Made by a program: the position numbers and the translations under genes. A stretch of DNA of 64,000 bases from Monoglobus pectinilyticus (GTDB taxonomy: Bacteria > Bacillota > Clostridia > Monoglobales > Monoglobaceae): positions 1,679,225-1,743,224 of the forward strand of contig NZ_CP020991.1 in assembly GCF_002874775.1 (NCBI RefSeq). The letters run 5' to 3'. Positions 1 through 64,000 of the stretch are shown here, one piece after another. The notes under the pieces were generated by a model that made no database searches, had not been told where the DNA came from, and saw only the letters and a list, made by a program, of their open reading frames with translations. The first letter of the stretch is position 1. Each line of letters opens with the position of its first letter.

Positions 1-2712
1 TCTGCTTCCGTTTACATCAACATAATTCCATTGTACAGAGTCCCAAAAAGTAAATGTTCCGTCGCTGCTGTCTTTTCCATTTATATTCAGAACTGCCTTT
101 CCGTTGCCGAATATATTGGTTACACCTTCAACGGCGTCTGCCGGAATATTGTCGTCGGCAAGCCAGGTTATTTTATTGCCGCCGCTTCCGATACCGCTTT
201 CCGTCTCAATTTCAATTGTTCCGTTTTGAATATTTTCATCAATGGCAATTTCATATTTTGGGATTGGGGGTTCTGTTGGTTCAGGGGTAGCAGTTGGCTG
301 AGGCGTTGGCGTTGCATTTTCATCTGTCAGTTTAAGATTGCTGAATTTTGCTTCCGCCATATACTCTTTCCTAGGTGTGCCCTGTATTGAGTCGACCGCC
401 AGTCCTACGTACAGAGTTTCTGCTAATCCTGATATTGTTATAGTTTGAGGCTGTCTCGGATTATCTCTCCAGTTAGTGCCGCTGTCTGAAACTGACAGAG
501 TAATAACGTCGCCTTTTCTTTGCATTCTGAGGTATTTAGGAACGCGGTATTCAGATTTGCTGGTGTCATATGAGTCGCTGTTGGATATTTCTTTTCCGCT
601 GCTGTTTCTAAACCATGAAACTTTTGCTGAGGAGCCCTGTGAGGTCCTATATATAGCCTTTACATTTTCACCGTATTTGAGCCAGCCGTCAGAAAGCATA
701 GCCATTCTCGAATTGCCGTTAAGGTTTTCCCTAAGCATGATTCCGCAGAGTTCGCCGTTTTCAAATTTCGGAACCTGTTCGGTTTTGACAGAAATATCAA
801 AATCGCCCTTGATTTCCTGATACATAAAATCGCAAGTGTCTGAACCTTTTCCGGCTCCGATTGCTCCGCTTCCCATTATGGTATATACTCCGTTGTCCAG
901 GCTGGATCCGCCTTTTCCGTTAAAGGCTGTAGTGCCGATTTGAGCATGACTGAAACTGCCCGGATCAGAACATGATTTTGCATACACAATAGATGTGGGG
1001 CTTTGAGTTGATTCGCCTTTGTTGTTATAAGCTCTTGAAGAAATATAATGAGTGCCCGGAGTTAATGTTATATCTGTGTTAACAGCAGAATCGTTTACTG
1101 TTTTTACCAGTTTAGAACCGTCATATATTTCTATTTTGGTTATATATGTGTCATCTGATGAAGGTGAAGCTTCAGCACAGTAATTCAGGTCGAAGTCTAC
1201 AGTCAGAACCTCCCAGTTTCCGTTGTTTATCTGTTTCCCGTCTATAGTATCCGAAATAGACTGTATCGCCGGATTGGTAACAACTATAGAAGGGTTTGTG
1301 GGTGCTGACTGTTTTAAAGTCCAGTCGTTTACATAGGCTTCTATCCAAGTATATCCGGCATATTGACCGCTTTTTACTATCTCTGTTTCAGAAGCTGTGC
1401 CCATTCCGTTTTCGGATTTCCAATCGTCAGGGATGGAGAACACGCGTTTTGTTGCAGGCATTTCAACTAAACCCGCAACTTCATTCGCATTGTTTATTAT
1501 TCTGCCGGTTTGGTTTTTAACGTCAGCTATTATTCTCGCGTCTATGCTGTCCCTCTTAGGAAGGGTTGCGCCTGCGTCTGATAATACCGTGTTATAAGCT
1601 TCTTCGGCGCTTTGGGTTTCGGAAAGTTCATACTCTCCCATATCTATTGGGGCGGAAAGCTTGTTTGCGGCCGACGAGTTGTTTACGCCGTTCCAGTTAT
1701 TTGCCGTAACATTGGCATCCCCATATATATAGTTTCCGTCAAAATAAAAATTGGATTTAGAGACATCAGGATAAGCGTTTGATATATCAAATATTCTGCT
1801 TTTTATTTTTGACGCGGTTCCCGGGCCGAATTTATAATAATTGTTTATCCAATTCACGTTTGAAGGAGTTTGAGTAACGTTATTGTATGAATACGGTTCG
1901 GCACCGTATGCGGAGTTTGTTTGACCCCAATTACATATTACGTTATTGCGAACGTCTGTGTTTTGCAGCTCACGGTCAAGACGCGGGCTTCTGCTGTCAT
2001 GATGAGCAAGCAGGTTATGATGCCATGTTGAGTTTGTTCCTCCGAAAATAGCTCCGTATCCGTGCGCGCCTTTAAAGTGGTTTGACATTCTTAGGCTTTC
2101 TGTAGCCAGGCAGTTTTGTACTGTCATATTTGAACTCGGAGTACCGCTTTCGGTTGAGCCTGCGTACAGCGTCAAAAGTTCGTCAACGCCCCAGCTTGTA
2201 CTGCAGTGGTCCAGGATAATGTTTTTGTTCCAGCGTCCGCCGATTCCGTCAGGTTCACCGCCGTTTATATCGGTTGGTCTGACTCTCAAATATCTCATAA
2301 TAATATTCCTGACGCCGTTTGCTATAGAAATATCACCGCCGAGAAGAGTTATTCCATCTCCGGGGGCGGTCTGACCGAGTATGGTTAAATTACTGTTTTT
2401 TATTGTAAAAGTTCCGTTTAAGTGAATGGTTCCGCCAACATCAAAAACAATGATTCTGCCAGGTTTTGAAACCGCGTCAGCGAATGAACCGGCGCCCTTT
2501 GTGTTAAGGTTTGTGACATGGTATACTGTAGGCGACGAAGCGCCGCGTGCTCCAAGCGTATATTTACCGCCGCCTTCAGCTCCCGGAAATGCCGGAATAT
2601 TGTCTGCCCCAAAGACCGTATGAACGGGCAGTGCTAAAGTGAGCAGCGCAAGCAGAACCGCAAATGCGGAACAAAATTTTTTTAGACAGTTTTTTTCTCC
2701 CCTTAAAATCAT
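1..2712 (-). CDS. Secreted pectate lyase (PL1-like), 3' end beyond window
   Basis: Reading from the ATG at 2712 (AGGGGG upstream) the minus strand stays open to position 1, so the C-terminus lies outside the window. Residues 1-35 are a signal peptide with a hydrophobic core. The mature protein opens with AFPGAEGGGKYTLGARG, the N-terminal hallmark of PL1-type parallel beta-helix pectate lyases. The helix core follows with FDVGGTI, an NIIMRYLRVRP strand and DHCSTSWGVDE. After about residue 400 come beta-rich modules (Ig-like, then a LamG/DUF1349-like stretch) and a Pro/Thr linker (PTPQPTATPEPTEPP) leading to another module. Known role of the family: beta-elimination of polygalacturonate outside the cell. 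The family assignment is by motif only, and the extra modules probably bind carbohydrate or wall. Confidence 0.88.
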   Translation of the reverse strand, partial: MILRGEKNCLKKFCSAFAVLLALLTLALPVHTVFGADNIPAFPGAEGGGKYTLGARGASSPTVYHVTNLNTKGAGSFADAVSKPGRIIVFDVGGTIHLNGTFTIKNSNLTILGQTAPGDGITLLGGDISIANGVRNIIMRYLRVRPTDINGGEPDGIGGRWNKNIILDHCSTSWGVDELLTLYAGSTESGTPSSNMTVQNCLATESLRMSNHFKGAHGYGAIFGGTNSTWHHNLLAHHDSRSPRLDRELQNTDVRNNVICNWGQTNSAYGAEPYSYNNVTQTPSNVNWINNYYKFGPGTASKIKSRIFDISNAYPDVSKSNFYFDGNYIYGDANVTANNWNGVNNSSAANKLSAPIDMGEYELSETQSAEEAYNTVLSDAGATLPKRDSIDARIIADVKNQTGRIINNANEVAGLVEMPATKRVFSIPDDWKSENGMGTASETEIVKSGQYAGYTWIEAYVNDWTLKQSAPTNPSIVVTNPAIQSISDTIDGKQINNGNWEVLTVDFDLNYCAEASPSSDDTYITKIEIYDGSKLVKTVNDSAVNTDITLTPGTHYISSRAYNNKGESTQSPTSIVYAKSCSDPGSFSHAQIGTTAFNGKGGSSLDNGVYTIMGSGAIGAGKGSDTCDFMYQEIKGDFDISVKTEQVPKFENGELCGIMLRENLNGNSRMAMLSDGWLKYGENVKAIYRTSQGSSAKVSWFRNSSGKEISNSDSYDTSKSEYRVPKYLRMQRKGDVITLSVSDSGTNWRDNPRQPQTITISGLAETLYVGLAVDSIQGTPRKEYMAEAKFSNLKLTDENATPTPQPTATPEPTEPPIPKYEIAIDENIQNGTIEIETESGIGSGGNKITWLADDNIPADAVEGVTNIFGNGKAVLNINGKDSSDGTFTFWDSVQWNYVDVNGSR

Positions 2713-3509
2713 AAGTTTACCCCCTAATTTGTCTGTTAACTTCATTAAGTAAAAAACAAATTAATTATAACATATTTATTATAAAAAAGGTAATGAAAAC
2801 TTAGCTCTAATAACAGGAATTTTGCCTTTGAATGTGAAAAAAATTAACATTTTTAGAAAAATCCAATATTTATCCATATGGAGTTGTAACAGTTCATGAA
2901 GACATAGAGTTCTTGAGACGGTTAAATTATAATTAAAGTAATATGCTGATATTGGTTTCAGTTTTATACTATCTCCATTTGCTGTTACATAGATAGATTA
3001 TTAGTCTAAATTTCAGTATTTTAATGTTATTCTTGACGTTAACTTTTTCTGCTTTTTGTTATACTGTGTCTTGAAGCGGTACTTAATATATAAATTTAAA
3101 TATCTATTTAATTAATTTGTATCTGCAATTTGATAAATTTATTTTCATATTCTTTAATATAATTTTATTCTCAAGGCATAAAAAAACATATTTTTGAGAA
3201 TTTATTTTATTCTTCCCGGGGAAGACAGTTTTTTATAAGTCTGTTTTTACTTGAATTGTGCAAAAGATTGGCAGTTGATTTTATATTTAGCATTCTGCCG
3301 GAAACTGTTGTTATTAAAAATATACGGCAAAACTTAATTTAAACTTGTATATTTGATTATGACTATATAAAAGATTGACATACATAAGACTAAATTATAA
3401 AATATATTATAAGTTCTTATTTATGATTATGTATTAGCATAAACAAGTGTTTTATTTATAAGACGAATAAATTATATAAGATAAACAAATTAGATAGGAT
3501 GAAAAACTT
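2713..3509. other. AT-rich intergenic region
   Basis: I see no convincing gene. It separates the divergently transcribed pectate lyase and acetyltransferase and must hold both promoters. A TTCTCAA/TTGAGAA inverted repeat lies around 3168-3200. A TTGACG with a downstream TATACT near 3033-3065 is promoter-like, but the spacing is too long to trust. Confidence 0.4.
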
Positions 3510-4091
3510 ATGAATAATGAAATTAAAATACGTGCGGCAAAAGCGGAGGACGCTAAAGCGCTTCTAAATATATATGAGCCTTATGTCAGGAACACAGCTG
3601 TAACATTTGAATATGAAGTGCCTTCTTTACAAACTTTTGCTGAAAGGATTTGTAATGTGCTGGACAAGTATCCATATCTCCTGGCTGAAAAAAACGGCGA
3701 GGTTTTGGGTTACGCTTATGCGGATTCCTTTCACGAGCGGGCGGCTTATAAATGGGCGGCGGAAACTTCTGTATACATAAAGATGAATAAGAGGAGGTCG
3801 GGGATTGGGAAGATTCTATATAATGAGCTGGAAAACATTTTGAAAATGCAGGGAATTTTGAATCTTAATGCCTGTATTGCCTGTCTAAGTAAAAAAGATG
3901 AGCATATATCCGACGATAGTTTGATTTTTCATAAAAAGCGCGGTTATAAGTATGTTGGGAAGTTTCATAAATGCGGATATAAATTTAACAAGTGGTATGA
4001 TATGGTATGGATGGAAAAACACATAGGCTCTCATACAAGTAATCAACCGGAGATAAAAAAATTCAGTGAGATAAAAATTGATATAGGCTGA
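3510..4091 (+). CDS. GNAT N-acetyltransferase, phosphinothricin acetyltransferase-like
   Basis: 193 aa. The N-terminal IRAAKAEDAKALLNIYEPY and the following NTAVTFEYE are typical of the PAT/MddA branch of GNAT acetyltransferases, which acetylate small amines such as methionine sulfoximine or phosphinothricin. The acetyl-CoA pyrophosphate loop is RRSGIGK at residues 95-101. The C-terminal half has a GYKYVGKFHKCGYKFNKWYDMVWM-type ending seen in the same branch. The last ~22 residues are an unrelated charged tail. AGGA about ten bases upstream supports the ATG. It stands alone between the pectate lyase and rpoB. The substrate is unknown; a general N-acetyl detoxifying role is inference. Confidence 0.85.
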   Translation: MNNEIKIRAAKAEDAKALLNIYEPYVRNTAVTFEYEVPSLQTFAERICNVLDKYPYLLAEKNGEVLGYAYADSFHERAAYKWAAETSVYIKMNKRRSGIGKILYNELENILKMQGILNLNACIACLSKKDEHISDDSLIFHKKRGYKYVGKFHKCGYKFNKWYDMVWMEKHIGSHTSNQPEIKKFSEIKIDIG

Positions 4092-4196
4092 TATAAAACG
4101 CGGCGCTGAAAACTGCGCTTATCTAATCTATAAAATTAATAATTCCGCAAGATATAATTTTATGTTTTTTATTTTAAAAATATTTATAAATCAGTA

Positions 4197-4225
4197 TTGA
4201 CATTGAAAAAATTGTATGGTAAAAT
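4197..4225 (+). promoter_or_regulatory. Sigma-A-type promoter of rpoBC
   Basis: TTGACA at 4197-4202, a 17-bp spacer, then TAAAAT at 4220-4225. This is close to the vegetative consensus and sits about 235 bp before the rpoB start. A start site near 4232 is inferred. It implies that rpoBC is transcribed independently of the ribosomal protein genes that usually precede it; none are present upstream here. Confidence 0.75.
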
Positions 4226-4231
4226 ATATGT

Positions 4232-4459
4232 CTGTATATAGTGAGGAAGTTTGCTTATTTTGAGGTTATAACTGAGACTGAGAAAGAGTTGTTGTATGTT
4301 AGAATCAACGTTTTTTCGAGGGATTTCGCAGTCTTGGATTGTTAGATTTTACTATGATTTTTAAGCCCCGGTTGTTAAGCGATTTTTTTATTGTATTCGG
4401 ATGCCCGAAATATATATTTTGTGGTTTTATAAAATTTTATACGAGAGGTGATCGGTTTT
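4232..4459 (+). other. Structured 5' leader of rpoB
   Basis: About 228 nt without an ORF. GACTGAGAAA (4276-4285) pairs with TTTCGCAGTC (4324-4333), leaving one mismatch. Inside it GTTG pairs with CAAC, so a two-tier hairpin is likely. A U-rich run follows at 4384-4391 (CGATTTTTTTATT). It could act in attenuation or RNA stability; this is inference. Confidence 0.4.
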
Positions 4460-7400
4460 ATGGTACATCCTGTGAAACTAGGCGAAAACACACGTATGAG
4501 TTACGGTAAAATCAATGAGGTTTTGGAAATGCCGAACTTGATTGAGATACAAACCAATTCATACAAATGGTTTTTGAGTGAAGGACTGAAGGAGGTCTTT
4601 CATGACGTTTCTCCCATAACGGATTATACCGGAAATCTTATTTTGGAGTTTATTGACTATAGATTAGAGTCAAAGCCGAAATATGATATTGAGGAATGTA
4701 AAGAAAGAGATGCAACATACGCAGCACCTCTCAGGGTAAAAGTTCGTCTGATAAACAAAGAGTCGGGCGAGGTTAAAGAACAGGAGATATTCATGGGCGA
4801 TTTTCCGCTTATGACTCCGTCGGGTACGTTTATTATAAACGGAGCTGAGCGTGTTATCGTGTCTCAGCTTGTTCGCGCGCCCAGCGTATATTATGCTCAG
4901 GATTATGATAAGCTGGGCAAAAAGCTGTTTACGTCTCAGGTTATACCAAACCGCGGCGCGTGGCTTGAGTATGAGACTGACAGCAATGATATTTATTATG
5001 TAAGAATCGACAGAACCAGAAAAATTCCTGTGACCGTGTTAATACGTGCTTTGGGATTTGGTACTGACGCTGAAATTATAGATTTGTTCGGTGAGGATGA
5101 ACGCCTTATCGCAACAATGGAGAAAGATACAACCAAGACCCACGAAGAGGGTCTGCTTGAAGTGTACAGAAGACTGCGTCCGGGCGAGCCGCCTACTGTT
5201 GACAGTGCTCAGTCTTTGATTTCCAGCACCTTCTTTGATCCGAAAAGATACGATATGGCTAAAGTCGGCAGATATAAGTACAACAAAAAGCTGATGTTAA
5301 GCGATAGGGTTACGGGTCATGTATCGGCTGAGAATATTATCAGCCCTGTTACCGGTGAAATTCTGTGTGAGGCCGGTCAGACAATTACAAAAGAAATTGC
5401 TCACAGTCTTGAGATAAATGCTGTTAACGAGGTCGTTTTAGACTGTGACGGCAAACAGACGAAGGTTATTTCAAACAATATGGTTGATATGCCTGAGTAT
5501 ATTTTGAATAAAATAGGCGAAGAGCTCAGCTACAGTCCGCGCGAGTGCGGAATTACCGAGCGTGTCAGACGCAGCGTGCTTGATGAAATTTTAGACCAGT
5601 TCGGAGATCCGAATTCTGACGAGTTTAAAACAGCTGTTGAGGACAGACGCGACGAGCTTCAGCCTAAGCATGTGCTTATTGATGATATTATAGCGTCTAT
5701 GTCATATATCGGTAATCTTGCAAACGGAGTAGGCGAAGTTGACGATATCGACCATTTGGGCAACAGAAGAATAAGAAGCGTTGGAGAACTGCTTCAAAAC
5801 CAGTTTAGAATAGGTCTTTCAAGAATGGAACGTGTGGTTCGTGAAAGAATGACCACATCTGACCTTGATTCTATTACTCCGCAGTCTTTGATTAATATAA
5901 GACCGGTAACTTCCGCAATAAAAGAGTTCTTTGGTTCTTCTCAGCTTTCACAGTTTATGGATCAGATTAACCCTCTCGGCGAGCTGACTCATAAAAGAAG
6001 ACTGTCAGCGCTGGGACCCGGCGGTCTGTCAAGAGAACGTGCCGGATACGAAGTGCGTGACGTTCACCATTCTCATTACGGCCGTATGTGTCCTATTGAG
6101 ACCCCTGAAGGTCCTAATATCGGACTTATCAACTCGCTAAGCGGATTTGCCAGAGTTAACGAGTATGGTTTTATCGAAACTCCATACAGAAGAGTTGACC
6201 ATGAGAAAATGATTGTCACTGATGAAGTGACTTATATGACAGCCGATTATGAAGAAGGTTTTTATGTTGCTCAGGCAAACGAGCCTTTGAATGATGACGG
6301 TTCATTTGTGAACAAGAAGATTGTCACTAGATATAAAGATGAATTTATAGAAGTTCCGCCTGAAAGGGTGGACTATATGGACGTATCCCCGAGACAGGTT
6401 ACATCTATAGCTACAGCCATGATTCCGTTCCTTGAGAACGACGACGCTAACCGTGCCCTGATGGGTTCAAACATGCAGCGTCAGGCGGTTCCGCTTTTGG
6501 TTCCTGAGTCTCCTATCATTGGTACGGGTATGGAATATAAAGCCGCTAAGGATTCAGGCGTTTGTGTTCTTGCCAAAAGAGACGGAACAGTTTCACGTGT
6601 GTCTGCCACAAGAATAGAGGTTAAGACAGACGACGGCGATACTGACACATATAAGCTTATAAAATTCAAGCGTTCCAACCAGGGAATGTGTATAAACCAA
6701 AAACCTATAGTTGAAAAGGGTCAAAAGGTAAAGGAAGGTCAGATAATAGCTGACGGTCCGTCTACTAGAAACGGTGAGATAGGTCTTGGTAGAAATATTC
6801 GAATGGCGTTTATGACCTGGGAAGGTTACAATTACGAGGACGCTATTCTAATCAGCGAGGAACTGGTTAAAGAGGACGTATTCACTTCTATTCATATCGA
6901 GGAATATGAGGTAGACGCCAGAGATACAAAATTAGGACCTGAAGAGATAACAAGAGATATACCGAATATTGGCGAAGAAGCGCTTAAAGACCTTGACGAG
7001 AGGGGTATAATCCGCGTCGGCGCCGAGGTTGAGAGCGGAGATATTTTGGTTGGAAAGGTTACTCCTAAGGGAGAAACCGAACTCACTGCCGAAGAGAGAC
7101 TTCTGCGTGCTATATTCGGAGAAAAAGCCCGTGAGGTAAGAGATACTTCATTGAGAGTGCCCCATGGAGAATATGGAATTATAGTTGATGTAAAGGTGTT
7201 TACAAGGGCTAACGGAGATGAATTGCCGCCGGGAGTTAATCAGGTAGTCCGCTGCTATATCGCACAGAAGAGAAAGATTTCTGTCGGTGATAAGATGGCA
7301 GGACGTCATGGTAATAAGGGTGTTGTATCGCGTATACTGCCGGTTGAAGATATGCCGTTCCTTCCTGACGGAACACCGCTTCAGATAGTTCTGAACCCTC

Positions 7401-8287
7401 TGGGCGTACCTTCGCGTATGAACATTGGACAGGTTCTTGAGGTTCATTTGGGTTATGCCGCTAAGGCTCTGGGCTGGAAGGTTGCCACCCCGGTATTTGA
7501 CGGTGCAACAGAGGAAGATATAATGGAAGCCTTAAAAGAGGCTGGATACAACGAAGACGGAAAGAGCGTCCTATATGACGGAAGAACCGGAGAACCGTTT
7601 GATAACAGGGTAACGGTAGGTTACATGCACATGCTGAAACTCGCCCATCTTGTTGATGATAAAATCCATGCCCGTTCAACCGGACCTTACTCGCTTGTCA
7701 CTCAGCAGCCGCTGGGAGGTAAAGCGCAGTTCGGCGGACAGCGTTTCGGAGAAATGGAGGTTTGGGCTCTTGAAGCTTACGGCGCGGCTTATACGCTTCA
7801 GGAGATACTGACGGTTAAGTCGGATGATGTTGTTGGACGTGTTAAGACTTACGAAGCAATCGTTAAGGGTGAAAATGTTCCTGAGCCGGGAGTTCCTGAG
7901 TCGTTTAAGGTATTAATAAAAGAATTGCAGAGCTTGGCTCTTGATATTAAAGTCCTTGACGGAGACGGAAACGAGGTTATACTTCGTGAAACTCTCGATG
8001 ATGACGAGGTTGAGGAATTGCCTGTTAACATTGCCGGATTTGAGGACGATGAACTCGTTCAGGCTAAGGCGGCTGAACCGGAAGATGAACTTTTGGCAGA
8101 AGAAGAGGCTGATGAAGAAGAGACTGAAAGCGATATAATTGACGAGGTAACTCAGATTTTGGCGGCTCCTTTGATTCAGGAAGGCGACGCTGACGTTTCA
8201 GCTTTTGAGGACGACGAGGATGTTAAGTCATTTGAAGAATTGAGAGATGCAGAAGATTTTGATGATGAAGACGACGATAATTACTAA
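4460..8287 (+). CDS. rpoB: DNA-directed RNA polymerase subunit beta
   Basis: About 1275 aa from the ATG at 4460, which is set at good distance from AGAGGTG; a GTG at 4448 lies inside that ribosome site and is unlikely. It contains the N-terminal [19 protein letters not shown], the rifampicin pocket around residues 490-520 ([20 protein letters not shown] then [11 protein letters not shown]), and the C-terminal clamp motifs [12 protein letters not shown] and [20 protein letters not shown]. The drug-contacting D, H and S residues are present; the stretch QINPLGE differs from the common QNNPLSE. The last ~90 residues form a strongly acidic tail rich in Asp/Glu, longer than in B. subtilis. It catalyses RNA synthesis together with RpoC, encoded directly downstream. 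Confidence 0.98.
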
Positions 8288-8291
8288 TTAA

Positions 8292-8313
8292 GAACAGTCA
8301 GCATAAACTGTTC
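8292..8313 (+). promoter_or_regulatory. Short hairpin between rpoB and rpoC
   Basis: GAACAGT (8292-8298) and ACTGTTC (8307-8313) form a perfect 7-bp stem with an 8-nt loop in the 62+ bp gap. No U-tract follows directly, so it is more likely a processing or stability element than a terminator. Confidence 0.35.
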
Positions 8314-8406
8314 AGCCGTTATCGGTTTATGTTTTTCAATTGATATTGTTTGCTTAACTCACGGCAGACAAAGGGTTATACAGTGAGTAGAAAGGCATGG
8401 TCGTTT

Positions 8407-11400
8407 ATGGGAGAATATCAAAATTTTGAAGCAATCAAAATCGGACTTGCTTCACCTGAAAAAATCAGGGAATGGTCCAGAGGTGAAGTAAAGAAGCCGG
8501 AAACTATAAACTACAGAACACTGAAACCTGAAAAAGACGGTTTGTTCTGTGAAAGAATATTCGGACCGCAGAAGGACTGGGAGTGTCATTGCGGTAAGTA
8601 CAAGAGAGTTCGTTATAAGGGCGTTGTTTGTGACCGATGCGGAGTTGAGGTTACAAGAAGCAAGGTAAGGCGTGAGCGTATGGGACATATTGAGCTGGCT
8701 GTCCCGGTTTCACATATTTGGTATTTTAAAGGAATACCGTCTCGTATGGGATTAATGCTTGATATTTCTCCGCGCGCGCTTGAGAAAGTGCTGTATTTTG
8801 CCGCTTATATAGTTATTGATCCGGGCAATACCGGACTTATGAAAAATCAAATACTGACTGAGAAGGAATATACAGAAAACCGTGAGAAATACGGTGATAT
8901 GTTCCGTGCCGGTATGGGAGCTGAATCAATACTTGAAATGCTCCGTGAAATTGATCTTGAGGAACTATATCAGGAACTCAAGAATGATTTGGAAGGCGCA
9001 AAGGGTCAGAAAAAAATCAGAACTGTAAGACGTCTTGAGGTCGTTGAAGCTTTCAGACAGTCAGGAAATAAGCCTGAGTGGATGATTTTATCGGTTATTC
9101 CTGTTATACCGCCTGAAATTAGACCAATGGTTCAGCTGGACGGCGGAAGATTTGCAACCAGTGACTTGAATGACCTTTACCGACGCGTTATAAACAGAAA
9201 TAACAGACTGAAACGTCTGCTTGATTTGGGCGCTCCTGATATTATTGTCAGAAACGAGAAGAGAATGCTTCAGGAGGCGGTTGACGCATTAATTGATAAC
9301 GGAAGACGCGGCAGACCTGTTACCGGACCCGGAAACAGACCGCTCAAGTCTTTGTCAGATATGCTTAAAGGTAAGCAGGGACGTTTCCGTCAGAACCTTT
9401 TGGGAAAACGTGTTGACTATTCAGGCCGTTCAGTTATCGTTGTAGGACCGGAGCTAAAGATTTATCAGTGCGGACTTCCTAAAAAGATGGCTTTGGAATT
9501 GTTTAAGCCATTTGTTATGAAGAAGCTGGTAGAAGACGGGCTTGCTCATAATATAAAATCTGCAAAGAGAATGGTAGAGCGCGTCCGTGAAGAAGTTTGG
9601 GATGTACTTGAGGATGTAATTGCAGACCATCCGGTTCTTCTGAACCGTGCGCCAACACTTCATAGGCTGGGTATTGAAGCCTTTGAGCCTGTGTTGGTTG
9701 AAGGTAAGGCTCTGAAGCTTCACCCTCTTGTTTGTACTGCGTTTAACGCTGACTTTGACGGTGACCAAATGGCTGTTCACCTTCCGCTTTCAGCAGAAGC
9801 CCAGGCTGAGGCAAGATACTTGATGCTGTCAGCAAACAACCTGATAAAGCCTCAGGACGGTAAGCCGGTTACGGTTCCGACTCAGGATATGGTTTTGGGT
9901 TCGTATTACCTTACTCTTAAAGATGATACCGAGCTTGGATCTCCGAGAGAAGAGGACGGTCATACTGTATATAGGGTATACAGTTCTCCTACAGAGGCAA
10001 AGCTGGCTTATATAAATAAGACAGTAGGTCTGCACGCTCCTATAAAGGTACGCGTTACAAAAGAGATAGACGGCAGGACAGAGAGCGCTATAATAGACGC
10101 TACTGTCGGAAGACTGATATTCAATGAAAAAATCCCTCAGGATTTGGGATTTGTAGACAGAACCGACCCTGATAAGAGATTTAATCTCGAAATCGGAGAT
10201 GAAGTTCTCAAAAAACCTGACGCTAAAAATATCATCGGCGACAACGTTGAACCCGGTGTTGATAAAAAGCTGTTAGGTAAGATTATTAACGCCAGCATAA
10301 AGGTGCATGGCATAACTGAAACAGCTACTTTGCTTGACGATGTTAAAGCAATGGGATATAAGTATTCTACGATTGGCGCTATAACTGTAGGCGTTTCGGA
10401 TATGGAAATTCCTAAAGAAAAGAAACAGTATCTGCTCGAAGCGGAAGAGGAAATCGATAAGGTTGTTAAGAACTTTAGGCGCGGACTTCTTACCGATGAC
10501 GAGAGATATCAGAAGGTAATCAATATTTGGAACTCTACATCAGATAAGGTTACAAAGGCGCTTATGGATAACCTTAAACAGCTTAATCCGATTTATATGA
10601 TGGCTAATTCAGGAGCCCGCGGAAGCGTTAACCAGATTCGTCAGCTTGCAGCTATGCGTGGTCTTATGGCTGATACGTCGGGAAGAACAATAGAGATTCC
10701 TATTAGAGCTAATTTCCGTGAGGGACTTACAGTGCTTGAATACTTTATCTCTACTCACGGAGCGAGAAAAGGTTTGACAGATACAGCGCTCAGAACAGCC
10801 GATTCAGGTTATCTGACCAGACGTTTGGTTGACGTGTCTCAGGATGTTATTGTTCGTGAGCATGACTGCGGTACGGATGACGGAATTATTGTTTCAGATA
10901 TAATGGACGGTAATGAAGTTATAGAGCCAATGGCAGACAGACTTGAGGGAAGAACTATAATCGGCGACCTCGTTTCTCCTGAAACGGGCGAACTTATTGC
11001 TGCTGACGGCGATATGATAACTCATGATAAGGCGGCTGAAATAGTTAAGTCAGGAATAAAAGAAGTTAAGATACGTTCTGTGGTTAAATGCCGCAGTAAG
11101 GTTGGTATTTGTTCTAAGTGTTACGGTATGAACCTTGCTACTGCGAAGCCGGTTGATATAGGCGAAGCAGTTGGTATAATTGCCGCCCAGTCTATCGGTG
11201 AGCCGGGTACACAGCTGACAATGAGAACGTTCCACGCCGGCGGTGTTGCTCAGGGCGATGATATTACACAGGGTCTTCCGCGTGTCGAGGAGCTTTTTGA
11301 GGCTAGAAAGCCTAAGGGTGTCGCTATCGTTACAGAGGGAGCAGGAACTGTTCATCTTAGCGAAGCTAAACAAAAGCGTGAGATTATTGTGACTAATCAG

Positions 11401-12039
11401 GAGACTGGTGAAGCCTTTACGTATCTGATACCGTTTGGTTCCAGAATAAAGGTTCGCGAAGGTCAGGAAGTCGAGGCCGGCGATCCAATCACAGAAGGTT
11501 CGCTTAACCCGCATGACATTATGGCTATAAAAGGCGAGACCGCTGTACAGAATTACTTTATACAAGAGGTTCAGCGTGTTTATCGTCTGCAGGGTGTTGA
11601 TATCAACGATAAGCATATCGAAGTTATCGTTCGTCAGATGATGCATAAAGTTAAGATTGAAAATCCCGGAGACACAGGATTGCTTACAGGTTCGTTAATC
11701 AATATATACGACCTTGAGAAAATTAATGATAAGGTTATTGCTGAAGGAAAAGAACCGGCTGAGTATTCAGTTCAGTTAATGGGTATTACAAAAGCCGCTC
11801 TTGCTACAGAATCATTCTTATCGGCGGCTTCCTTCCAGGAAACTACCAGAGTTCTTACAGACGCGGCTATTAAAGGAAAGACAGACCCGCTTGTGGGACT
11901 TAAGGAAAATGTTATTATCGGTAAGCTTGTTCCTGCCGGAACCGGAATGCCTATATATAATAATATTGATGTTTATGCAAGCTATGGCGCGGTTGCTTCT
12001 GACAATAATTCATTGTTGGATTTGGACGCTGAAGACTAA
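8407..12039 (+). CDS. rpoC: DNA-directed RNA polymerase subunit beta'
   Basis: About 1210 aa from the ATG at 8407; homologues start at the equivalent of [25 protein letters not shown] at 8383 with AAGGG seven bases upstream is a possible longer start. The first zinc site uses C60, C62, C75 and C78 ([16 protein letters not shown]). The catalytic NADFDGDQM lies at residues 447-455 with the three magnesium-binding Asp. A second zinc cluster is formed by the Cys in [23 protein letters not shown]. The trigger-loop region [20 protein letters not shown] is present. It forms the polymerase catalytic centre with RpoB and is co-transcribed with it. No truncation or frameshift is visible. Confidence 0.98.
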
Positions 12040-12056
12040 TATTAGTTTGATATAAA

Positions 12057-12089
12057 AATAAGCATATGCTGAGCATATGCTTATTTTTT
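12057..12089 (+). terminator. Strong intrinsic terminator of rpoBC
   Basis: AATAAGCATATGC and GCATATGCTTATT form a perfect 13-bp stem with a 3-nt loop (TGA), followed by TTTTT. It lies 18 bp after the rpoC stop codon. Confidence 0.92.
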
Positions 12090-12438
12090 ATAATATTGAA
12101 ATGTGATAAAAATATTTTGCGGAGTATATTGCGTATATTATATTGAATTCTGTAATAAATTTTTGGCTATATAATCGTAATGGATACTATAAAAATTTTA
12201 TTGATTTTCTAATTAGTTAATTCACTTATATTGATAGTTAATTACTAAGCTATTTATATTTTTTAATTATAAAATTATATTTAACCATAAGATACTATGT
12301 TAAACATATTTATGAGTTTTGAAAGCTATAATTTACTTATTTGGCTATAATAATTTTATTTGAAGCTTGTTCAAATCTTTACTTCAAATTATTATTGTAA
12401 TATTGAAATTACAATTTAATGTCTTATCAAACTATGCT
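12090..12438. other. AT-rich intergenic region
   Basis: No gene seen. It separates the rpoBC terminator from the convergent anti-sigma gene. A weak A/T-only hairpin (ATTGTAAT/ATTACAAT, about 12393-12415) lies just beyond the anti-sigma stop. Confidence 0.4.
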
Positions 12439-13647
12439 TTATTCTGATAATTCGTTTTCGAAAACATCGCTTTCATTGCTATTATTCGGATTATTATCTG
12501 CGGACTTTGTAGTTTCTGCTGCTTCTTCGTTATCTGTATAATCTGTCATTTCTACTCTTGATAAATTAGACGCTTCGTTATTGGAATTTGCTTGATTTGA
12601 TTCAGAATCTTCTGATAATTTAATCTCTTGATTTGAGAGAGGTTCTTCTTCAGTTGGGGTTGTTTTTGATGCACTATCAACGCTGTCAACCGTTTTTGTC
12701 AATTCTTCTTTTTCAATACCGTTTTCACTTCTGACAGAATAAGACATACTGTCGTCCTCCCATACAGCGGATTGATATATATCATCATTAGATTTTAAAA
12801 CTACGGATTTTTCTCCTACTTCAACCTGTTCTTCTTTATCATAAATATTATAATCTCCCTCGCTTCCGGCTTTTCCCGGTCCTGTTCTATATGTCATACA
12901 GTCATTTTTACTATTATATTTTATTTGTACTACGCTGCCGAATATTAAAGAAAAGTCGTATGGACGGTAGCCGTCGGGTATATATTTCGGTACAGAAAAA
13001 TCAAAAGCAGCAATTTTTCTCAGTTCGTCAATACTGTTTGCAGACTGCATAGGACTTCCGCTTGAAACCTCTCCTGAGCTGCTGTTATCTATTTGATTAT
13101 CATCAGTATTGTCGTTTTGGACTGGCGGTATAATATTTGAATTGTTTTCATCTTCCGGATTTATAGGAGTGTTGTCAAATTGATTTTGTCCGTTTATATA
13201 ACTAGAGTTGTTTTCAGTATAACGTGGATTATCAGAAAAATCTTTTGGTTTTACAGCGCTGGCGTGCCAGGATTTAATGCCTGAATTATTGGGGCTGTTA
13301 GAGATTTCATTGTTGTATTCCTGCTCACTATTTATTTGGTTAGAATCGCCGGAGTTTTCTTCCCTTGAATTGTTGTATGGAATAATACTATGATTAACAG
13401 TCGGCGGTTCTGTGTACTGTGAAGAATAATCAAACGCCGTGTTTTGAATATTGGGATTTGATTTAAAAACTATTATAGATGTAACCGTTAAAACCAAACA
13501 TGCGGCAATCCCGGCCGCGCGGCGTATATAGTATATTTTGGGGGTGTATTTCTTTTGATTTTTTGCCTGTAAGATTATTTTGTTTTTTAGTTCGTCGGAC
13601 ATAACTATTTTGTCCATTGCGTCATTATATTTTTTACTCAAAATCAT
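12439..13647 (-). CDS. Membrane-anchored anti-sigma factor with DUF4367-like ectodomain
   Basis: 402 aa. Residues 1-43 are a short charged cytoplasmic domain, 44-61 one membrane helix, 65-205 a low-complexity Asn/Ser-rich linker. Residues 205-315 form a domain (FSVPKYIPDGYRPYDFSL, TYRTGPGKAGSEGDYNIYD) that I match to DUF4367. An acidic Ser/Asn tail ends the protein. The start codon overlaps the 3' end of the ECF sigma gene by 14 bases, the classic arrangement for a sigma/anti-sigma pair. Inference: it holds the sigma factor at the membrane and its ectodomain senses an envelope signal. No zinc-finger HxxxCxxC motif of ZAS anti-sigmas is seen. Confidence 0.78.
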   Translation of the reverse strand: MILSKKYNDAMDKIVMSDELKNKIILQAKNQKKYTPKIYYIRRAAGIAACLVLTVTSIIVFKSNPNIQNTAFDYSSQYTEPPTVNHSIIPYNNSREENSGDSNQINSEQEYNNEISNSPNNSGIKSWHASAVKPKDFSDNPRYTENNSSYINGQNQFDNTPINPEDENNSNIIPPVQNDNTDDNQIDNSSSGEVSSGSPMQSANSIDELRKIAAFDFSVPKYIPDGYRPYDFSLIFGSVVQIKYNSKNDCMTYRTGPGKAGSEGDYNIYDKEEQVEVGEKSVVLKSNDDIYQSAVWEDDSMSYSVRSENGIEKEELTKTVDSVDSASKTTPTEEEPLSNQEIKLSEDSESNQANSNNEASNLSRVEMTDYTDNEEAAETTKSADNNPNNSNESDVFENELSE

Positions 13648-14125
13648 ACATCTCCTTTAGTATTGGTTTCAGCTTTTCTCTGGCTCTGTGTAAAAGAGAA
13701 CGGACCGTCGATTCTTTTTGTCCTGTTATCTCGGCTATTTGTGTTGTCTTATATCCCTCATAATAGAAAAGATGTATAACGGTACTGTATTTAGCGGGCA
13801 GGCTTATAACAGATTTGTATACTAAATTCTCTGAACTGTATTCATCATAATATGGGTGCTCCTGAACTTCATCTATAGAGCAGATGTTTCTGCGCCAAAA
13901 TAGTTTTAATTTATTCTTGCAGATGTTGGACGTCACTCTCATTATCCAAAGTTTTTCATGTTTTTCATTTTCAAATTTCCCGTTATATTCGAATAATTTT
14001 ATAAATACATCCTGAGAAACATCTTCGGCGTCCTGCTTGCTTTTCATATATGAAAACGCAAGTCTGTAAACTGTATCGCCATACTTGTTAACGAGATTTT
14101 CAATATTACAATCTAACGCGTGCAA
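13634..14125 (-). CDS. ECF-family RNA polymerase sigma factor
   Basis: 163 aa starting at TTG (14125), chosen because a GGGGGG run lies seven bases upstream. Region 2 spans about residues 7-72 (YGDTVYRLAFSYMKSKQDAEDVSQDVF and following LWIMRVTSNICKN). Region 4 spans about 100-155 with the helix-turn-helix KTTQIAEITGQKESTVRSLL. There are no regions 1 or 3, as expected for ECF (group IV) sigmas. It directs polymerase to a small stress regulon. The anti-sigma gene overlaps its 3' end and a secreted protein sharing the anti-sigma ectodomain lies upstream on the same strand. Confidence 0.93.
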   Translation of the reverse strand: MHALDCNIENLVNKYGDTVYRLAFSYMKSKQDAEDVSQDVFIKLFEYNGKFENEKHEKLWIMRVTSNICKNKLKLFWRRNICSIDEVQEHPYYDEYSSENLVYKSVISLPAKYSTVIHLFYYEGYKTTQIAEITGQKESTVRSLLHRAREKLKPILKEMYDFE

Positions 14126-14162
14126 GCAAACGCCCCCCTTTCAATAAAATGATAACACAGTG

Positions 14163-14184
14163 AAAGCCGCATAACTGCGGCTTT
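14163..14184 (-). terminator. Hairpin between secreted protein gene and sigma gene
   Basis: A perfect 9-bp stem AAAGCCGCA/TGCGGCTTT with a 4-nt loop. On the minus strand only three U residues follow, so it could be a partial terminator that lowers read-through from the upstream gene into the sigma operon. Confidence 0.5.
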
Positions 14185-14203
14185 TATAGTTATGATAACA
14201 TAT

Positions 14204-15112
14204 TTATATAATACTTTCAATCATTGATTTAAGCTCATCAAAAGTTATACCGTTATCCGCATATATTGAAAAACTGAACTCACCGTTGTTCCATTTTGCA
14301 TTGTGCACTTTTTGACCGTTTCCGCTGTAAGATATTTCATATCCGTTTATTTCTGCAGTTTTTGTAAATTCATATGTATTATAGTCGCCGGATATATCTT
14401 CCAGGCTTTTGGCGGTTCTGTAACTGAGTTCGCTTTCGCCGTTTACGTATGTCAAATCAAGTGCGGTATTTGAAATGGTTGTTATTTTAGATAACTCATA
14501 GCCTGCCGGCAGCGCTGTTGGAATGGAAGCGTCAATTCCCAGACTGGCTTTTGCTTCGTCTACAGTGTTATATTCTATAATAGGATTTGGAATCTGAACC
14601 AATGAATTATCTTCTTTATCTGAATTGTCATTTCTAGTTATAGTGATAGTATTATTATCAATATTTACACTTATATCATCAAGCAGTTCAAATAGCTTTA
14701 GTGGTACGTAAGTTGTATCATTCAATAATTCGGGAGCTGCCCCAAGCGATGATGGAGCCGACATACCTATAGCTGTGGAACTAGCGGTGTAATAACTGTC
14801 AAGCCCAATATAGACAGTTGTATTTTTTTCACCGTTATCTAAAAATACAGCGTTTTCTTCCTCAATCCATTCAATTTTAAATCCAAGCTTTTCTCCGATT
14901 AAACGAACGGGCACCATTAGCTGACCATTATTTTCATAGATATTTGCGGGGATTTGTTCGTTGTTTATTAAAACGTTTGCGGGGCAGGCTTGTGTTGAAA
15001 CCAGCAGCGGTACTCCGCTGTCAATAGGGTCAGCGTCTGCCAGTACGGCTGTTGTCAATGACAAAGATAATGCTCCTGCAAGTACTGCAGCTGTGATTTT
15101 TTTGTTCTTCAT
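14204..15112 (-). CDS. Secreted protein: copper-amine-oxidase-N-like plus DUF4367-like domains
   Basis: 302 aa. Residues 1-26 are a signal peptide (LAGALSLSLTTAVLADA). Residues 46-160 form the stalk domain found at the N-terminus of copper amine oxidases and many clostridial wall proteins (GQLMVPVRLIGEKLGFKIEW, TTYVPLKLFELLDD); no catalytic oxidase domain is present. Residues 185-300 resemble the anti-sigma ectodomain: both have the pattern (I/V)P..(L/I)P.GY, a Y-R-T segment, a D-Y-N-(T/I)-Y segment and a final F/Y-S-(I/V) strand. GGAGG precedes the ATG. Inference: it is a partner or target of the adjacent sigma/anti-sigma pair, perhaps a decoy or ligand carrier in the envelope. Confidence 0.72.
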   Translation of the reverse strand: MKNKKITAAVLAGALSLSLTTAVLADADPIDSGVPLLVSTQACPANVLINNEQIPANIYENNGQLMVPVRLIGEKLGFKIEWIEEENAVFLDNGEKNTTVYIGLDSYYTASSTAIGMSAPSSLGAAPELLNDTTYVPLKLFELLDDISVNIDNNTITITRNDNSDKEDNSLVQIPNPIIEYNTVDEAKASLGIDASIPTALPAGYELSKITTISNTALDLTYVNGESELSYRTAKSLEDISGDYNTYEFTKTAEINGYEISYSGNGQKVHNAKWNNGEFSFSIYADNGITFDELKSMIESII

Positions 15113-16332
15113 TTTAAAAAACCTCCAAATTTATTATTTTATAACTTCATATAGAATACAACTCGGAATGTAAAAATGTTGCATTTTTTATAAAAATTTT
15201 TATTTTAATATTTAACGACGATAATTGCTGAAATGTTTATATTTTTATCCAGTATTGTTATAATTATAATTCAGTTTTAAGACGCCTCTTTTATTATTAA
15301 AGTAAATAGAGAAAGTAAAAATATCCACTTATTTAATAGATTTTTTTAAAGAAAAATTATTATATATTTTGTTTCTAAATCAGAGAACGGCTGAAGCTGC
15401 CAATTAACGGACTGTACAAAGACAAACGGCTGATTACATTTCAATATATCAAACGTAGATTTATAAAAGGTATAAAATTGGATGTGTAAATGTAAATAAA
15501 ATTATATGATATTTTTTATATCAAGTCAAAATAAAATTTTTATAGTAAAACAATTTTAACTTTAATACAGTTTGAGACTATATTTATTATAACATGATAT
15601 TGATATAACATAAAAATTTATTTATATAAATATATAAAATCGTAAAATGTTTTAATTCGGCAGTTATAAGGAAAGTTTAAGACAGGATTATATTTACGCA
15701 TGTATTAAGGCTTATTACATTTCTGTTTAGTTCAATGTGAAAGCCGGGAAGTCTATTCAGTCCATATCAGTTTATTAGTGATAATATGCGCTTTTGTCTT
15801 TGGTATTTAGTCTTTTTAGGCGACAGATTATTTTTTCTGTATAGTAATTCTATCTGTCCGTTCGTTTATGTCAGCATAAATAAAGCCTTTTACGCAGTTC
15901 TAGGTATCTTAAAATGTGCAATCGACACAGCGTTTGACTGTAACTCAGAATTTCTTTTAATCTATTTTGAGAATTATTTCTCTCTGAACATTCCATAAAT
16001 AATACCAGACGGACAATCTGTTAACACCGCGGTTTGAAAAAGCGTTTGCAAACCAATTGCAATGAGAAGTATACGCCCATTTTCCAGCTGTATAATTTTT
16101 ATTAAAATCGCTTTTTTAAAAATTTTTTAACCTGTTCTTAGTTATAACCAGAATTTCAAGTTTTTTAGCTGTATGTTTTACTATTATTTCGCCGACTCAT
16201 CAAAATTGGCGGCGGTTATTCTATTTTAATGTTATTAAACCGGATTTCTGTGATATGTCTGCCGCTGTTTTCAATATTCTCAGGTATTGAGGTGTGACGT
16301 TTATCAAATCGTATAAGTCTGCGCGCAAAAAC
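15113..16332. other. Long AT-rich region with likely gene fossils
   Basis: No intact gene is convincing over 1.2 kb. A short open stretch at about 15380-15489 (plus) reads RERLKLPINGLYKDKRL and continues to a stop without a usable start. On the minus strand around 15975-16090 the phrase GRILLIAIGLQTLFQTAV reads like a membrane segment, loosely FtsW/RodA-like, broken by stops downstream. Both are best treated as decayed coding sequence of uncertain origin. Confidence 0.3.
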
Positions 16333-16364
16333 ATATTGACAAATTTCAATATGATGTATATAAT
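16333..16364 (+). promoter_or_regulatory. arsR operon promoter with overlapping operator
   Basis: TTGACA (16336-16341), 17-bp spacer, TATAAT (16359-16364). An inverted repeat ATATTGA-N6-TCAATAT (16333-16352) overlaps the -35 box, the position expected for an ArsR-type repressor that autoregulates by blocking polymerase. Confidence 0.82.
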
Positions 16365-16397
16365 ATAAATGAATATAGAAAGAAGGAGGCTCGGATC

Positions 16398-16703
16398 ATG
16401 ACAGAAGATGAAAAAAACGCAAGGATATTCAAAGCTTTTTGCGACTCAAATAGATTGAAAATTTTAGGCTTGCTGCAAAGCGGAGAAAAGTGTGCGTGCA
16501 AATTATTGGAAGAACTTAATATCGGGCAGCCAACTTTATCACATCACATGAAAGTTCTATGCGACGCAGAAATAGTTGCAGGGCGCAAGGAAGGAAAATG
16601 GACGTATTATTCCTTTAATCCGGAAGGCGTTAATCATGCAAAAGAATTGCTTAATCAAATTACAACGGTAACAGGCAGCACTCAATGCAGCCGTAATTAC
16701 TGA
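16398..16703 (+). CDS. ArsR-family metal(loid)-sensing repressor
   Basis: 101 aa, a single winged helix-turn-helix with the recognition helix in NIGQPTLSHHMKVL (41-54). The sensor motif C32-A-C34 sits at the start of helix alpha3, matching the ELCVCDL-type As(III)/Sb(III) site of ArsR; C15 and C55 are further possible ligands. GAAGGAGG precedes the ATG. It is the first gene of an operon with an ArsP-like permease and a thiol protein. Known mode: binds operator DNA as a dimer and releases it on binding trivalent arsenic or related metalloids. Exact metal unproven. Confidence 0.92.
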   Translation: MTEDEKNARIFKAFCDSNRLKILGLLQSGEKCACKLLEELNIGQPTLSHHMKVLCDAEIVAGRKEGKWTYYSFNPEGVNHAKELLNQITTVTGSTQCSRNY

Positions 16704-16739
16704 TAAGCCGCCTAAAGTACGGGCGGCTTACAAAATAAA

Positions 16740-16757
16740 CAATATATCGATATATTG
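16740..16757. promoter_or_regulatory. 18-bp perfect palindrome before the permease gene
   Basis: CAATATATCGATATATTG is self-complementary over all 18 bases. Its CAATAT half-site also occurs in the ArsR operator upstream. It follows a GC-rich hairpin (AAGCCGCC/GGCGGCTT, 16704-16731). It may be a second operator tuning permease expression; inference. Confidence 0.45.
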
Positions 16758-16786
16758 CGATGTGTAAATGGATTGGAGGGTTTTTC

Positions 16787-17800
16787 TTGCAGATTATTAT
16801 ATCTATATTGAATTTTTTTCAAGATCAAGTGTTAGGCATGAAATGGCTGAATGCGGTGATCGGCAGCGGTTTGTCCGCCGTTGGTCTTGATCTTGAAAGC
16901 AAGGTTGGCGCAAGTATTCAGTTTTTCATTTACGATACAATTAAGATTACTGTTTTGCTTTGCGTACTTATTTATCTGATTTCCTATATCCAAAGCTATT
17001 TTCCGCCGGAAAGAAGCAAACGGATATTAGGGCGTTTTCATGGAGTAGGTGCAAATATTGCCGCCGCCTTGCTTGGAACGGTTACTCCGTTTTGTTCATG
17101 TTCTTCTATACCGCTTTTCATCGGCTTTACAAGCGCCGGTCTTCCTTTGGGCGTAACATTTTCTTTTCTAATATCGTCCCCTATGGTTGATCTCGGCTCT
17201 CTCGTTTTGTTAATGAGCATATTCGGATCAAAAATTGCTGCCGTTTATGTTCTTGTCGGTTTAGTTATAGCTGTCGCAGGAGGTACAATCATTGAAAAAC
17301 TGCACATGGAAAAACATGTTGAACAGTATATCAAAACAGCTGGAAGCGTAGATATTGAAGCCCCGGATTTAACAAAAAGGGAACGATTGAAGTTTGCGCT
17401 GGAGCAGGTTTCTGCTACTTTCAAAAAAGTTTTTCCTTATATTCTTGTTGGCGTCGGTATTGGTGCATTTATTCACAACTGGATACCGCAGACTTGGATT
17501 GAAACAGCTCTGGGCAGCAGCAATCCTTTCTCGGTGATTTTGGCAACGCTTGTCGGTGTACCTATGTATGCGGATATTTTTGGCACAATTCCTGTCGCTG
17601 AAGCTCTGTTTGCCAAAGGTGCTCAGCTTGGCGCAATCTTATCTTTTATGATGGCGGTTACTACTTTGTCCTTGCCGTCTCTCATAATGCTGCGGAAGGC
17701 AGTAAAGCCCAAACTGCTTGCTCTTTTTATTGGTATCTGCGCAGGCGGAATTATCATTGTTGGTTATTTGTTTAATATATTTCACTATTTTTTGGTTTAA
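16787..17800 (+). CDS. ArsP/SO_0444-type permease (metalloid efflux)
   Basis: About 337 aa from a TTG at 16787, preferred because GGAGGG lies eight bases upstream; the in-frame ATG at 16760 has no ribosome site. About eight hydrophobic segments make it an integral membrane protein. The hallmark TPFCSCSSIPLF puts Cys103 and Cys105 in a pore helix, followed by GFTSAGLPLGV, as in PF03773 permeases such as ArsP, which export trivalent organoarsenicals. A second conserved block VPMYADIFGTIPVAEALF lies in the C-terminal repeat. Its location between ArsR and a thioredoxin-like protein supports metalloid efflux. The substrate (organoarsenic, inorganic As or other metal) cannot be told from sequence. 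Confidence 0.88.
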   Translation: MQIIISILNFFQDQVLGMKWLNAVIGSGLSAVGLDLESKVGASIQFFIYDTIKITVLLCVLIYLISYIQSYFPPERSKRILGRFHGVGANIAAALLGTVTPFCSCSSIPLFIGFTSAGLPLGVTFSFLISSPMVDLGSLVLLMSIFGSKIAAVYVLVGLVIAVAGGTIIEKLHMEKHVEQYIKTAGSVDIEAPDLTKRERLKFALEQVSATFKKVFPYILVGVGIGAFIHNWIPQTWIETALGSSNPFSVILATLVGVPMYADIFGTIPVAEALFAKGAQLGAILSFMMAVTTLSLPSLIMLRKAVKPKLLALFIGICAGGIIIVGYLFNIFHYFLV

Positions 17801-17819
17801 ATGAAAGGAGATTATCATT

Positions 17820-18167
17820 ATGGCACTTTTTGGAAAGAAAAGAAAAAAAGAAGAAACCGCCTCCTGCTGCGGTAATTGCAATGCTGAAAGTATGGCACAG
17901 GCTGAACAAGCAAAAACAGAGGGGGCAAGCGTTAAAATTTTAGGAAGCGGCTGCACGAAATGCAATCAGCTTGAAACTGCTGTAAAGGCAGCGTTAGAGC
18001 AGCTTAACATGGATGCGTCTATTGACCATATTACCGATTTTTCACAGATTGCAGCTTATGGAGTAATGACTACCCCGGCTCTTGTCGTGGACGGAAAGGT
18101 TGTGTCTTATGGAAAGGTGCTCAAGGTCGATGAAGCAGTTAAAATTTTGAATAGAGTTAGGAGTTAA
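17820..18167 (+). CDS. Small thioredoxin-like redox protein with Cys-rich N-terminus
   Basis: 115 aa. Residues 37-113 are the glutaredoxin/thioredoxin-like fold of the redox-active disulfide protein 2 (MTH895/TM0996) family: ILGSGCTKCNQLE with the C45-T-K-C48 active site and the cis-proline loop MTTPALVVDG. Residues 1-34 add a basic stretch and a C-C-G-N-C cluster (C16, C17, C20), a probable metal-binding extension. AAAGGAG precedes the ATG, 19 bp after the permease stop. Genes of this type often follow ArsP-type permeases. Inference: it reduces or hands metalloid to the permease. Confidence 0.88.
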   Translation: MALFGKKRKKEETASCCGNCNAESMAQAEQAKTEGASVKILGSGCTKCNQLETAVKAALEQLNMDASIDHITDFSQIAAYGVMTTPALVVDGKVVSYGKVLKVDEAVKILNRVRS

Positions 18168-18246
18168 TTCTGCGGAGTGGGCTCTTCGCTGAATAATACG
18201 GTTGATAATACATGAAGTAAAAAATGAATTGCTGTAAAATAGGCGG

Positions 18247-18298
18247 AAACACGGAGGTTTTGAGAGAATTTCAAGCCTTCGTGTTCTTTTTAATTTTT
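18247..18298 (+). terminator. Terminator of the ars operon
   Basis: AACACGGAGG pairs with CCTTCGTGTT (one G-U pair), with an inner TTGA/TCAA extension, and is followed by CTTTTTAATTTTTT. Confidence 0.8.
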
Positions 18299-18679
18299 TA
18301 TGAGCGTAATCGTTTTGTCTTCAATATACGCCGTTTACTATGGAGAATTACGCAGTAAAAGCCGTAAATGTAACCGCGAATTGCTCATCTGTTTCTGTTA
18401 TGTGAAGGTATAAATCATGTTATACTTTTACTGTTTTAAAAGTGCTTACAATCTCTCATAGATTTTGAAGCCTATGCGGTTTTGCCCAAAAAATCCCGCG
18501 GAAAACGATGATTGAAGTATAATAGAAGCCGCATAACATTTGTATTATGCAGCTTTTACGTGTTTTTGTGATTATATAGAGTGCTGAAATGGATTTTTTG
18601 AGAACAACGCGAAAAAATACTGTTTTTATGTTTTTATAGGTCATAAAAATTTTATAATTGCATAGAAGTCTAGCATATA
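18299..18679. other. Intergenic region without a clear gene
   Basis: No supported gene. A hairpin at about 18524-18551 (AAGCCGCATAA/TTATGCAGCTT, one mismatch) followed by U residues is terminator-like. A segment near 18215-18240, read on the minus strand, resembles 37010-37045 (TTTACAGCAATT then TCATTTTTTACT). Confidence 0.35.
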
Positions 18680-18708
18680 TTGACAAATCTTTTAAAATAC
18701 CATATACT
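18680..18708 (+). promoter_or_regulatory. Promoter of the DUF4867 gene
   Basis: TTGACA at 18680-18685, 17-bp spacer, TATACT at 18703-18708, about 30 bp before the start codon. Confidence 0.75.
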
Positions 18709-18739
18709 AGATTTATCAATTTATATGGAGGAATGAATG

Positions 18740-19384
18740 ATGAGTTTAGTTATAAAATCGGTTAATGATAAAGAGTTTGCTCAGTATGGAAGAGTGGTAG
18801 AAGGTATAGAGTTCAGCCGGCTTCTTGATAAACTTAAAAACACAACTCCGGCGCCTGCTGATGAGGTCATTTATGTGCCGGGAGATAGTAATTTGGAATC
18901 TATGCCGGAAGCGGAGTTGCTCAGCAACAATATATACGGCGGTATGCCGATTCAAATTGGGTATTGTAATGGAACAAACACAAAGCTGAACTGCCTGGAA
19001 TATCATAGGGACAGCGAAATAGATATTGCCGCTGATGATGTGGTTCTTCTTTTGGGAAGACAGCAGGACGCTATGGGCGATAGCTATGACACTGGATTGG
19101 TTGAGGCTTTTTTGTGTCCTGCAGGCACGGCGGTTGAACTTTATACAACCACACTGCATTATGCTCCGTGCAGCGGAAAACTAGGAGATTCGTTTAGAGT
19201 TATTATAGTTTTGCCGAAAGGAACTAACAGCGAAAAGCCTGATATAGAAATTAAAAATGATGAGGACAAGAGACTGTTTGCTAGAAACAAATGGCTTATT
19301 GCGCATCCTGAATCCTCTGAGGCTGATAATGGAGCTGTTGTGTGTCTCAAAGGCGAAAATATAGATATTGCGGAATTAATCTAA
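18740..19384 (+). CDS. DUF4867 family protein
   Basis: About 214 aa. Start taken at the second of two adjacent ATGs (18740), seven bases after GGAGG; 18737 is possible. The sequence has a cupin-like pattern: LEYHRDSEIDIAADDVVLLL, LVEAFLCPAGTAVELY and TTLHYAPC, with His residues that could bind metal. I match it to DUF4867, a family of unknown function common in Lachnospiraceae and relatives, often near sugar metabolism genes. Soluble, no signal peptide. No sugar genes are adjacent here, so the context adds nothing. Enzyme activity unknown. Confidence 0.78.
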   Translation: MSLVIKSVNDKEFAQYGRVVEGIEFSRLLDKLKNTTPAPADEVIYVPGDSNLESMPEAELLSNNIYGGMPIQIGYCNGTNTKLNCLEYHRDSEIDIAADDVVLLLGRQQDAMGDSYDTGLVEAFLCPAGTAVELYTTTLHYAPCSGKLGDSFRVIIVLPKGTNSEKPDIEIKNDEDKRLFARNKWLIAHPESSEADNGAVVCLKGENIDIAELI

Positions 19385-19412
19385 ATATAATTTGAAAGGG
19401 GAAGAGGGAGTA

Positions 19413-19889
19413 ATGAGATGTTTTAATTGCGGCGCGGAGATAGAGCCAAACTCTGTTGCGTGTCCGAGGTGCGGCGCAGGCGTGCGCAGGCCAAATGCTG
19501 ATTTGACGGCGGAACAGCCGCCTTTGCGTCAGCCGGGATATAATATGAGACCAAACCAGCCTCCGAGAGGAATGACGCCGCTTTACAGTGAACCAATAGG
19601 TCAGCCCGTATCGGTACTAAGATGGGTAGGACGTATGTTTCTGCCATGGATACCTATTGTTGGCGGTTTGGTTTATTTTATAATGATAATTGTATGGGCA
19701 TGCGGTGATAAGTTTGATGAAACGTCAAAGAACTGGGCTATTGCTTCTATTATTATGATAGCTTTCAATTTGCTGGTTACAATAGTTATATTTTGTATTT
19801 TTTATGCGGTATTTATGGCGTTGTTTAACGATGCGTCTGTTCAAAGGGATTTACAGATGTTCTTTGATTCGGTGCCATATAATATATAA
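19413..19889 (+). CDS. Zinc-ribbon membrane protein
   Basis: 158 aa from the ATG at 19413, set by GAGGGAG upstream; an in-frame TTG at 19392 is less likely. The N-terminus is a zinc ribbon: C3-F-N-C6 and C17-P-R-C20. A Pro/Gln-rich linker (about 30-70) leads to two hydrophobic helices (about residues 80-100 and 112-143). Such zinc-ribbon plus membrane proteins are common in clostridia and have no assigned role. It follows the DUF4867 gene by 28 bp and could be co-transcribed. Confidence 0.75.
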   Translation: MRCFNCGAEIEPNSVACPRCGAGVRRPNADLTAEQPPLRQPGYNMRPNQPPRGMTPLYSEPIGQPVSVLRWVGRMFLPWIPIVGGLVYFIMIIVWACGDKFDETSKNWAIASIIMIAFNLLVTIVIFCIFYAVFMALFNDASVQRDLQMFFDSVPYNI

Positions 19890-19929
19890 ATTAAGTTTTG
19901 AGAAAAGTAACAATTAATCTATTTAAATT

Positions 19930-20253
19930 GTGACGTTGGAGTTTATAGATACAAAAGTATGTGCGGTTTTATCGGCAATGCTTGTAATGTGTATTCTTAT
20001 TTCTTGCGGAAATAATTCTATAGTTGGTATATGGGAGCCAAATGGCAGCGGTTATGAAATGGAATTTTATGATGACGGCACTATGTCGTCAAAACATGAA
20101 ACAGGCAAATATGAAACAATAGATAATCATTTGAGAATATTAGACATGGGTTTTATGGGTCATGTTCTATCATATGATTATGAGATAAATGGCGATACTT
20201 TGATACTGATTAATGACAGCGGAATCAGACGTGAGTATACCAAAAAGAAATAA
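19930..20253 (+). CDS. Small lipoprotein, lipocalin-like
   Basis: 107 aa as drawn from the GTG at 19930. A hydrophobic segment ending in LISC gives a lipobox with the lipidated Cys near residue 26. The mature part (IVGIWEPNGSGYEMEFYDDG and TGKYETIDNHLRIL) has the GIW...Y...F..DGT pattern of small lipocalin-like/DUF5640 beta-barrels. The ribosome site is weak, so the true start may be an internal codon. It probably sits on the outer face of the cell membrane. Function unknown. Confidence 0.62.
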   Translation: MTLEFIDTKVCAVLSAMLVMCILISCGNNSIVGIWEPNGSGYEMEFYDDGTMSSKHETGKYETIDNHLRILDMGFMGHVLSYDYEINGDTLILINDSGIRREYTKKK

Positions 20254-20297
20254 GATAAAAGTTCAATTAAGAATATTCAAATTTTTTAAAATAGGAC

Positions 20298-20326
20298 TTG
20301 CAATTTTGTTTAGAATATGTTAAAAT
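20298..20326 (+). promoter_or_regulatory. Promoter of tRNA-Ser
   Basis: TTGCAA at 20298-20303, 17-bp spacer, TAAAAT at 20321-20326, about 35 bp before the tRNA. Confidence 0.65.
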
Positions 20327-20361
20327 CTAATGCGGTGCTGAAAATGACAGCGGCTAAATTC

Positions 20362-20453
20362 GGAGAGGTGGTCGAGCTGGCTTAAGGCGCAGCATTGGAA
20401 ATGCTGTGTACGTTTATAGCGTACCGAGGGTTCAAATCCCTTCCTCTCCTCCA
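20362..20453 (+). tRNA. tRNA-Ser(GGA)
   Basis: Acceptor arms GGAGAGG (20362-20368) and CCTCTCC (20443-20449), anticodon stem CAGCA/TGCTG with loop TTGGAAA (anticodon GGA), a long variable arm GTACG...CGTAC typical of class II serine tRNAs, and T-loop GGGTTCAAATCCC. CCA is encoded (20451-20453). The discriminator base reads as U rather than the usual G. Confidence 0.95.
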
Positions 20454-20461
20454 AATAAGCC

Positions 20462-20490
20462 AAAACCGCCGCAAAACGGCGGTTTTGTTT
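20462..20490 (+). terminator. Terminator of tRNA-Ser
   Basis: AAAACCGCCG and CGGCGGTTTT form a perfect 10-bp stem (loop CAAAA), followed by GTTTTG. Confidence 0.88.
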
Positions 20491-20539
20491 TGCCTTAAAT
20501 GATTTTTTACACAATTTTATTCAAAATATTTACCGCTTG

Positions 20540-20760
20540 CTCTTATTTTTTGGGGGGATATATGGGGATATGTATTCCCTGTCGTATTGACGTCTGTATA
20601 ACGTAAGCGTCGGGCAATCCCATGTATATTTATGCCTTAGTTTGCTATCAGCGAGGCGTGGCTATGACTAAAATCGTGTATGCTTATGGTTTTCAGTCTT
20701 GATGATTAGGCAAACTGTTCGTTAATTTTTACTAATCTAGAATCTTTGAGCGGACATGTG
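20540..20760 (-). pseudogene. Tyrosine recombinase (phage integrase) C-terminal fossil
   Basis: Reading the minus strand gives LKTISIHDFSHSHASLIAN, an in-frame stop, then GINIHGIARRLRYTDVNTT and GNTYPHI. This follows the box of tyrosine integrases (HDLRHTHASLL..NG..I..VS.RLGHS..TT..TY.H). The catalytic Arg of HxxR is replaced by Ser, the GH of the LGH motif is lost (LRY), and the TAA interrupts the frame, so it is inactive. Its position next to tRNA-Ser is the usual one for an integrase at an attachment site. Confidence 0.78.
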
Positions 20761-21172
20761 TTTCCTCAAATTCTGAAATCGTCGTTAAAGGCTTTGTGCT
20801 TATACCGGCGTTTTTTATGTTCATCTGAAATTTTAATTAATAATATTTGGAGATGCAGTGCGCGTATTAAGCCTATATTCATAAGCGATGCTTCTTTGGC
20901 TTAGCCCCTTAATTTTTTGTGATATTCTGAGCGTTACGTTCAGATATTTTCTATCAATATCAATCAATTTCAAAACGTGTATTTTGTCCTTTCTCAGTAC
21001 GGTGTAAAATGCGGAAGGATACATAATAATCCCAGCCATTTAAATCCGGACAAGTTTCGGCGTGTTTAAGCGCAGATTTGGCGTATAGTTTAATTCTTCA
21101 TATATGTAAAAATCCATTTCTTTGTTTCTATAGTATTTTTAAAGTTTCTATGTCAACTGGGTAATTAGATAA
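20761..21172. other. Decayed sequence upstream of the integrase fossil
   Basis: Holds a 68-codon minus-strand open stretch (20833-21039) with no ribosome site and no recognisable motif; probably the rest of the decayed integrase or a neighbouring phage gene. I see no intact gene. Confidence 0.3.
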
Positions 21173-21180
21173 TCAAGTTT

Positions 21181-21396
21181 GACCCGGATACCGGAGAAGT
21201 ATCTGATATATACGCAGGGACGCCGTTTGAGGGTATGATGATTATAGCGGCCGGGAGAATTTCTACTCATATGTGGGAATCTGAGAGTGGGAAGAAAAAT
21301 TATTCCACTGATGTAACAGTAAGCGAGATAAGTTTTGGAGAGAGCAAAAAAATGGGTCAGGGCGATAATGATGTGCCGGATGATATGCCGTTTTAA
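21181..21396 (+). pseudogene. Single-stranded DNA-binding protein, C-terminal fragment
   Basis: An open frame without a start codon ends in VPDDMPF, the acidic-hydrophobic tip that SSB proteins use to bind partner proteins. The preceding FEGMMIIAAGRISTHMW and the STDVTVSEISF segment match the last strands of the phage SSB OB-fold. A stop lies just upstream, so the N-terminal half has been deleted. Confidence 0.7.
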
Positions 21397-21492
21397 TTTT
21401 GCCGGCTGTTATATAAAGCAAAAAGTTAGTTAAGCAGTTAATTTATGGCACGCACTGTCATTTACATTAAAGTATAATTAACATATTCATAG
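21397..21492. other. Short spacer after SSB fragment
   Basis: AT-rich; nothing recognised. It begins the non-coding stretch 21397-22149 that holds the repeats listed next. Confidence 0.3.
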
Positions 21493-21628
21493 TATCACAA
21501 CTAAGTCTGATTATTGATAAATTGTTTTAAGTATGTTCACGCTGCGCGTGATATGACAGCTCACCTAACGAGGCGCACAAGTGCGCAATATATCACAACT
21601 AAGTAAATTTATTATATGACAACTAAGT
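21493..21628 (+). repeat. Three iteron-like direct repeats
   Basis: TATCACAACTAAGT at 21493-21506 and 21591-21604, and TATGACAACTAAGT at 21615-21628. The last two are 24 bp apart. They lie in the non-coding stretch before the phage replication gene and could be binding sites for a phage initiator or repressor. Confidence 0.5.
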
Positions 21629-21670
21629 TAATTATTGGCATTTATAGTTTGTATAACACAATATAGTTTA

Positions 21671-21891
21671 TATAACATACACTTTTAAATAAAAGTGTAG
21701 CCGCAATTGACATTGCAATCTATAACAAAACAAGTTGTTTTGTATCACACCCGCCCTACAGACGGGGTCACACCTACCGTAGTTCACAAAAAACACTGTG
21801 TTTTGGGTAAATATTTAAAAAATAATAAAAAATGTTGTTTAGCAAGCATCGGTAGGTGTGACCATACTTTTCTTAAAAAGTGTGTGTTATA
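21671..21891. repeat. 221-bp element with 16-bp terminal inverted repeats
   Basis: Ends TATAACATACACTTTT (21671-21686) and AAAAGTGTGTGTTATA (21876-21891) are inverted repeats with one mismatch. Inside, GGTCACACCTACCG (21766-21779) and CGGTAGGTGTGACC (21850-21863) form a perfect 14-bp inverted repeat. It could be a MITE-like element or a long structured RNA. It contains no convincing ORF; a 63-codon open stretch here has no ribosome site. Confidence 0.5.
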
Positions 21892-22036
21892 CATATGATT
21901 TTATTTTGCCATAATCTACAATGTCATTATTATGAATACTCAATGCAGATGAAATCTGCCGCGTAAGGCGCGCAGCCGTGGTAAAGTTTATTAATAGTCT
22001 GTATTAAGTTTCAGTAATTAGTATTGTTTTGAAAAT

Positions 22037-22135
22037 AGGGGTGGCATTATCGTTTGCTGAAAAGGCAGGTTGTAATGTTGTTCCGTAACAGGGGTGGCGC
22101 TGCCGTTCGTATAAATCGGGTTGCAGCGTTGTTCC
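22037..22135 (+). repeat. Diverged tandem repeat, period 53 bp
   Basis: Two adjacent units both begin AGGGGTGGC and end GTTGTTCC, with similar middles (GGCAGGTTGTAATG versus CGGGTTGCAGCG). They end right at the ribosome site of the replication gene and could have arisen by duplication of its leader. Confidence 0.45.
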
Positions 22136-22149
22136 AAAGGAGAATTCTT

Positions 22150-22977
22150 ATGGGAAAAGAAGCATTTGATTTCTTTCCTTTAGACGTGCATCTTAGTGAT
22201 AAGATGGAGCTTATAGAAGCAGAATTCGGGTTAATAGGGTTTGCGGTAATCGTTAAGCTGTGGATGAGAATATACGGCAGCAGAGGTTATTACTGTGAAT
22301 TTGATGAAGAGGTTGCATTGATGTTTTCCCACAAAACAGGGGTTGGTGTCAATGCCGTTTCTGAAATATTGAACGCAGCATTTAAAAGAGGTATTTTTGA
22401 CAGGACGCTGTATGAGAAGTACAAAATTCTAACATCAAAAGGGATACAGGAAAGATGTATGAAAATGTGCTCAAGAAGGAAGCGTTTTGAAGTCGAGAAA
22501 AAATACCTTTTAATTAGTGTACCCATTAGCCTTGAAAATGTATACATAAAGGGCGAAAATGTTGACATTTCTGAAGAAAATGTATACATTTTTACACAAA
22601 GTAAAGTAAAGGAAAGAAAAGTAAAGGAAAGTAAAGTAAATAAAATACCGGCCGTGCCTGAAGAGAGCAAAAAACAAAAACACAAGTATGGAAAATATAA
22701 GAATGTGTTATTAACAGACGAAGAGATTAAACAGCTGAGAGAAAAACTTCCTAATGACTGGGAGAAGTGGATAGAGACATTTTCGGAAGGCCTGGAGCTT
22801 AAGGGATATAAGTATAATAATCATTATCTAGCCATACTCCAGTGGGAGGAGAGGAACAGGCGGAAAGAAACCGGAATCAGAAAAAGCAAGTTTAATAATT
22901 ATATTGACACTAACAAAACTGATTATGAAGGTTTAGAAAAGAAATTACTTGATAACATGTTAGGGGAACAGCGATGA
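22150..22977 (+). CDS. Phage replication protein with DUF4373 (Lin1244/Lin1753-type) N-domain
   Basis: 275 aa from the ATG at 22150 with AAAGGAG upstream (the frame is open to 22054 but without a ribosome site). The N-terminus FDFFPLDVHLSDKMELIEAE and FGLIGFAVIVKLWMRIYG matches the DUF4373/Lin1244 domain of phage replisome organisers, a winged-helix related to DnaD-type proteins. Residues ~130-175 are a Lys/Glu low-complexity linker with short ENVYI and KVKE repeats. The C-terminal part (TFSEGLELKGYKYNNHYLAI, LQWEERN) is the helicase-loader-like end typical of these proteins. Its stop overlaps the start of rusA. It is one of the few apparently intact genes in the remnant. Confidence 0.82.
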   Translation: MGKEAFDFFPLDVHLSDKMELIEAEFGLIGFAVIVKLWMRIYGSRGYYCEFDEEVALMFSHKTGVGVNAVSEILNAAFKRGIFDRTLYEKYKILTSKGIQERCMKMCSRRKRFEVEKKYLLISVPISLENVYIKGENVDISEENVYIFTQSKVKERKVKESKVNKIPAVPEESKKQKHKYGKYKNVLLTDEEIKQLREKLPNDWEKWIETFSEGLELKGYKYNNHYLAILQWEERNRRKETGIRKSKFNNYIDTNKTDYEGLEKKLLDNMLGEQR

Positions 22978-23342
22978 TAAAATTCACGATAAGCGGAAGG
23001 CTGCCGAGCCTTAATGATTATATCAACGTATGCAGACATAACAAATATAAGGCGGCGGCATTTAAGAAGCGGATTGATACTCAGATAATTTCTGAGATAC
23101 GGAAACAGCGGATAGGCAAAGCGAAAACGCCGGCATACATAGAATTTTTATGGGTTGAGAAAGACAGAAGGAGAGACCTTGACAATATATACTCGGGTAA
23201 AAAGTATATATTAGACGCGCTGCAGACCGCCGGAGTTATACCAAACGACAGTCAGAAGTACGTTATGGGTTTGGTGGATATGATTGCTTTTGACAAAGCA
23301 AACCCCAGGGTGGAGGTTACGATTTGCAGTGTGGATGTTTAA
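22974..23342 (+). CDS. rusA: RusA-family Holliday junction resolvase
   Basis: 122 aa, the normal family length. The catalytic cluster is intact: D68 and D70 in RRRDLDNI, K76, and D92 in GVIPNDSQKY. RusA is a dimeric phage endonuclease that cleaves four-way junctions during recombination and packaging. The ATG overlaps the TGA of the replication gene (ATGA), indicating translational coupling. Intact by sequence, although the surrounding prophage cannot make particles. Confidence 0.93.
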   Translation: MIKFTISGRLPSLNDYINVCRHNKYKAAAFKKRIDTQIISEIRKQRIGKAKTPAYIEFLWVEKDRRRDLDNIYSGKKYILDALQTAGVIPNDSQKYVMGLVDMIAFDKANPRVEVTICSVDV

Positions 23343-23372
23343 CTGTATTTAGAGAATAAAAAACGCAGATAT

Positions 23373-23519
23373 TTAATCTGCGTCTTCGCCGCCGGGACCG
23401 TCTCGGCGTTCTCTGTTATCAGGGTAATGGTCCATGTTAGTGCTAACCCACTGGTTATCGGTGGCGGTCTTTTCTCCGTTTTCAGACTGATGTGTGGGGT
23501 CGGGTTTTCTCTTATTCAT
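23373..23519 (-). CDS. Small acidic hydrophilic protein, unknown function
   Basis: 48 aa on the opposite strand to its phage neighbours. A strong GAGGTGAT ribosome site precedes the ATG at 23519, so I set the start there. The sequence is polar throughout, with TATDNQWVSTNMDHYPDNRE and a C-terminal RRDGPGGEDAD. No membrane segment or Cys. I know no function. The coding end is only 30 bp from the convergent rusA stop. Probably a real small gene. Confidence 0.58.
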   Translation of the reverse strand: MNKRKPDPTHQSENGEKTATDNQWVSTNMDHYPDNRERRDGPGGEDAD

Positions 23520-23614
23520 TTTTATCACCTCAAATATAGTATTGCCAATATTTGCTGAATTATTACGGGATTTATGCGGAACTAAAATATAATATATAAA
23601 AGGAAGAAACAAAA

Positions 23615-24102
23615 ATGTGTAAGTTAAAGAGTGGGATTATTTTAAAAGATAAGGTGTTTGTGCCGTACTATGATAGACATACAAAAATGTTAGAAGAATT
23701 AAAAATATCCGATACATTGAAAATGCTAATAAATTATACGTTCGCGCGGAGCTTATAACACCTAACGGAGACGTCTTTAGTCCGATTGATGACTGAAGTT
23801 TTTATGATGACCAGGATATTATTCCGCATTAGATTGTAGAAAATTATGAAAAAACGTGTGTGATTAAAGCGATTAAGATTTGGGTTGGAGAGCACATATA
23901 TATCAGGAAATCAAATTTTTTTGTAGACAAAGAGAATTATTACTTTAGATTTTGTATGGGAGTGTTATACGGCAACAGCAGAGTTAGAGCCTGCGGCGAC
24001 TGTACGGTTTCTATACCTTAATGGTCTGCCAATAGTATTGAGAATATTGTGCTTATGGAAAAGTTCACCTATAAAAATAATAAGACAAAAACAATATACT
24101 AG
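23615..24102 (+). pseudogene. Decayed phage protein with SxV-type repeat region
   Basis: Starts well (AAGGAAG then ATG at 23615; MCKLKSGIILKDKVFVPYYD) but the frame is lost after about 45 codons. Other frames continue it with AELITPNGDVFSPIDD, an in-frame stop, IKAIKIWVGEHIYI and GNSRVRACGDCTVSI. The order matches a phage protein family with a MC.F.SGI start and a C-terminal beta-helix of A.(G/D)SS.V repeats. Several stops and at least one frameshift make it non-functional. Confidence 0.65.
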
Positions 24103-24148
24103 AGTGAAAATCGAAATTAGTCGCTGTTGATAATGTTGGAGGGAAAAG

Positions 24149-24433
24149 GTGAAATCTGATAACGGAAAACCAAAACCTACATTGTGCCCGGCAAAAATAA
24201 TTACTGCGGTAGCCAGGATAAGAGAGTGTAGAATAAAAAAGTATGGAGATAGTGACAGCTGGAAAGATGTTGAGCCGCAAAGGCATATGGACACGGCTTC
24301 CGGGCGCTTTGTTGTATACATAAAAGACCCTTTGGGCGTAGATGAAGAAAGCGGGCTGCCGCACTTGTGGCATTTGGTTTGCAATACTGCGTTTTTATAT
24401 AAATTGGAAGATAGAAGCAGCAATGATAGCTGA
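24149..24433 (+). CDS. Phage dATP/dGTP diphosphohydrolase-like (DUF5664) small protein
   Basis: 94 aa from a GTG at 24149 with GGAGGG six bases upstream. KPTLCPAKIITAVARIRE, KYGDSDSWKDVEPQRH and especially DPLGVDEESGLPHLWHL are the conserved blocks of short phage proteins grouped with DUF5664 / dATP-dGTP pyrophosphohydrolases, which alter nucleotide pools during infection. The central block normally reads R..W.AY...DP.G.D; here RFVVYIKDPLG, so a conserved Trp is lost. It may be intact but under relaxed selection. Confidence 0.72.
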   Translation: MKSDNGKPKPTLCPAKIITAVARIRECRIKKYGDSDSWKDVEPQRHMDTASGRFVVYIKDPLGVDEESGLPHLWHLVCNTAFLYKLEDRSSNDS

Positions 24434-24453
24434 AGATATCAAAAAGGGAATTT

Positions 24454-24659
24454 ATGAGAAATAGATATGTTATTATTTGTAATAATTGCGAATATTTGGA
24501 TATAACCAAAGACGTACACAATATGAGTAATTATAAAAAACTCATATGTGGAAGATTTACAATACTAGGTTGTTACATTTAAACGCACATCCGATTTTAT
24601 ATCTGTGTGGTAGTTGTAAAGATGATAATTATAAAGGGTTCGTATTTTATAAAGATTAA
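24454..24659 (+). pseudogene. Small phage Cys-rich protein, frameshifted
   Basis: AAAGGG and ATG at 24454 begin MRNRYVIICNNCEYLDITKD, which stops at 24582. A neighbouring frame continues with LYLCGSCKDDNYKGFVFYKD to a stop at 24659. Together the pieces give C-x2-C ... C-x2-C, a short zinc-ribbon-like phage protein broken by a frameshift near 24578. Confidence 0.5.
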
Positions 24660-24680
24660 ATTCAAGTATTATGTAGTATA

Positions 24681-24845
24681 TCATTTTTTATTTTCTAAAA
24701 AATCTTTTTGCACTGTTATTGTTGCCAATGTGTCGCCGAGCTGTGTAAATATTGCGGCCAGCAGCGGCAGTTCTTCAGGCTCTGCTGATTGTGAAATGCT
24801 TGCTGCAATCGCGGTTACCACAGCAGTAATAGCAATGGGGTCCAT
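24681..24845 (-). CDS. DUF6774-like small protein
   Basis: 54 aa with a perfect AGGAGG seven bases before the ATG at 24845. The sequence DPIAITAVVTAIAASISQ, then EELPLLAAIFTQLGDTLATI, fits a family of ~50-aa proteins widespread in Clostridia (annotated DUF6774), with an N-terminal hydrophobic helix and a conserved F.QL.DTLATI. Function unknown. It reads against the phage genes, so it may have its own promoter. Confidence 0.65.
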   Translation of the reverse strand: MDPIAITAVVTAIAASISQSAEPEELPLLAAIFTQLGDTLATITVQKDFLENKK

Positions 24846-24861
24846 ACAAAAATCCTCCTAA

Positions 24862-25346
24862 GGTTTATATTGTATATTATGTAATTCTATTTTACTTGTG
24901 AATATGATAATTTTATTTGACTGGGTGCTGCAAAACTTATGACAGACGTTGTCAAATATATGCGGCCTAAACTTGAGAGAAAAACCGAAAAGGTAATAAC
25001 AAAAAATAAACGATTATTTTGATGCGGTCCAGCAGAAAAATGAGCTCTGAAACTAAAAGTAATTATAAGTTTTAATAAATGAGCAGATTGCCTAGACGTT
25101 ATCAGCCCAAAAAATCTATATAAACTTGAACATAATTTATGTATGCAGACAACATTTACTTAGTTAAACGGTATAAGGATTTAAGACATAAAAAACGGCG
25201 AGTCTTTATATGGCAGCGCTCTGCCTGCCGATAGTATGTTCCGAGTAAATAGGACAAGCGGTTCAATTATGCGTAATGTTTTACTTTTAACTGAAATATC
25301 GGGGCAAATTGAAGCGATAGACTAAACAATAGCCTGGTTATTAAAT
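24862..25346. other. Decayed phage sequence, no intact gene
   Basis: Short open pieces such as MRNVLLLTEISGQIEAID (about 25269-25322) and VKRYKDLRHKKR suggest a phage late-regulator or sigma-like gene, but stops interrupt every frame. Nothing intact is seen. Confidence 0.3.
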
Positions 25347-25736
25347 ATGACATATTATGAATGGATAGAAAATCTGACAGACAAACAAAAAGAAATATTT
25401 GACAAAACACGTTGTAATGTATAGAACCAAAGCAGCTGCAAGAAACAATATGCGAGGTATACCGAGGTTTGGGGTAAGGAGAATGTACCTAAAACGTTTG
25501 ACGAGTTCCCAAATATAAAGTATAATTATACCGATCAATCGGACGATTTAAAATATTACGAGCGTAATATTAATGGGAGACCGATTGAATATGTAATGAT
25601 ATACAGAGAGCTTGAAAAAGCAGGTATTAAAAATAAGAGAAAAGCATATCCGGCAGAAGATATTGAAATAACTGCTGGCGAGTTCAAGCAGAAAACAGAA
25701 TTATTGAACATGAAATTAGTAAAGATTCAATTTTAA
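25347..25736 (+). pseudogene. Phage minor head (MuF-like) protein fossil
   Basis: MTYYEWIENLTDKQKEIFD runs into a stop. A second frame opens with KQYARYTEVWGKENVPKTF and DEFPNIKYN, a pattern seen near the C-terminus of phage minor head proteins, then joins an unrelated-looking Lys-rich stretch to the stop at 25736. The gene has lost its main domain by deletion. Confidence 0.5.
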
Positions 25737-25759
25737 GTTATAAAGAAAATTCAGTTATA

Positions 25760-25951
25760 ATGATGAAGAAATATTCCAAACCTAATACACAAAATAATTA
25801 TAATTCAATTGAAGTGAAAATAGGTGTAAGAATATCAGATGGTTTGGTTTGTACTGTTTATAACAAGCATGATTATAAATCAGATACATTGAAATTATTG
25901 GAGGTGGCTTATAAATGGCTGGAACAGAACTTGTTAAATGTCCGATGTTAA
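25760..25951 (+). CDS. Hypothetical small ORF overlapping the next gene
   Basis: 63 aa (IEVKIGVRISDGLVCTVYNK, LLEVAYKWLEQNLLN). No ribosome site before the ATG and no recognised motif. Its 3' end overlaps the next gene, whose GGAGGTG site it contains. It may be a real small protein or the tail of a decayed gene. Confidence 0.3.
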   Translation: MMKKYSKPNTQNNYNSIEVKIGVRISDGLVCTVYNKHDYKSDTLKLLEVAYKWLEQNLLNVRC

Positions 25952-26109
25952 AAGAGAATATTGATGTAGCATATTGTATTGAACTTCAAATGATTGCCAA
26001 TAAAGAAATAAAACCAACCCAAACTGAAGAACATTTTACAGCAAAAGATTATGCGGTCTGTTTAAAATGCAAGAAACAGGTTTGTCCTACTCCTGATATT
26101 ATAAGTTAA
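25915..26109 (+). CDS. Small four-cysteine protein, paralogue of the gene in the CRISPR array
   Basis: 64 aa with GGAGGTG eight bases before the ATG. The pattern is C-P-M-L-K, YCIELQMIANKEIKPTQTE and C-L-K-C-K-K. This is shared residue for residue with the 61-aa protein at 56933-57118 (CPMLKKEIELGYCIELQ, C-R-N-C-K-K). The two C..C pairs could bind one zinc ion. I know related short proteins in Firmicutes but no function for them. It sits at the right side of the decayed prophage, next to another unknown small gene, and unlike its phage neighbours appears intact. Confidence 0.68.
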   Translation: MAGTELVKCPMLKENIDVAYCIELQMIANKEIKPTQTEEHFTAKDYAVCLKCKKQVCPTPDIIS

Positions 26110-26140
26110 TATTTTTAGAAAATATAATTAGGTGGTATAG

Positions 26141-26425
26141 ATGAAAGCATTTATTAGAGATAATACAATACTAATAGAAAATTTTGAATTGAAGTCAGAG
26201 AGAGCAATTTTTGAGGCTATTGTGGAAGAATTTAAATTGAATAATGATATCATAATTAAACGAGAAATTATGGGACCGTCTGAAGATATAGTATCTGCCG
26301 AATATAATAGCGGTGAAATATTTTTATATTATGACGTAGATTATGAGCTGTGCCCTATTAGATGTTCCGATAGTAATATACAGCAAGTTTTTGAGATTGT
26401 AAATAAGGTTATAAATAATATTTAA
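26141..26425 (+). CDS. Hypothetical acidic small protein
   Basis: 94 aa, predicted alpha/beta, acidic (FELKSERAIFEAIVEEFKLN, SAEYNSGEIFLYYDVDYELC). GGTGG precedes the ATG, 31 bp after the four-cysteine gene, so the two may be one transcription unit. No family recognised. Size and charge would fit an immunity or antitoxin-type protein, but there is no direct evidence for that. Confidence 0.5.
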   Translation: MKAFIRDNTILIENFELKSERAIFEAIVEEFKLNNDIIIKREIMGPSEDIVSAEYNSGEIFLYYDVDYELCPIRCSDSNIQQVFEIVNKVINNI

Positions 26426-26449
26426 TTAGCATCTTTGCGAATGAACCGA

Positions 26450-26512
26450 CCTCCTTTTCGTTAGATTTTTAGTCTAACTTTTGGGAGGCGGCACATTAGG
26501 GGTGCTTTTTTG
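26450..26512 (+). terminator. Two-hairpin terminator
   Basis: CCTCC...TTAGA/TCTAA...GGAGG (26450-26488) is followed by a short GCAC/GTGC stem and TTTTTTG (26491-26512). It would end transcription of the two small genes upstream. Confidence 0.6.
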
Positions 26513-26535
26513 TTACGAAAAGAAGGCGGGATTAT

Positions 26536-26915
26536 ATGAGCGGAAGTTAGGGGAATTAACTGTAAGATTTGCGGGTGACGCGTCGTCATTAAGTTCTACT
26601 ATATCTTAGGTGCGGCCAGAATTATCCGGTATGAATGCAATGTCACAAAAAGGCGTGAAAATCATCGCAGAGCAGACCCGGCAAATGGGCGGATATGATA
26701 AGATAGTCGCAAAGCCGGCCTAAAGTCTAAAGCAAAAGCAAAGTATATTGGCTGAAACGGAAAAAGCGTATAAGCAAAATACTAAACAGCTGACCGAAAA
26801 TATTAAAGGGCAAAACGGTCAGAAATCAGCTATAGGCAGTTTATGACTTAGAAAAATCTGAGATTCAGGTTTTGGAATCTGCTAATGCAGGGCTTGATAA
26901 AAGCGGTCAGGCGTA
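26536..26915 (+). pseudogene. Phage tail tape-measure protein N-terminal fossil
   Basis: ELTVRFAGDASSLSSTIS, stop, then GVKIIAEQTRQMGGYDKIV and ETEKAYKQNTKQLTENIKGQ match the start of tape-measure proteins (GD...L...L....L.......GGY.......L......Y...L..L). At least three in-frame stops or shifts occur within 380 bp, and the multi-kilobase remainder is absent. Confidence 0.65.
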
Positions 26916-27029
26916 TATGGATGGTGTATTCGCCGTTATATCTAAATGGATTATTGTCATTTTCAGTTTTACCCATATGGTTTCCGAATGCGTCATATGG
27001 ATAACTTTTTAGTACGGCTTCCGTTTGTA
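26916..27029 (-). pseudogene. Rhs/YD-repeat core fragment
   Basis: The minus strand reads EAVLKSYPYDAFGNHMG then TENDNNPFRYNGEY, the signature end of the Rhs core (YD.FG.......NPFRY.GEY.D). The frame is joined directly to the tape-measure fossil near 26916, so both genes were cut at this junction. Rhs proteins are large polymorphic toxins or surface proteins. Confidence 0.75.
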
Positions 27030-27062
27030 GTTGATATTATCGAAATATGTCGGTTTTCTCTG

Positions 27063-27116
27063 TATACATAAAAAACTGAAACGGAACTATGTCAATTTTT
27101 TATGCGTACACTTGTC
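27063..27116. repeat. Repeat copy A (CATAAAAAACTGAAACGGA)
   Basis: CATAAAAAACTGAAACGGA at 27067-27085, followed by TATGCGTACACTTGTC (27101-27116). The ends can fold back (GTATACATAAAAAA/TTTTTTATGCGTAC). The same words recur at 28303-28456, so the element flanks the 27269-28135 gene on both sides. Confidence 0.6.
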
Positions 27117-27268
27117 AAACTAATGGTTTCTTGGAGGGCGTAAATTATACGCCCTCCAAAACAATTTTAGTTATACTCTTTGTAATCCTTAGTCCATTAC
27201 AGCTGACAGTAAAATACTTATTTTAATATTTGATTTCCTTCCGAATTTATATAGTAATTAAATTAATT
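27117..27268. other. Spacer with terminator-like hairpin
   Basis: GGAGGGCGTAA/TTACGCCCTCC near 27134-27159 is a GC-rich hairpin downstream of the minus-strand gene at 27269 and can act as its terminator. Confidence 0.5.
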
Positions 27269-28135
27269 TTAATCCATTATATCATGTTGTTTTGTTAAAT
27301 AATCTTCTTCTAATTTTATACGCGTATTAATTCTTCTATAATTATAAAGCTGCGCATAATCACCCACCTGTCTCGTATGTATATACAATGCTTGATTTAC
27401 AAGATATAAATATTCATATGCTGTTATATTTTCTTCTAATTGTTCCGGATATATATTCATTTCGTATTCGCTTAATGCGTTTTTACAATTTATCATTCCA
27501 GTATCTATGCAAAACTGATAGTATGGGTTACATACTTCCTGATTATTTTCATAATAATACTTTGCTATATATAAATCTGCGTAAAATCGTGAACCGCTGG
27601 ATGTTGATAACATTCTGCATACTGTTACAAATGCTTCATTATATGTCATATTATTGTCAAAGTTTGCATATAATTTCCCGTCTTGTTCTTGTCCTGTTAT
27701 TAAATTATAATAAAATAAACTTGCGGCTAATTTATAGTCATATGACAATGGTTCTATATCAGAAAATTCAAATTTTCGTGCAGTCCTATAATTTCCATAA
27801 TAACTATTCATTCCATATAACCACGCCTCTTTTTCAAGTTCATCTTTTATTTGCTCTGCTGTATAACCGCTAGTTATTCCAATAAAGTCTCTATCATATG
27901 TATTAAAAACATATGATATTTTTAATGCATCTCGGCGAGTAATTAAAGAAGTTTGATTCCAACGTGATTCAGCATTTCTAACTATATCCAAACTTTCAAG
28001 ATTTTCTATTGCTGTTAACTCATTGCCTAGTTTGAACTGCTCCTCTGAACTTAACTCTGAGACATGCGTATCTTCTGCAAAAACAAATACATTTGTTAAT
28101 ATTACTATTATCAATACATAAACTATTTGTTTCAT
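27269..28135 (-). CDS. Secreted SLH-like protein
   Basis: 288 aa. Residues 1-20 are a signal peptide (IVYVLIIVILTNVFVFAED). The body has degenerate S-layer-homology-like segments: TSLITRRDALKISYVF and FSDIEPLSYDYKLAASLFYY followed by NNMTYNEAFVTVCRMLS. The final third is Tyr-rich. AGGAGC precedes the ATG. It lies on the same strand as the Rhs fossil and the next secreted gene, between copies of one repeat. It probably stays on the cell wall. It could be an Rhs-associated surface or immunity protein; that is speculation from context. Confidence 0.6.
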   Translation of the reverse strand: MKQIVYVLIIVILTNVFVFAEDTHVSELSSEEQFKLGNELTAIENLESLDIVRNAESRWNQTSLITRRDALKISYVFNTYDRDFIGITSGYTAEQIKDELEKEAWLYGMNSYYGNYRTARKFEFSDIEPLSYDYKLAASLFYYNLITGQEQDGKLYANFDNNMTYNEAFVTVCRMLSTSSGSRFYADLYIAKYYYENNQEVCNPYYQFCIDTGMINCKNALSEYEMNIYPEQLEENITAYEYLYLVNQALYIHTRQVGDYAQLYNYRRINTRIKLEEDYLTKQHDIMD

Positions 28136-28302
28136 TTTTTTAGCTCCTTTTATCTTAAAATAATGTCATACTAGATAAAGTGTTTATTTAGTAATGTTAC
28201 TCTTGGCATACTGCCTAAACTTTCCTCGTTTAATTCTCATGAGATCGTATAAGGCAAATACTGTATTCATGCACCATAATTGTTTCCAATATATGACTTA
28301 TG

Positions 28303-28456
28303 CATAAAAAACTAAAATGGAGCCATATGTATTTATTAACCATTTAAAAAGGAAGTATTTGATGGATTTTTATTTTAAACAGTTAATTAATTTTATATAT
28401 TTAAAAACTTTACGGTGTTTTTTATTCCGTTTCAGTTTTTTATGCGTATGCTTGTC
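28303..28456. repeat. Repeat copy B, inverted pair
   Basis: CATAAAAAACTAAAATGGA (28303-28321) and the inverted TCCGTTTCAGTTTTTTATG (28426-28444) bound 140 bp; TATGCGTATGCTTGTC (28441-28456) matches copy A. The pair looks like a short mobile element with terminal inverted repeats, or a large terminator for the gene at 28460. Confidence 0.55.
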
Positions 28457-28459
28457 CTT

Positions 28460-29494
28460 TTAAACCTCATCTTGTAAATTTGTTAAAATTAAAGTATTGC
28501 TGTTTTCCTCATAATCTACTTTATATCCTATGGCTGCGCAGAATTCTCTTATTGACACATATGTATCATCAATATTATTATTAAATTTTCTTTCATATCT
28601 TTCTATTGAATTTTCTTCAATTATTTTATTAAATTTCTCTTTGCTTAAATTATCATATAAACTATTTTTTATTCCAAGATAATTAACTAATATTCTATCG
28701 TTTTCAAACAAGTATGGATATATAGAATTATCATATAAATGTCCGTTTATATTTAAATACAGATATCTTTTTCTAGCCTCAAAACCCTCTCTCTTTAATA
28801 TTATATATTCTCCATAAGTTTTTCCATCATATTTTAAATCACATCCTGCCTTTTCAGGAAACAATTTATTATCTGCATAATGTAAATTAATTTGGCATTT
28901 TAATAAATTTGAAATTATTTTTTTATATGCTGCTACATTTATAGGCATATTTAACATGTCAAATTGAGTTCCAGTTTCATCAATTAATTTATATTTTAAT
29001 GCTTTTTTATATATTTCTTCATCTGTAAAAATATAATCTCCGAGTTCTTTAATACATTCTTCTCCGGAAGGTTCTAAACATCGGATGCACCAAGTTAAAA
29101 CTTCACATATTTTAGCCTTATCATATGGTCTTACTTCCCAGCCAGCATTGTTTTTCAGTTCTAATTTAACCATTCCAATGGACCACGAATATAAAAAATA
29201 GTCATAACTATAAAAATCATTTTTCGGATTATAGTCAATAAATGGTCTGCCTAAGTACATTCCTCCCATATCAATTAAATCTTCTGTCAAACCTATAATT
29301 TTCATTATGTTAACAATACAGTCTTCTCTTGTAAAACTATCATTCTCATAATTTTTATACAATATTAATTGCTCTGTTAGTTCATCAGTATTTATTTCTG
29401 TTTTGTCTAATGCATATGAATTTATTGAGAAACTTTGAAATATCGCGCATGTTATTAAAATAAAGAATATTATTTTACTTATATTATTTTTCAT
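28460..29494 (-). CDS. Secreted SLH-like protein with copper-amine-oxidase-N-like C-terminus
   Basis: 344 aa. Signal peptide at residues 1-28 (IIFFILITCAIFQSFSIN). Residues 30-200 hold SLH-like helical segments (DSFTREDCIVNIMKIIGL, PINVAAYKKIISNLL). The last ~35 residues (DTYVSIREFCAAIGYKVDYE and TLILTN) match the repeat of the copper amine oxidase N-terminal domain. The start region AAAGGGATAG is acceptable. It is similar in plan to the 27269 gene but not a close copy. Probably wall-attached. Function unknown. Confidence 0.6.
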   Translation of the reverse strand: MKNNISKIIFFILITCAIFQSFSINSYALDKTEINTDELTEQLILYKNYENDSFTREDCIVNIMKIIGLTEDLIDMGGMYLGRPFIDYNPKNDFYSYDYFLYSWSIGMVKLELKNNAGWEVRPYDKAKICEVLTWCIRCLEPSGEECIKELGDYIFTDEEIYKKALKYKLIDETGTQFDMLNMPINVAAYKKIISNLLKCQINLHYADNKLFPEKAGCDLKYDGKTYGEYIILKREGFEARKRYLYLNINGHLYDNSIYPYLFENDRILVNYLGIKNSLYDNLSKEKFNKIIEENSIERYERKFNNNIDDTYVSIREFCAAIGYKVDYEENSNTLILTNLQDEV

Positions 29495-29559
29495 TTTCTA
29501 TCCCTTTCAATCATTATCTTCATAATTATATAAAACAGTGTTTAATTCAGGTTCAACTA

Positions 29560-30340
29560 TTATAAATTTTTTAATTTTTCTATGCAAATTATTTGAATAG
29601 AATATTACCATTTTCATTTTATAAATTCAGTTAATATTTCATCATTTATATTTCAAAATTTTTTAATCAAAACGTTTATAATACAACTATTCTCTTTATC
29701 AGGATACATAAATACAGGCACAATATTTTCATGCTCATTTCTATATCCCATAATAAATTTATCTATATTTTTATTTGATGCAATTTCGTAATTTATTTTA
29801 TTTATTTCCTTTTTTAGATAAGTTTTTCAAATTAACTTTTATACTAAATTATTATATAAATCCATATGTTTTTACATCACTTGCTAACTTTTCTGATATA
29901 TTTTAAAATTCTGCAATTCTTTGTGGTGAATTATTGTTCGAAAACAGATTATAAATTGGTTTTGTAATAATACTTGATATTTTTGTTCTTATATTTAAAT
30001 GCGATTTTGTATAGTTATACATAACAAATCTATATATAAAATTTAATACAACTATCACAATAACTATAGAGACTAAAATAATAAAACTTTAAGTTTTCTC
30101 ATTTACGCATGTTCCTCACTCTAACAATATAAACATACGTATTTTGTATATCTTGTCCATATAAATAATAGTCTGTCAAACTAGCATTTGCTTTTTTATC
30201 TGTATGTTGTGTATAGTATATATCGTCATTATCAGCAGAAGTTATTATTGAAGCATATTCTATATTTCCGTCTTAATAATAACTATAGGTAAAACTTAAC
30301 TGCATAGCTTCATTATACTTCCGGTTTGTAACCTTTGTCA
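29560..30340 (-). pseudogene. Decayed minus-strand genes
   Basis: Two broken pieces can be read. One ends YIVRVRNMRK at about 30105 and includes DNDDIYYTQHTDKKANASL. The next starts MRKLKVLLF, shifts frame into VSIVIVIVVLNFIYRFVM (a membrane segment) and continues with IDKFIMGYRNEHENIVPVF. Many stops interrupt them. They may be the remnants of a third surface-protein gene in this cluster. Confidence 0.45.
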
Positions 30341-30481
30341 ACAAATATAAATATAATCGACTATAAATGGTTGATTATGTGAAAGTTAATGACGAGAAAT
30401 TTGTTTGCGGTGTATATTTCGCCTTCTAGGCTGTTTTGTTGAAATGCTTAAGTCATTTTGATATACTGTCATCAAAGAAAA

Positions 30482-30846
30482 ATGGGAGATGATGGTATCA
30501 AAAAATCGAAAGTAATATTTCTGATAACTGTGTTTATTTTATGTCTGAGTTTATATTTGAAGACAGAGCTGCCTGGGTGACCGATATTAACGGAAACAGC
30601 AGTAAGATTAATAGGCGGGGCGAAGTTGTTCTTCCATTTGCTGTGCTTGCAGTTTATGATTCTCACAACATACTGGTTGGTAATGAAATTAAAACTCTTG
30701 AAAGTTTTGAAGACGGAGAAACTCAAACAGTTGTTTTTGATTTGGATTCTACGGATACACAGAGGATATATCGTCTTTTTATTTGGGATAGTTTGCAAAC
30801 AATGCGTCCGGTTTCTGTTCCTGTAGATATAGAACAGAATGAATAA
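30482..30846 (+). pseudogene. Surface-protein remnant: signal peptide frameshifted onto a C-terminal domain
   Basis: One frame begins at 30482 with a signal-like IFLITVFILCLSLYL and stops at once. Another frame (30541-30846) codes for 101 aa ending RLFIWDSLQTMRPVSVPVDI. This ending resembles the C-terminal beta-domain of the two large secreted proteins downstream (KVMVWKDSQSQIPL; REFFFFDMNTLEPLAKY). The ATG at 30541 has no ribosome site. Most likely a deletion product; a genuine 101-aa protein is possible. Confidence 0.5.
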
Positions 30847-30867
30847 AAATATTGTGTAAAAAGAATG

Positions 30868-30915
30868 ACTGTTAATTTTATTGACTTATTTAACAGTTAA
30901 TATGTTTATTATACT
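30868..30915 (+). promoter_or_regulatory. Promoter with two LytTR-type half sites
   Basis: ACTGTTAAT (30868-30876) and ACAGTTAAT (30893-30901) are direct repeats close to the ACAGTTAAG motif bound by AgrA/ComE-type LytTR regulators. They lie just upstream of TATACT (30910-30915). A LytTR regulator gene lies downstream in the same cluster. The 25-bp repeat spacing differs from the ~21 bp of AgrA sites, so this is tentative. Confidence 0.45.
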
Positions 30916-30931
30916 ATGGGGGGATTAAAGC

Positions 30932-33127
30932 ATGAAAAAGATAATTGGTTTGTTATTAACTTTGTCAGTATCTATAGGTATTTTGTTATTTAGCGCTGAT
31001 TCCGTTATTGCGGCGTCTTATAACAGTTCTGCTGCTTTAAATTACGCCGCGGCTCATTGGAATGATAACGTTGGTCTTTGCGCCGAGTTTGTTTCCAACT
31101 GTTTAAGCGCGGGAGGTTGCAGTGCATGGAGCAGGAGCAGCAGCGCTTTAAGAAATCAGCTGATAAATTCCGGACTTGGAACCGAGTATGAATTAACCTT
31201 GAATTCAGATAAGTCAATAACAGCGTCGAACTATTCAGGGAAGTTAGCTGCCGGAGATGTTATTTTTTATTATTGTCCCGGAGCGAAATGTTCAGCGCGG
31301 CCGTATGTTCACACAGTGCTTTGTAATGGAGCGGACGCAAATGGATATGTAAAGGTCTATGCACATAATAAAGCGAATAACGGAAGTAAAAAATATTATT
31401 ATAGCAAGACTTGTCCGAATTGCGGAACCGGTATATATAAAGCATATGTATATCATTTTAAAACAAATGAAACTCCGGCAAATATTGGTACGAATGTCTA
31501 TGGGACAATTATCAATACTGCTTGCTGGAAACCAATTACATATAATCCGGCTGACGGTTTAGTCAGATTGAATCAGGCTAACGGAATGGCAAATCAGGCC
31601 TGGAAGTTTTTTAGACAATCGGATGGCAGTTATGTTATTAAATCAGCTGTGGATCAAAAGGTGTTAGAAATATTCAATGGCGATACTGCTGATGGAACTC
31701 CAATAGTTGTTAGAAATACTGACTGGGGAGGCGCATATCAGCGGTGGTACTTGTATCCATACGGAAACAATGGAGGTTATATTATAAAGTCAAAGCATTA
31801 TCCGGAAAAAAACCTTGTTTTAGATTTATGCGGCGGTAGCACTGTGGATAATAATATTATACAAATTCATGAAAGAAATAACACAAATGCACAAATTTTT
31901 TCGGTCTATACAGCGTCAGACAGTGTTATTGCTTCTCCAAATTTAACGGTTTCTGCAGGAACTGCTGTTACCAATACGGTTTTTAATTGGAATAATGTTC
32001 CGGGTAAAGACAGATATGATTTGAAAATATGGAAGGTTAAAATTGAAGGGGATTCTTATCATACAGAATGGGGAACCTATTCCGGATATGGAAAGGTTTT
32101 GCCTGCCGGGAATTATGTTGCTTATGTAGACGCTGTTAATGCATTTGATTGTCTTAGAAGCAATGTTGTTCAGTTTACAGTCAAAAATCCAATTTTTAAA
32201 GTAAGTTTTAATTCTAATGGAGGCAGTTGCTCAACATCAAGCAAAAATGTTACATATACTGCAACTTACGGTGATTTACCTGTCCCGACACGAACCGGCT
32301 ACACATTTAAAGGGTGGTACACATCTGCAAGCGGTACAACAAAAATAACAGGTGAAAACAAGGTTAATATAACTTCAAATCAAACGCTTTATGCACAGTG
32401 GACGCCAAGCTCTTATACTGTGAGTTTCAATTCAAATGGAGGAGTTTGCTCTATAAATAAAAAAACTGTGTCATATAATGCGTCTTACGGTGATTTACCT
32501 GTCCCAACACGAACCGGCTACACATTTAAAGGGTGGTACACATCTGCAAGCGGTACAACAAAAATAACAGGTGAAAGCAAGGTTAATATAACTTCAAATC
32601 AAACGCTTTATGCACAGTGGATTCCAAATACTTATACAGTAGTATATAATCCAAACGGCGGAATAGGAACAACAGCAAATTCATCACATACATTTGACAC
32701 TGCAAAATCTCTTAATATTAATAATTTTACTAAAGAGGGATATTCATTTAAAGGCTGGTCTAAAAACAAAGACGCAGAGATACCTGAATTTACTGATCAA
32801 CAGTCTGTTAAAAACCTTACGTCTCAAAATAATGCAGTTGTAAACATGTATGCGGTATGGAGCCCAAACAATAGCTCCGCTTATACAAAAACAACTTTAA
32901 AAGATGGTATTTTTAATGTAAAAGCATTTAACTTAAATGAAAATTGTATTATAATTCTGGCATTGTATAAAGACGGTCTGCTTGTTGAAACACAACAAAT
33001 GGAATATGATAAAACAGACGTTATTTTCTATGCAGACAAGGAATTCGATTCGGCTAAGGTTATGGTTTGGAAAGACTCTCAAAGTCAAATACCATTAACT
33101 GATACTGAGGATGTTGTGATTCCATAA
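30932..33127 (+). CDS. Secreted amidase-like / ricin lectin / InlB-repeat surface protein
   Basis: 731 aa. Signal peptide 1-27. Residues 30-175 form an amidase_6/NlpC-P60-like domain with putative catalytic C50 (NVGLCAEFVSNCLSAGG) and H127 (PYVHTVLCNG). Residues ~182-335 form a ricin-type beta-trefoil with QAWKFF, YQRWYLYP and a final QIFSVY. A fibronectin-like module follows, then three InlB-type (List_Bact_rpt) repeats at about 420-640 (SFNSNGG...GYTFKGWYTSASG). The last 70 residues are a beta-domain shared with neighbours. GGGGGA precedes the ATG. It likely cleaves or binds wall or host glycan. It is followed by a LytTR regulator and a GHKL kinase, without a terminator between. Confidence 0.82.
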   Translation: MKKIIGLLLTLSVSIGILLFSADSVIAASYNSSAALNYAAAHWNDNVGLCAEFVSNCLSAGGCSAWSRSSSALRNQLINSGLGTEYELTLNSDKSITASNYSGKLAAGDVIFYYCPGAKCSARPYVHTVLCNGADANGYVKVYAHNKANNGSKKYYYSKTCPNCGTGIYKAYVYHFKTNETPANIGTNVYGTIINTACWKPITYNPADGLVRLNQANGMANQAWKFFRQSDGSYVIKSAVDQKVLEIFNGDTADGTPIVVRNTDWGGAYQRWYLYPYGNNGGYIIKSKHYPEKNLVLDLCGGSTVDNNIIQIHERNNTNAQIFSVYTASDSVIASPNLTVSAGTAVTNTVFNWNNVPGKDRYDLKIWKVKIEGDSYHTEWGTYSGYGKVLPAGNYVAYVDAVNAFDCLRSNVVQFTVKNPIFKVSFNSNGGSCSTSSKNVTYTATYGDLPVPTRTGYTFKGWYTSASGTTKITGENKVNITSNQTLYAQWTPSSYTVSFNSNGGVCSINKKTVSYNASYGDLPVPTRTGYTFKGWYTSASGTTKITGESKVNITSNQTLYAQWIPNTYTVVYNPNGGIGTTANSSHTFDTAKSLNINNFTKEGYSFKGWSKNKDAEIPEFTDQQSVKNLTSQNNAVVNMYAVWSPNNSSAYTKTTLKDGIFNVKAFNLNENCIIILALYKDGLLVETQQMEYDKTDVIFYADKEFDSAKVMVWKDSQSQIPLTDTEDVVIP
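32265..32620 (+). repeat. Near-identical 137-bp repeat inside the InlB-repeat region
   Basis: 32265-32401 and 32484-32620 differ at only two positions by eye, with a 219-bp period (73 codons). The third repeat is clearly diverged. This indicates recent duplication or gene conversion. Confidence 0.85.
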
Positions 33128-33192
33128 CAGGCTTGATATTAGATTGATATTAATATATAATAATTTTATGGTCAATTTTTGGGGGAATGAGT

Positions 33193-33897
33193 ATGTTTAC
33201 TATAGCGATTTGTGATGATAATAAACAGGATTGTTCTAACCTGTGCAATATGGTGGAGCAATATTTTTGCGGAAAGCAGAAGATTGAATTACATTCCTTT
33301 CAAAGCGGACTGGTTTTATATCAGTTTATGAAGAGTCAGAACGTGCATCTTGTGATTATGGATATCATGCTTGATAATCAAAGTGGTATTGATATTGTTA
33401 AACAGCTTAAATATATAGCGCCGGATTGTAAAATTATCTTTGTATCTATCAACCCTGAGTATTTTCAGGATGTTTATTATGTGGATCATCTGCAGTTTTT
33501 AGTTAAACCTATTGAACGCAAAAGATTAGATTTTGCTTTGGGTAAAGCTGCCGCACTGTGTGAAAAAGAATATGTCTGTTTAAAAATCCAGGGAACAGTA
33601 CAAAAGATTTTATCAGAATCTATTCTTTATTTTGAAGTCTCAGGACACAATACTACTATATGTCTGAATGACGGAACTGAACAGACGTGTTATATTTCTT
33701 TAAAAGAGATAGAGCGGAAGCTGAATCAAGCAACATTTTTACGATGTCACCGGAGTTTTATTGTTAATATGAAGCATGTATCACGGTACGAAAGGTCGTC
33801 GCTCCAGTTAGATGATAAACATATGATTTCAATAGGAAAAAAGTATGAAAAGGACGTGCGGCAAAGGCTGATGTCTTACTGGAAAGATGTAATCTAA
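33193..33897 (+). CDS. LytTR-family response regulator (AgrA/ComE type)
   Basis: 234 aa from the second ATG (33193), six bases after GGGGGA; the ATG at 33187 abuts that site. The receiver domain has the acidic pair D8/D9 in AICDDN and the phospho-acceptor D57 in LVIMDIMLD. The C-terminal LytTR DNA-binding domain spans about 133-230 (ILYFEVSGHNTTICLNDG, FLRCHRSFIVNMKHV). Such regulators bind direct repeats upstream of bacteriocin, virulence or competence genes. It is followed 11 bp later by its likely kinase. Confidence 0.93.
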   Translation: MFTIAICDDNKQDCSNLCNMVEQYFCGKQKIELHSFQSGLVLYQFMKSQNVHLVIMDIMLDNQSGIDIVKQLKYIAPDCKIIFVSINPEYFQDVYYVDHLQFLVKPIERKRLDFALGKAAALCEKEYVCLKIQGTVQKILSESILYFEVSGHNTTICLNDGTEQTCYISLKEIERKLNQATFLRCHRSFIVNMKHVSRYERSSLQLDDKHMISIGKKYEKDVRQRLMSYWKDVI

Positions 33898-33908
33898 GGG
33901 GGATTAAG

Positions 33909-35228
33909 ATGGAAAACGGTACGCCGCTTTATTTTTGCTTTTTTATCATTACATCAGCTATTGGAACAATTAATTCAGCTTTATTTTTTGTATGGTTGTT
34001 GGAACCGAGATGGAAATGGTGGAAAACTGCCGGGATTTTGTTCTTGTCTTTTTTTGTACCGACAATGATTCTTCTGCCTTTGCGTGAAATAATATTGGTA
34101 AAGTCTCCGGTTTTGCTGGCGGTTACGGTTGCCGCAGTGGCATTCTGTTTTAAGGATAAATTTTGGCAAAAGGCGCTGTGCGTGACAATTTATCTTGTCA
34201 GCGGTTTAATTATAGAAATGGGCGGTTCTACTGTCTGCAATCTAGTGATAGGCAAACCGTATGTTTGGGAATTTATTTCGGTAGGAGATTGGTTATTTTA
34301 TATTTTTATCAATGTCTGTATTCAGCTGACTGTCTATGCTATTATCATACTTCTATACCGGAGGCGGAATTTTAAGGATGTGCTGCCGCAGAGGGGGATT
34401 ATCAGTATTGTATTATTTTTGACAGGTCAGATTACACTGTCTTTGTTTGTCATGGCGGTTACATATCAGTATAAGCTTTATTCAGTTGGTATTGTGATAT
34501 TGTGTATATTAATTAATGTTATATCAGGCGGTTTAGGTATTTGGATGGTTTATAGGAATATTCAGATGCTGAGGAGTGAAACCGAACTTGAAACTGTCAG
34601 AAAACAGCTTGACATGCAGGAGACATACACCGGGCAGATACGCAGCCAGTATGAGACAGTAAGACGGCTGAAGCATGATTTTAATAATCACTTAAAAACT
34701 CTTTCCGGACTTAGCCGGCAACATAATTATGACGAGTTGGATCAATATTTAAATGCGCTGTCAGAAGAAATTTCACTGCTGGATAAAGCTACTTTCTGTA
34801 CGCGCCCGGCTGTTGACGCGGTACTTTATCACATTGACCAAACTGCAATACAGACAGGTATTAAAACAGAATTTCAGGTTTTTGAGATAGAAAAGTTAAC
34901 GGTTCCAGACATAAAGTTATGCTCAATTTTATTTAACTTGCTTTCAAATGCACTCGAAGCCTGCGCAAAGGTTGACGGTGAGAAGTATATTCATCTCAAG
35001 ACGGGTATAAAGGCGGGTAACTATATTATTTCGGTAGAAAACACGTCATTGCCTCCGGCTAAAGGGTTTGAATCAGTTAAAGCGGATCGAGTTAATCATG
35101 GATTGGGGTTGAAGATTGTAAGCGATCTTGCAGCCGGTCTAGGAGGAATGAGCGAATTCAGTTACGAAAATGGAGTGTTTAGTAGTGTAGTCTGCTTGCC
35201 ATGGTACAATGAATCAGCTTTTATATAG
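33909..35228 (+). CDS. GHKL-type sensor histidine kinase (AgrC/ComD-like)
   Basis: 439 aa. Six or seven hydrophobic segments occupy about residues 1-215, as in peptide-sensing AgrC/ComD kinases. A coiled-coil dimerisation helix leads to the phospho-acceptor H256 in RRLKHDFNNHLKTL. The ATPase domain has the N-box NLLSNALEAC and G-box HGLGLKIV. AGGGGG precedes the ATG. No agrB-like protease or peptide precursor is visible nearby, so the signal is either encoded elsewhere or is not an Agr peptide. Likely partner: the LytTR regulator directly upstream; likely target: the secreted amidase-lectin gene. Confidence 0.92.
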   Translation: MENGTPLYFCFFIITSAIGTINSALFFVWLLEPRWKWWKTAGILFLSFFVPTMILLPLREIILVKSPVLLAVTVAAVAFCFKDKFWQKALCVTIYLVSGLIIEMGGSTVCNLVIGKPYVWEFISVGDWLFYIFINVCIQLTVYAIIILLYRRRNFKDVLPQRGIISIVLFLTGQITLSLFVMAVTYQYKLYSVGIVILCILINVISGGLGIWMVYRNIQMLRSETELETVRKQLDMQETYTGQIRSQYETVRRLKHDFNNHLKTLSGLSRQHNYDELDQYLNALSEEISLLDKATFCTRPAVDAVLYHIDQTAIQTGIKTEFQVFEIEKLTVPDIKLCSILFNLLSNALEACAKVDGEKYIHLKTGIKAGNYIISVENTSLPPAKGFESVKADRVNHGLGLKIVSDLAAGLGGMSEFSYENGVFSSVVCLPWYNESAFI

Positions 35229-35415
35229 AACAGATGTTAATTAGACAACTGCTAATATTAAAAAGTAGTTGCTATTTTAGAGATTTTAAAATTTGAAATG
35301 TTATAAATAATTAGAGTGCAGTTTAACTTGATGTAAAGGCGAGGTATATATTTAGTAAATTTATTTTTAATTTGCTGTGTATTATCAGAACAAAGAATTT
35401 AGTTTTATAAAAATT

Positions 35416-35452
35416 AACAGAACCTTAGTGAATACTAGAGTTCTGTTTTTTT
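35416..35452 (+). terminator. Terminator of the LytTR/kinase operon
   Basis: AACAGAAC and GTTCTGTT pair around an inner TTAGT/ACTAG extension, followed by TTTTTTT. Confidence 0.82.
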
Positions 35453-35638
35453 GCATATTTTATATTAATTGCGCTATATATTTGTATTGGTTGCGATTGT
35501 TTTTCTATAGAATATAAAACCATCTGTTTGAATAATATTTTTACAAAATATATATAAGTAATGGTTTTATTATGGAATTATATAAAATGAAAAATAGTGT
35601 ACATATAAATTAAATTTATTGCGTCACAGAGCAGAAGG

Positions 35639-35785
35639 CTATTCGCCTTCTGCAACAATTTTTTCCAATACCGCGATAAGGTCTGACATAGTATTCAGCT
35701 GTACGTCTTTTTCAAGAATAGCATTCTTTAATGCGATTGGTAAGCTTTCAAATTTATCGCGTAAGTTTGGAGCTACATATGACAT
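35639..35785 (-). CDS. Small conserved protein of unknown function
   Basis: 48 aa. AGAGGTGAT lies before the ATG at 35785. MSYVAPNLRDKFESLPIAL and NAILEKDVQLNTMSDLIAVL fit a family of ~48-residue clostridial proteins starting MxYVAPxLRxKFESL, sometimes mislabelled as chaperone fragments. Mostly helical and soluble, no Cys. The gene's 3' end lies in a perfect 9-bp hairpin (GCAGAAGGC/GCCTTCTGC, 35631-35653) covering the stop codon. Function unknown. Confidence 0.72.
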   Translation of the reverse strand: MSYVAPNLRDKFESLPIALKNAILEKDVQLNTMSDLIAVLEKIVAEGE

Positions 35786-36086
35786 AAAAATCACCTCTGA
35801 AGTATATAGTATCCAAATGTCAGATAAACATACAGTAAATAAAGTTCAAACAATGCTTTATTAAAATGAAAAAGCTGCTTTGTTATTCAAAAGAGACTTA
35901 TTCCCGTGTTAATATATAATATAAATTAGCATAAATTTTAGTTTCAGGGCGTTTTGAATGAGGAGAATAAAAATTTTTGCAGGCGGATTGTATTTTTGAT
36001 GATATGTATAATTTGCTTTAAAATAAAATATTAAAATTTAAATAGCTAATTTTCAGATGTATTATTTAATCAGTCTTTTATGCTTA
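35786..36086. other. Intergenic, no gene seen
   Basis: AT-rich; must contain the promoter of the small minus-strand gene. Nothing else recognised. Confidence 0.35.
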
Positions 36087-36300
36087 TTAATTTGACATAG
36101 GTTCGTCATTTATATCAGCGTATTTAAACTTTATGGAAAAACCACAAAGCATTATTCACGCAGTTATTAGACTGCATAAATTTGCGTCTCCCAATTTATC
36201 AAAGTCAACATGCCAAAGCCATGATACATCCTTTCTATTATTTGCAAGGCCGTTTATCGCAGAGATAAAATTATTTTTTTATAATCATCTGCACAATTGA
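36087..36300 (-). pseudogene. MurT-like (lipid II isoglutaminyl synthase) C-terminal fossil
   Basis: The minus strand reads FISAINGLANNRKDVSWLWH then VDFDKLGDANLCSLIT and a stop; a shifted frame ends LKYADINDEP-like (FKYADINDEPMSN). This matches the C-terminal domain of MurT (IND..ADGRDVSWIWDVDFE, ..RLKYA), which with GatD amidates peptidoglycan stem peptides. No start, ATPase or zinc region remains. It is a fragment, so an intact copy is expected elsewhere. Confidence 0.62.
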
Positions 36301-36471
36301 TTGGCTCGCATAGTCGGAATTTATATTACACAAAGTATTATAGCTTGTAAAAAGTTTCATTATTTTAACATAAAGTCTCCGCGATAAAGAATTTATGTGC
36401 GATAAGTCACATATCTTTTTGTACGAGAAATTGATAAAATATCTTTATATTTTGTCAAAGGATGTGGAGAA
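36301..36471. other. Upstream region of the XRE regulator
   Basis: No gene seen. Holds the regulator's promoter region; AGGATGTGGAG gives its ribosome site. Confidence 0.35.
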
Positions 36472-36732
36472 ATGGAAATTTTAAAATTGTACTTTGGAAA
36501 AACTTTATACTATAAAAGACTTTATTTTGGCATAAGTCAAGAAGCAATGGCTGAAAAATGCTGCATATCATTAAGGCAGTATGTTGATATAGAAAATGGA
36601 AAGAGATTGCCGTCATTCAAAAGTTTAATTAATATCATAATTAAAAGCGGAATAGATTTGGATGAGTTTATTAAGGAGATTCAAGAGGAGGGGTATACTC
36701 CGGAAGATTATAAAAACGTAAAAAATAATTGA
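36472..36732 (+). CDS. XRE-family DNA-binding protein
   Basis: 86 aa, a single helix-turn-helix of the Cro/CI type: LYYKRLYFGISQEAMAEKCC followed by ISLRQYVDIENGKRLPSF. A short acidic tail follows. The ribosome site is GGATGTGGAG. It stands alone, ends before a strong terminator and could be a remnant regulator of a mobile element or a stand-alone repressor. Target unknown. Confidence 0.85.
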   Translation: MEILKLYFGKTLYYKRLYFGISQEAMAEKCCISLRQYVDIENGKRLPSFKSLINIIIKSGIDLDEFIKEIQEEGYTPEDYKNVKNN

Positions 36733-36895
36733 TAAGTTTATATCGTTTTAATGAATTAAAAATATGATATAAACCCATATTTAAAATAAATAGTTTCCGG
36801 TTTTATTGTATTTGATTTGAACTATAAAATTTTTGATTAAGAAACTAACGAATTTATTATTTTTAAAATGGTGTTTAAAAGTAAATATAAGTTTG

Positions 36896-36932
36896 AAACA
36901 GCCGACTGCAGTAATGCAGTCGGCTGTTTTAT
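36896..36932 (+). terminator. Terminator downstream of the XRE gene
   Basis: AACAGCCGACTGCA and TGCAGTCGGCTGTT form a 14-bp perfect stem (loop GTAA), then TTATT. Confidence 0.88.
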
Positions 36933-37195
36933 TATATCAGTAGTTTGAACACGAAAACTGCCCGGCATATGTTATAATTTATCCTTTATCTTACATTTCT
37001 GTTCACTTTACAGCAATTTTTCATTTTTTACTGCTGCGTGAAAAAATCTGAAGCCGTATAATAGACTGTAATTATAAAAATATTTTATTTGAGGTTAAGA
37101 AAACGTCAGTATATACTGAATTAAGACTCGTATATAATTATATATGAATTGTCAAAAAACGACTTCCATTGAAGTCAATATATAAGAAATAGTGC
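36933..37195. other. Intergenic, no gene seen
   Basis: Part of a 528-bp gap. Contains a segment (about 37010-37045) resembling the minus strand of 18215-18240; otherwise nothing recognised. Confidence 0.3.
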
Positions 37196-37224
37196 TTTAC
37201 AAAAAATTTTGTCAGTGTTAAAAT
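37196..37224 (+). promoter_or_regulatory. Promoter of the DUF5131 gene
   Basis: TTTACA (37196-37201), 17-bp spacer, TAAAAT (37219-37224), about 37 bp before the start codon. Confidence 0.65.
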
Positions 37225-37260
37225 ATAACATATAGAATATAAAATAATGTGGTGGTACAT

Positions 37261-38145
37261 ATGCATGATATATGGAATCCGTGGCATGGCTGCGTTAAAT
37301 GCAGCGAGGGCTGTGATAACTGCTATATGTATTTTTTGGACAAGGCGCATGGAAATGACGGTTCTGAGATATATAAGACTAAAAATGGCTTTCGATATCC
37401 CATTCAAAAGAGCAGAGGAGGCGGATATAAAATAAAAAGCGGCGAGATGATACGGGTTTGCATGACGTCAGACTTTTTCTTAGAAGAAGCGGATCCGTGG
37501 AGAGACGAGGCGTGGGAGATTATTAGAAGCAGAAGCGATGTTATTTTTTATTTGCTTACCAAACGCCCGGAGCGTGTGGCTAAGCATTTGCCGAATGATT
37601 GGGGAGACGGCTGGGAAAATGTGTTTTTTAATGTAACTTGTGAAAACCAAAAAAGGGCGGATGAACGTTTGCCTATCCTGATGGATCTGCCGTTTAAGCA
37701 TAAAGGAATTATGTGCGCTCCGTTTATTGGTCCGTTAAGCATTGAAAAGTATTTAAACGGCGGACAAATTGAGCAGGTTATCTGCGGAGGAGAGAATTAC
37801 AATGGAGCGCGTCCGTGTGATTATGATTGGGTCAAATCTCTACAAAACGAATGTAAAAAATATGATGTAACGTTTTGTTTTATTGAGACAGGGACGGTTT
37901 TTATAAAGGACGGTAAAAGATATAATATTCCCAATAAAAGAATACAAAGCGAGATGGCGTATAAATCGGGAATCAGTTATAGCGGAAAGAAAATTAAGTT
38001 TAATCTAAAGAGTAGGTACGGTTACAAAATACCGGAGAGTGAAATGTATGTTCCATATTTCAGAGAAGTGTGCGGAACCTGCGGCAGCAGACCTATTTGC
38101 AACGGCTGCGGTAACTGCGGCAGGTGCAGTCAGGTAACTAAGTAG
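37261..38145 (+). CDS. DUF5131 / phage Gp37-Gp68-like protein
   Basis: 294 aa from the ATG at 37261 (in-frame GTGs at 37249 and 37252 are possible). The N-terminal IWNPWHGCVKCSEGCDNCY holds the conserved Cys cluster of the phage Gp37/Gp68 family (DUF5131), whose fold resembles radical-SAM TIM barrels. Other family blocks are MTSDFFLEEADPWRDEAW, LLTKRPERV, NVTCENQKRADERLP and CGGENYNGARPCDYDW. The C-terminus adds a Cys-rich tail (CGTCGSRPICNGCGNCGRC). The enzyme activity is unknown; a metal-cluster protein is likely. The gene has its own promoter and no phage genes beside it. Confidence 0.85.
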   Translation: MHDIWNPWHGCVKCSEGCDNCYMYFLDKAHGNDGSEIYKTKNGFRYPIQKSRGGGYKIKSGEMIRVCMTSDFFLEEADPWRDEAWEIIRSRSDVIFYLLTKRPERVAKHLPNDWGDGWENVFFNVTCENQKRADERLPILMDLPFKHKGIMCAPFIGPLSIEKYLNGGQIEQVICGGENYNGARPCDYDWVKSLQNECKKYDVTFCFIETGTVFIKDGKRYNIPNKRIQSEMAYKSGISYSGKKIKFNLKSRYGYKIPESEMYVPYFREVCGTCGSRPICNGCGNCGRCSQVTK

Positions 38146-38468
38146 TGCAAGCGCTTAAAAAGGAGGAATGTTATAGAAATAGTTAAGTTTAAGACGCACT
38201 TGTAAAACGTTTGGACAATATTTATTATAGTAATGCTGCAGGACGTCTTTAAATGGTTCATCCGGCGGAAAATATCTGTCGTAAGAATTAAGCATACTAA
38301 ATATTATCTTCTTAATTTAAAGTTTTTTGTGTTTTAGAGAGATGATAGAAGTGTGTTATTAAATCAGCTGAAAATCTTTAAACATTTGTATGCGAAAGGT
38401 ATTGCTATTGAGTTTATAGCTGTATATGGTATTAAATATAAAAAAATATAGAGAAATGAGGTATAAAA
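38146..38468. other. Intergenic region, possible decayed sequence
   Basis: An isolated GGAGG-ATG at about 38161-38172 opens a frame that stops within a few codons. A short open stretch LLNQLKIFKHLYAKGIAIEF (about 38360-38420) has no start. I see no real gene. Confidence 0.3.
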
Positions 38469-40994
38469 ATGAAAAATTATTATTTTAAGTTTTTGGCTGT
38501 GATATTATCCGCTGTGATGGTTTTTGGTACAGTTTCGGTTTTTTCGGAACCTCAGAATTCAGAACCTCAGTTTGAGGAATTATCGCAGGATTTTTTAGAC
38601 TATATAAATTTGGATGAAAGTGAGAGAAGCGGGATTGTCGCTCCATTCCCGGCAGAAATCAAACAAGAGCATAATAATGACGCTGTTCTCAGCAGTGTTT
38701 TACCTGAAAGATATGACGGCAGGGATTATGAGTATTTGCCTCCGGTAAAAAATCAAATGAGCACCGGAACTTGTTGGGCTTTTTCAGCCACAACAGCGCT
38801 TGCTGCATCAATGCAGAAACAGTATCCGGGAAATATTTTTGACTTTTCGGTGCGTCATATGGAGAATTCAGAAGCTATAAACCCAAATGATTTAGCTGAC
38901 CCTGATTCTTTAAACCGTTATGTGGACGGCGGCGGGTATGGTTTGTCTCCGCTTGGATATTTTATGAGAGGAGCAGGACCCGTTGATGAATCTGAAATGC
39001 CGTTTCAGAATAATATTGAAGCAGAAAATAAGGCAGACCTTTTAATAAAACCCATCGCTCAGGTAAAAGAAGCCGAATATATGCCGCATAAGGAAACTTT
39101 TTTACTACCCGATACCACTGATGAATTTATTGCTGAAGCTAAATATAATATAATGAAATATGGAGCCGCTGGATGTGCGTATTATAGTTACGATCCGTTA
39201 TATAATATGGACAAAAACTCATTTTATAATAATCAGCGCGGTACCTATCAAAATCATGCGGTTACTATAATTGGTTGGGATGATAACTTTTCGGCTGACA
39301 ATTTTGTAGCAAAACCGCCTGCAGACGGAGCTTGGATAATACAAAACAGCTGGGGTTCGGATTGGGGAGACGATGGATGTTTTTATATGTCGTATTATGA
39401 CGAAACGCTTGATGAATTAATTTTTTATCAGGATTCAACTCCATATTTGGAATACGATAACAGATACTATTTAGACCCTGCAGGATGGACAAGAGGACTT
39501 GGATATCCTGACAGCAACGGTATTTCTTATGGGATGAATATATTCGAGAAGCTTCCGGGAGAAGAGGCTTTAACAGAAGTGACTATAGGTGTAAGAGGGG
39601 ATACGGATTATTCTATATATGTGATTCCTGACGCTGACAAAATAGATCCGGCGTCTTATGATACATCAAAAGATACTCCTGTTTGCACAGGTAATACCGA
39701 TCATGCCGGATATATCACTGCGGAACTTCAAAACCCTGTGATTTTAGACGGAGAACGTTTTGCAGTGATAGTAAAATACAGCTGCCCGAGTTATATATAC
39801 AGCCTGCCGGTTGAAGCCAGAATTAAGGTATATACTGAATACTATCATTTAGCTGCTGAGCCGGGAACAAGCTATATATCCGCTGAGGGTAAAGACTGGA
39901 CAGAAATAAGCAACGAGAAATATGATTATGCCAATTGTTCGATAAAGGCTTTTACAAAGGATATCACGCCAAAGACAGAAGTAACGTTTGAGACTTTGGA
40001 CCCAAAGGGAATTATGAGCGTGTATGACAAAGACGGCAGAAAAGCCGCCAAGAAAGCCGACGGCAGTTTTGCTTTGCCGAACGGTAATTATACTTATGTC
40101 CAGAGTACATATCATTGTAAAGATGTTACCGGAACTTTTTCCGTTAGCGGGGAGGAAAGTATAACTGTTAAAGTCGAAGGAAAAATGGAGCCCGGAGACT
40201 ATTCTCCGGAATTAATTAAAAGAACTTATGAGTATGAAAAAGAACTGAACAGCGATGGGTCCCTTTCAGTAGGATTTGATTTGGGGAAAGGAACTTTAGC
40301 CGCAGAAAACGCTGTTGCGTGTGACGAGGGGATTCCCCTTGAACTGGGCGCAGACTATAATATCTCAGGGAACAGTATTGTTTTGACGCCTGAATATTTA
40401 AATGCAGTACGCAATTATATGATGCCTGACGGCGGTTCTTGGGTATTAGAAATTAAGTTTGATGATGATAAATTAACAGAATATCAGTTTGTTATAAAGT
40501 TTGAATCCTTAACGGTGGAAAATGTTGCTGATGAACTGATAAACGAATTGAGAAAGGCAAAACCCGGCGCCTTATCTGCGGATTTGGTTGCTTTGCTTCC
40601 TAAATTTATACAAGACAATTTTACATTTCTTTTTAATGGAGATCTTGAAGTTGAGTCGTCTAAGAACTATAATTTCGTGACCTGTGATGTTATAGTTATG
40701 TCAAATGACGGTACATATAAACGTCTCGCATATGATAATCAGATGTTATATAAAGTTGTCATGGCAGTAGAAAAATCGCATACGTTAACTGTGCGCGGAT
40801 ATGGAGATGTTTCGGGTACGCTGTTTATTTGTCAATATGACGGCAGCGGTTTATTGATTGACTCTAAGCCGTATACTTTGGAACTTAAAAATGGTGATGA
40901 GCTGGATTTTCCATATGAAATTGTTGAAGGAAGCGTTAGAAGGGAATTCTTTTTCTTCGATATGAATACGCTTGAGCCTTTGGCAAAATATTAG
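38469..40994 (+). CDS. Secreted papain-like (C1A) cysteine peptidase with lectin-like and CBM_X2-like domains
   Basis: 841 aa. Signal peptide 1-28. The C1A catalytic domain covers about 75-325: the oxyanion Gln in PPVKNQMSTGTCWAFS with nucleophile C102, H263 in NHAVTIIGWDD and N293 in IQNSWGSDWGDDG. A lectin-like module follows (~330-500), then a beta sandwich, a CBM_X2-like domain (~575-680, SVGFDLGKGTL, LTPEYL), and a C-terminal domain ending FFFFDMNTLEPLAKY that is also found in neighbouring surface proteins. AGGT precedes the ATG. It probably digests protein at the cell surface. All three catalytic residues are present. Confidence 0.88.
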   Translation: MKNYYFKFLAVILSAVMVFGTVSVFSEPQNSEPQFEELSQDFLDYINLDESERSGIVAPFPAEIKQEHNNDAVLSSVLPERYDGRDYEYLPPVKNQMSTGTCWAFSATTALAASMQKQYPGNIFDFSVRHMENSEAINPNDLADPDSLNRYVDGGGYGLSPLGYFMRGAGPVDESEMPFQNNIEAENKADLLIKPIAQVKEAEYMPHKETFLLPDTTDEFIAEAKYNIMKYGAAGCAYYSYDPLYNMDKNSFYNNQRGTYQNHAVTIIGWDDNFSADNFVAKPPADGAWIIQNSWGSDWGDDGCFYMSYYDETLDELIFYQDSTPYLEYDNRYYLDPAGWTRGLGYPDSNGISYGMNIFEKLPGEEALTEVTIGVRGDTDYSIYVIPDADKIDPASYDTSKDTPVCTGNTDHAGYITAELQNPVILDGERFAVIVKYSCPSYIYSLPVEARIKVYTEYYHLAAEPGTSYISAEGKDWTEISNEKYDYANCSIKAFTKDITPKTEVTFETLDPKGIMSVYDKDGRKAAKKADGSFALPNGNYTYVQSTYHCKDVTGTFSVSGEESITVKVEGKMEPGDYSPELIKRTYEYEKELNSDGSLSVGFDLGKGTLAAENAVACDEGIPLELGADYNISGNSIVLTPEYLNAVRNYMMPDGGSWVLEIKFDDDKLTEYQFVIKFESLTVENVADELINELRKAKPGALSADLVALLPKFIQDNFTFLFNGDLEVESSKNYNFVTCDVIVMSNDGTYKRLAYDNQMLYKVVMAVEKSHTLTVRGYGDVSGTLFICQYDGSGLLIDSKPYTLELKNGDELDFPYEIVEGSVRREFFFFDMNTLEPLAKY

Positions 40995-41019
40995 GTTTTA
41001 AAATGTGAAAGGAAGCAAG

Positions 41020-41922
41020 ATGCAGATAAACAGACTGTTTGAGATAATTTATATTCTGCTCAATAAAGAGACCGTGACTTCGAAAGAGCTGGCTGAAAGG
41101 TTTGAGGTTTCAGCCAGAACTATATACAGAGATATAGATATTCTTTCCGCGGCCGGTATACCTATTTATACTGAGAAGGGCAGAAACGGCGGTATTTCTC
41201 TGCTTCACGATTTTGTGCTTAATAAGACGGTTCTGACGCAGGAGGAGAGAAACGATATTCTGTCTTCTCTTAAAGCTGTAAGTGCTGTGGGGGCGGACCG
41301 AACTGATACGGCGCTTAAAAAACTTGGCGCTATGTTTGGCGGAGGAGCGGATTCCTGGCTGGAAATAGATTTTTCGTCTTGGGCGGATTATAAGAAAACT
41401 GCCGAGACGTTTGAAATAATCAAGTCGGTCATTATTAATAAACAGGTGATAGAGTTTGAGTATTTCAGCGGTTCAGGCGAGAGAACAAAACGTGAGGCAG
41501 AGCCTTTAAAACTATGTTTTAAAGGTGGGTCATGGTATCTATATGCTTTCTGCAGGTTTAGAAATGATTTTAGATTTTTTAAACTGACCCGCATAATAAA
41601 CGTGAAAATAAAAGAAGAAATTTTCAGCAGGAGTGTTCCCAGGAAGATTTTCAAAGAAAAAAATAGTTTCAACGATGAATTTATACGGTTGAAGATGAGA
41701 ATATCGAAAAAGCTGGCTTACAGAGTTTATGATGAATTCGACGAATATTATGCGGATAAGGACGGCAGTTTCATTGCCTATATAATGTGTCCAAAGGACC
41801 AGTGGCTTTATTACTATATCTCAACTTTTGGGAAAGACTGTGAGGTTTTAGAGCCTAAAGAGGTTCGCAGCGGGTATAAGTCTGAAATAGAAAAAATATT
41901 AAAAATCTATAAACAAGAATAA
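41020..41922 (+). CDS. HTH/WYL-domain transcriptional regulator (YafY type)
   Basis: 300 aa from the ATG at 41020, set by AAAGGAAG; an in-frame GTG at 41005 lies before that site. Residues 1-60 form a DeoR/HTH_11 winged helix (KETVTSKELAERFEVSARTI, YRDIDILSAAGIPIYTEKGR). The WYL domain lies at about 135-220 (FEYFSGSGERTKREAEPLKL, WYLYAFCRFRNDFRFFKL), followed by the C-terminal WCX part. WYL domains bind nucleotides or nucleic acids and control DNA-damage or defence genes in some species. It is 10-25 bp after the peptidase stop, so co-transcription is possible. Target unknown. Confidence 0.92.
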   Translation: MQINRLFEIIYILLNKETVTSKELAERFEVSARTIYRDIDILSAAGIPIYTEKGRNGGISLLHDFVLNKTVLTQEERNDILSSLKAVSAVGADRTDTALKKLGAMFGGGADSWLEIDFSSWADYKKTAETFEIIKSVIINKQVIEFEYFSGSGERTKREAEPLKLCFKGGSWYLYAFCRFRNDFRFFKLTRIINVKIKEEIFSRSVPRKIFKEKNSFNDEFIRLKMRISKKLAYRVYDEFDEYYADKDGSFIAYIMCPKDQWLYYYISTFGKDCEVLEPKEVRSGYKSEIEKILKIYKQE

Positions 41923-42003
41923 TAAGTTGTATAAATTAATAGATTAAATTAGTATATAGTTGGCGTGTTATATGGCTGTATGGATGAATATGAGGCAATG
42001 TAT

Positions 42004-44331
42004 ATGAAGAAAAACAAACGTATTATTGTAACAGTTTTATTAATAGTTTTGCTCTCTGCTGTTATAGCGGCCGCAGGCAAGGAATGCTATGATTTTGAGC
42101 GCAGAGCATGTTTCAGCCGGCTGACCGGATACACAGAAGAAATTGGCAGTGATATAAAGAGAACGCTTGAGAGTGACAGAAATATTTTAAACGGCGCTGC
42201 AAACATAATAAAACAGTATGATATTTCAGAGCGTGATGAGATAGTAAAAATCCTTTCTTCCTTTGAGGGAATGGGTTTAATTTCGCGTTTGGAGCTGTTG
42301 CTTCCGGGCGGTATGATGCTTACGGGTGACGGAGAAATTTTGGATATGTCAGGAGTGCTTTCTTATCAGGAGGAACTGTCAAAGGGTGTGCATATTTCTA
42401 AACGCGAAAAAGATTATCAAAATCAGTATAATTATATATTAAGACAATGTGTTCCTATTGAGCGAAACGGTGAAAATGAAGCCATTATTATCGGTGTGGT
42501 TGACCTTAATAAGCTTCCTGTATATTTTCCTGCCGCAGATTATGGCAATGAGACTCAGATTTATTTGGTTGAGAGGGAAACGGGTAATTTTTTGCAGGAC
42601 ACACAGCATAAAACGCTGGGGAATATGTATGGGTTCGGCGATAGAAAGACCAAAAAAGGTTACAGCAGCGACCAATTTGTTTCGGATATTGCCGCCGGAA
42701 AATCCAGCTCCGCGATTTTTTTGTCTCAAACATCAGGCGAGTATCTTTATTCTTACGTCTCACCTGTAGGCATACAAGATTGGATGATTTTGCTTAGCAT
42801 CAGTGAGGATGAGGTGTTTTCTCAGGCTAACGTGATGATGAGGTTCTTCTTTGGATTAGCTCTGTCGTTTTTCCTCATTGTTTTAATTTATTTTATATGG
42901 ATGATTAAGGATGTCAGGCGTGAAAATTTAAAGATGGATGAACAGCTCAAGAACGTTCAGTATATGCTTGAAGTTGAAAAGGAATTGTTTGACGCGCATT
43001 TGCATCCTGAGAATTTTAAGAGAGCACTTAAAAAGGTTTCTGATTATTTAACTGCAGAAGCGGCGTTTTTTTGGATAATCAACGGGCATTCCGATATTAA
43101 GTATTGTTATAACGGTTCGGGCATTGATTTTGATATAGATGAAGATAATGAAATGTCTGAATTGTTCCCGGGACTTTTTAATATTCTTCTTGAAAGGGGC
43201 GGCATATTAAGCTATGATATGAAGGCTGTTGCTGAGGAATTTCCTGTCGGAGGAAAGAACTTGGCTCAGTTTAATATTAACAATCTTATGCTTATTCCGG
43301 TATCAGGTTCAGGAGGTGAACTGACAATAATATTTGGCGCCTGCAATATGAAGCGCCGTTGGGAAAGCGATGTTCCGCTGAGACAGGTTTCTCTAAGCTT
43401 TTTTATGGCTTTAAACCATTATGAAGCTCATTATGAGCTGGAGAGACTTGGAAGAATAGACAACTTGACAGGGCTTTTGAACAGAAACAGTTTCAGCGCC
43501 GCTTTGGAAAGATTATCGAGTAATAAACCAAAGTCGTTTGGCTGTGTTTATATTGATGTTAACGGTCTTCATGAAATAAACAATTGCCTTGGTCATCAAG
43601 CCGGAGACGATATGCTGAAAGCTGTGGCGGATGCATTAAAGCGAAATTTTGGCGATGACGGCGTTTATCGGATTGGCGGAGACGAGTTCGTAATTTTAAG
43701 CGAAAATAAGACTGAGACTGTGATTTCAGAGAAAATTAAAGCTGTAAGATACGAACTTAAAAATCAAGGTTATGCGTTGTCGGTGGGAACGGCCTGGAAA
43801 GAATCTTTTAACAGATACGATTTGATAATTAATGAAGCAGAAGCAAAAATGAGAAATGATAAAAGAAAGTTTTATTGTGAAGGAGGAGCGGTCAGAAGTT
43901 CACGCAGTTTGGATAAGCAGGTTGAAAAGATGGTTTTGGAAAAACAGGACGCTGACGCGTTTCTCTCGGTTTTAGCTCCTGAATTCAAAGGGGTATATTT
44001 TGTCGATTTAGACAGGGATACAGTCAGACACCTCTATATACCGTTTTATTTTGAAAAAATTTTAAAAGAGACAGGTGATGTATTCAGCAAAGCCCTGCTG
44101 CTATATGCTGCTAGAAATGTAAGACCGAAATATATAGAGTATTTTAAAAGCGTGTGTGATTATAACGGTTTAAAAATGAAATTGAGCGATAATATAACGC
44201 CTGAATTTTTATATCAAAAAAAGGATGGCTCCTGGCTGAAGCTTAGAATATTAAAATTTAAGAATTACGGAGAGAACAGCCATGAGACTTTGTGGATATT
44301 TACGGATTCGGAATCCGAAATACAAAATTAA
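42004..44331 (+). CDS. Membrane diguanylate cyclase with extracellular Cache-like sensor and C-terminal PAS
   Basis: 775 aa from the ATG at 42004, nine bases after GAGG; earlier in-frame starts lack a site. A membrane helix at residues 8-26 and another near 275-300 (FFFGLALSFFLIVLIYFIWM) bracket a Cache-like extracellular sensor. A GAF-like region follows (~320-470). The GGDEF domain (~478-630) has DNLTGLLNRNSF, the intact active site RIGGDEFV near 555-562 and YIDVNGLHEIN. The C-terminus (~650-775) is a degenerate PAS domain ending in LWIFTDSE. It makes cyclic di-GMP in response to an outside signal. A strong terminator follows. Confidence 0.9.
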   Translation: MKKNKRIIVTVLLIVLLSAVIAAAGKECYDFERRACFSRLTGYTEEIGSDIKRTLESDRNILNGAANIIKQYDISERDEIVKILSSFEGMGLISRLELLLPGGMMLTGDGEILDMSGVLSYQEELSKGVHISKREKDYQNQYNYILRQCVPIERNGENEAIIIGVVDLNKLPVYFPAADYGNETQIYLVERETGNFLQDTQHKTLGNMYGFGDRKTKKGYSSDQFVSDIAAGKSSSAIFLSQTSGEYLYSYVSPVGIQDWMILLSISEDEVFSQANVMMRFFFGLALSFFLIVLIYFIWMIKDVRRENLKMDEQLKNVQYMLEVEKELFDAHLHPENFKRALKKVSDYLTAEAAFFWIINGHSDIKYCYNGSGIDFDIDEDNEMSELFPGLFNILLERGGILSYDMKAVAEEFPVGGKNLAQFNINNLMLIPVSGSGGELTIIFGACNMKRRWESDVPLRQVSLSFFMALNHYEAHYELERLGRIDNLTGLLNRNSFSAALERLSSNKPKSFGCVYIDVNGLHEINNCLGHQAGDDMLKAVADALKRNFGDDGVYRIGGDEFVILSENKTETVISEKIKAVRYELKNQGYALSVGTAWKESFNRYDLIINEAEAKMRNDKRKFYCEGGAVRSSRSLDKQVEKMVLEKQDADAFLSVLAPEFKGVYFVDLDRDTVRHLYIPFYFEKILKETGDVFSKALLLYAARNVRPKYIEYFKSVCDYNGLKMKLSDNITPEFLYQKKDGSWLKLRILKFKNYGENSHETLWIFTDSESEIQN

Positions 44332-44358
44332 AACGTTTAATAAATAATCGTCAGATTA

Positions 44359-44386
44359 TAAGGCGCCTCTCACGGCGCCTTTTTGT
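44359..44386 (+). terminator. Terminator of the GGDEF gene
   Basis: AAGGCGCC (44360-44367) and GGCGCCTT (44374-44381) with a 6-nt loop, followed by TTTTG. Confidence 0.88.
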
Positions 44387-44656
44387 TATAACAACGTTCC
44401 GTTCATGGATAAGACTAAACAATATTTTTAGATTAAGAGGTATAAATTAATTAAAAATGATTCAGTTCAAAGAAACGGATTATGGATTTTTATATTATTG
44501 AGTATATCAAAGCAAATGAATGTCATAGATTTATGTTTCAATACTGAGCGGCAATTTTCATCAGGATTTCTAACGTGTTTACGGGAAATAAAAATTTGAT
44601 TTGTTTTGTCAAATAAAAGATAAGCCCGGGTTGGTTAATATATTATTTTATAAAAT
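44387..44656. other. Intergenic, no gene seen
   Basis: AT-rich stretch before the GyrI-like gene; nothing recognised beyond the inverted repeat listed next. Confidence 0.35.
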
Positions 44657-44674
44657 ATGACATGCTGTTGTCAT
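44657..44674. promoter_or_regulatory. Inverted repeat operator candidate
   Basis: ATGACA-N6-TGTCAT, about 12 bp upstream of a TATAAT box (44686-44691) of the GyrI-like gene. The position fits an operator for a regulator of that gene. Confidence 0.45.
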
Positions 44675-44720
44675 ATTAATAGTATTATAATAGCATTATC
44701 AAAACTTAGGAGGTAATAAA

Positions 44721-45158
44721 ATGAAATATGAAATCGTTGAGTTGGAACCCAAAACCGTGGTTGGGATAAGCGCAGTGACATCCAATAACGACCCTGAAAT
44801 GCAGAAAAAAATAGGTGACTTGTGGACAAGGCTGTATCCGGGCGGAGAAATAGCCAAGATAAAAAACAGAGCTAACAGTTTCGCTATAGGTCTTTATTCA
44901 GACTACGAGGGTGATAATTATTGTGTGACGGCAGGCTGTGAGGTAACTGAAGCGGATAATGACGATATGGTCATAAAAACCATTCCCGGAGGAAAATACG
45001 CAAAATTTTCTGTGCGCGGAAATATGGTTGACGCTGTTGCCGAGGCGTGGGAAGAAATATGGAAAATGAATCTTGAAAGAAGTTATAAGGCGGATTTTGA
45101 GGAATATCTTAATGAAGATTTTGAAAATGCAGAAATAAATCTTTATATTAGCTTATAA
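44721..45158 (+). CDS. GyrI-like / AraC effector-binding domain protein
   Basis: 145 aa, the length of stand-alone GyrI-like small-molecule-binding proteins. The N-terminal YEIVELEPKTVVGISAVTSN and the GLYSDYEGDNYCVTAGCEV, IPGGKYAKFSVRG and AWEEIWKM blocks match the family. The conserved pocket acidic residue of the domain corresponds to the Glu in WEEIW. AGGAGG gives a strong start. Such proteins bind or hydrolyse hydrophobic toxins, or act as the sensor half of MerR/AraC regulators. No DNA-binding domain here. Role in this organism unknown. Confidence 0.87.
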   Translation: MKYEIVELEPKTVVGISAVTSNNDPEMQKKIGDLWTRLYPGGEIAKIKNRANSFAIGLYSDYEGDNYCVTAGCEVTEADNDDMVIKTIPGGKYAKFSVRGNMVDAVAEAWEEIWKMNLERSYKADFEEYLNEDFENAEINLYISL

Positions 45159-45230
45159 AATTTGTTTTACCGTCCGCCGGATTAATTTAAAAGATTTTCC
45201 CGGCGGGCGATAATTAAAATGGCTTGTTTA

Positions 45231-47483
45231 TTAATTATATACGAGCGAATCATCACATTTGTTTTCTCGGCTGTCCGCCCATTTCTCAAATTCGTTTAAA
45301 GGCAGAGGTTTTGAAAAAATATATCCCTGAACCATATCGCAATTGACGCTTTTGAGAAAATTTAACTGTTCAGAAGTTTCAATACCTTCCGCAACAACGT
45401 GTATGTTCAGCCTTTTGGCAAGGTCTATAAAACTTATGATTATATTTTGGCTCTTTGAGTTTGTTATATCCTCAAAAAACTTTCGGTCCAGTTTGATAGC
45501 GTCGACATTAAATTCTTTTAAAAGTCCCAGTGAAGAAAAACCAACTCCGAAATCATCCAATGAACATAGAAAGCCATAACTATGCATTTGGTTTATTGCG
45601 TTTTTCACCAGTTCTATTTGTTGGTTATCAAAAAATATTGATTCTGTTAATTCAAGTTCGATTACTCCATCCGGAATGTTATACTTGTTTTTCAGCTCAA
45701 TAAACGGACGCAGATAATTTAAATTTCTAAAATGTACCCTTGAAAGATTAACAGATATGGTAAAAAGTTTTTTCCCGCTGTCTATTCTTTGCTTTTGGTA
45801 TTCACATACTTTTTCAAATACATAAAGGTCCAGCTGTATTATGTTTCCGTTTCTTTCAAACAGAGGAATAAAATCTGACGGATAGATAATCCCGCGGTCG
45901 GGATGAAACCACCTTACAAGGGCCTCAGCGCCGCCTGTTTCACTGTTTTTAAGGTTTATTTTGGGCTGAATATAAACGTGAAAATCATTGTTTTTTATTG
46001 AGTCGTCAAACAGACTGCAAAGTTTCTGTTCCATAATCATTTTATTTGTTATCTCAGAGTTATAAAATGAACAATCTGAAATTTTATTTTGAAGCTGACA
46101 GGCTGTGCGGGCGCGGTCTTGAATCATTCTTATGTTTAAGCCGGGCTCCTCCACTATATATGCGCCTTGTGAGATTTTTATATTATGTGGAATATCAGAG
46201 TTTTGCGCGTATGAATTAATATCGGCTGTCATTTCATCAATGCGTTTTTGTATAACGTTTTTGTCAGATTCTTTTAAGCATAAGAAAAAGTGGTCTGCTT
46301 CACTCCGCGTTATCATCTCGTCTTCTTTAATATGGCGGCTTAATACTTTATGTATATATCTAATAGTATCATTGCCGGTTTCAATTCCATAATTTAAATT
46401 GATAAGTTTAAACCCCTTAATATTCATCATTATAACAGTATAAGTCATGGGCGGTGATTCTGAAATTAACTTTTGACACTCCAATTGAAAAGCGGAGTTG
46501 TTTAACCCTCCGGTAAGACTGTCTGAGAATGCAAACTTTTTAAGCCGGTTTTCGCTTTTTCTATAATATCTGAATATTATAATCAGAAACAAAGCAAAGA
46601 TAAGTACGACGATACCGACTATTATAAACGAGCGCAATATATAGTTGTTTGCCTCGCCCGATATTAAATCAGCCGGAACAAGAGTCAGCAGTACCCAATT
46701 ATTTATGCCCAGCGGATGATATGAAAGAACAAGGCGTGAATTGTTTACGGAAGTAAAATTGAATACTCCGGGTTCTCCGCTGGACATATGACTTTTCATT
46801 TCTTCAATAGCATTTTTTGTCTTGTTTTCATCTTTGGCCATAAATATGCTATCAAGCTGAATAAACGGCTTTACATCTGTAGGTGAAATTACAACCTTGC
46901 CATTATTGTCAATAATACAGGAAAGGCCGCTTCCGTTAAAGCTTTTTGGCGCGATTAGGTTTTGTATGTTTTCTTTTTTGCAGACGCCTGCCAGAACTTG
47001 ATTAATCTCACCGTTAGATTCTACTGGAACGGAAAATACCAGGCTTTGACCTTCAATATATGTAATTGATTTTTCGCCGTTATATGAATTCTTTATGCCG
47101 GATAAATTGTTTAGGTTTTCAGTATTTGAGGGAATAGTTTTATTGTTTTTATCAAGCAAGATAAGAGAATCGAAATCTAATATTTCTGCTTTTCTGTTTA
47201 AAAATTCTTCCAGTAAATCTTCATTTGGTAACTTTTTAATAGAGTCGCTCAATAATTCCAAAGCCAGTTCAAAAGAGTTGATTTTTGATGATATATCGTT
47301 GGCTTGTTGAAATGACGCGTCTTTGACATAAGAATTGGTGCTGTTTTCAAGAACCGTGTTTAGCCCGGAGGTGTTCCATAGCATAAAAGTTATTACAGCC
47401 GTTAGAATTATAGAAACAATACAGGTTTGAATAACAGGACTTACAGACATACTATATATTTTTACGTCTTGTGTTTTTTTCAT
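45231..47483 (-). CDS. Membrane cyclic-di-GMP phosphodiesterase: Cache sensor, degenerate GGDEF, EAL
   Basis: 750 aa. Membrane helices at about 17-37 and 278-300 flank an extracellular double-Cache sensor. The GGDEF domain (~317-475) has lost its active site: the signature position reads RSEADHF. The EAL domain (~490-740) keeps all key residues: AEALVRW, the ELTES Glu, LDDFGVGFSSL, the IKLDRKF Lys and AEGIET..Q. It should therefore degrade cyclic di-GMP, with the dead GGDEF serving as a GTP sensor or dimer module. CAGGAG precedes the ATG. It is divergent from the GntR-type regulator at 47650, sharing a 166-bp promoter region. Confidence 0.92.
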   Translation of the reverse strand: MKKTQDVKIYSMSVSPVIQTCIVSIILTAVITFMLWNTSGLNTVLENSTNSYVKDASFQQANDISSKINSFELALELLSDSIKKLPNEDLLEEFLNRKAEILDFDSLILLDKNNKTIPSNTENLNNLSGIKNSYNGEKSITYIEGQSLVFSVPVESNGEINQVLAGVCKKENIQNLIAPKSFNGSGLSCIIDNNGKVVISPTDVKPFIQLDSIFMAKDENKTKNAIEEMKSHMSSGEPGVFNFTSVNNSRLVLSYHPLGINNWVLLTLVPADLISGEANNYILRSFIIVGIVVLIFALFLIIIFRYYRKSENRLKKFAFSDSLTGGLNNSAFQLECQKLISESPPMTYTVIMMNIKGFKLINLNYGIETGNDTIRYIHKVLSRHIKEDEMITRSEADHFFLCLKESDKNVIQKRIDEMTADINSYAQNSDIPHNIKISQGAYIVEEPGLNIRMIQDRARTACQLQNKISDCSFYNSEITNKMIMEQKLCSLFDDSIKNNDFHVYIQPKINLKNSETGGAEALVRWFHPDRGIIYPSDFIPLFERNGNIIQLDLYVFEKVCEYQKQRIDSGKKLFTISVNLSRVHFRNLNYLRPFIELKNKYNIPDGVIELELTESIFFDNQQIELVKNAINQMHSYGFLCSLDDFGVGFSSLGLLKEFNVDAIKLDRKFFEDITNSKSQNIIISFIDLAKRLNIHVVAEGIETSEQLNFLKSVNCDMVQGYIFSKPLPLNEFEKWADSRENKCDDSLVYN

Positions 47484-47649
47484 TTTAACAACTCCTGAAT
47501 TTCTATATCATAATTATTGTGTAATAATTTTAGCATGATTTTTTTAGTAAAACAATAAGATATTTGAGTACGTATACATATAGCTAATTGTTAAATAATG
47601 AATTTTATGTTATAATAATCTAAGATAAACATTTATCGGGAGAAGAGTT

Positions 47650-49098
47650 ATGAAAGATAAAACCACCTTATTTGAGTATTTATATGAGAATTTAAAAGAA
47701 CAGATAGTCAGCGGCAGAATTAAATGCGGTGAAAGTCTTCCGTCGATGAACAGTGTTTCTGAACAGTATAATATAGGAATACGGACAGTAAAAGATGTTT
47801 TCAGAGCTTTGAGCAGCGAGGGATATATTAAGACAGAGGAGAGAAAGGCTGCGGTTGTTATCTACAGCGATAATAAAGACAGCCAAGAATCAGCGGTTAA
47901 GTATGTATTGGAGCGTAAATCATTTATTGTTGAAGTTTATCAAACCATGGCCTTGTTGATGCCTGAACTGTTTTGTTTTTCGTCTCAGGTTTGCGGTCAG
48001 AAATATTTAGATTTATGGGAAAAGAGCTTGAGCCGCAGCAAGAAGAAAGATACGCAAAGCAGATGGAGCGTGGCTTCTGATTTTCTTTATGATATTTTGG
48101 AAAAATCAAATAACTTACTGTTCCGCGATTTATTTGTTAGTTTAGAGGTATATGCCAGGCTTCCGCTTTTTTCAAGCCATGACGGATTTATTGAGTTAGT
48201 GGATACAAAAAGTATAGGGAATTCGATGTGGGTAATGGAATCATTGCTTACCGGGAACAGAAGCGAAATAATTTATAGATTCGGATTAATGTATGACGCG
48301 GTAATTAACGCAATACAAAAGTATTTGGATATAATGGCCGAAAAAAATCCAAATGTCGAAGAGGGAGAGTATGACTATTCCTGGGCGGCTGAAAGGGGAA
48401 GAGAACATTATTATACTCAAATAGCTCGGGAACTGATAGATAAAATCGGAAGCGGAATATATAAGCCGGACACATTTTTGCCGCATGAGGCTGAACTTTC
48501 TGAACAATATGGAGTTAGCGTATCAACAGTCAGAAAAGCTATTTTAATGCTGAATGAACTAGGGTTTGCCAAAACGTTTAATGCAAAAGGAACAAAAGCT
48601 ATGCTGCAGAATAAAGAAATGGCGATGAAAAGTATAAAGAATAAAAAATACAAGCGGGATACTTTAATGTATTTAAGCGCTCTGCAGCTTATGACCATAA
48701 CGGTTAAGGCTGCGGCGGAGTCAGCCTTTCAAAACATAGATAAAGATGTTATAAATGAATTGGATGAAAAAATGAGTTGTCATGATTCCATAAATCTTGA
48801 TTGTATTCAGGAATGTATAAATAAGTATGTGAGTTTGCGTCCTTTAAAAACAATATTAGAGGAAACGGGTGAAATAATTTACGGGGGATATTATTACGCT
48901 TTTTACAGAGACGGCAGTCAAGCCGCAAATTTACTGAATTTTAAAAGTCAAAAGGCATTTGAATGTTTAAAACATGGGGATAAAAAAGGGTTTGCCGCGA
49001 AGACTTCCGAATGTTACGGTCATATCCTTAAAATAGTGCGTGATTATTTAATTGGATATGGATTGACAGAGGCCAAAAACTTTGTAGTGCCGGAATAA
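47650..49098 (+). CDS. Regulator with two GntR-type winged helices
   Basis: 482 aa. Two separate GntR DNA-binding domains are visible: residues ~6-78 (LYENLKEQIVSGRIKCGESL and SEQYNIGIRTVKDVFRAL) and ~255-325 (IARELIDKIGSGIYKPDTFL and SEQYGVSVSTVRKAILML). Each is followed by an all-helical domain of ~150 residues, so the protein looks like an internal duplication of a HTH-plus-effector unit. Normal GntR proteins have one such domain in ~240 aa. GGGAGAAG precedes the ATG. The gene diverges from the EAL gene and may control it. Ligand unknown. Confidence 0.85.
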   Translation: MKDKTTLFEYLYENLKEQIVSGRIKCGESLPSMNSVSEQYNIGIRTVKDVFRALSSEGYIKTEERKAAVVIYSDNKDSQESAVKYVLERKSFIVEVYQTMALLMPELFCFSSQVCGQKYLDLWEKSLSRSKKKDTQSRWSVASDFLYDILEKSNNLLFRDLFVSLEVYARLPLFSSHDGFIELVDTKSIGNSMWVMESLLTGNRSEIIYRFGLMYDAVINAIQKYLDIMAEKNPNVEEGEYDYSWAAERGREHYYTQIARELIDKIGSGIYKPDTFLPHEAELSEQYGVSVSTVRKAILMLNELGFAKTFNAKGTKAMLQNKEMAMKSIKNKKYKRDTLMYLSALQLMTITVKAAAESAFQNIDKDVINELDEKMSCHDSINLDCIQECINKYVSLRPLKTILEETGEIIYGGYYYAFYRDGSQAANLLNFKSQKAFECLKHGDKKGFAAKTSECYGHILKIVRDYLIGYGLTEAKNFVVPE

Positions 49099-49176
49099 AA
49101 ATAATTTATAATTGATTAGCTGTGCTGAAAGGTTTGCAAATCTAATTTTTATTAAATACAAATCAGATAAGTAAAA

Positions 49177-49211
49177 ATATGGCAGGCCTGAATTATTCAG
49201 GCCTGCCATAT
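49177..49211 (+). terminator. Perfect 16-bp hairpin terminator
   Basis: ATATGGCAGGCCTGAA and TTCAGGCCTGCCATAT with a 3-nt loop. Only a mixed A/T tail follows, so it may work in both directions. Confidence 0.75.
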
Positions 49212-49269
49212 TATAATTATATGTTATTTTTATAAGAAATAACATATTCGGAAGTTATAAAGATTCTAT

Positions 49270-49455
49270 ATATTTTAATTAAATACAATTGTCGATTTTA
49301 TTTAGGATATATGGAATAACAAAAAATACGGCAGCTGAAAATCATCTCAGCATAGGCTGATTTATAACAGCTGATAAAATCGGCTGTACGTGAAACGTCC
49401 TAAATGTTTTTATCTGCTTATAAAAAAGCTCTTGGCAGATTACGGTAATATAGTT
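49270..49455 (+). pseudogene. Fossil fragment of the FAD/Rieske oxidoreductase gene
   Basis: The DNA aligns along about 150 bp with 54555-54730, inside the intact oxidoreductase at 54414: GGAATAACAAAAAATACG, GCTGATAAAATCGG, ACGTGAAA and AAAAAGCTCT occur in the same order and spacing. The frame reads GYGITKN-like (YGITKNTAAEN) and then breaks. It is a diverged partial duplicate with no start or stop of its own. Confidence 0.78.
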
Positions 49456-49476
49456 AGTTAAATAAAATTTTTAATT

Positions 49477-49923
49477 TTACTCTCTGTGTTTACATGAAAT
49501 AAATTTATGAAATTCCTCAGGAATATTTTCGGCAGATAAATTTTCATGAACCGAACATGTTCCGGCTTCCTTTGCGGTTTCATAATACCAGCATTTATAA
49601 TTCAGCATATCAAGCATTTTTTGAGTTTCTTCAATTTGCCGCTCGACAGCTTTCTTTTGCTTAGTGATAATTTCGAGACGTCTGTCTATAGTGCCATCGC
49701 CCTCAATACATAAGTCAACGAATTCTTTTATATCTTTGATAGGCATGCCGGTTTTTTTTAAACATTCAATTATCTGAAGCCAAGACATGTCTTTTTCCTG
49801 AAACATTCTTATACCGCCGCTGGAACGTTCAATAAACGGCAGCATTCCTTCTTTGTCGTAGTATCTCAGCGTTGACGGAGCCACATTTAATCTCTTAGCC
49901 ATTTCCCCAATTGTATAAACCAT
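49477..49923 (-). CDS. MerR-family transcriptional regulator
   Basis: 148 aa. The N-terminal MerR winged helix is YTIGEMAKRLNVAPSTLRYY followed by DKEGMLPFIERSSGGIRMF. A long dimerisation helix covers ~75-115 and the C-terminus has several Cys (C110-type in NYKCWYY, then GTCSVHENL and ISCKHRE). GGAGGAC precedes the ATG. It is divergent from the alcohol dehydrogenase operon, whose promoter has the 19-bp spacer MerR proteins act on. By analogy with AdhR of B. subtilis it may sense aldehydes or electrophiles through Cys; inference. Confidence 0.92.
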   Translation of the reverse strand: MVYTIGEMAKRLNVAPSTLRYYDKEGMLPFIERSSGGIRMFQEKDMSWLQIIECLKKTGMPIKDIKEFVDLCIEGDGTIDRRLEIITKQKKAVERQIEETQKMLDMLNYKCWYYETAKEAGTCSVHENLSAENIPEEFHKFISCKHRE

Positions 49924-49965
49924 AACCAGTCCTCCAAAAAAATAGAAAAATTTTCAAAAAAGGTA

Positions 49966-49996
49966 TTGACTTAAAGTTAACTTTAAGTTGTATAAT
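49966..49996 (+). promoter_or_regulatory. MerR-type promoter with 20-bp palindrome
   Basis: TTGACT (49966-49971), a long 19-bp spacer, and TATAAT (49991-49996). ACTTAAAGTTAACTTTAAGT (49969-49988) is a perfect 20-bp palindrome filling the spacer. This is the classic layout in which a MerR activator untwists DNA to align the boxes. Confidence 0.9.
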
Positions 49997-50056
49997 GTAT
50001 TTGAACATTAAGAATTGTATCACAAAATTTAAATCAAGTCAATGGAGGAATAGAAA

Positions 50057-51229
50057 ATGAGTTTTAATATGTATGTACCAACAAGAATATTATTTGGTTT
50101 AGGAGCTGTTAAAAAACTGCATGAACAGGAGTTTCCGGGAAAGAAAGCTGTTATAGTAATATCAAACGGCAAGTCAACAAAGGAAAACGGATATTTGGAT
50201 ACTGTAAAAAGTGAAATGAGCAAGGCGGGAGTTGAGACGGTTGTTTTTGATAAGATTCAGCCGAATCCGCTTAAAGCCACAGCTGAGGAGGGCGGAAAGT
50301 TCGCTCGTGAAAACAACTGTGATTTCATAGTAGCCTTGGGCGGCGGCAGTGTTATGGACGCGTCAAAAGCAATAGCTGTTTCAGCAACTAATGACGGAGA
50401 CTTATGGGATTATGCCTTTGGAAAGACAGGCAAAGGTATGCCGATAAAGAATGCTCCGCTTCCTATAGTTGCTGTAACCACGACTGCCGGAACCGGTTCG
50501 GAGGTGGACCAGTGGGGTGTTATAACCAACCCTGAAACTAACGAAAAAATAGGGTTCGGCGGTATAGATGAGCTGTTTCCTATAATAGCGGTTGTTGACC
50601 CTGAGCTTATGAAAACTGTTCCGCCGCGTTTCACAGCATATCAGGGATTTGACGCTTTGTTTCATAGTACGGAGTGTTATATTGCAAAGTGCTCAAATCT
50701 TATGAGCGATATGTATGCTTTAACGGCAATAGAAAATATTGGCAATTATCTGCCAAGGGCGGTTAAAGACGGGAATGATATTGAGGCAAGAGAGCATGTG
50801 GCTTTAGCGAATACATTATCAGGAGTTGTAATGACCTTGAGCAGCTGTACAAGCGAGCACTCTATTGAGCACGCCATGAGCGCCTATCACCAGGATTTGC
50901 CTCATGGAGCCGGTCTGATAATGATTTCTAAAGAGTATTATAAGTATTTTATCAGCCAGCATATTTGTGACGAGCGTTTTGTTAAAATGGCTAAGGCGCT
51001 GGGAATGGAGAACGCGGATAAAGCTGATGATTTTATCACTGCTCTTGAAAAACTTCAGAACGATTGCGGTGTAGGAGATTTAAAAATGAGTGATTTCGGA
51101 ATTGAGAAAATTGAAGCCGATGTTATAGCAGCCAACGCCCGTGAGACAATGGGAGGATTGTTTGAAGCTGACCCGTGTGAATTGGGTCATGAGGACTGCG
51201 CTGAGATAGTTAAAAAATCTTATCGTTAA
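50057..51229 (+). CDS. Iron-containing alcohol dehydrogenase (butanol dehydrogenase-like)
   Basis: 390 aa. NAD(P)-binding motif GGGSVMDASKAIA near residues 95-107 and the TTAGTGSE block near 138-145 are typical of group III alcohol dehydrogenases. Metal ligands are D/H residues in the C-terminal half, including H in GFDALFHSTECYIA, EHSIEHAMSAYHQDLPHG and the final ELGHED. It interconverts aldehydes and alcohols. GGAGGAATAG precedes the ATG. First gene of a four-gene operon under the MerR-type promoter, so a role in removing reactive aldehydes fits. Confidence 0.93.
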   Translation: MSFNMYVPTRILFGLGAVKKLHEQEFPGKKAVIVISNGKSTKENGYLDTVKSEMSKAGVETVVFDKIQPNPLKATAEEGGKFARENNCDFIVALGGGSVMDASKAIAVSATNDGDLWDYAFGKTGKGMPIKNAPLPIVAVTTTAGTGSEVDQWGVITNPETNEKIGFGGIDELFPIIAVVDPELMKTVPPRFTAYQGFDALFHSTECYIAKCSNLMSDMYALTAIENIGNYLPRAVKDGNDIEAREHVALANTLSGVVMTLSSCTSEHSIEHAMSAYHQDLPHGAGLIMISKEYYKYFISQHICDERFVKMAKALGMENADKADDFITALEKLQNDCGVGDLKMSDFGIEKIEADVIAANARETMGGLFEADPCELGHEDCAEIVKKSYR

Positions 51230-51243
51230 TAGGAGGTCTGTTT

Positions 51244-51732
51244 ATGAAAGGTCTGGTATTATATTACTCATACAGCGGTAACACAGAAAAAGTGGCTAAA
51301 ATGATTCAAAGAGCCACAGGTTTTGATATAGCTGAAATAAAACCTGTCAAAAATTATGAAGGGGACTATAACTCGGTTGTAAATCAAGGAAAAAAGGAAG
51401 TTGACAATAGGGTGGAGCCTGAGATAGTGGATTTAAAATGTGACTTGAGCCAATATGATACCGTAGTTTTAGGCTCGCCGGTTTGGTGGTATACTTTTGC
51501 TCCTCCTGTCAGAACAGTGCTGTCGGGAAATAATTGGAGCGGAAAGGTTATATATCCTTTTGCAACAAACGGCGGGTGGCTTGGCCACACCTTTGAAGAT
51601 ATAAAAGATATGTGCCGGGGCGCAGAGGTCAAAAGCGGTCTTAATCTTAAATTCAGCGGAACGGCGATGAAGACAAAGAAAGACGAAATAGAAAAGTGGA
51701 CAGAGAATATTAAGCAAGGCGGTGAGTTATAA
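51244..51732 (+). CDS. Flavodoxin
   Basis: 162 aa. The FMN phosphate loop is YYSYSGNTEKVAKMI at residues 6-20. The isoalloxazine-contacting segment is LGSPVWWYTFAPPVRT (~76-91), and FATNGGWLGHTFEDIKD follows. It carries electrons at low potential or acts as an NAD(P)H-dependent reductase partner. AGGAGG precedes the ATG, 14 bp after the dehydrogenase stop. The TAA overlaps the ATG of the cupin gene. Confidence 0.93.
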   Translation: MKGLVLYYSYSGNTEKVAKMIQRATGFDIAEIKPVKNYEGDYNSVVNQGKKEVDNRVEPEIVDLKCDLSQYDTVVLGSPVWWYTFAPPVRTVLSGNNWSGKVIYPFATNGGWLGHTFEDIKDMCRGAEVKSGLNLKFSGTAMKTKKDEIEKWTENIKQGGEL

Positions 51733-52130
51733 TGAATAATATTGGTATTTTTCCGAGAGGCGGAGAACTGCCTGAAATGTTCGCAGAATATTTCAGCGGA
51801 AAAGCGTATCTCAACATGCTCACTGAAAAAGGAGTTTCTATAGGTAATGTCACGTTTGAACCGGGATGCAGAAATAACTGGCACATTCATCACAAGGGCG
51901 GACAGATTCTGCTCGTTACTTATGGCTCAGGCTGGTATCAGGCTGAGGGCGAAAAAGCAGTAAAGCTACACGCCGGAGACGTTGTCAATATTCCGCCGGA
52001 AGTAAAGCATTGGCACGGAGCGGCAAAGGACAGTGTTTTTGTCCATTTAGCTGTTGAGGTTCCAGCCGAAGAGGCTTATAACGAATGGCTGGAGCCTGTT
52101 TCAGATGAAGCATATAATAATTTAGAATAA
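51732..52130 (+). CDS. Cupin-domain protein
   Basis: 132 aa with one cupin barrel. Motif 1 is NNWHIHHKGGQILLVTYGSG (His-X-His, then Glu replaced by Gln) and motif 2 is GDVVNIPPEVKHWHGAAKD. The metal-binding His residues are present. This resembles small cupins often found with flavodoxins and aldo/keto reductases, sometimes annotated as carboxymuconolactone-decarboxylase-linked. The ATG overlaps the flavodoxin stop (TAATG), so translation is coupled. Probable role: isomerase or quercetinase-like enzyme on an electrophile; substrate unknown. Confidence 0.88.
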   Translation: MNNIGIFPRGGELPEMFAEYFSGKAYLNMLTEKGVSIGNVTFEPGCRNNWHIHHKGGQILLVTYGSGWYQAEGEKAVKLHAGDVVNIPPEVKHWHGAAKDSVFVHLAVEVPAEEAYNEWLEPVSDEAYNNLE

Positions 52131-52141
52131 GGGGATATAAT

Positions 52142-52981
52142 ATGAAATATATAACTTTGAACAATGGTGTAAAAATGCCTATACTCGGTTATGGAGTGTT
52201 TCAAGTCACTCCGGAGGAATGCGAAAGATGTGTGTCTGACGCTATTGAAACAGGATATAGGTCAATAGATACAGCCCAGGCGTATCATAACGAGGAGGGC
52301 GTTGGAAATGCGGTTGAAAAATGCGGTCTGCCTAGAGAGGAATTATTTATAACAACAAAAGTATGGATTTCAAACAGCGGTTACGAAAGAGCAAAAGCCT
52401 CAATAGAGGAGTCTTTAAATAAGCTTAAATCAGATTATATTGATTTGCTGCTTATTCATCAGCCGTTCGGAGATTATTACGGAACATACAGGGCTATGAC
52501 AGAAGCTTATAAAGCCGGAAAAGTCAAAGCTATAGGGGTGAGCAATTTCTACCCTGACCGGCTTGTTGATTTCTGTAAGTTTAATGAAGTGCTTCCGGCG
52601 GTAAACCAAGTGGAAACGCACCCATTTTTACAGCAGAGAAAGGCTCATGATTGGATGAGAAAGTACGGCGTTAAACACGAATCATGGGGGCCGTTTGCGG
52701 AAGGGAAAAATAATATTTTCTCAAACCCGGTTTTAAAAGAAATTGGTGAAAGTCATAATAAATCAGTTGCTCAGGTTATTTTAAGGTATCTTATAGAAAA
52801 TGATATTATAGTCATACCAAAGACAACGCATAAAGAAAGAATGAAAGAAAACATTAATATTTTTGATTTCGAACTTTCAAAAGAGGATAAGCAAAGAATT
52901 TTGGAATTAGACGGAACCGAAAGTTTATTTCTGTCCCATTATGACCCCGAAACTGTTGAATATTTAACAGGTTTAAAATAA
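52142..52981 (+). CDS. Aldo/keto reductase
   Basis: 279 aa. YRSIDTAQAYHNEEGVG holds the catalytic Asp and Tyr (D.A..Y), LFITTKVW the Lys, and LLLIHQPFGDYYGTYRAM the His-Gln pair of the family. The NADPH site includes VIPKTTHKERMKEN. Known reaction: NADPH-dependent reduction of aldehydes and ketones. AAGGGGAT precedes the ATG 12 bp after the cupin gene. Last gene of the MerR-controlled operon. Confidence 0.94.
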   Translation: MKYITLNNGVKMPILGYGVFQVTPEECERCVSDAIETGYRSIDTAQAYHNEEGVGNAVEKCGLPREELFITTKVWISNSGYERAKASIEESLNKLKSDYIDLLLIHQPFGDYYGTYRAMTEAYKAGKVKAIGVSNFYPDRLVDFCKFNEVLPAVNQVETHPFLQQRKAHDWMRKYGVKHESWGPFAEGKNNIFSNPVLKEIGESHNKSVAQVILRYLIENDIIVIPKTTHKERMKENINIFDFELSKEDKQRILELDGTESLFLSHYDPETVEYLTGLK

Positions 52982-53013
52982 TATAAGAAAATAAAATCCC
53001 ATATTGTGTTTTT

Positions 53014-53044
53014 AAAAGGCTCGGTAATGCTGAGCCTTTTAGCG
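53014..53044 (+). terminator. Terminator of the MerR-regulated operon
   Basis: AAAAGGCTC and GAGCCTTTT with a 9-nt loop, ending in a short U-tract. Confidence 0.78.
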
Positions 53045-53080
53045 TGCAGATAATAACGGACTTTTAACCCCTAGATCAAT

Positions 53081-53342
53081 GGGGTCTAAACATTAAATTT
53101 GTGTATAATGCCAAACGCTTTATGCTTTGTTAACAATTTGGTCGCTTAGCATGCAGAAAAAGCGGTTTGAGAAAAAAGTTGTGCAAACAAGTAAGATTCC
53201 CTCAGTCTATGGAACTGTCATTGAAGCTGACTGAAGGATAAAAACCGCTCCAAAATGCTGTGCGCTCATCTGCAGCCACGCATATTCACTTTTCAGACGA
53301 TAGGGGCTAAACATTAAATTTTGTGTATAATGTTAAACTCTT
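53081..53342. other. Structured intergenic region bounded by 40-bp direct repeats
   Basis: GGGGTCTAAACATTAAATTT... (53081-53120) and GGGGCTAAACATTAAATTTT... (53303-53342) are about 88% identical and both contain GTGTATAATG. Between them AGCGGTTT (53161-53168) pairs with AAACCGCT (53242-53249), extended by AGCAT/ATGCT outside. No ORF is present. It may be a small RNA gene or an inserted element with target-like ends. No known RNA family recognised. Confidence 0.4.
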
Positions 53343-53462
53343 AATAATTTTATCGGCAGTCTGAGCGGCTCAACAATATTTAGCGGCTTTTAAACTTGCA
53401 AAATAGAATATGAGTGATATAATAGTTTTAATTTGATTATTAAAAAAGGAGAAATTAGTTTT

Positions 53463-53939
53463 ATGGAAAATCACCCTATACCTCCGGTGTATGATAAAAA
53501 TTCTAAGATCTTGATATTGGGAAGTTTCCCTTCGGTTAAATCAAGAGAAATGAAGTTTTTCTACGGTCATCCGCAAAATAGATTTTGGAAAGTTCTTGCA
53601 GAACTGACGCGTTCTGAATGTCCTCAAACGATTGAAGAAAAGAGAGAATTTTTAATTCATAATCACATTGCCGTATGGGATGTTATAAAAAGCTGTGATA
53701 TAATTGGTTCGTCTGACAGCTCAATAAAGAATGTGAGTGTGAATGATATAAAAAATATAATTGAAAATTCTGATATAAAAGCAGTTTTTACAAACGGAGG
53801 AACAGCGCATAAACTATATAAAAAATATATGGACTGCGATTATGAAGCGGTAAAGCTTCCGTCTACCAGCCCTGCCAACGCCGCATATTCACTGGATAAA
53901 TTAATAAATGAATGGAAAGTGATTTTAGATTATTTATAA
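53463..53939 (+). CDS. DNA-deoxyinosine glycosylase (uracil-DNA glycosylase superfamily)
   Basis: 158 aa from the ATG at 53463, placed by AAAGGAG; ten more codons are open upstream. LILGSFPSVKSREMKFFYGH then PQNRFWKVL is motif A of family-6 hypoxanthine-DNA glycosylases; LPSTSPANA is the C-terminal motif. AVFTNGGTAHKLYKKY is the central strand. The enzyme removes hypoxanthine from DNA formed by adenine deamination. It stands alone, after the repeat region. Confidence 0.9.
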   Translation: MENHPIPPVYDKNSKILILGSFPSVKSREMKFFYGHPQNRFWKVLAELTRSECPQTIEEKREFLIHNHIAVWDVIKSCDIIGSSDSSIKNVSVNDIKNIIENSDIKAVFTNGGTAHKLYKKYMDCDYEAVKLPSTSPANAAYSLDKLINEWKVILDYL

Positions 53940-54219
53940 ATATTTCTCTTATTTGTTAATATTTATTCAGCAAATAAATTTATTTATAAAGTTAAGATAA
54001 AAAAATAATTGTCGTTAGATATGTTTTATTTTTTAAATTCCACATAAGATGTTTTTAAGTATAAATTTTCAATATACCATGATTTGTGTTTTAAAATTAA
54101 AGAAAAAACAATAGTTTTATTAAATATAAATTATTTTCAATACAGAAATAAAAGTTGTATTGAGATGTAAAAAATAAAGCCGCGTTAGTAAACCACATAA
54201 AAAACTTAATAATAGTAGG
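53940..54219. other. Intergenic, no gene seen
   Basis: Very AT-rich, no ORF or structure recognised until the hairpin at 54220. Confidence 0.4.
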
Positions 54220-54270
54220 AAAACGGTGTTCTCTTCAGGCTTTTAGCCATGAAAAGAGCGCTGTTTTTTT
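54220..54270 (+). terminator. Large hairpin terminator
   Basis: AAAACGGTGTTCTCTT pairs with AAAAGAGCGCTGTTTT (three G-U pairs, one mismatch) with an inner GGCTTTTAGCC stem, followed by a U-tract. It lies 280 bp after the glycosylase and could end that gene or a short untranslated RNA. Confidence 0.6.
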
Positions 54271-54413
54271 GCAGCATTTTTGAAAAAGATAGTTTTATTA
54301 CGTTCCATTTTTTATTTATTAGAGTTAGATTTTATATCTGTTGAAGCGTATTGAATTTATTGACTGATTTCGGAAATAATAATATGTAAAAGCAATGGTT
54401 CGGAGGAATAAAA

Positions 54414-55718
54414 ATGAAAAAATCAGTCTGGACGGACAGTATTAAATTACCTGAGTTCCCAAAAGCGGACAAAGAAATGAAAACTGAAGTTTTAATTATA
54501 GGCGGCGGCATATGCGGAATACTATGCGCATACATGCTGGAGCAAAAAGGTATTGATTATATACTTGTTGAAGGAAGCAGAATAGGATATGGAATAACAA
54601 AAAATACGACGGCTAAAATAACGTCTCAGCACGGGTTGATTTATAATAAGCTGATAAAATCGGTCGGACGTGAAAAAGCCCAAATGTATTTATCCGCTAA
54701 TGAAAAAGCTCTAAGAGAGTATAGATTAATAGCTGAAAATATAGACTGCGATTTTGAAACAAAAGACGCGTATGTTTATTCGATTAATGATAGAAAAAAG
54801 ATTGAGGATGAGGTAAGCGCAGTAAACAGTCTGGGATTTAATGCAGAATTTGCATCTGAGACAAGCCTTCCATTCAAGACAGCAGGCGCCGTAAAATTTA
54901 AAAACCAGGCGCAGTTTAATCCAATGAAGTTTTTAAATGGAATAGTAAAAGGGCTGAATATATATGAAAATACTTTTATAACCGATATAAGTGAAAATTG
55001 GGCAAAGTTTGACGGCGGTAAGATATTGGCAGATAAAATAATTGTTGCAACACACTTTCCGTTTATAAATAAACACGGCAGTTATTTTATAAAGATGTAT
55101 CAGAAGCGTTCATATGTTATTGCCTTTGAAAACGCAGACAATGTTGACGGTATGTATATTGATGAAGCTGAAAACGGTATGTCTTTCAGAAATTATGAAG
55201 ACCTTTTGCTGATTGGGGGAGGAGGTCACAGGACGGGAAAGCAAGGAGGCAACTGGAGAGCGGTTAAAGAATTTTCAGAAAAATATTATCCTAAAGCTAA
55301 AGAAAAATTTTATTGGGCGGCTCAGGACTGCATGAGTTTGGACGGAATCCCATATATAGGACGTTACTCTAAAACCACTCCAAACTTGTATGTGGCCTCC
55401 GGGTTTAACAAGTGGGGAATGACATCGTCTATGGCGGCGGCTGAAATTCTTGCAGATTTGGTGGTTGGAAAGAGCAGTGAATATGAACCGCTGTTTAACC
55501 CAAGCAGGAATATTTTAAAGCCCCAGCTTTTTGTCAACGGTTTTGAAGCGGTAACAAATTTGCTGACGCCGACCTTAAAACGCTGCCCTCATTTGGGGTG
55601 TGCGCTTAAATGGAATAAGGCTGAGCACACCTGGGATTGTCCATGCCATGGCTCAAGGTTTGAAAAAAACGGGGATTTGATAGATAATCCTGCGACCGGA
55701 GGTGTTGATATTGGGTAA
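54414..55718 (+). CDS. FAD-dependent oxidoreductase with C-terminal Rieske domain
   Basis: 434 aa. Rossmann FAD-binding motif IIGGGICGILCAYMLEQKG near residues 27-45, followed by a DAO-fold substrate domain (GYGITKNTTAKITSQHG, GASGFNKWG-like VASGFNKWGMTSSMAA). The C-terminal ~46 residues are a Rieske [2Fe-2S] site: C391-P-H393 and C409-P-C-H412, all four ligands present. This is the YhfW-like architecture of Bacillus. GGAGG precedes the ATG. The next gene begins inside its last codons. A fossil partial copy lies at 49270-49455. Substrate unknown. Confidence 0.9.
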   Translation: MKKSVWTDSIKLPEFPKADKEMKTEVLIIGGGICGILCAYMLEQKGIDYILVEGSRIGYGITKNTTAKITSQHGLIYNKLIKSVGREKAQMYLSANEKALREYRLIAENIDCDFETKDAYVYSINDRKKIEDEVSAVNSLGFNAEFASETSLPFKTAGAVKFKNQAQFNPMKFLNGIVKGLNIYENTFITDISENWAKFDGGKILADKIIVATHFPFINKHGSYFIKMYQKRSYVIAFENADNVDGMYIDEAENGMSFRNYEDLLLIGGGGHRTGKQGGNWRAVKEFSEKYYPKAKEKFYWAAQDCMSLDGIPYIGRYSKTTPNLYVASGFNKWGMTSSMAAAEILADLVVGKSSEYEPLFNPSRNILKPQLFVNGFEAVTNLLTPTLKRCPHLGCALKWNKAEHTWDCPCHGSRFEKNGDLIDNPATGGVDIG

Positions 55719-56502
55719 CTATTTTGACGGATATTATTATAAACACCAAAAAGGAGACGATGTTCTTTCTTTGGTTGTGGGCAGGTCAAATTCAGAGGAG
55801 TTTATACAGGTAATAACCAGGGATTCTTCATACAATGTTCCGTTTATAGGTGAGAACTATTTTTCTGATAAAGGCGTTAGTTTAAATATAAAAACTGATG
55901 AAATTTCCTTAAACGGCGATTTGGAGTACCGGAATTTGTCGCCTATAAAATATGATATAATGGGGCCCTTTAAATATTTTCCAATGGAGTGCAGGCACAG
56001 AATCATAAGTATGCGCCACACACTGGAAGGCAGGCTGAAACTAAACGGAAAAGAAATAGACTTCACAAACGGTTTGGGATATATCGAAAAGGACAGCGGA
56101 AGGTCGTTTCCGTCATCATATGTATGGGTTCAGGCTAATGATTTTGATGAGCCCTGCTCAATTATGGCTTCTGTTGCGGATATACCATTTTTGGGATTTC
56201 ATTTTAAAGGCTGCATTTGTATCATTCAGTATAATGGGACTGAATATAGAATGGCAACATATTTGGGAGTAAAGGTTATAAAGTGTGCCAAAGACAAAAT
56301 AATTTTGGAGCAGGGGAAATATAAACTGGAGATAGATATAGACAAAAATAACGGACAAGAGCTGAGCGCCCCAAGCAAAGGTGAGATGACAAGAACGATA
56401 ATAGAAACGGCAGCCTGCGCCGGGGAGTTTAGATTTTATAAAAATGACGATATGCTGTTTTCTTTAAAGTCAAACAATGTGAGTTTTGAATACGAGGCAT
56501 AA
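55711..56502 (+). CDS. Tocopherol cyclase-like protein
   Basis: 263 aa from a TTG at 55711, six bases after GGAGGTG; it overlaps the previous stop by 8 bases. The pattern GYYYKHQKGDDVLSLV, FKYFPMECRHRIISM, GLGYIEKDSGRSFPSSYVW and ASVADIPFLGFHFKGC matches the bacterial tocopherol-cyclase family (PF14249), in which the WIEKDWG-type motif is typical. True tocopherol cyclase activity is very unlikely in an anaerobe. It may be a lipocalin-like enzyme acting on a lipid or small hydrophobic molecule together with the Rieske oxidoreductase. Translational coupling suggests joint function. Confidence 0.78.
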   Translation: MGNYFDGYYYKHQKGDDVLSLVVGRSNSEEFIQVITRDSSYNVPFIGENYFSDKGVSLNIKTDEISLNGDLEYRNLSPIKYDIMGPFKYFPMECRHRIISMRHTLEGRLKLNGKEIDFTNGLGYIEKDSGRSFPSSYVWVQANDFDEPCSIMASVADIPFLGFHFKGCICIIQYNGTEYRMATYLGVKVIKCAKDKIILEQGKYKLEIDIDKNNGQELSAPSKGEMTRTIIETAACAGEFRFYKNDDMLFSLKSNNVSFEYEA

Positions 56503-56509
56503 TAGAATA

Positions 56510-56540
56510 ATTTGGCGCATCCATATTGGATGCGCCAAAT
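56510..56540. terminator. Hairpin at the distal end of the CRISPR array
   Basis: ATTTGGCGCATCC and GGATGCGCCAAAT form a perfect 13-bp stem (loop ATATT). It lies after the 56502 stop codon and at the leader-distal end of the array, so it can terminate both the plus-strand operon and the minus-strand crRNA precursor. It overlaps the most degenerate repeat. Confidence 0.72.
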
Positions 56541-56830
56541 CAACGCACCAATGTAGAGTGCGACGAACACATATAACGCTCTCATCAGTCTGAACATTTT
56601 TAATCTACGTACTCGTATAGGGTGCGACCATCAAACATTGTGCCGAGACTTCCCTCAATTATTGATTTCAATCCACGCACCCGTATAGGGGGCGACCTTG
56701 TCAAAGTAATTTAGGAAATCACAGTAGTTTTCATTTCAATCCGCGAACCCGCATAAGGCACGACACAACTTCTTTAATTCATCCGTTGTAAGTTTAACAT
56801 TTCAATCCACACATACGCATAGTGGGTGAC
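56533..56830 (-). CRISPR. Leader-distal part of the type I-C array, degenerate repeats
   Basis: Five 32-bp repeats: 56533-56564, 56597-56628, 56665-56696, 56733-56764, 56799-56830; spacers of 32, 36, 36 and 34 bp. The best (56665) reads ATTTCAATCCACGCACCC on plus and differs from the leader-proximal repeat at two bases; the others carry several changes, and the outermost has lost its 5' half. Progressive loss away from the leader is normal, but here every distal repeat is altered. Transcription is on the minus strand. Confidence 0.9.
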
Positions 56831-56932
56831 TTATTTTCTCATGTTTAGGTTTCTCTGATTCTATTTTAAAATTTAAAATTGCTAAACTGGTGTTAAAATT
56901 TTTTAATTTTTACAGCTTTTATCTATACACAT
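56831..56932. other. Part of the insertion that splits the array
   Basis: Non-coding AT-rich DNA downstream of the small gene at 56933; with 57119-57165 it forms the 335-bp interruption between repeats. No transposase or clear terminal repeats. Confidence 0.6.
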
Positions 56933-57118
56933 TTATAAACTAGGGTCTATTCTTTTTTTACAATTTCTGCAAATTTCATAATGCTTTTGAGTTAAAAACT
57001 CTTCATCCTTTGTTGGTTTTACTCCGCCATCAACAATCCACTGTAATTCAATACAATAACCTAGTTCTATTTCTTTTTTCAACATTGGACAATCAACATC
57101 ATCTACTATTTTAGTCAT
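56933..57118 (-). CDS. Small four-cysteine protein encoded inside the CRISPR array
   Basis: 61 aa: MTKIVDDVDCPMLKKEI, LGYCIELQWIVDGGVKPTKD, then YEICRNCKKRIDPSL. Two Cys pairs suggest one bound zinc. It is clearly paralogous to the prophage-remnant protein at 25915-26109 (shared CPMLK, YCIELQ, PT..E, C..CKK). AAGGTGATG precedes the ATG at 57118 and a TATAAT-like box lies upstream. It reads in the same direction as the cas genes and array. Function unknown; an anti-CRISPR or cargo-gene role is speculation. Confidence 0.72.
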   Translation of the reverse strand: MTKIVDDVDCPMLKKEIELGYCIELQWIVDGGVKPTKDEEFLTQKHYEICRNCKKRIDPSL

Positions 57119-57165
57119 TTATTCATCACCTTATATATTATATTTGCAGTACAATCAGTAGTATA

Positions 57166-57332
57166 ATTTCAATCCACGCACCCTTCACGGGTGCGACGCC
57201 TGAAAACCTTGATAGCATATTTACTTCCTTGTCATTTCAATCCACGCACCCGTGTAGGGTGCGACCGTCTAACAGAAGAACACGAAATAAATCAAAAGTT
57301 ATTTCAATCCACGCACCCGTGTAGGGTGCGAC
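57166..57332 (-). CRISPR. Leader-proximal part of the type I-C array
   Basis: Three 32-bp repeats at 57166-57197, 57234-57265 and 57301-57332, with spacers of 36 and 35 bp. On the coding (minus) strand the repeat reads GTCGCACCCTACACGGGTGC then GTGGATTGAAAT, the standard type I-C repeat with its internal GCACCC/GGGTGC stem. The last two copies are identical; 57166 differs at a few positions in the loop. Confidence 0.96.
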
Positions 57333-57502
57333 TGCAAAAATATATAAAATTGGTATATTTTTATTCTTATAATTGTTATATTGCGACATAATATTTAAAT
57401 CTTTAATATAATATGTGTTTATAAGAATGTCTCTAATTATATATTTTTGTAAAAACGCGGTGCGAACCTCCTAGGGAAATCATGTGAGCTTACGGTTCGC
57501 AC
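57333..57502 (-). promoter_or_regulatory. CRISPR leader with inverted repeat
   Basis: About 170 bp between the cas2 stop and the first repeat, AT-rich. GGTGCGAACC (57459-57468) and GGTTCGCACC (57494-57503) form a perfect inverted repeat right after cas2, as seen in other I-C leaders. The array promoter should lie here, reading towards lower coordinates. Confidence 0.7.
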
Positions 57503-57793
57503 CTAAAATATCAGGGGTTCATTTACATCGTGTGATGGCTTTATCCCTATATGCTCAACTTTGCTTTTGTAGTTGTTTCCAAGATAATAAAAACGCAGGC
57601 TATCAGTTTCTTTGTCTATTATTTTTTCTAACTTATGTAACAGCATTTTTGATTGTCCTGCATCAAGAAAACACTCAAATACTGAATTTTGTACTCCCTG
57701 ACCATAGTTAACACACTGTTTCGCTACTTTCCTTAATCTTGTTTTTCCGGCGGGCGTTTCGGTGTTTACGTCATATGTGATTAAAACAAGCAT
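57503..57793 (-). CDS. cas2: CRISPR-associated endonuclease Cas2, type I-C
   Basis: 96 aa from the ATG at 57793, with AGGTGAG upstream; the longer open frame runs back into cas1. MLVLITYDVNTETPAGKTRL has the conserved strand-1 Asp (D8), followed by RLRKVAKQCVNYGQGVQNSV and FECFLDAGQ, all typical of I-C Cas2. It normally bridges two Cas1 dimers during spacer integration. It is the only intact adaptation gene here, because cas1 and cas4 are broken. Confidence 0.95.
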   Translation of the reverse strand: MLVLITYDVNTETPAGKTRLRKVAKQCVNYGQGVQNSVFECFLDAGQSKMLLHKLEKIIDKETDSLRFYYLGNNYKSKVEHIGIKPSHDVNEPLIF

Positions 57794-57803
57794 GAAACTC
57801 ACC

Positions 57804-58331
57804 TCATTTCCATAGTAATGGAGGATATGCGTCCGTATCGCCGCGGATATATCTTGCCAGCAACTGTGCTTATACAAGTATTGCCGTGCCCCACTGCATT
57901 TTTTCTTTTGTGAAAGGATGTGTTATTGTCTCTTGTTTTTTGTTCTGCCATTGGCTCAGAATCGTTTTTCTTGCTTCATCACAGATAGTAACCGCTCCGC
58001 TCTCTTTTTGAGAAAAACTATCTATGGTGACTTCCCGTCTGTTTATTAGGCTTAATACAAATCTGTCGGCCAGTATGTTCCTAAACTCTTCCATCAAATC
58101 AAGTCCAAGCGACAGCCTGCCCGGTCTGTCACGGTGCAGGAAGCCTACATATGCGTTTAAGCCGGCCGCCTCAGCTACGGCAGATGTTTCATGTGCGAGC
58201 AGAGTATAAACATAGGACAGCATAGAGTCTACAGGGTCCAAAGGAGGGCGTTTGTTTCTTCCGTTAAACTGAAACTCGTCCTTTTGCTGAAGTATCATTT
58301 CATCAAATACCCCAAAATATATACTTGCTCC
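57804..58331 (-). pseudogene. cas1: cas1 remnant: C-terminal half, with an internal stop
   Basis: The frame picks up at about 58331 with GASIYFGVFDEMILQQKDEF and continues NGRNKRPPLDPVDSMLSYVY, FLHRDRPGR (active-site His) and LGLDLMEEF (Asp). The first ~185 residues, including the active-site Glu, are missing. At 57870-57872 a TAA stands where homologues have Gln: GTAILV-stop-AQLLARYIRG, then DTDAYPPLLWK to 57804. An ATG at 58298 overlaps the cas4 stop, so a 142-aa peptide could be made, but not a functional integrase. Confidence 0.93.
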
Positions 58332-58468
58332 GTAAATATGCCGCCTTCAAGTGTGCGGAGATTTTCTTTCCATTGCCGTTCTATATATATGAGCGCCCAT
58401 TGTCTGGGACAGAAAGTGAAATGCTGGATTCCTCCCAAAGGCAGAAAATCCTCCTCATTATATTCCAT
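58295..58468 (-). pseudogene. cas4: cas4 remnant: N-terminal quarter
   Basis: Starts normally at 58468, overlapping the cas7 stop. MEYNEEDFLPLGGIQHFTFC and PRQWALIYIERQWKENLRT are the N-terminus of I-C Cas4, with the first cluster Cys in FCPRQW. After about residue 45 the sequence runs into cas1 DNA and stops at codon 58. The RecB nuclease motifs and the three C-terminal Cys for the iron-sulfur cluster are lost. The junction with cas1 lies near 58330. Confidence 0.92.
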
Positions 58469-59294
58469 TAAACTCCTCCGCTTCAAGACCGCTAAGAGGT
58501 TCAACTGATATAGAATAATCCGCAAGCGACTTGCCTTCGCCGCTGACAACTACTTTTAAACTCCTGTGTACTGTGGCGGATGAGTATTGCCCTGCTTTGC
58601 AGTTATGTTTCCACCAGTATACCTTTAAAATTTCCATACTGCCGTCAGGTCTTGCTGATGAGCAATCGTTTTCAAACAGGGTGCAGAGAGCCTTTTTAAT
58701 CTGCTCGGCGTCCTCCTCGGTAAAGCCTGTCTTTTCAGCAAGCTGAACATTAATGCTGCCGAAAAATTTGTATACTCCGAAATCAACCCTGTGTTTTGAG
58801 CCCATTGTGTCTGACGCTTTTGCTTTTCCGGACGCACTGTTTACGCTTTTGGTTATCTGCATGCTTGTAACGTCTATAGGTTTAATGCTCACCGCGGTTT
58901 GGACTGTTACAGGCCCTCTGACTCCAACTGATAGATTGTCGCCTTTAAACGCAAACACTTGTCCGAAACTGCGAACGTCTATCCATTCTTTGCAGGCGGT
59001 TTCTGCATATTTATCAACGTCTTTTTTTATTGCTTTTAATTCTTCGCACGCGTCGGCGCGTTCGTGGAGGCTGTCAAAGCCGTCGTCTTTTCTTTCATTA
59101 GATTGTACAAATATTTTTTCTCCCAGGTCTTGGAGACGGTTTCTGATTTTTCTTTTAAGGCAGACGTCTGATACCTCGCCGTATCCGTCATAATTTATTC
59201 TCGGTCTGTTCCCGTCGAGCGGGTCTCCGTTAGGGTTGGCTTTGTTAACTGAAAATACCACAGCAAAATCAATTTTGTTTTGTAAAGTGCTCAT
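58458..59294 (-). CDS. cas7: Cascade backbone protein Cas7 (Csd2), type I-C
   Basis: 278 aa, the usual length. NKIDFAVVFSVNKANPNGDP and LDGNRPRINYDGYGEVSDVC, then LKRKIRNRLQ, are the hallmark N-terminus of Csd2. ITKSVNSASGKAKASDTMGS matches the central block. Several copies coat the crRNA spacer in the I-C Cascade. Start codon overlaps the cas8c stop; the stop overlaps the cas4 start. No defect seen. Confidence 0.95.
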   Translation of the reverse strand: MSTLQNKIDFAVVFSVNKANPNGDPLDGNRPRINYDGYGEVSDVCLKRKIRNRLQDLGEKIFVQSNERKDDGFDSLHERADACEELKAIKKDVDKYAETACKEWIDVRSFGQVFAFKGDNLSVGVRGPVTVQTAVSIKPIDVTSMQITKSVNSASGKAKASDTMGSKHRVDFGVYKFFGSINVQLAEKTGFTEEDAEQIKKALCTLFENDCSSARPDGSMEILKVYWWKHNCKAGQYSSATVHRSLKVVVSGEGKSLADYSISVEPLSGLEAEEFNGI

Positions 59295-61189
59295 TAGTTT
59301 TCCTCCGTTTCTTTTGTTTCGTCTTTTTTATCATGTTTTTTTAATAGTTCTGCTTTTTGACAAGCATATCCCAATAAATATTGTGGGTCGAGCGGTTTGT
59401 TATTCATAAAATCATTGGCGCTTATTTCAGCAATAACTTTTTGCATCTCGTCGTACAGCCATGTGCTTGAACTATAAAGCTTTTCAACATACGGAAGCAG
59501 TTTTTCATCAATTACCATAAGCGTTTTAGCCGGCTGTATTCTGTATTTGCTTCTAAGTTTTATAGCGTTCGGAGGACGCTTGTCTCCTGATTTATACAAA
59601 ACATAGTCTTCAATTTGTTCGGCATAGGCCAATACCCTGCCGAAAAGATAGCTTCTGTCTTTGTTGCTTATATCTAATGACATGCTGTAGTTCATCCCTT
59701 TCGTATCATATATGTATTTATTTATAATTGAACATGTTATGCTGGTCGCTTTGCTCAATTCCCAGTCCTCATTAAAAGATTGAGGATTTGAAACTCTTTG
59801 CAGTGACTTGTTCATAAAATCTTTGGGCATGCGTTTGCCGTCGGTTATGCAGGATATTAGTATTTCCATCAAATGCTTTTTTTGTTTTTCGTCAACATTT
59901 CTTCCGTAGGCAGCATATATAATATCGTTTATTGAAGGCGCGCCGGTGAACTCAATATGTTTTAATTCTTGTTTTCCGTCCGGTAAAATCTTGCTGACTA
60001 GTTTATATTTGTGATTCCAAACGCAGGTCGTATGCCAGGTTTTTATTCTGTCAAGATAATCGTTTGGTGAAAATTCACGGTAGTATGTAATAGACAGCCG
60101 CCCCGGAGTTGCTGATTCCAAAATCATAATAATAACATTGTCATTATCAGGTATTTTGTATTTATATCCATTTACTGCCAACTCAACAAGCTTGGCGTAC
60201 TGTCTTTCAGAATTATAAATTGCTGCCGGCGCTTCATCTCCAAACGGGTCGCCGCCAGCCGTTATGTCATAGGTGTCCTGTAACGGGGTCGGAATATCCT
60301 CGCCGCCGACGCACCAAACCACAACTGTTTGGTCTCCGGTTGAAAACCCTTGGTTACTGACCAGCCATCTGAGCGCACTGTGTGCTTTATCAGAGCTTTC
60401 AAATCCAACTGAGAATACGTTTTCCTTATTTTTGAATCGTCCTCTATATGTGAAACCGTATTCATCGTTTGCAGAGATTAGTCTTGCGCTGTCTCCGGTT
60501 GTTCGTATTTTTGTAGGGTGCTTATAGGTTACAGCCTGGGTGGTTCCGCTGACAAAACATACAGACTTTTGTTTGCGGGTTTTGACGTCGTATTCCATAT
60601 ATGAATTCATCAGTTCAGAATTTGTGTTGCATTCAAAAGAGTTTCCGTATTTATCCTCAACCCGAAAACGCACAACGGTCTTTGATATATCAGCAGGCTT
60701 ATTGTCTTTGTCGCCGTTCCATTTTAACTTTTCCTCCGGAAGTATTAAACCGGATTCTATCAAGTCATGAAACACAGTGCCGCGTTTTATGTATTTATAT
60801 ATTGCTTTAACTTGGTTTGGACAATTTTCGTCATTACACCAGTCAGAAAGCTGGGAGCAGTATTTTTCATAATTTTTTGAGTTATCTTGCTTAGCTATGT
60901 ATCTTTGCGCGTCGCCGGCTATATATTTTAAGTTGTCATAAACAATATGCGGCGCGTTATTGCTGCTGCGCACAGCGGAATCTTCAGTGCATGGGGTTAT
61001 CGTTCTTGCTTCTGCTTTTGTCAGCGGACGTATACGCAGCAGCTCACCGAATTCATTCAGAAATATCTCGGCGTGAGCATTTTGAACGGTGTGGGAAGGA
61101 GGAGCAAGAGGCATGCTGCAGCGTTTTAATAATTCCGGGCTGTCTTTTAATTTTTCATATGTCTCACAGAGAGCGTTTATCCAGCTCAT
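59294..61189 (-). CDS. cas8c: Cascade large subunit Cas8c (Csd1)
   Basis: 631 aa, normal length. MSWINALCETYEKLKDSPEL and the blocks SDWCNDENCPNQVKAIYKYI, VCFVSGTTQAVTYKHPTKI, GDSARLISANDEYGFTYRGRF and SALRWLVSNQG identify Csd1. It recognises the PAM, displaces the strand and recruits Cas3; in I-C an internal start near its 3' end usually yields the small subunit Cas11, and Met codons suitable for that exist in the last 150 residues. ATGA overlap with cas5. Intact by sequence. Confidence 0.95.
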   Translation of the reverse strand: MSWINALCETYEKLKDSPELLKRCSMPLAPPSHTVQNAHAEIFLNEFGELLRIRPLTKAEARTITPCTEDSAVRSSNNAPHIVYDNLKYIAGDAQRYIAKQDNSKNYEKYCSQLSDWCNDENCPNQVKAIYKYIKRGTVFHDLIESGLILPEEKLKWNGDKDNKPADISKTVVRFRVEDKYGNSFECNTNSELMNSYMEYDVKTRKQKSVCFVSGTTQAVTYKHPTKIRTTGDSARLISANDEYGFTYRGRFKNKENVFSVGFESSDKAHSALRWLVSNQGFSTGDQTVVVWCVGGEDIPTPLQDTYDITAGGDPFGDEAPAAIYNSERQYAKLVELAVNGYKYKIPDNDNVIIMILESATPGRLSITYYREFSPNDYLDRIKTWHTTCVWNHKYKLVSKILPDGKQELKHIEFTGAPSINDIIYAAYGRNVDEKQKKHLMEILISCITDGKRMPKDFMNKSLQRVSNPQSFNEDWELSKATSITCSIINKYIYDTKGMNYSMSLDISNKDRSYLFGRVLAYAEQIEDYVLYKSGDKRPPNAIKLRSKYRIQPAKTLMVIDEKLLPYVEKLYSSSTWLYDEMQKVIAEISANDFMNNKPLDPQYLLGYACQKAELLKKHDKKDETKETEEN

Positions 61190-61905
61190 CCAAATACCCC
61201 CCCGCGTTCAAATTCCTCTGCGCCTGAAAAGTTTTTTCCGGGTATAAATGGTTTGATTTTATATTTTTCAGTATCCATCACTATTGAACATTCTTCAGGA
61301 CGTATAAACTCTATAATTCCGTTTTTCATTTGAGCATTCCAAAGCCGGGTCTGCATTTTTTCAAGCCCGGATTCATCGGGATAAGTGATACCATGAACCA
61401 TTATGCCAAATGACATGCTTTCATTATCATAATAACCGTTTCCTTCCCCAAATGTGCAGGGTTCGACATATCCCTGACATTCCCTGGCGCCTAGAAAAAT
61501 ATCGCGTCTTCCGCCCCGGTCCAGCATACGTTTGGTGATGAAAAAGTGTTTATTCTCATCTCTGTCAGCCGACAGCTCTTCTCGCTGCATGTTCCATTCA
61601 AAATGGGCTTCTACCTGGTACTCGGCGTCTATTAAATATGTATATATTGACAGGTCATTAGAATTGTTTTGATATTTTGGAACGCGTATGCCTCTTGATT
61701 CGGTGCGTATGGGATTGATTATTCTCACCCTATCTATGTACCATATAAACGTCGGCTTCCAGTATATACTTTCACATATGCCTTTTAAGGCCTGATATGT
61801 GGGAACTGAATAGTTGAACTTTTCGCCCCCCGCTTTGGTTATAGGGTCGCTGAACAGTGCGGTGCGTCCGGTAAGGCGAAAGCTTATTTTGTTTTCTTTG
61901 TTCAA
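61186..61905 (-). CDS. cas5: crRNA-processing endonuclease Cas5c (Cas5d)
   Basis: About 239 aa from a TTG at 61905, seven bases after GAGGTG (a GTG at 61914 is inside that site). In type I-C this protein replaces Cas6 and cuts the pre-crRNA. The catalytic set is retained: Tyr in SVPTYQALKGICESIYWKPT (equivalent of Y46) and the Lys-His pair in ENKHFFITKRMLDRGGRRDI (K116/H117 equivalents of B. halodurans Cas5d). FLGARECQGYVEP is the C-terminal glycine-rich block. Overlaps cas8c by four bases. Confidence 0.93.
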   Translation of the reverse strand: MNKENKISFRLTGRTALFSDPITKAGGEKFNYSVPTYQALKGICESIYWKPTFIWYIDRVRIINPIRTESRGIRVPKYQNNSNDLSIYTYLIDAEYQVEAHFEWNMQREELSADRDENKHFFITKRMLDRGGRRDIFLGARECQGYVEPCTFGEGNGYYDNESMSFGIMVHGITYPDESGLEKMQTRLWNAQMKNGIIEFIRPEECSIVMDTEKYKIKPFIPGKNFSGAEEFERGGVFG

Positions 61906-61926
61906 AAAAATCACCTCTTTAATATT

Positions 61927-64000
61927 TTAAAATTCTAAATCCGGATTCATGTATACTCCGTAATTTTCATCATAAAACCTTCTGTTGAGCACAAATGTTC
62001 CTGTGTCTTCTATAATAAATATTCCTCCGCTGTCTTTCAGCTGCCGTATTTCATTTTCATACAGCGATACGCTGTACGCATAACTCTTTCGGAGCAATTT
62101 GGTCTTTTGGCTGATTTCTGAGCGTCCGTTTAAGTTGTTAATTATTTCAGCTCCGTCTTCATATGGAACAAGCACAGAATATGTTTCGCTGCCGATAACT
62201 GAAAAATTATCCCCGGCTGCCGCAAAGGCTTGTTTTAAAAAAGGCAGAGGTCTTGCAGTGTGAGATTCGATTGAAAATTCGTTTTTCGAAAGCAGACAAA
62301 CAAGTGAATCTTCTTTAGGCAGTTTTACCACATAGTCAAACTCGCTTAAATTGCTTGTTGGGACTTTTAGATATTCGTTGTAATACGCTTCTATTGCTTC
62401 ACGTGAGAGCAAATCAATATTTTTTCTGCGGGACATCACGGCTTCAGTGCATTCTTTTGCTTTTGCTATCTCAGGGAGACTTGAGAGATTTTCACCCTCG
62501 GCCCGTATAAGATATACTTCACGCAGTCCGTTGAACTCTCCTTCTCTGTTGCACCGTCCTGCCGTCTGAATCAAACTGTCAATACCGGCTAAAGCTCTTA
62601 CAGCGCACGAAAATGATAAATCAACGCCGGCCTCTATCAGCTGGGTGCTTATTACCACAAGTTTTTCAGCTGAATCAATATTGGCCTTATTATTCAGCTT
62701 TTGCGTCCGTTCTTTAATTTCTTTGATTAGTTTATCTCTATGTGCACGGCAGAGTTTGGTGGTTAGCAAAATTTTCCGGCAGTCAGAATTTATGGAATCA
62801 TATACGGCGCGGGCGGTCTTGGTAGTGTTAAACACCAGCAGGACAGACGGGTTTCTTATTAAACGTTCGTTGACGAACTCTGCTATTTTTTCATAGTTCA
62901 TACTTTTATCGCTTAGATTTATAGCTTTAACCCTTTTGAGAGCTCCGTCAGTTTCTGAACTGTAAGGAACAATATCAGGAGGAACACTGAGTTTTATTGG
63001 ATGTTCGCTTTCGTTTGACTGCGGCATGGTGGCTGTGCATAAAATTATGGTGGAGCCGCATACTTTGTGCAGAAAGTTTATTGCTTCGTTAAATAGGCTT
63101 AAAGTTTTAATTGGTACCGCCTGAACCTCGTCTATAATGATAACAGAGTTGCAAAGGGCATTCATACGGCGCTGGCAGCCTGGTTTTCGTTTATATATGG
63201 AGTTAAGAAGCTGAACCACTGTTGTAAGTATTACCGGCGCGTTCCACCTCTGTGTATATAATGAATATTTTTCGTCATCATCGTTGATGAAAGCTGAATG
63301 GTGTTCCAAAACCATATCATCACCGCAAATCTCTCTGATTGCGTCAGCGGTTTGGTCAAGAATTGTGGTGTATGGTATAACATAATAAATATGGCCGCAA
63401 TTATGCTTTTGGGCATGATGAAGTGCAAATCTCAATGATGACAGTGTTTTTCCGCCGCCGGTCGGAACATTGAGCCTGTATATTCCTTTGTTATCGGAAA
63501 AATCACAGCATTTTTGAGACACTTCGCATCTAATTTTGTTTAGTGTTGTGTTTGGGGAAAATGACGCGGCTTTGGCTTCCATTTTATTTACGGCTTCTGA
63601 CCAATCAATCGGCTCAGCTAAAAGAGGGTCTATATCAGCCTCAAAGCAGTATGCGTCATAGCGGTCGCTGTCTACCAAAGCAGAAAATAAAAGCTTTTGC
63701 AGCATTCCGCAGGAAAAAGCGTTGAACGGTTTCATCTTTGCTATAAAATCTCTTACTTCTGCAACAGCCTTTTTATAAAGTTCTTTAATTTTATTTTCGC
63801 TGATTACAGTTTCAAAAAATATTTCGGCTGCCTTTTGATAAAAATTGTCAGTTGTATTCATTTTGTTTAAGAAGCCGTTTTCCGCATCTACGGTAATGCA
63901 GTCAAAAAGCCCGGTATGGTGCGAATATACCGCGTCTATAATAAGCTGAGCTGTATACTGCTCGATAACGTCTGCCGCCGACGTATAAAAGTTTCGGTAA
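61927..64000 (-). CDS. cas3: Cas3 helicase-nuclease, type I-C, 5' end beyond window
   Basis: The frame stays open past the internal Met at 63861 to the window edge, so the start lies outside. The visible N-terminal part is the end of the HD nuclease domain, with LIIDAVYSHHTGLFD. The SF2 helicase follows: NVPTGGGKTLSSLRF (Walker A), VIIIDEVQAV (Walker B, DEVQ), LCTATMPQ (motif III) and LIQTAGRCNREGE (motif VI). Cas3 degrades target DNA after Cascade binding. No frameshift is seen in the 691 visible codons. It is separated from cas5 by 12-20 bp. Confidence 0.95.
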   Translation of the reverse strand, partial: YRNFYTSAADVIEQYTAQLIIDAVYSHHTGLFDCITVDAENGFLNKMNTTDNFYQKAAEIFFETVISENKIKELYKKAVAEVRDFIAKMKPFNAFSCGMLQKLLFSALVDSDRYDAYCFEADIDPLLAEPIDWSEAVNKMEAKAASFSPNTTLNKIRCEVSQKCCDFSDNKGIYRLNVPTGGGKTLSSLRFALHHAQKHNCGHIYYVIPYTTILDQTADAIREICGDDMVLEHHSAFINDDDEKYSLYTQRWNAPVILTTVVQLLNSIYKRKPGCQRRMNALCNSVIIIDEVQAVPIKTLSLFNEAINFLHKVCGSTIILCTATMPQSNESEHPIKLSVPPDIVPYSSETDGALKRVKAINLSDKSMNYEKIAEFVNERLIRNPSVLLVFNTTKTARAVYDSINSDCRKILLTTKLCRAHRDKLIKEIKERTQKLNNKANIDSAEKLVVISTQLIEAGVDLSFSCAVRALAGIDSLIQTAGRCNREGEFNGLREVYLIRAEGENLSSLPEIAKAKECTEAVMSRRKNIDLLSREAIEAYYNEYLKVPTSNLSEFDYVVKLPKEDSLVCLLSKNEFSIESHTARPLPFLKQAFAAAGDNFSVIGSETYSVLVPYEDGAEIINNLNGRSEISQKTKLLRKSYAYSVSLYENEIRQLKDSGGIFIIEDTGTFVLNRRFYDENYGVYMNPDLEF

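Follow-up and report, generated by a model that had tools for sequence, protein, structure and literature searches.

The type I-C system of Bacillus halodurans has a working Cas4-Cas1-Cas2 adaptation module in which all three proteins are intact (PMC6519985). Damage to such modules has been described elsewhere. In Streptococcus mutans UA159 both cas1 and cas8c of the type I-C system are truncated (PMC7316486, PMC9522601), and in truncated type I-B loci of Bacteroides fragilis a deletion cuts cas1 next to a short array (PMC5704556). A 2025 classification lists one type and two subtypes that have no adaptation module (PMC12669027).

Here we describe a type I-C locus of Monoglobus pectinilyticus, analyzed in a window of 64,000 nucleotides (C1:1679225-1743224) from a one-contig genome of 2,757,678 bases which is 99.93% complete. 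As in S. mutans UA159, a truncated I-C cas1 occurs beside a type II-A system in one genome. The two cases differ in that cas8c is truncated as well in S. mutans, whereas the four I-C effector genes look whole here, and in that II-A spacer acquisition is reported for S. mutans as a species, whereas the II-A cas1 is also broken here. The deletion-cut cas1 is shared with the B. fragilis I-B loci, yet most effector genes are gone there, the reverse of the situation in M. pectinilyticus, and the B. halodurans module represents the working form of the module which is broken here. Decay of the adaptation module of this kind is already known; it is the broken Cas1 gene of the second system that sets this case apart. 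The explanation we prefer, with a probability of roughly 75%, is that this is a frozen type I-C system which has lost its adaptation module, retains usable effectors and holds a fixed memory that can only shrink.

Type I-C loci for comparison were found through Cas7, and the best 80 of 110 were used. A Cas1 ORF of at least 300 amino acids is present in 73 of these best 80; in six of the remaining seven the contig ends within 1.7 kb of cas7, too early for a verdict, and one, from Savagea serpentis, lost cas1, so cas1 loss is uncommon among the best 80 of 110 I-C loci. In a class sample of 293 genomes a Cas1 match was obtained in 138, and among the matches listed at least eight genomes, that of M. 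pectinilyticus included, cover fewer than 200 of the 283 positions of the Cas1 model, irrespective of contig ends. Savagea serpentis SN6 resembles M. pectinilyticus in that its cas4 breaks at the same conserved stretch, leaving an open stretch of 51 codons, with cas7 and cas8c kept and no cas1 or cas2 within 10 kb. It differs in that cas4 is fused to a CRISPR repeat via a short shared sequence (positions 10960-10985 of the fetched stretch L039), and its deletion is a separate event.

The broken adaptation genes and the effector genes

The type I-C operon is encoded on the minus strand, as are all window features given below. It begins with cas3 (61927..64000), which extends past the window end and is complete in the genome, with 772 amino acids from a GTG at window position 64245. 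Three more effector genes follow: cas5c (61186..61914), a full-length ORF keeping the conserved Lys-His pair; cas8c (csd1, 59294..61189), also a full-length ORF; and cas7 (csd2, 58458..59294), which is intact. This is the type I-C effector order, as assigned by the NCBIfam type I-C models for Cas5c, Cas8c and Cas7 and by the core Cas3 helicase model. On the adaptation side full-length cas4 and full-length cas1 are absent, and their places are taken by a cas4 stump (58295..58468), a 57-codon ORF of which about 45-50 codons are true Cas4, and by the C-terminal part of cas1 (57804..58330). A cas2 ORF of full length (57503..57793), matching TIGR01573 from end to end, is present 3' of the cas1 remnant and is followed by a hairpin, a leader and a short array.

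Alignment with I-C relatives agrees with the first-pass annotation of this DNA, in which cas4 was read as normal for about 45 codons and then as joined to cas1 in a different frame at about 58330. The stump tracks I-C Cas4 for about 45-50 residues and then goes on out of frame, and Cas1 homology restarts at 'GASIYFGVFDEM' near 58330, in another frame than the stump. The junction zone with the frame change falls at 58320..58350, its position being uncertain by about 20 nt. From a fixed Cas4 codon to a fixed Cas1 codon the distance is 113 nt here; among the 22 relatives where it was measurable, the median is 1147 nt. The deletion implied is 1020-1045 nt by the ten nearer relatives, with an implied median of 1034 nt over all 22, and this landmark spacing bears out the earlier estimate of roughly 1 kb. 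The implied loss of about 1.03 kb includes the RGxEGxAA motif of Cas1, which holds the catalytic Glu; the motif is found in aligned relatives and is missing from the remnant. Loss of the N-terminal part of Cas1 together with this residue had been proposed before and holds, with the length corrected by alignment from about 185 to about 175 residues. The remnant contains an ORF of 142 codons (57870..58298), matching TIGR03640 positions 178-317 of 340 and ended by an in-frame TAA at 57870..57872. This codon had been taken for a changed CAA, and all 65 relatives indeed have Gln at that residue. The stump ORF reached no Pfam or NCBIfam family.

Loci of the same genus were rejected as a template for the ends of the deletion, and I-C loci from elsewhere, which are more similar, took their place. 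In seven fetched same-genus I-C-like loci Cas1 is 44-46% and Cas7 33-35% identical; cas8c was matched once, weakly (E 7e-5), and at E 1e-20 in none of the same-genus genomes. Because of these low identities and the near absence of cas8c matches, the same-genus loci represent a different acquisition. A natural Cas4-Cas1 fusion (Cas4g/Cas1g) was also considered and rejected, since the two parts are in different frames with both cores incomplete and the NF049935 match covers only positions 387-517 of 546.

Could the truncated pieces still be functional? The stop of the 57-codon ORF overlaps the ATG of the 142-codon ORF in an ATGA, as in translational coupling, by which a C-terminal piece of Cas1 might be made and retain a role; the conserved His and Asp of this part of Cas1 are kept. 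This idea is hardly credible. The ATG is an internal Met in relatives as well, so the overlap is likely due to chance, and the piece has neither the catalytic Glu motif nor the N-terminal domain and has changed at conserved sites at a higher rate than any other Cas1 compared.

For this comparison we used as a reference set the 65 of 80 fetched I-C loci which have all six genes, counted how many of the sites with a conservation of 90% or more (and of 97% or more) among the others are changed, and scored every relative likewise. The Cas1 remnant is changed at 9 of 54 sites at the 90% level and 3 of 35 at the 97% level, exceeding all 65 relatives at both. It is not alone in being extreme: Cas2, with 1 of 25 sites changed at 90%, is above 64 of 65 relatives at 97% (1 of 18), the sole change, R33G, affecting a residue that all 65 share. 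The effector proteins all fall within the range of the relatives. Cas7 is changed at 3 of 111 sites (90%) and at 0 of 79 near-invariant ones (97%), and Cas5c at 5 of 80 and 1 of 49. Values for the two larger proteins are toward the high end: 13 of 101 for Cas8c, above 59 of 65 relatives, with 1 of 37 at 97%, and 11 of 124 for Cas3, above 58 of 65, with 1 of 27 at 97%, above 60 of 65. A slow decay of interference is a possible reading of these high-end values. Residues 7-234 of the 242 of Cas5c match PDB 4f3m, and residues 15-623 of the 772 of Cas3 align with solved Cas3. Constraint has thus been lost most clearly on the adaptation side, with the effector side constrained at least until recently. 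The earlier description of cas3, cas5, cas8c and cas7 as intact is upheld by whole ORFs and by conserved-site change within the relatives' range, and its corollary, that interference was kept, is upheld at the level of sequence.

A different reading of the same counts is that the whole I-C locus is decaying with interference unused too, cas1 having broken first and the larger effector genes not having been hit yet. We regard this as the less probable course, though one to be taken seriously. It would account for the rather divergent conserved sites of cas3 and cas8c and for changes at sites invariant in 65 relatives, both R33G in cas2 and K236R in cas8c. However, no stop or frameshift occurs in the four effector ORFs, which total about 1,900 codons, whereas in the cas1 remnant, about 0.5 kb long, a stop and three invariant-site changes come on top of the deletion; the unchanged near-invariant sites of cas7 also argue against it.

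Whether another locus could supply the missing proteins was addressed with Pfam profiles over the whole genome. The Cas1 profile matched in two places only, both broken, and the Cas4 profile gave no match, so rescue by another genomic Cas1 or Cas4 was rejected: these models found neither an intact cas1, nor any cas4, nor a full cas4-cas1 pair that might serve this array. The loss of adaptation proposed in the first-pass annotation is strengthened by this result. The other Cas1 place is the type II-A locus at about 500 kb, in which cas9, cas2 and csn2 are full ORFs (the 1361-residue Cas9 aligns with solved Cas9 over residues 2-1359) and the array has four repeats. Its cas1 (L025 7810-8683; C1 ~499.8-500.7 kb) is split by two frameshifts about 75-80 nt apart, as read from the frames, and a same-genus relative has an intact II-A cas1 of 289 codons. 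Compared with 17 relatives, the C-terminal piece is changed at 0 of 25 conserved sites and the short N-terminal piece at 1 of 4 (1 of 3 at full conservation, exceeding all 17). In the rest of the II-A locus changes were found at 0 of 46 conserved sites in cas9, 0 of 21 in cas2 and, with 10 relatives, 1 of 7 in csn2. Since its pieces are little changed, either the II-A cas1 is freshly broken or its frameshifts are sequencing errors.

The latter raises the question of artefacts in the I-C locus as well, namely that neither the deletion nor the TAA exists in the cell. Two frameshifts in a little-changed II-A gene are what sequencing errors could produce. An out-of-frame deletion of 1.03 kb, on the other hand, is no base-call error, and the missense changes at invariant sites in the remnant are expected of a real pseudogene. 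The assembly is one contig and 99.93% complete, and a rough scan of 189.6 kb gave three frame-change junctions without a nearby start codon, a crude measure in which ordinary neighbouring genes dominate and the broken II-A cas1 is listed among the junctions having a start codon. An artefact in the I-C locus is therefore very improbable.

Arrays and a proposed fixed immune memory

The array is preceded by an AT-rich leader (57333..57458). Its three leader-proximal repeats and two spacers occupy 57166..57332 (R1 57301-57332, R2 57234-57265, R3 57166-57197). All three have intact stems and fold with the full processing stem at -13.1 to -14 kcal/mol, in line with the type I-C repeat pattern of a 7-bp stem and a ATTGAAAT 3' end. 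The loop of R3 is approximately the reverse complement of that of R1 and R2, as if flipped. A 335-nt unit (56831..57165) separates R3 from R4. It contains an intact phage-like ORF of 61 amino acids at 56933-57118. Over 202 nt the unit shares 93% identity with C1:6606-6808, a region with a similar ORF after a Phage_Mu_F head gene. The distal repeats R4-R7 with their spacers (56597..56830) are degenerate: stems are lost in R4, R5 and R7 and partial in R6, with folding energies of -1.7 to -8.3 kcal/mol. In a sister species whose intact cas1 belongs to a more distantly related I-C-like system, the fetched stretch contains 73 identical repeats, compared to two copies of R1 here. The short array, its two identical repeats and its degenerate distal part fit the suggestion, also made from the window alone, that the system is frozen. 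Degenerate distal repeats also fit decay of the whole locus.

Repeats of the same family were also found at 875, 660-661, 2747 and 22 kb, the 22-kb one with three mismatches to the pattern. The orphan array at 875 kb (L127 7018-7520) has its own leader and seven repeats, all of which keep the stem with differing loops, and it may now be the main source of guides. A second orphan array with a leader, at 660 kb (L128 6187-6420), has an altered stem which is still paired in two repeats.

Three exact scans of viral contigs, with two spacers and one leader piece, gave no matches, and a phage BLAST of three arrays returned repeat matches or short weak hits without a convincing protospacer. The best of the weak hits are a 23-nt exact match (E 0.1) to one 35-nt spacer and 24-nt matches (E 0.03) in the II-A array. 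This lack of a spacer target in viral contigs and phage BLAST is another point in favor of whole-locus decay. Self-targeting by the two leader-proximal spacers was considered and dropped, as neither has a second copy in the genome within three mismatches. An unannotated 11-kb fecal phage record, MT836291.1, matches I-C arrays of this genome at 3 and 10 places, as though an I-C-like array were part of it.

Under the frozen-system explanation, the type I-C locus was once complete. One deletion of about 1.03 kb, evident from the comparison with relatives, took out the first half of cas1 and the greater part of cas4. Nonsense and missense changes at invariant sites of the leftover cas1 would have come afterwards, and cas2 may have begun to change, in what we presume to be that order. 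Because of the cas4-cas1 deletion and the later mutations, a Cas4-Cas1-Cas2 integrase cannot form and no new spacers are added. Intact genes and repeat folds suggest that Cas5c would still cut transcripts of R1-R3 and of the seven stem-forming 875-kb repeats, and that Cas5c-Cas7-Cas8c with Cas3 would still target matching DNA. Interference thus probably remains possible with a small number of old spacers, and the locus would act as a fixed immune memory able only to shrink. As to why, the first-pass annotation had offered either selection to keep immunity but not acquisition or a recent freeze. Lost adaptation, retained interference genes and a frozen state all find support here; selection for that state is not established. 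That selection retains interference without acquisition is plausible but unproven, and recency alone could explain the intact interference genes.

A genome with broken cas1 genes of apparently different age in both systems, and with no other Cas1 found that might help in trans, offers a natural test of whether bacteria can gain from giving up acquisition but keeping interference. Strains of the species can show whether the effector genes are under selection and whether spacers are only lost.

The hairpin after cas2 and prophage-like leader-repeat units

Overlapping the cas2 stop codon is a 45-nt hairpin (GGTGCGAACC-loop-GGTTCGCACC; 57459..57503) whose stem covaries and which is present in most I-C loci examined. 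A model search (E up to 0.1) placed it within 160 nt after cas2 in 65 of 73 I-C loci, and in 54 the distance is no more than 20 nt. The model had been trained on 46 of the 73, so that the independent count is 19 of 27. None of the 22 type II loci searched with the same model gave a match up to E 1. All nine I-C-like loci from the same genus or family have the hairpin beside cas2 (E up to 0.35), with E of 0.03 or less in eight. The window hairpin matched no Rfam family at gathering scores. In an alignment of 47 loci picked by a script rewarding pairing, a shape-based choice which biases covariation upward, 54 cells are changed on both sides of a pair versus 18.4 on shuffling; none of the 500 shuffles came as high, and with slid controls the number falls to 0-10. 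Counted by pairs, two-sided change affects 7 versus 5.5 on shuffling, and 69 of 500 shuffles reach 7.

The genome has the hairpin in four places. Three are ahead of arrays, in the window, at 875 kb (L127 6848-6892) and at 660 kb (L128 6006-6050), and a weaker one is in a prophage-like region at 545 kb (L194 1501-1544). Because the orphan leaders keep it, the hairpin belongs with the array and not with cas2 alone. A whole-genome search of the genus at E 0.01 found it in 5 of 12 genomes, this one included, with a second place in one; three genus genomes with an I-C-like locus gave no match at this threshold. Its occurrence after cas2 in most I-C systems examined makes it a concrete, testable element of the I-C leader region. 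The fetched stretch of Savagea serpentis has further hairpins at 3918, 14589 and 18149.

Two leader-repeat units are located in prophage-like surroundings. At 545 kb (L194 1501-1617) the hairpin, a short leader and one repeat-like unit, which folds more weakly than R1-R3 (-8.9 kcal/mol), lie between Peptidase_M78 (IrrE-like) and phage integrase genes. At 2747 kb (L129 7100-7310) genes for a serine recombinase and a Peptidase_M78 flank a leader, which shares 92% identity with the window leader over 114 nt, together with one repeat and a degenerate second. Solitary repeat units have been shown to act as RNA anti-CRISPRs (Racr), type I-C included (PMC10651486). A Racr unit is marked by one host-like repeat in a phage, with a promoter upstream. 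The two units found here resemble these and are candidate RNA anti-CRISPRs, a role to be expected chiefly where I-C interference functions or did so until recently, although the 545-kb repeat has the weaker fold.

A broader and more tentative scenario is that CRISPR learning is off genome-wide. The unrelated I-C and II-A systems would have lost Cas1 in separate events with both effector sets still constrained, leaving a read-only memory over cas-linked and orphan arrays, and the prophage leader-repeat units could feed decoy RNA to the I-C effector. We consider this combination doubtful as a whole. A viral contig carries the 545-kb stretch, identical at 1850 of 1850 bases compared, and that contig may be the same organism.
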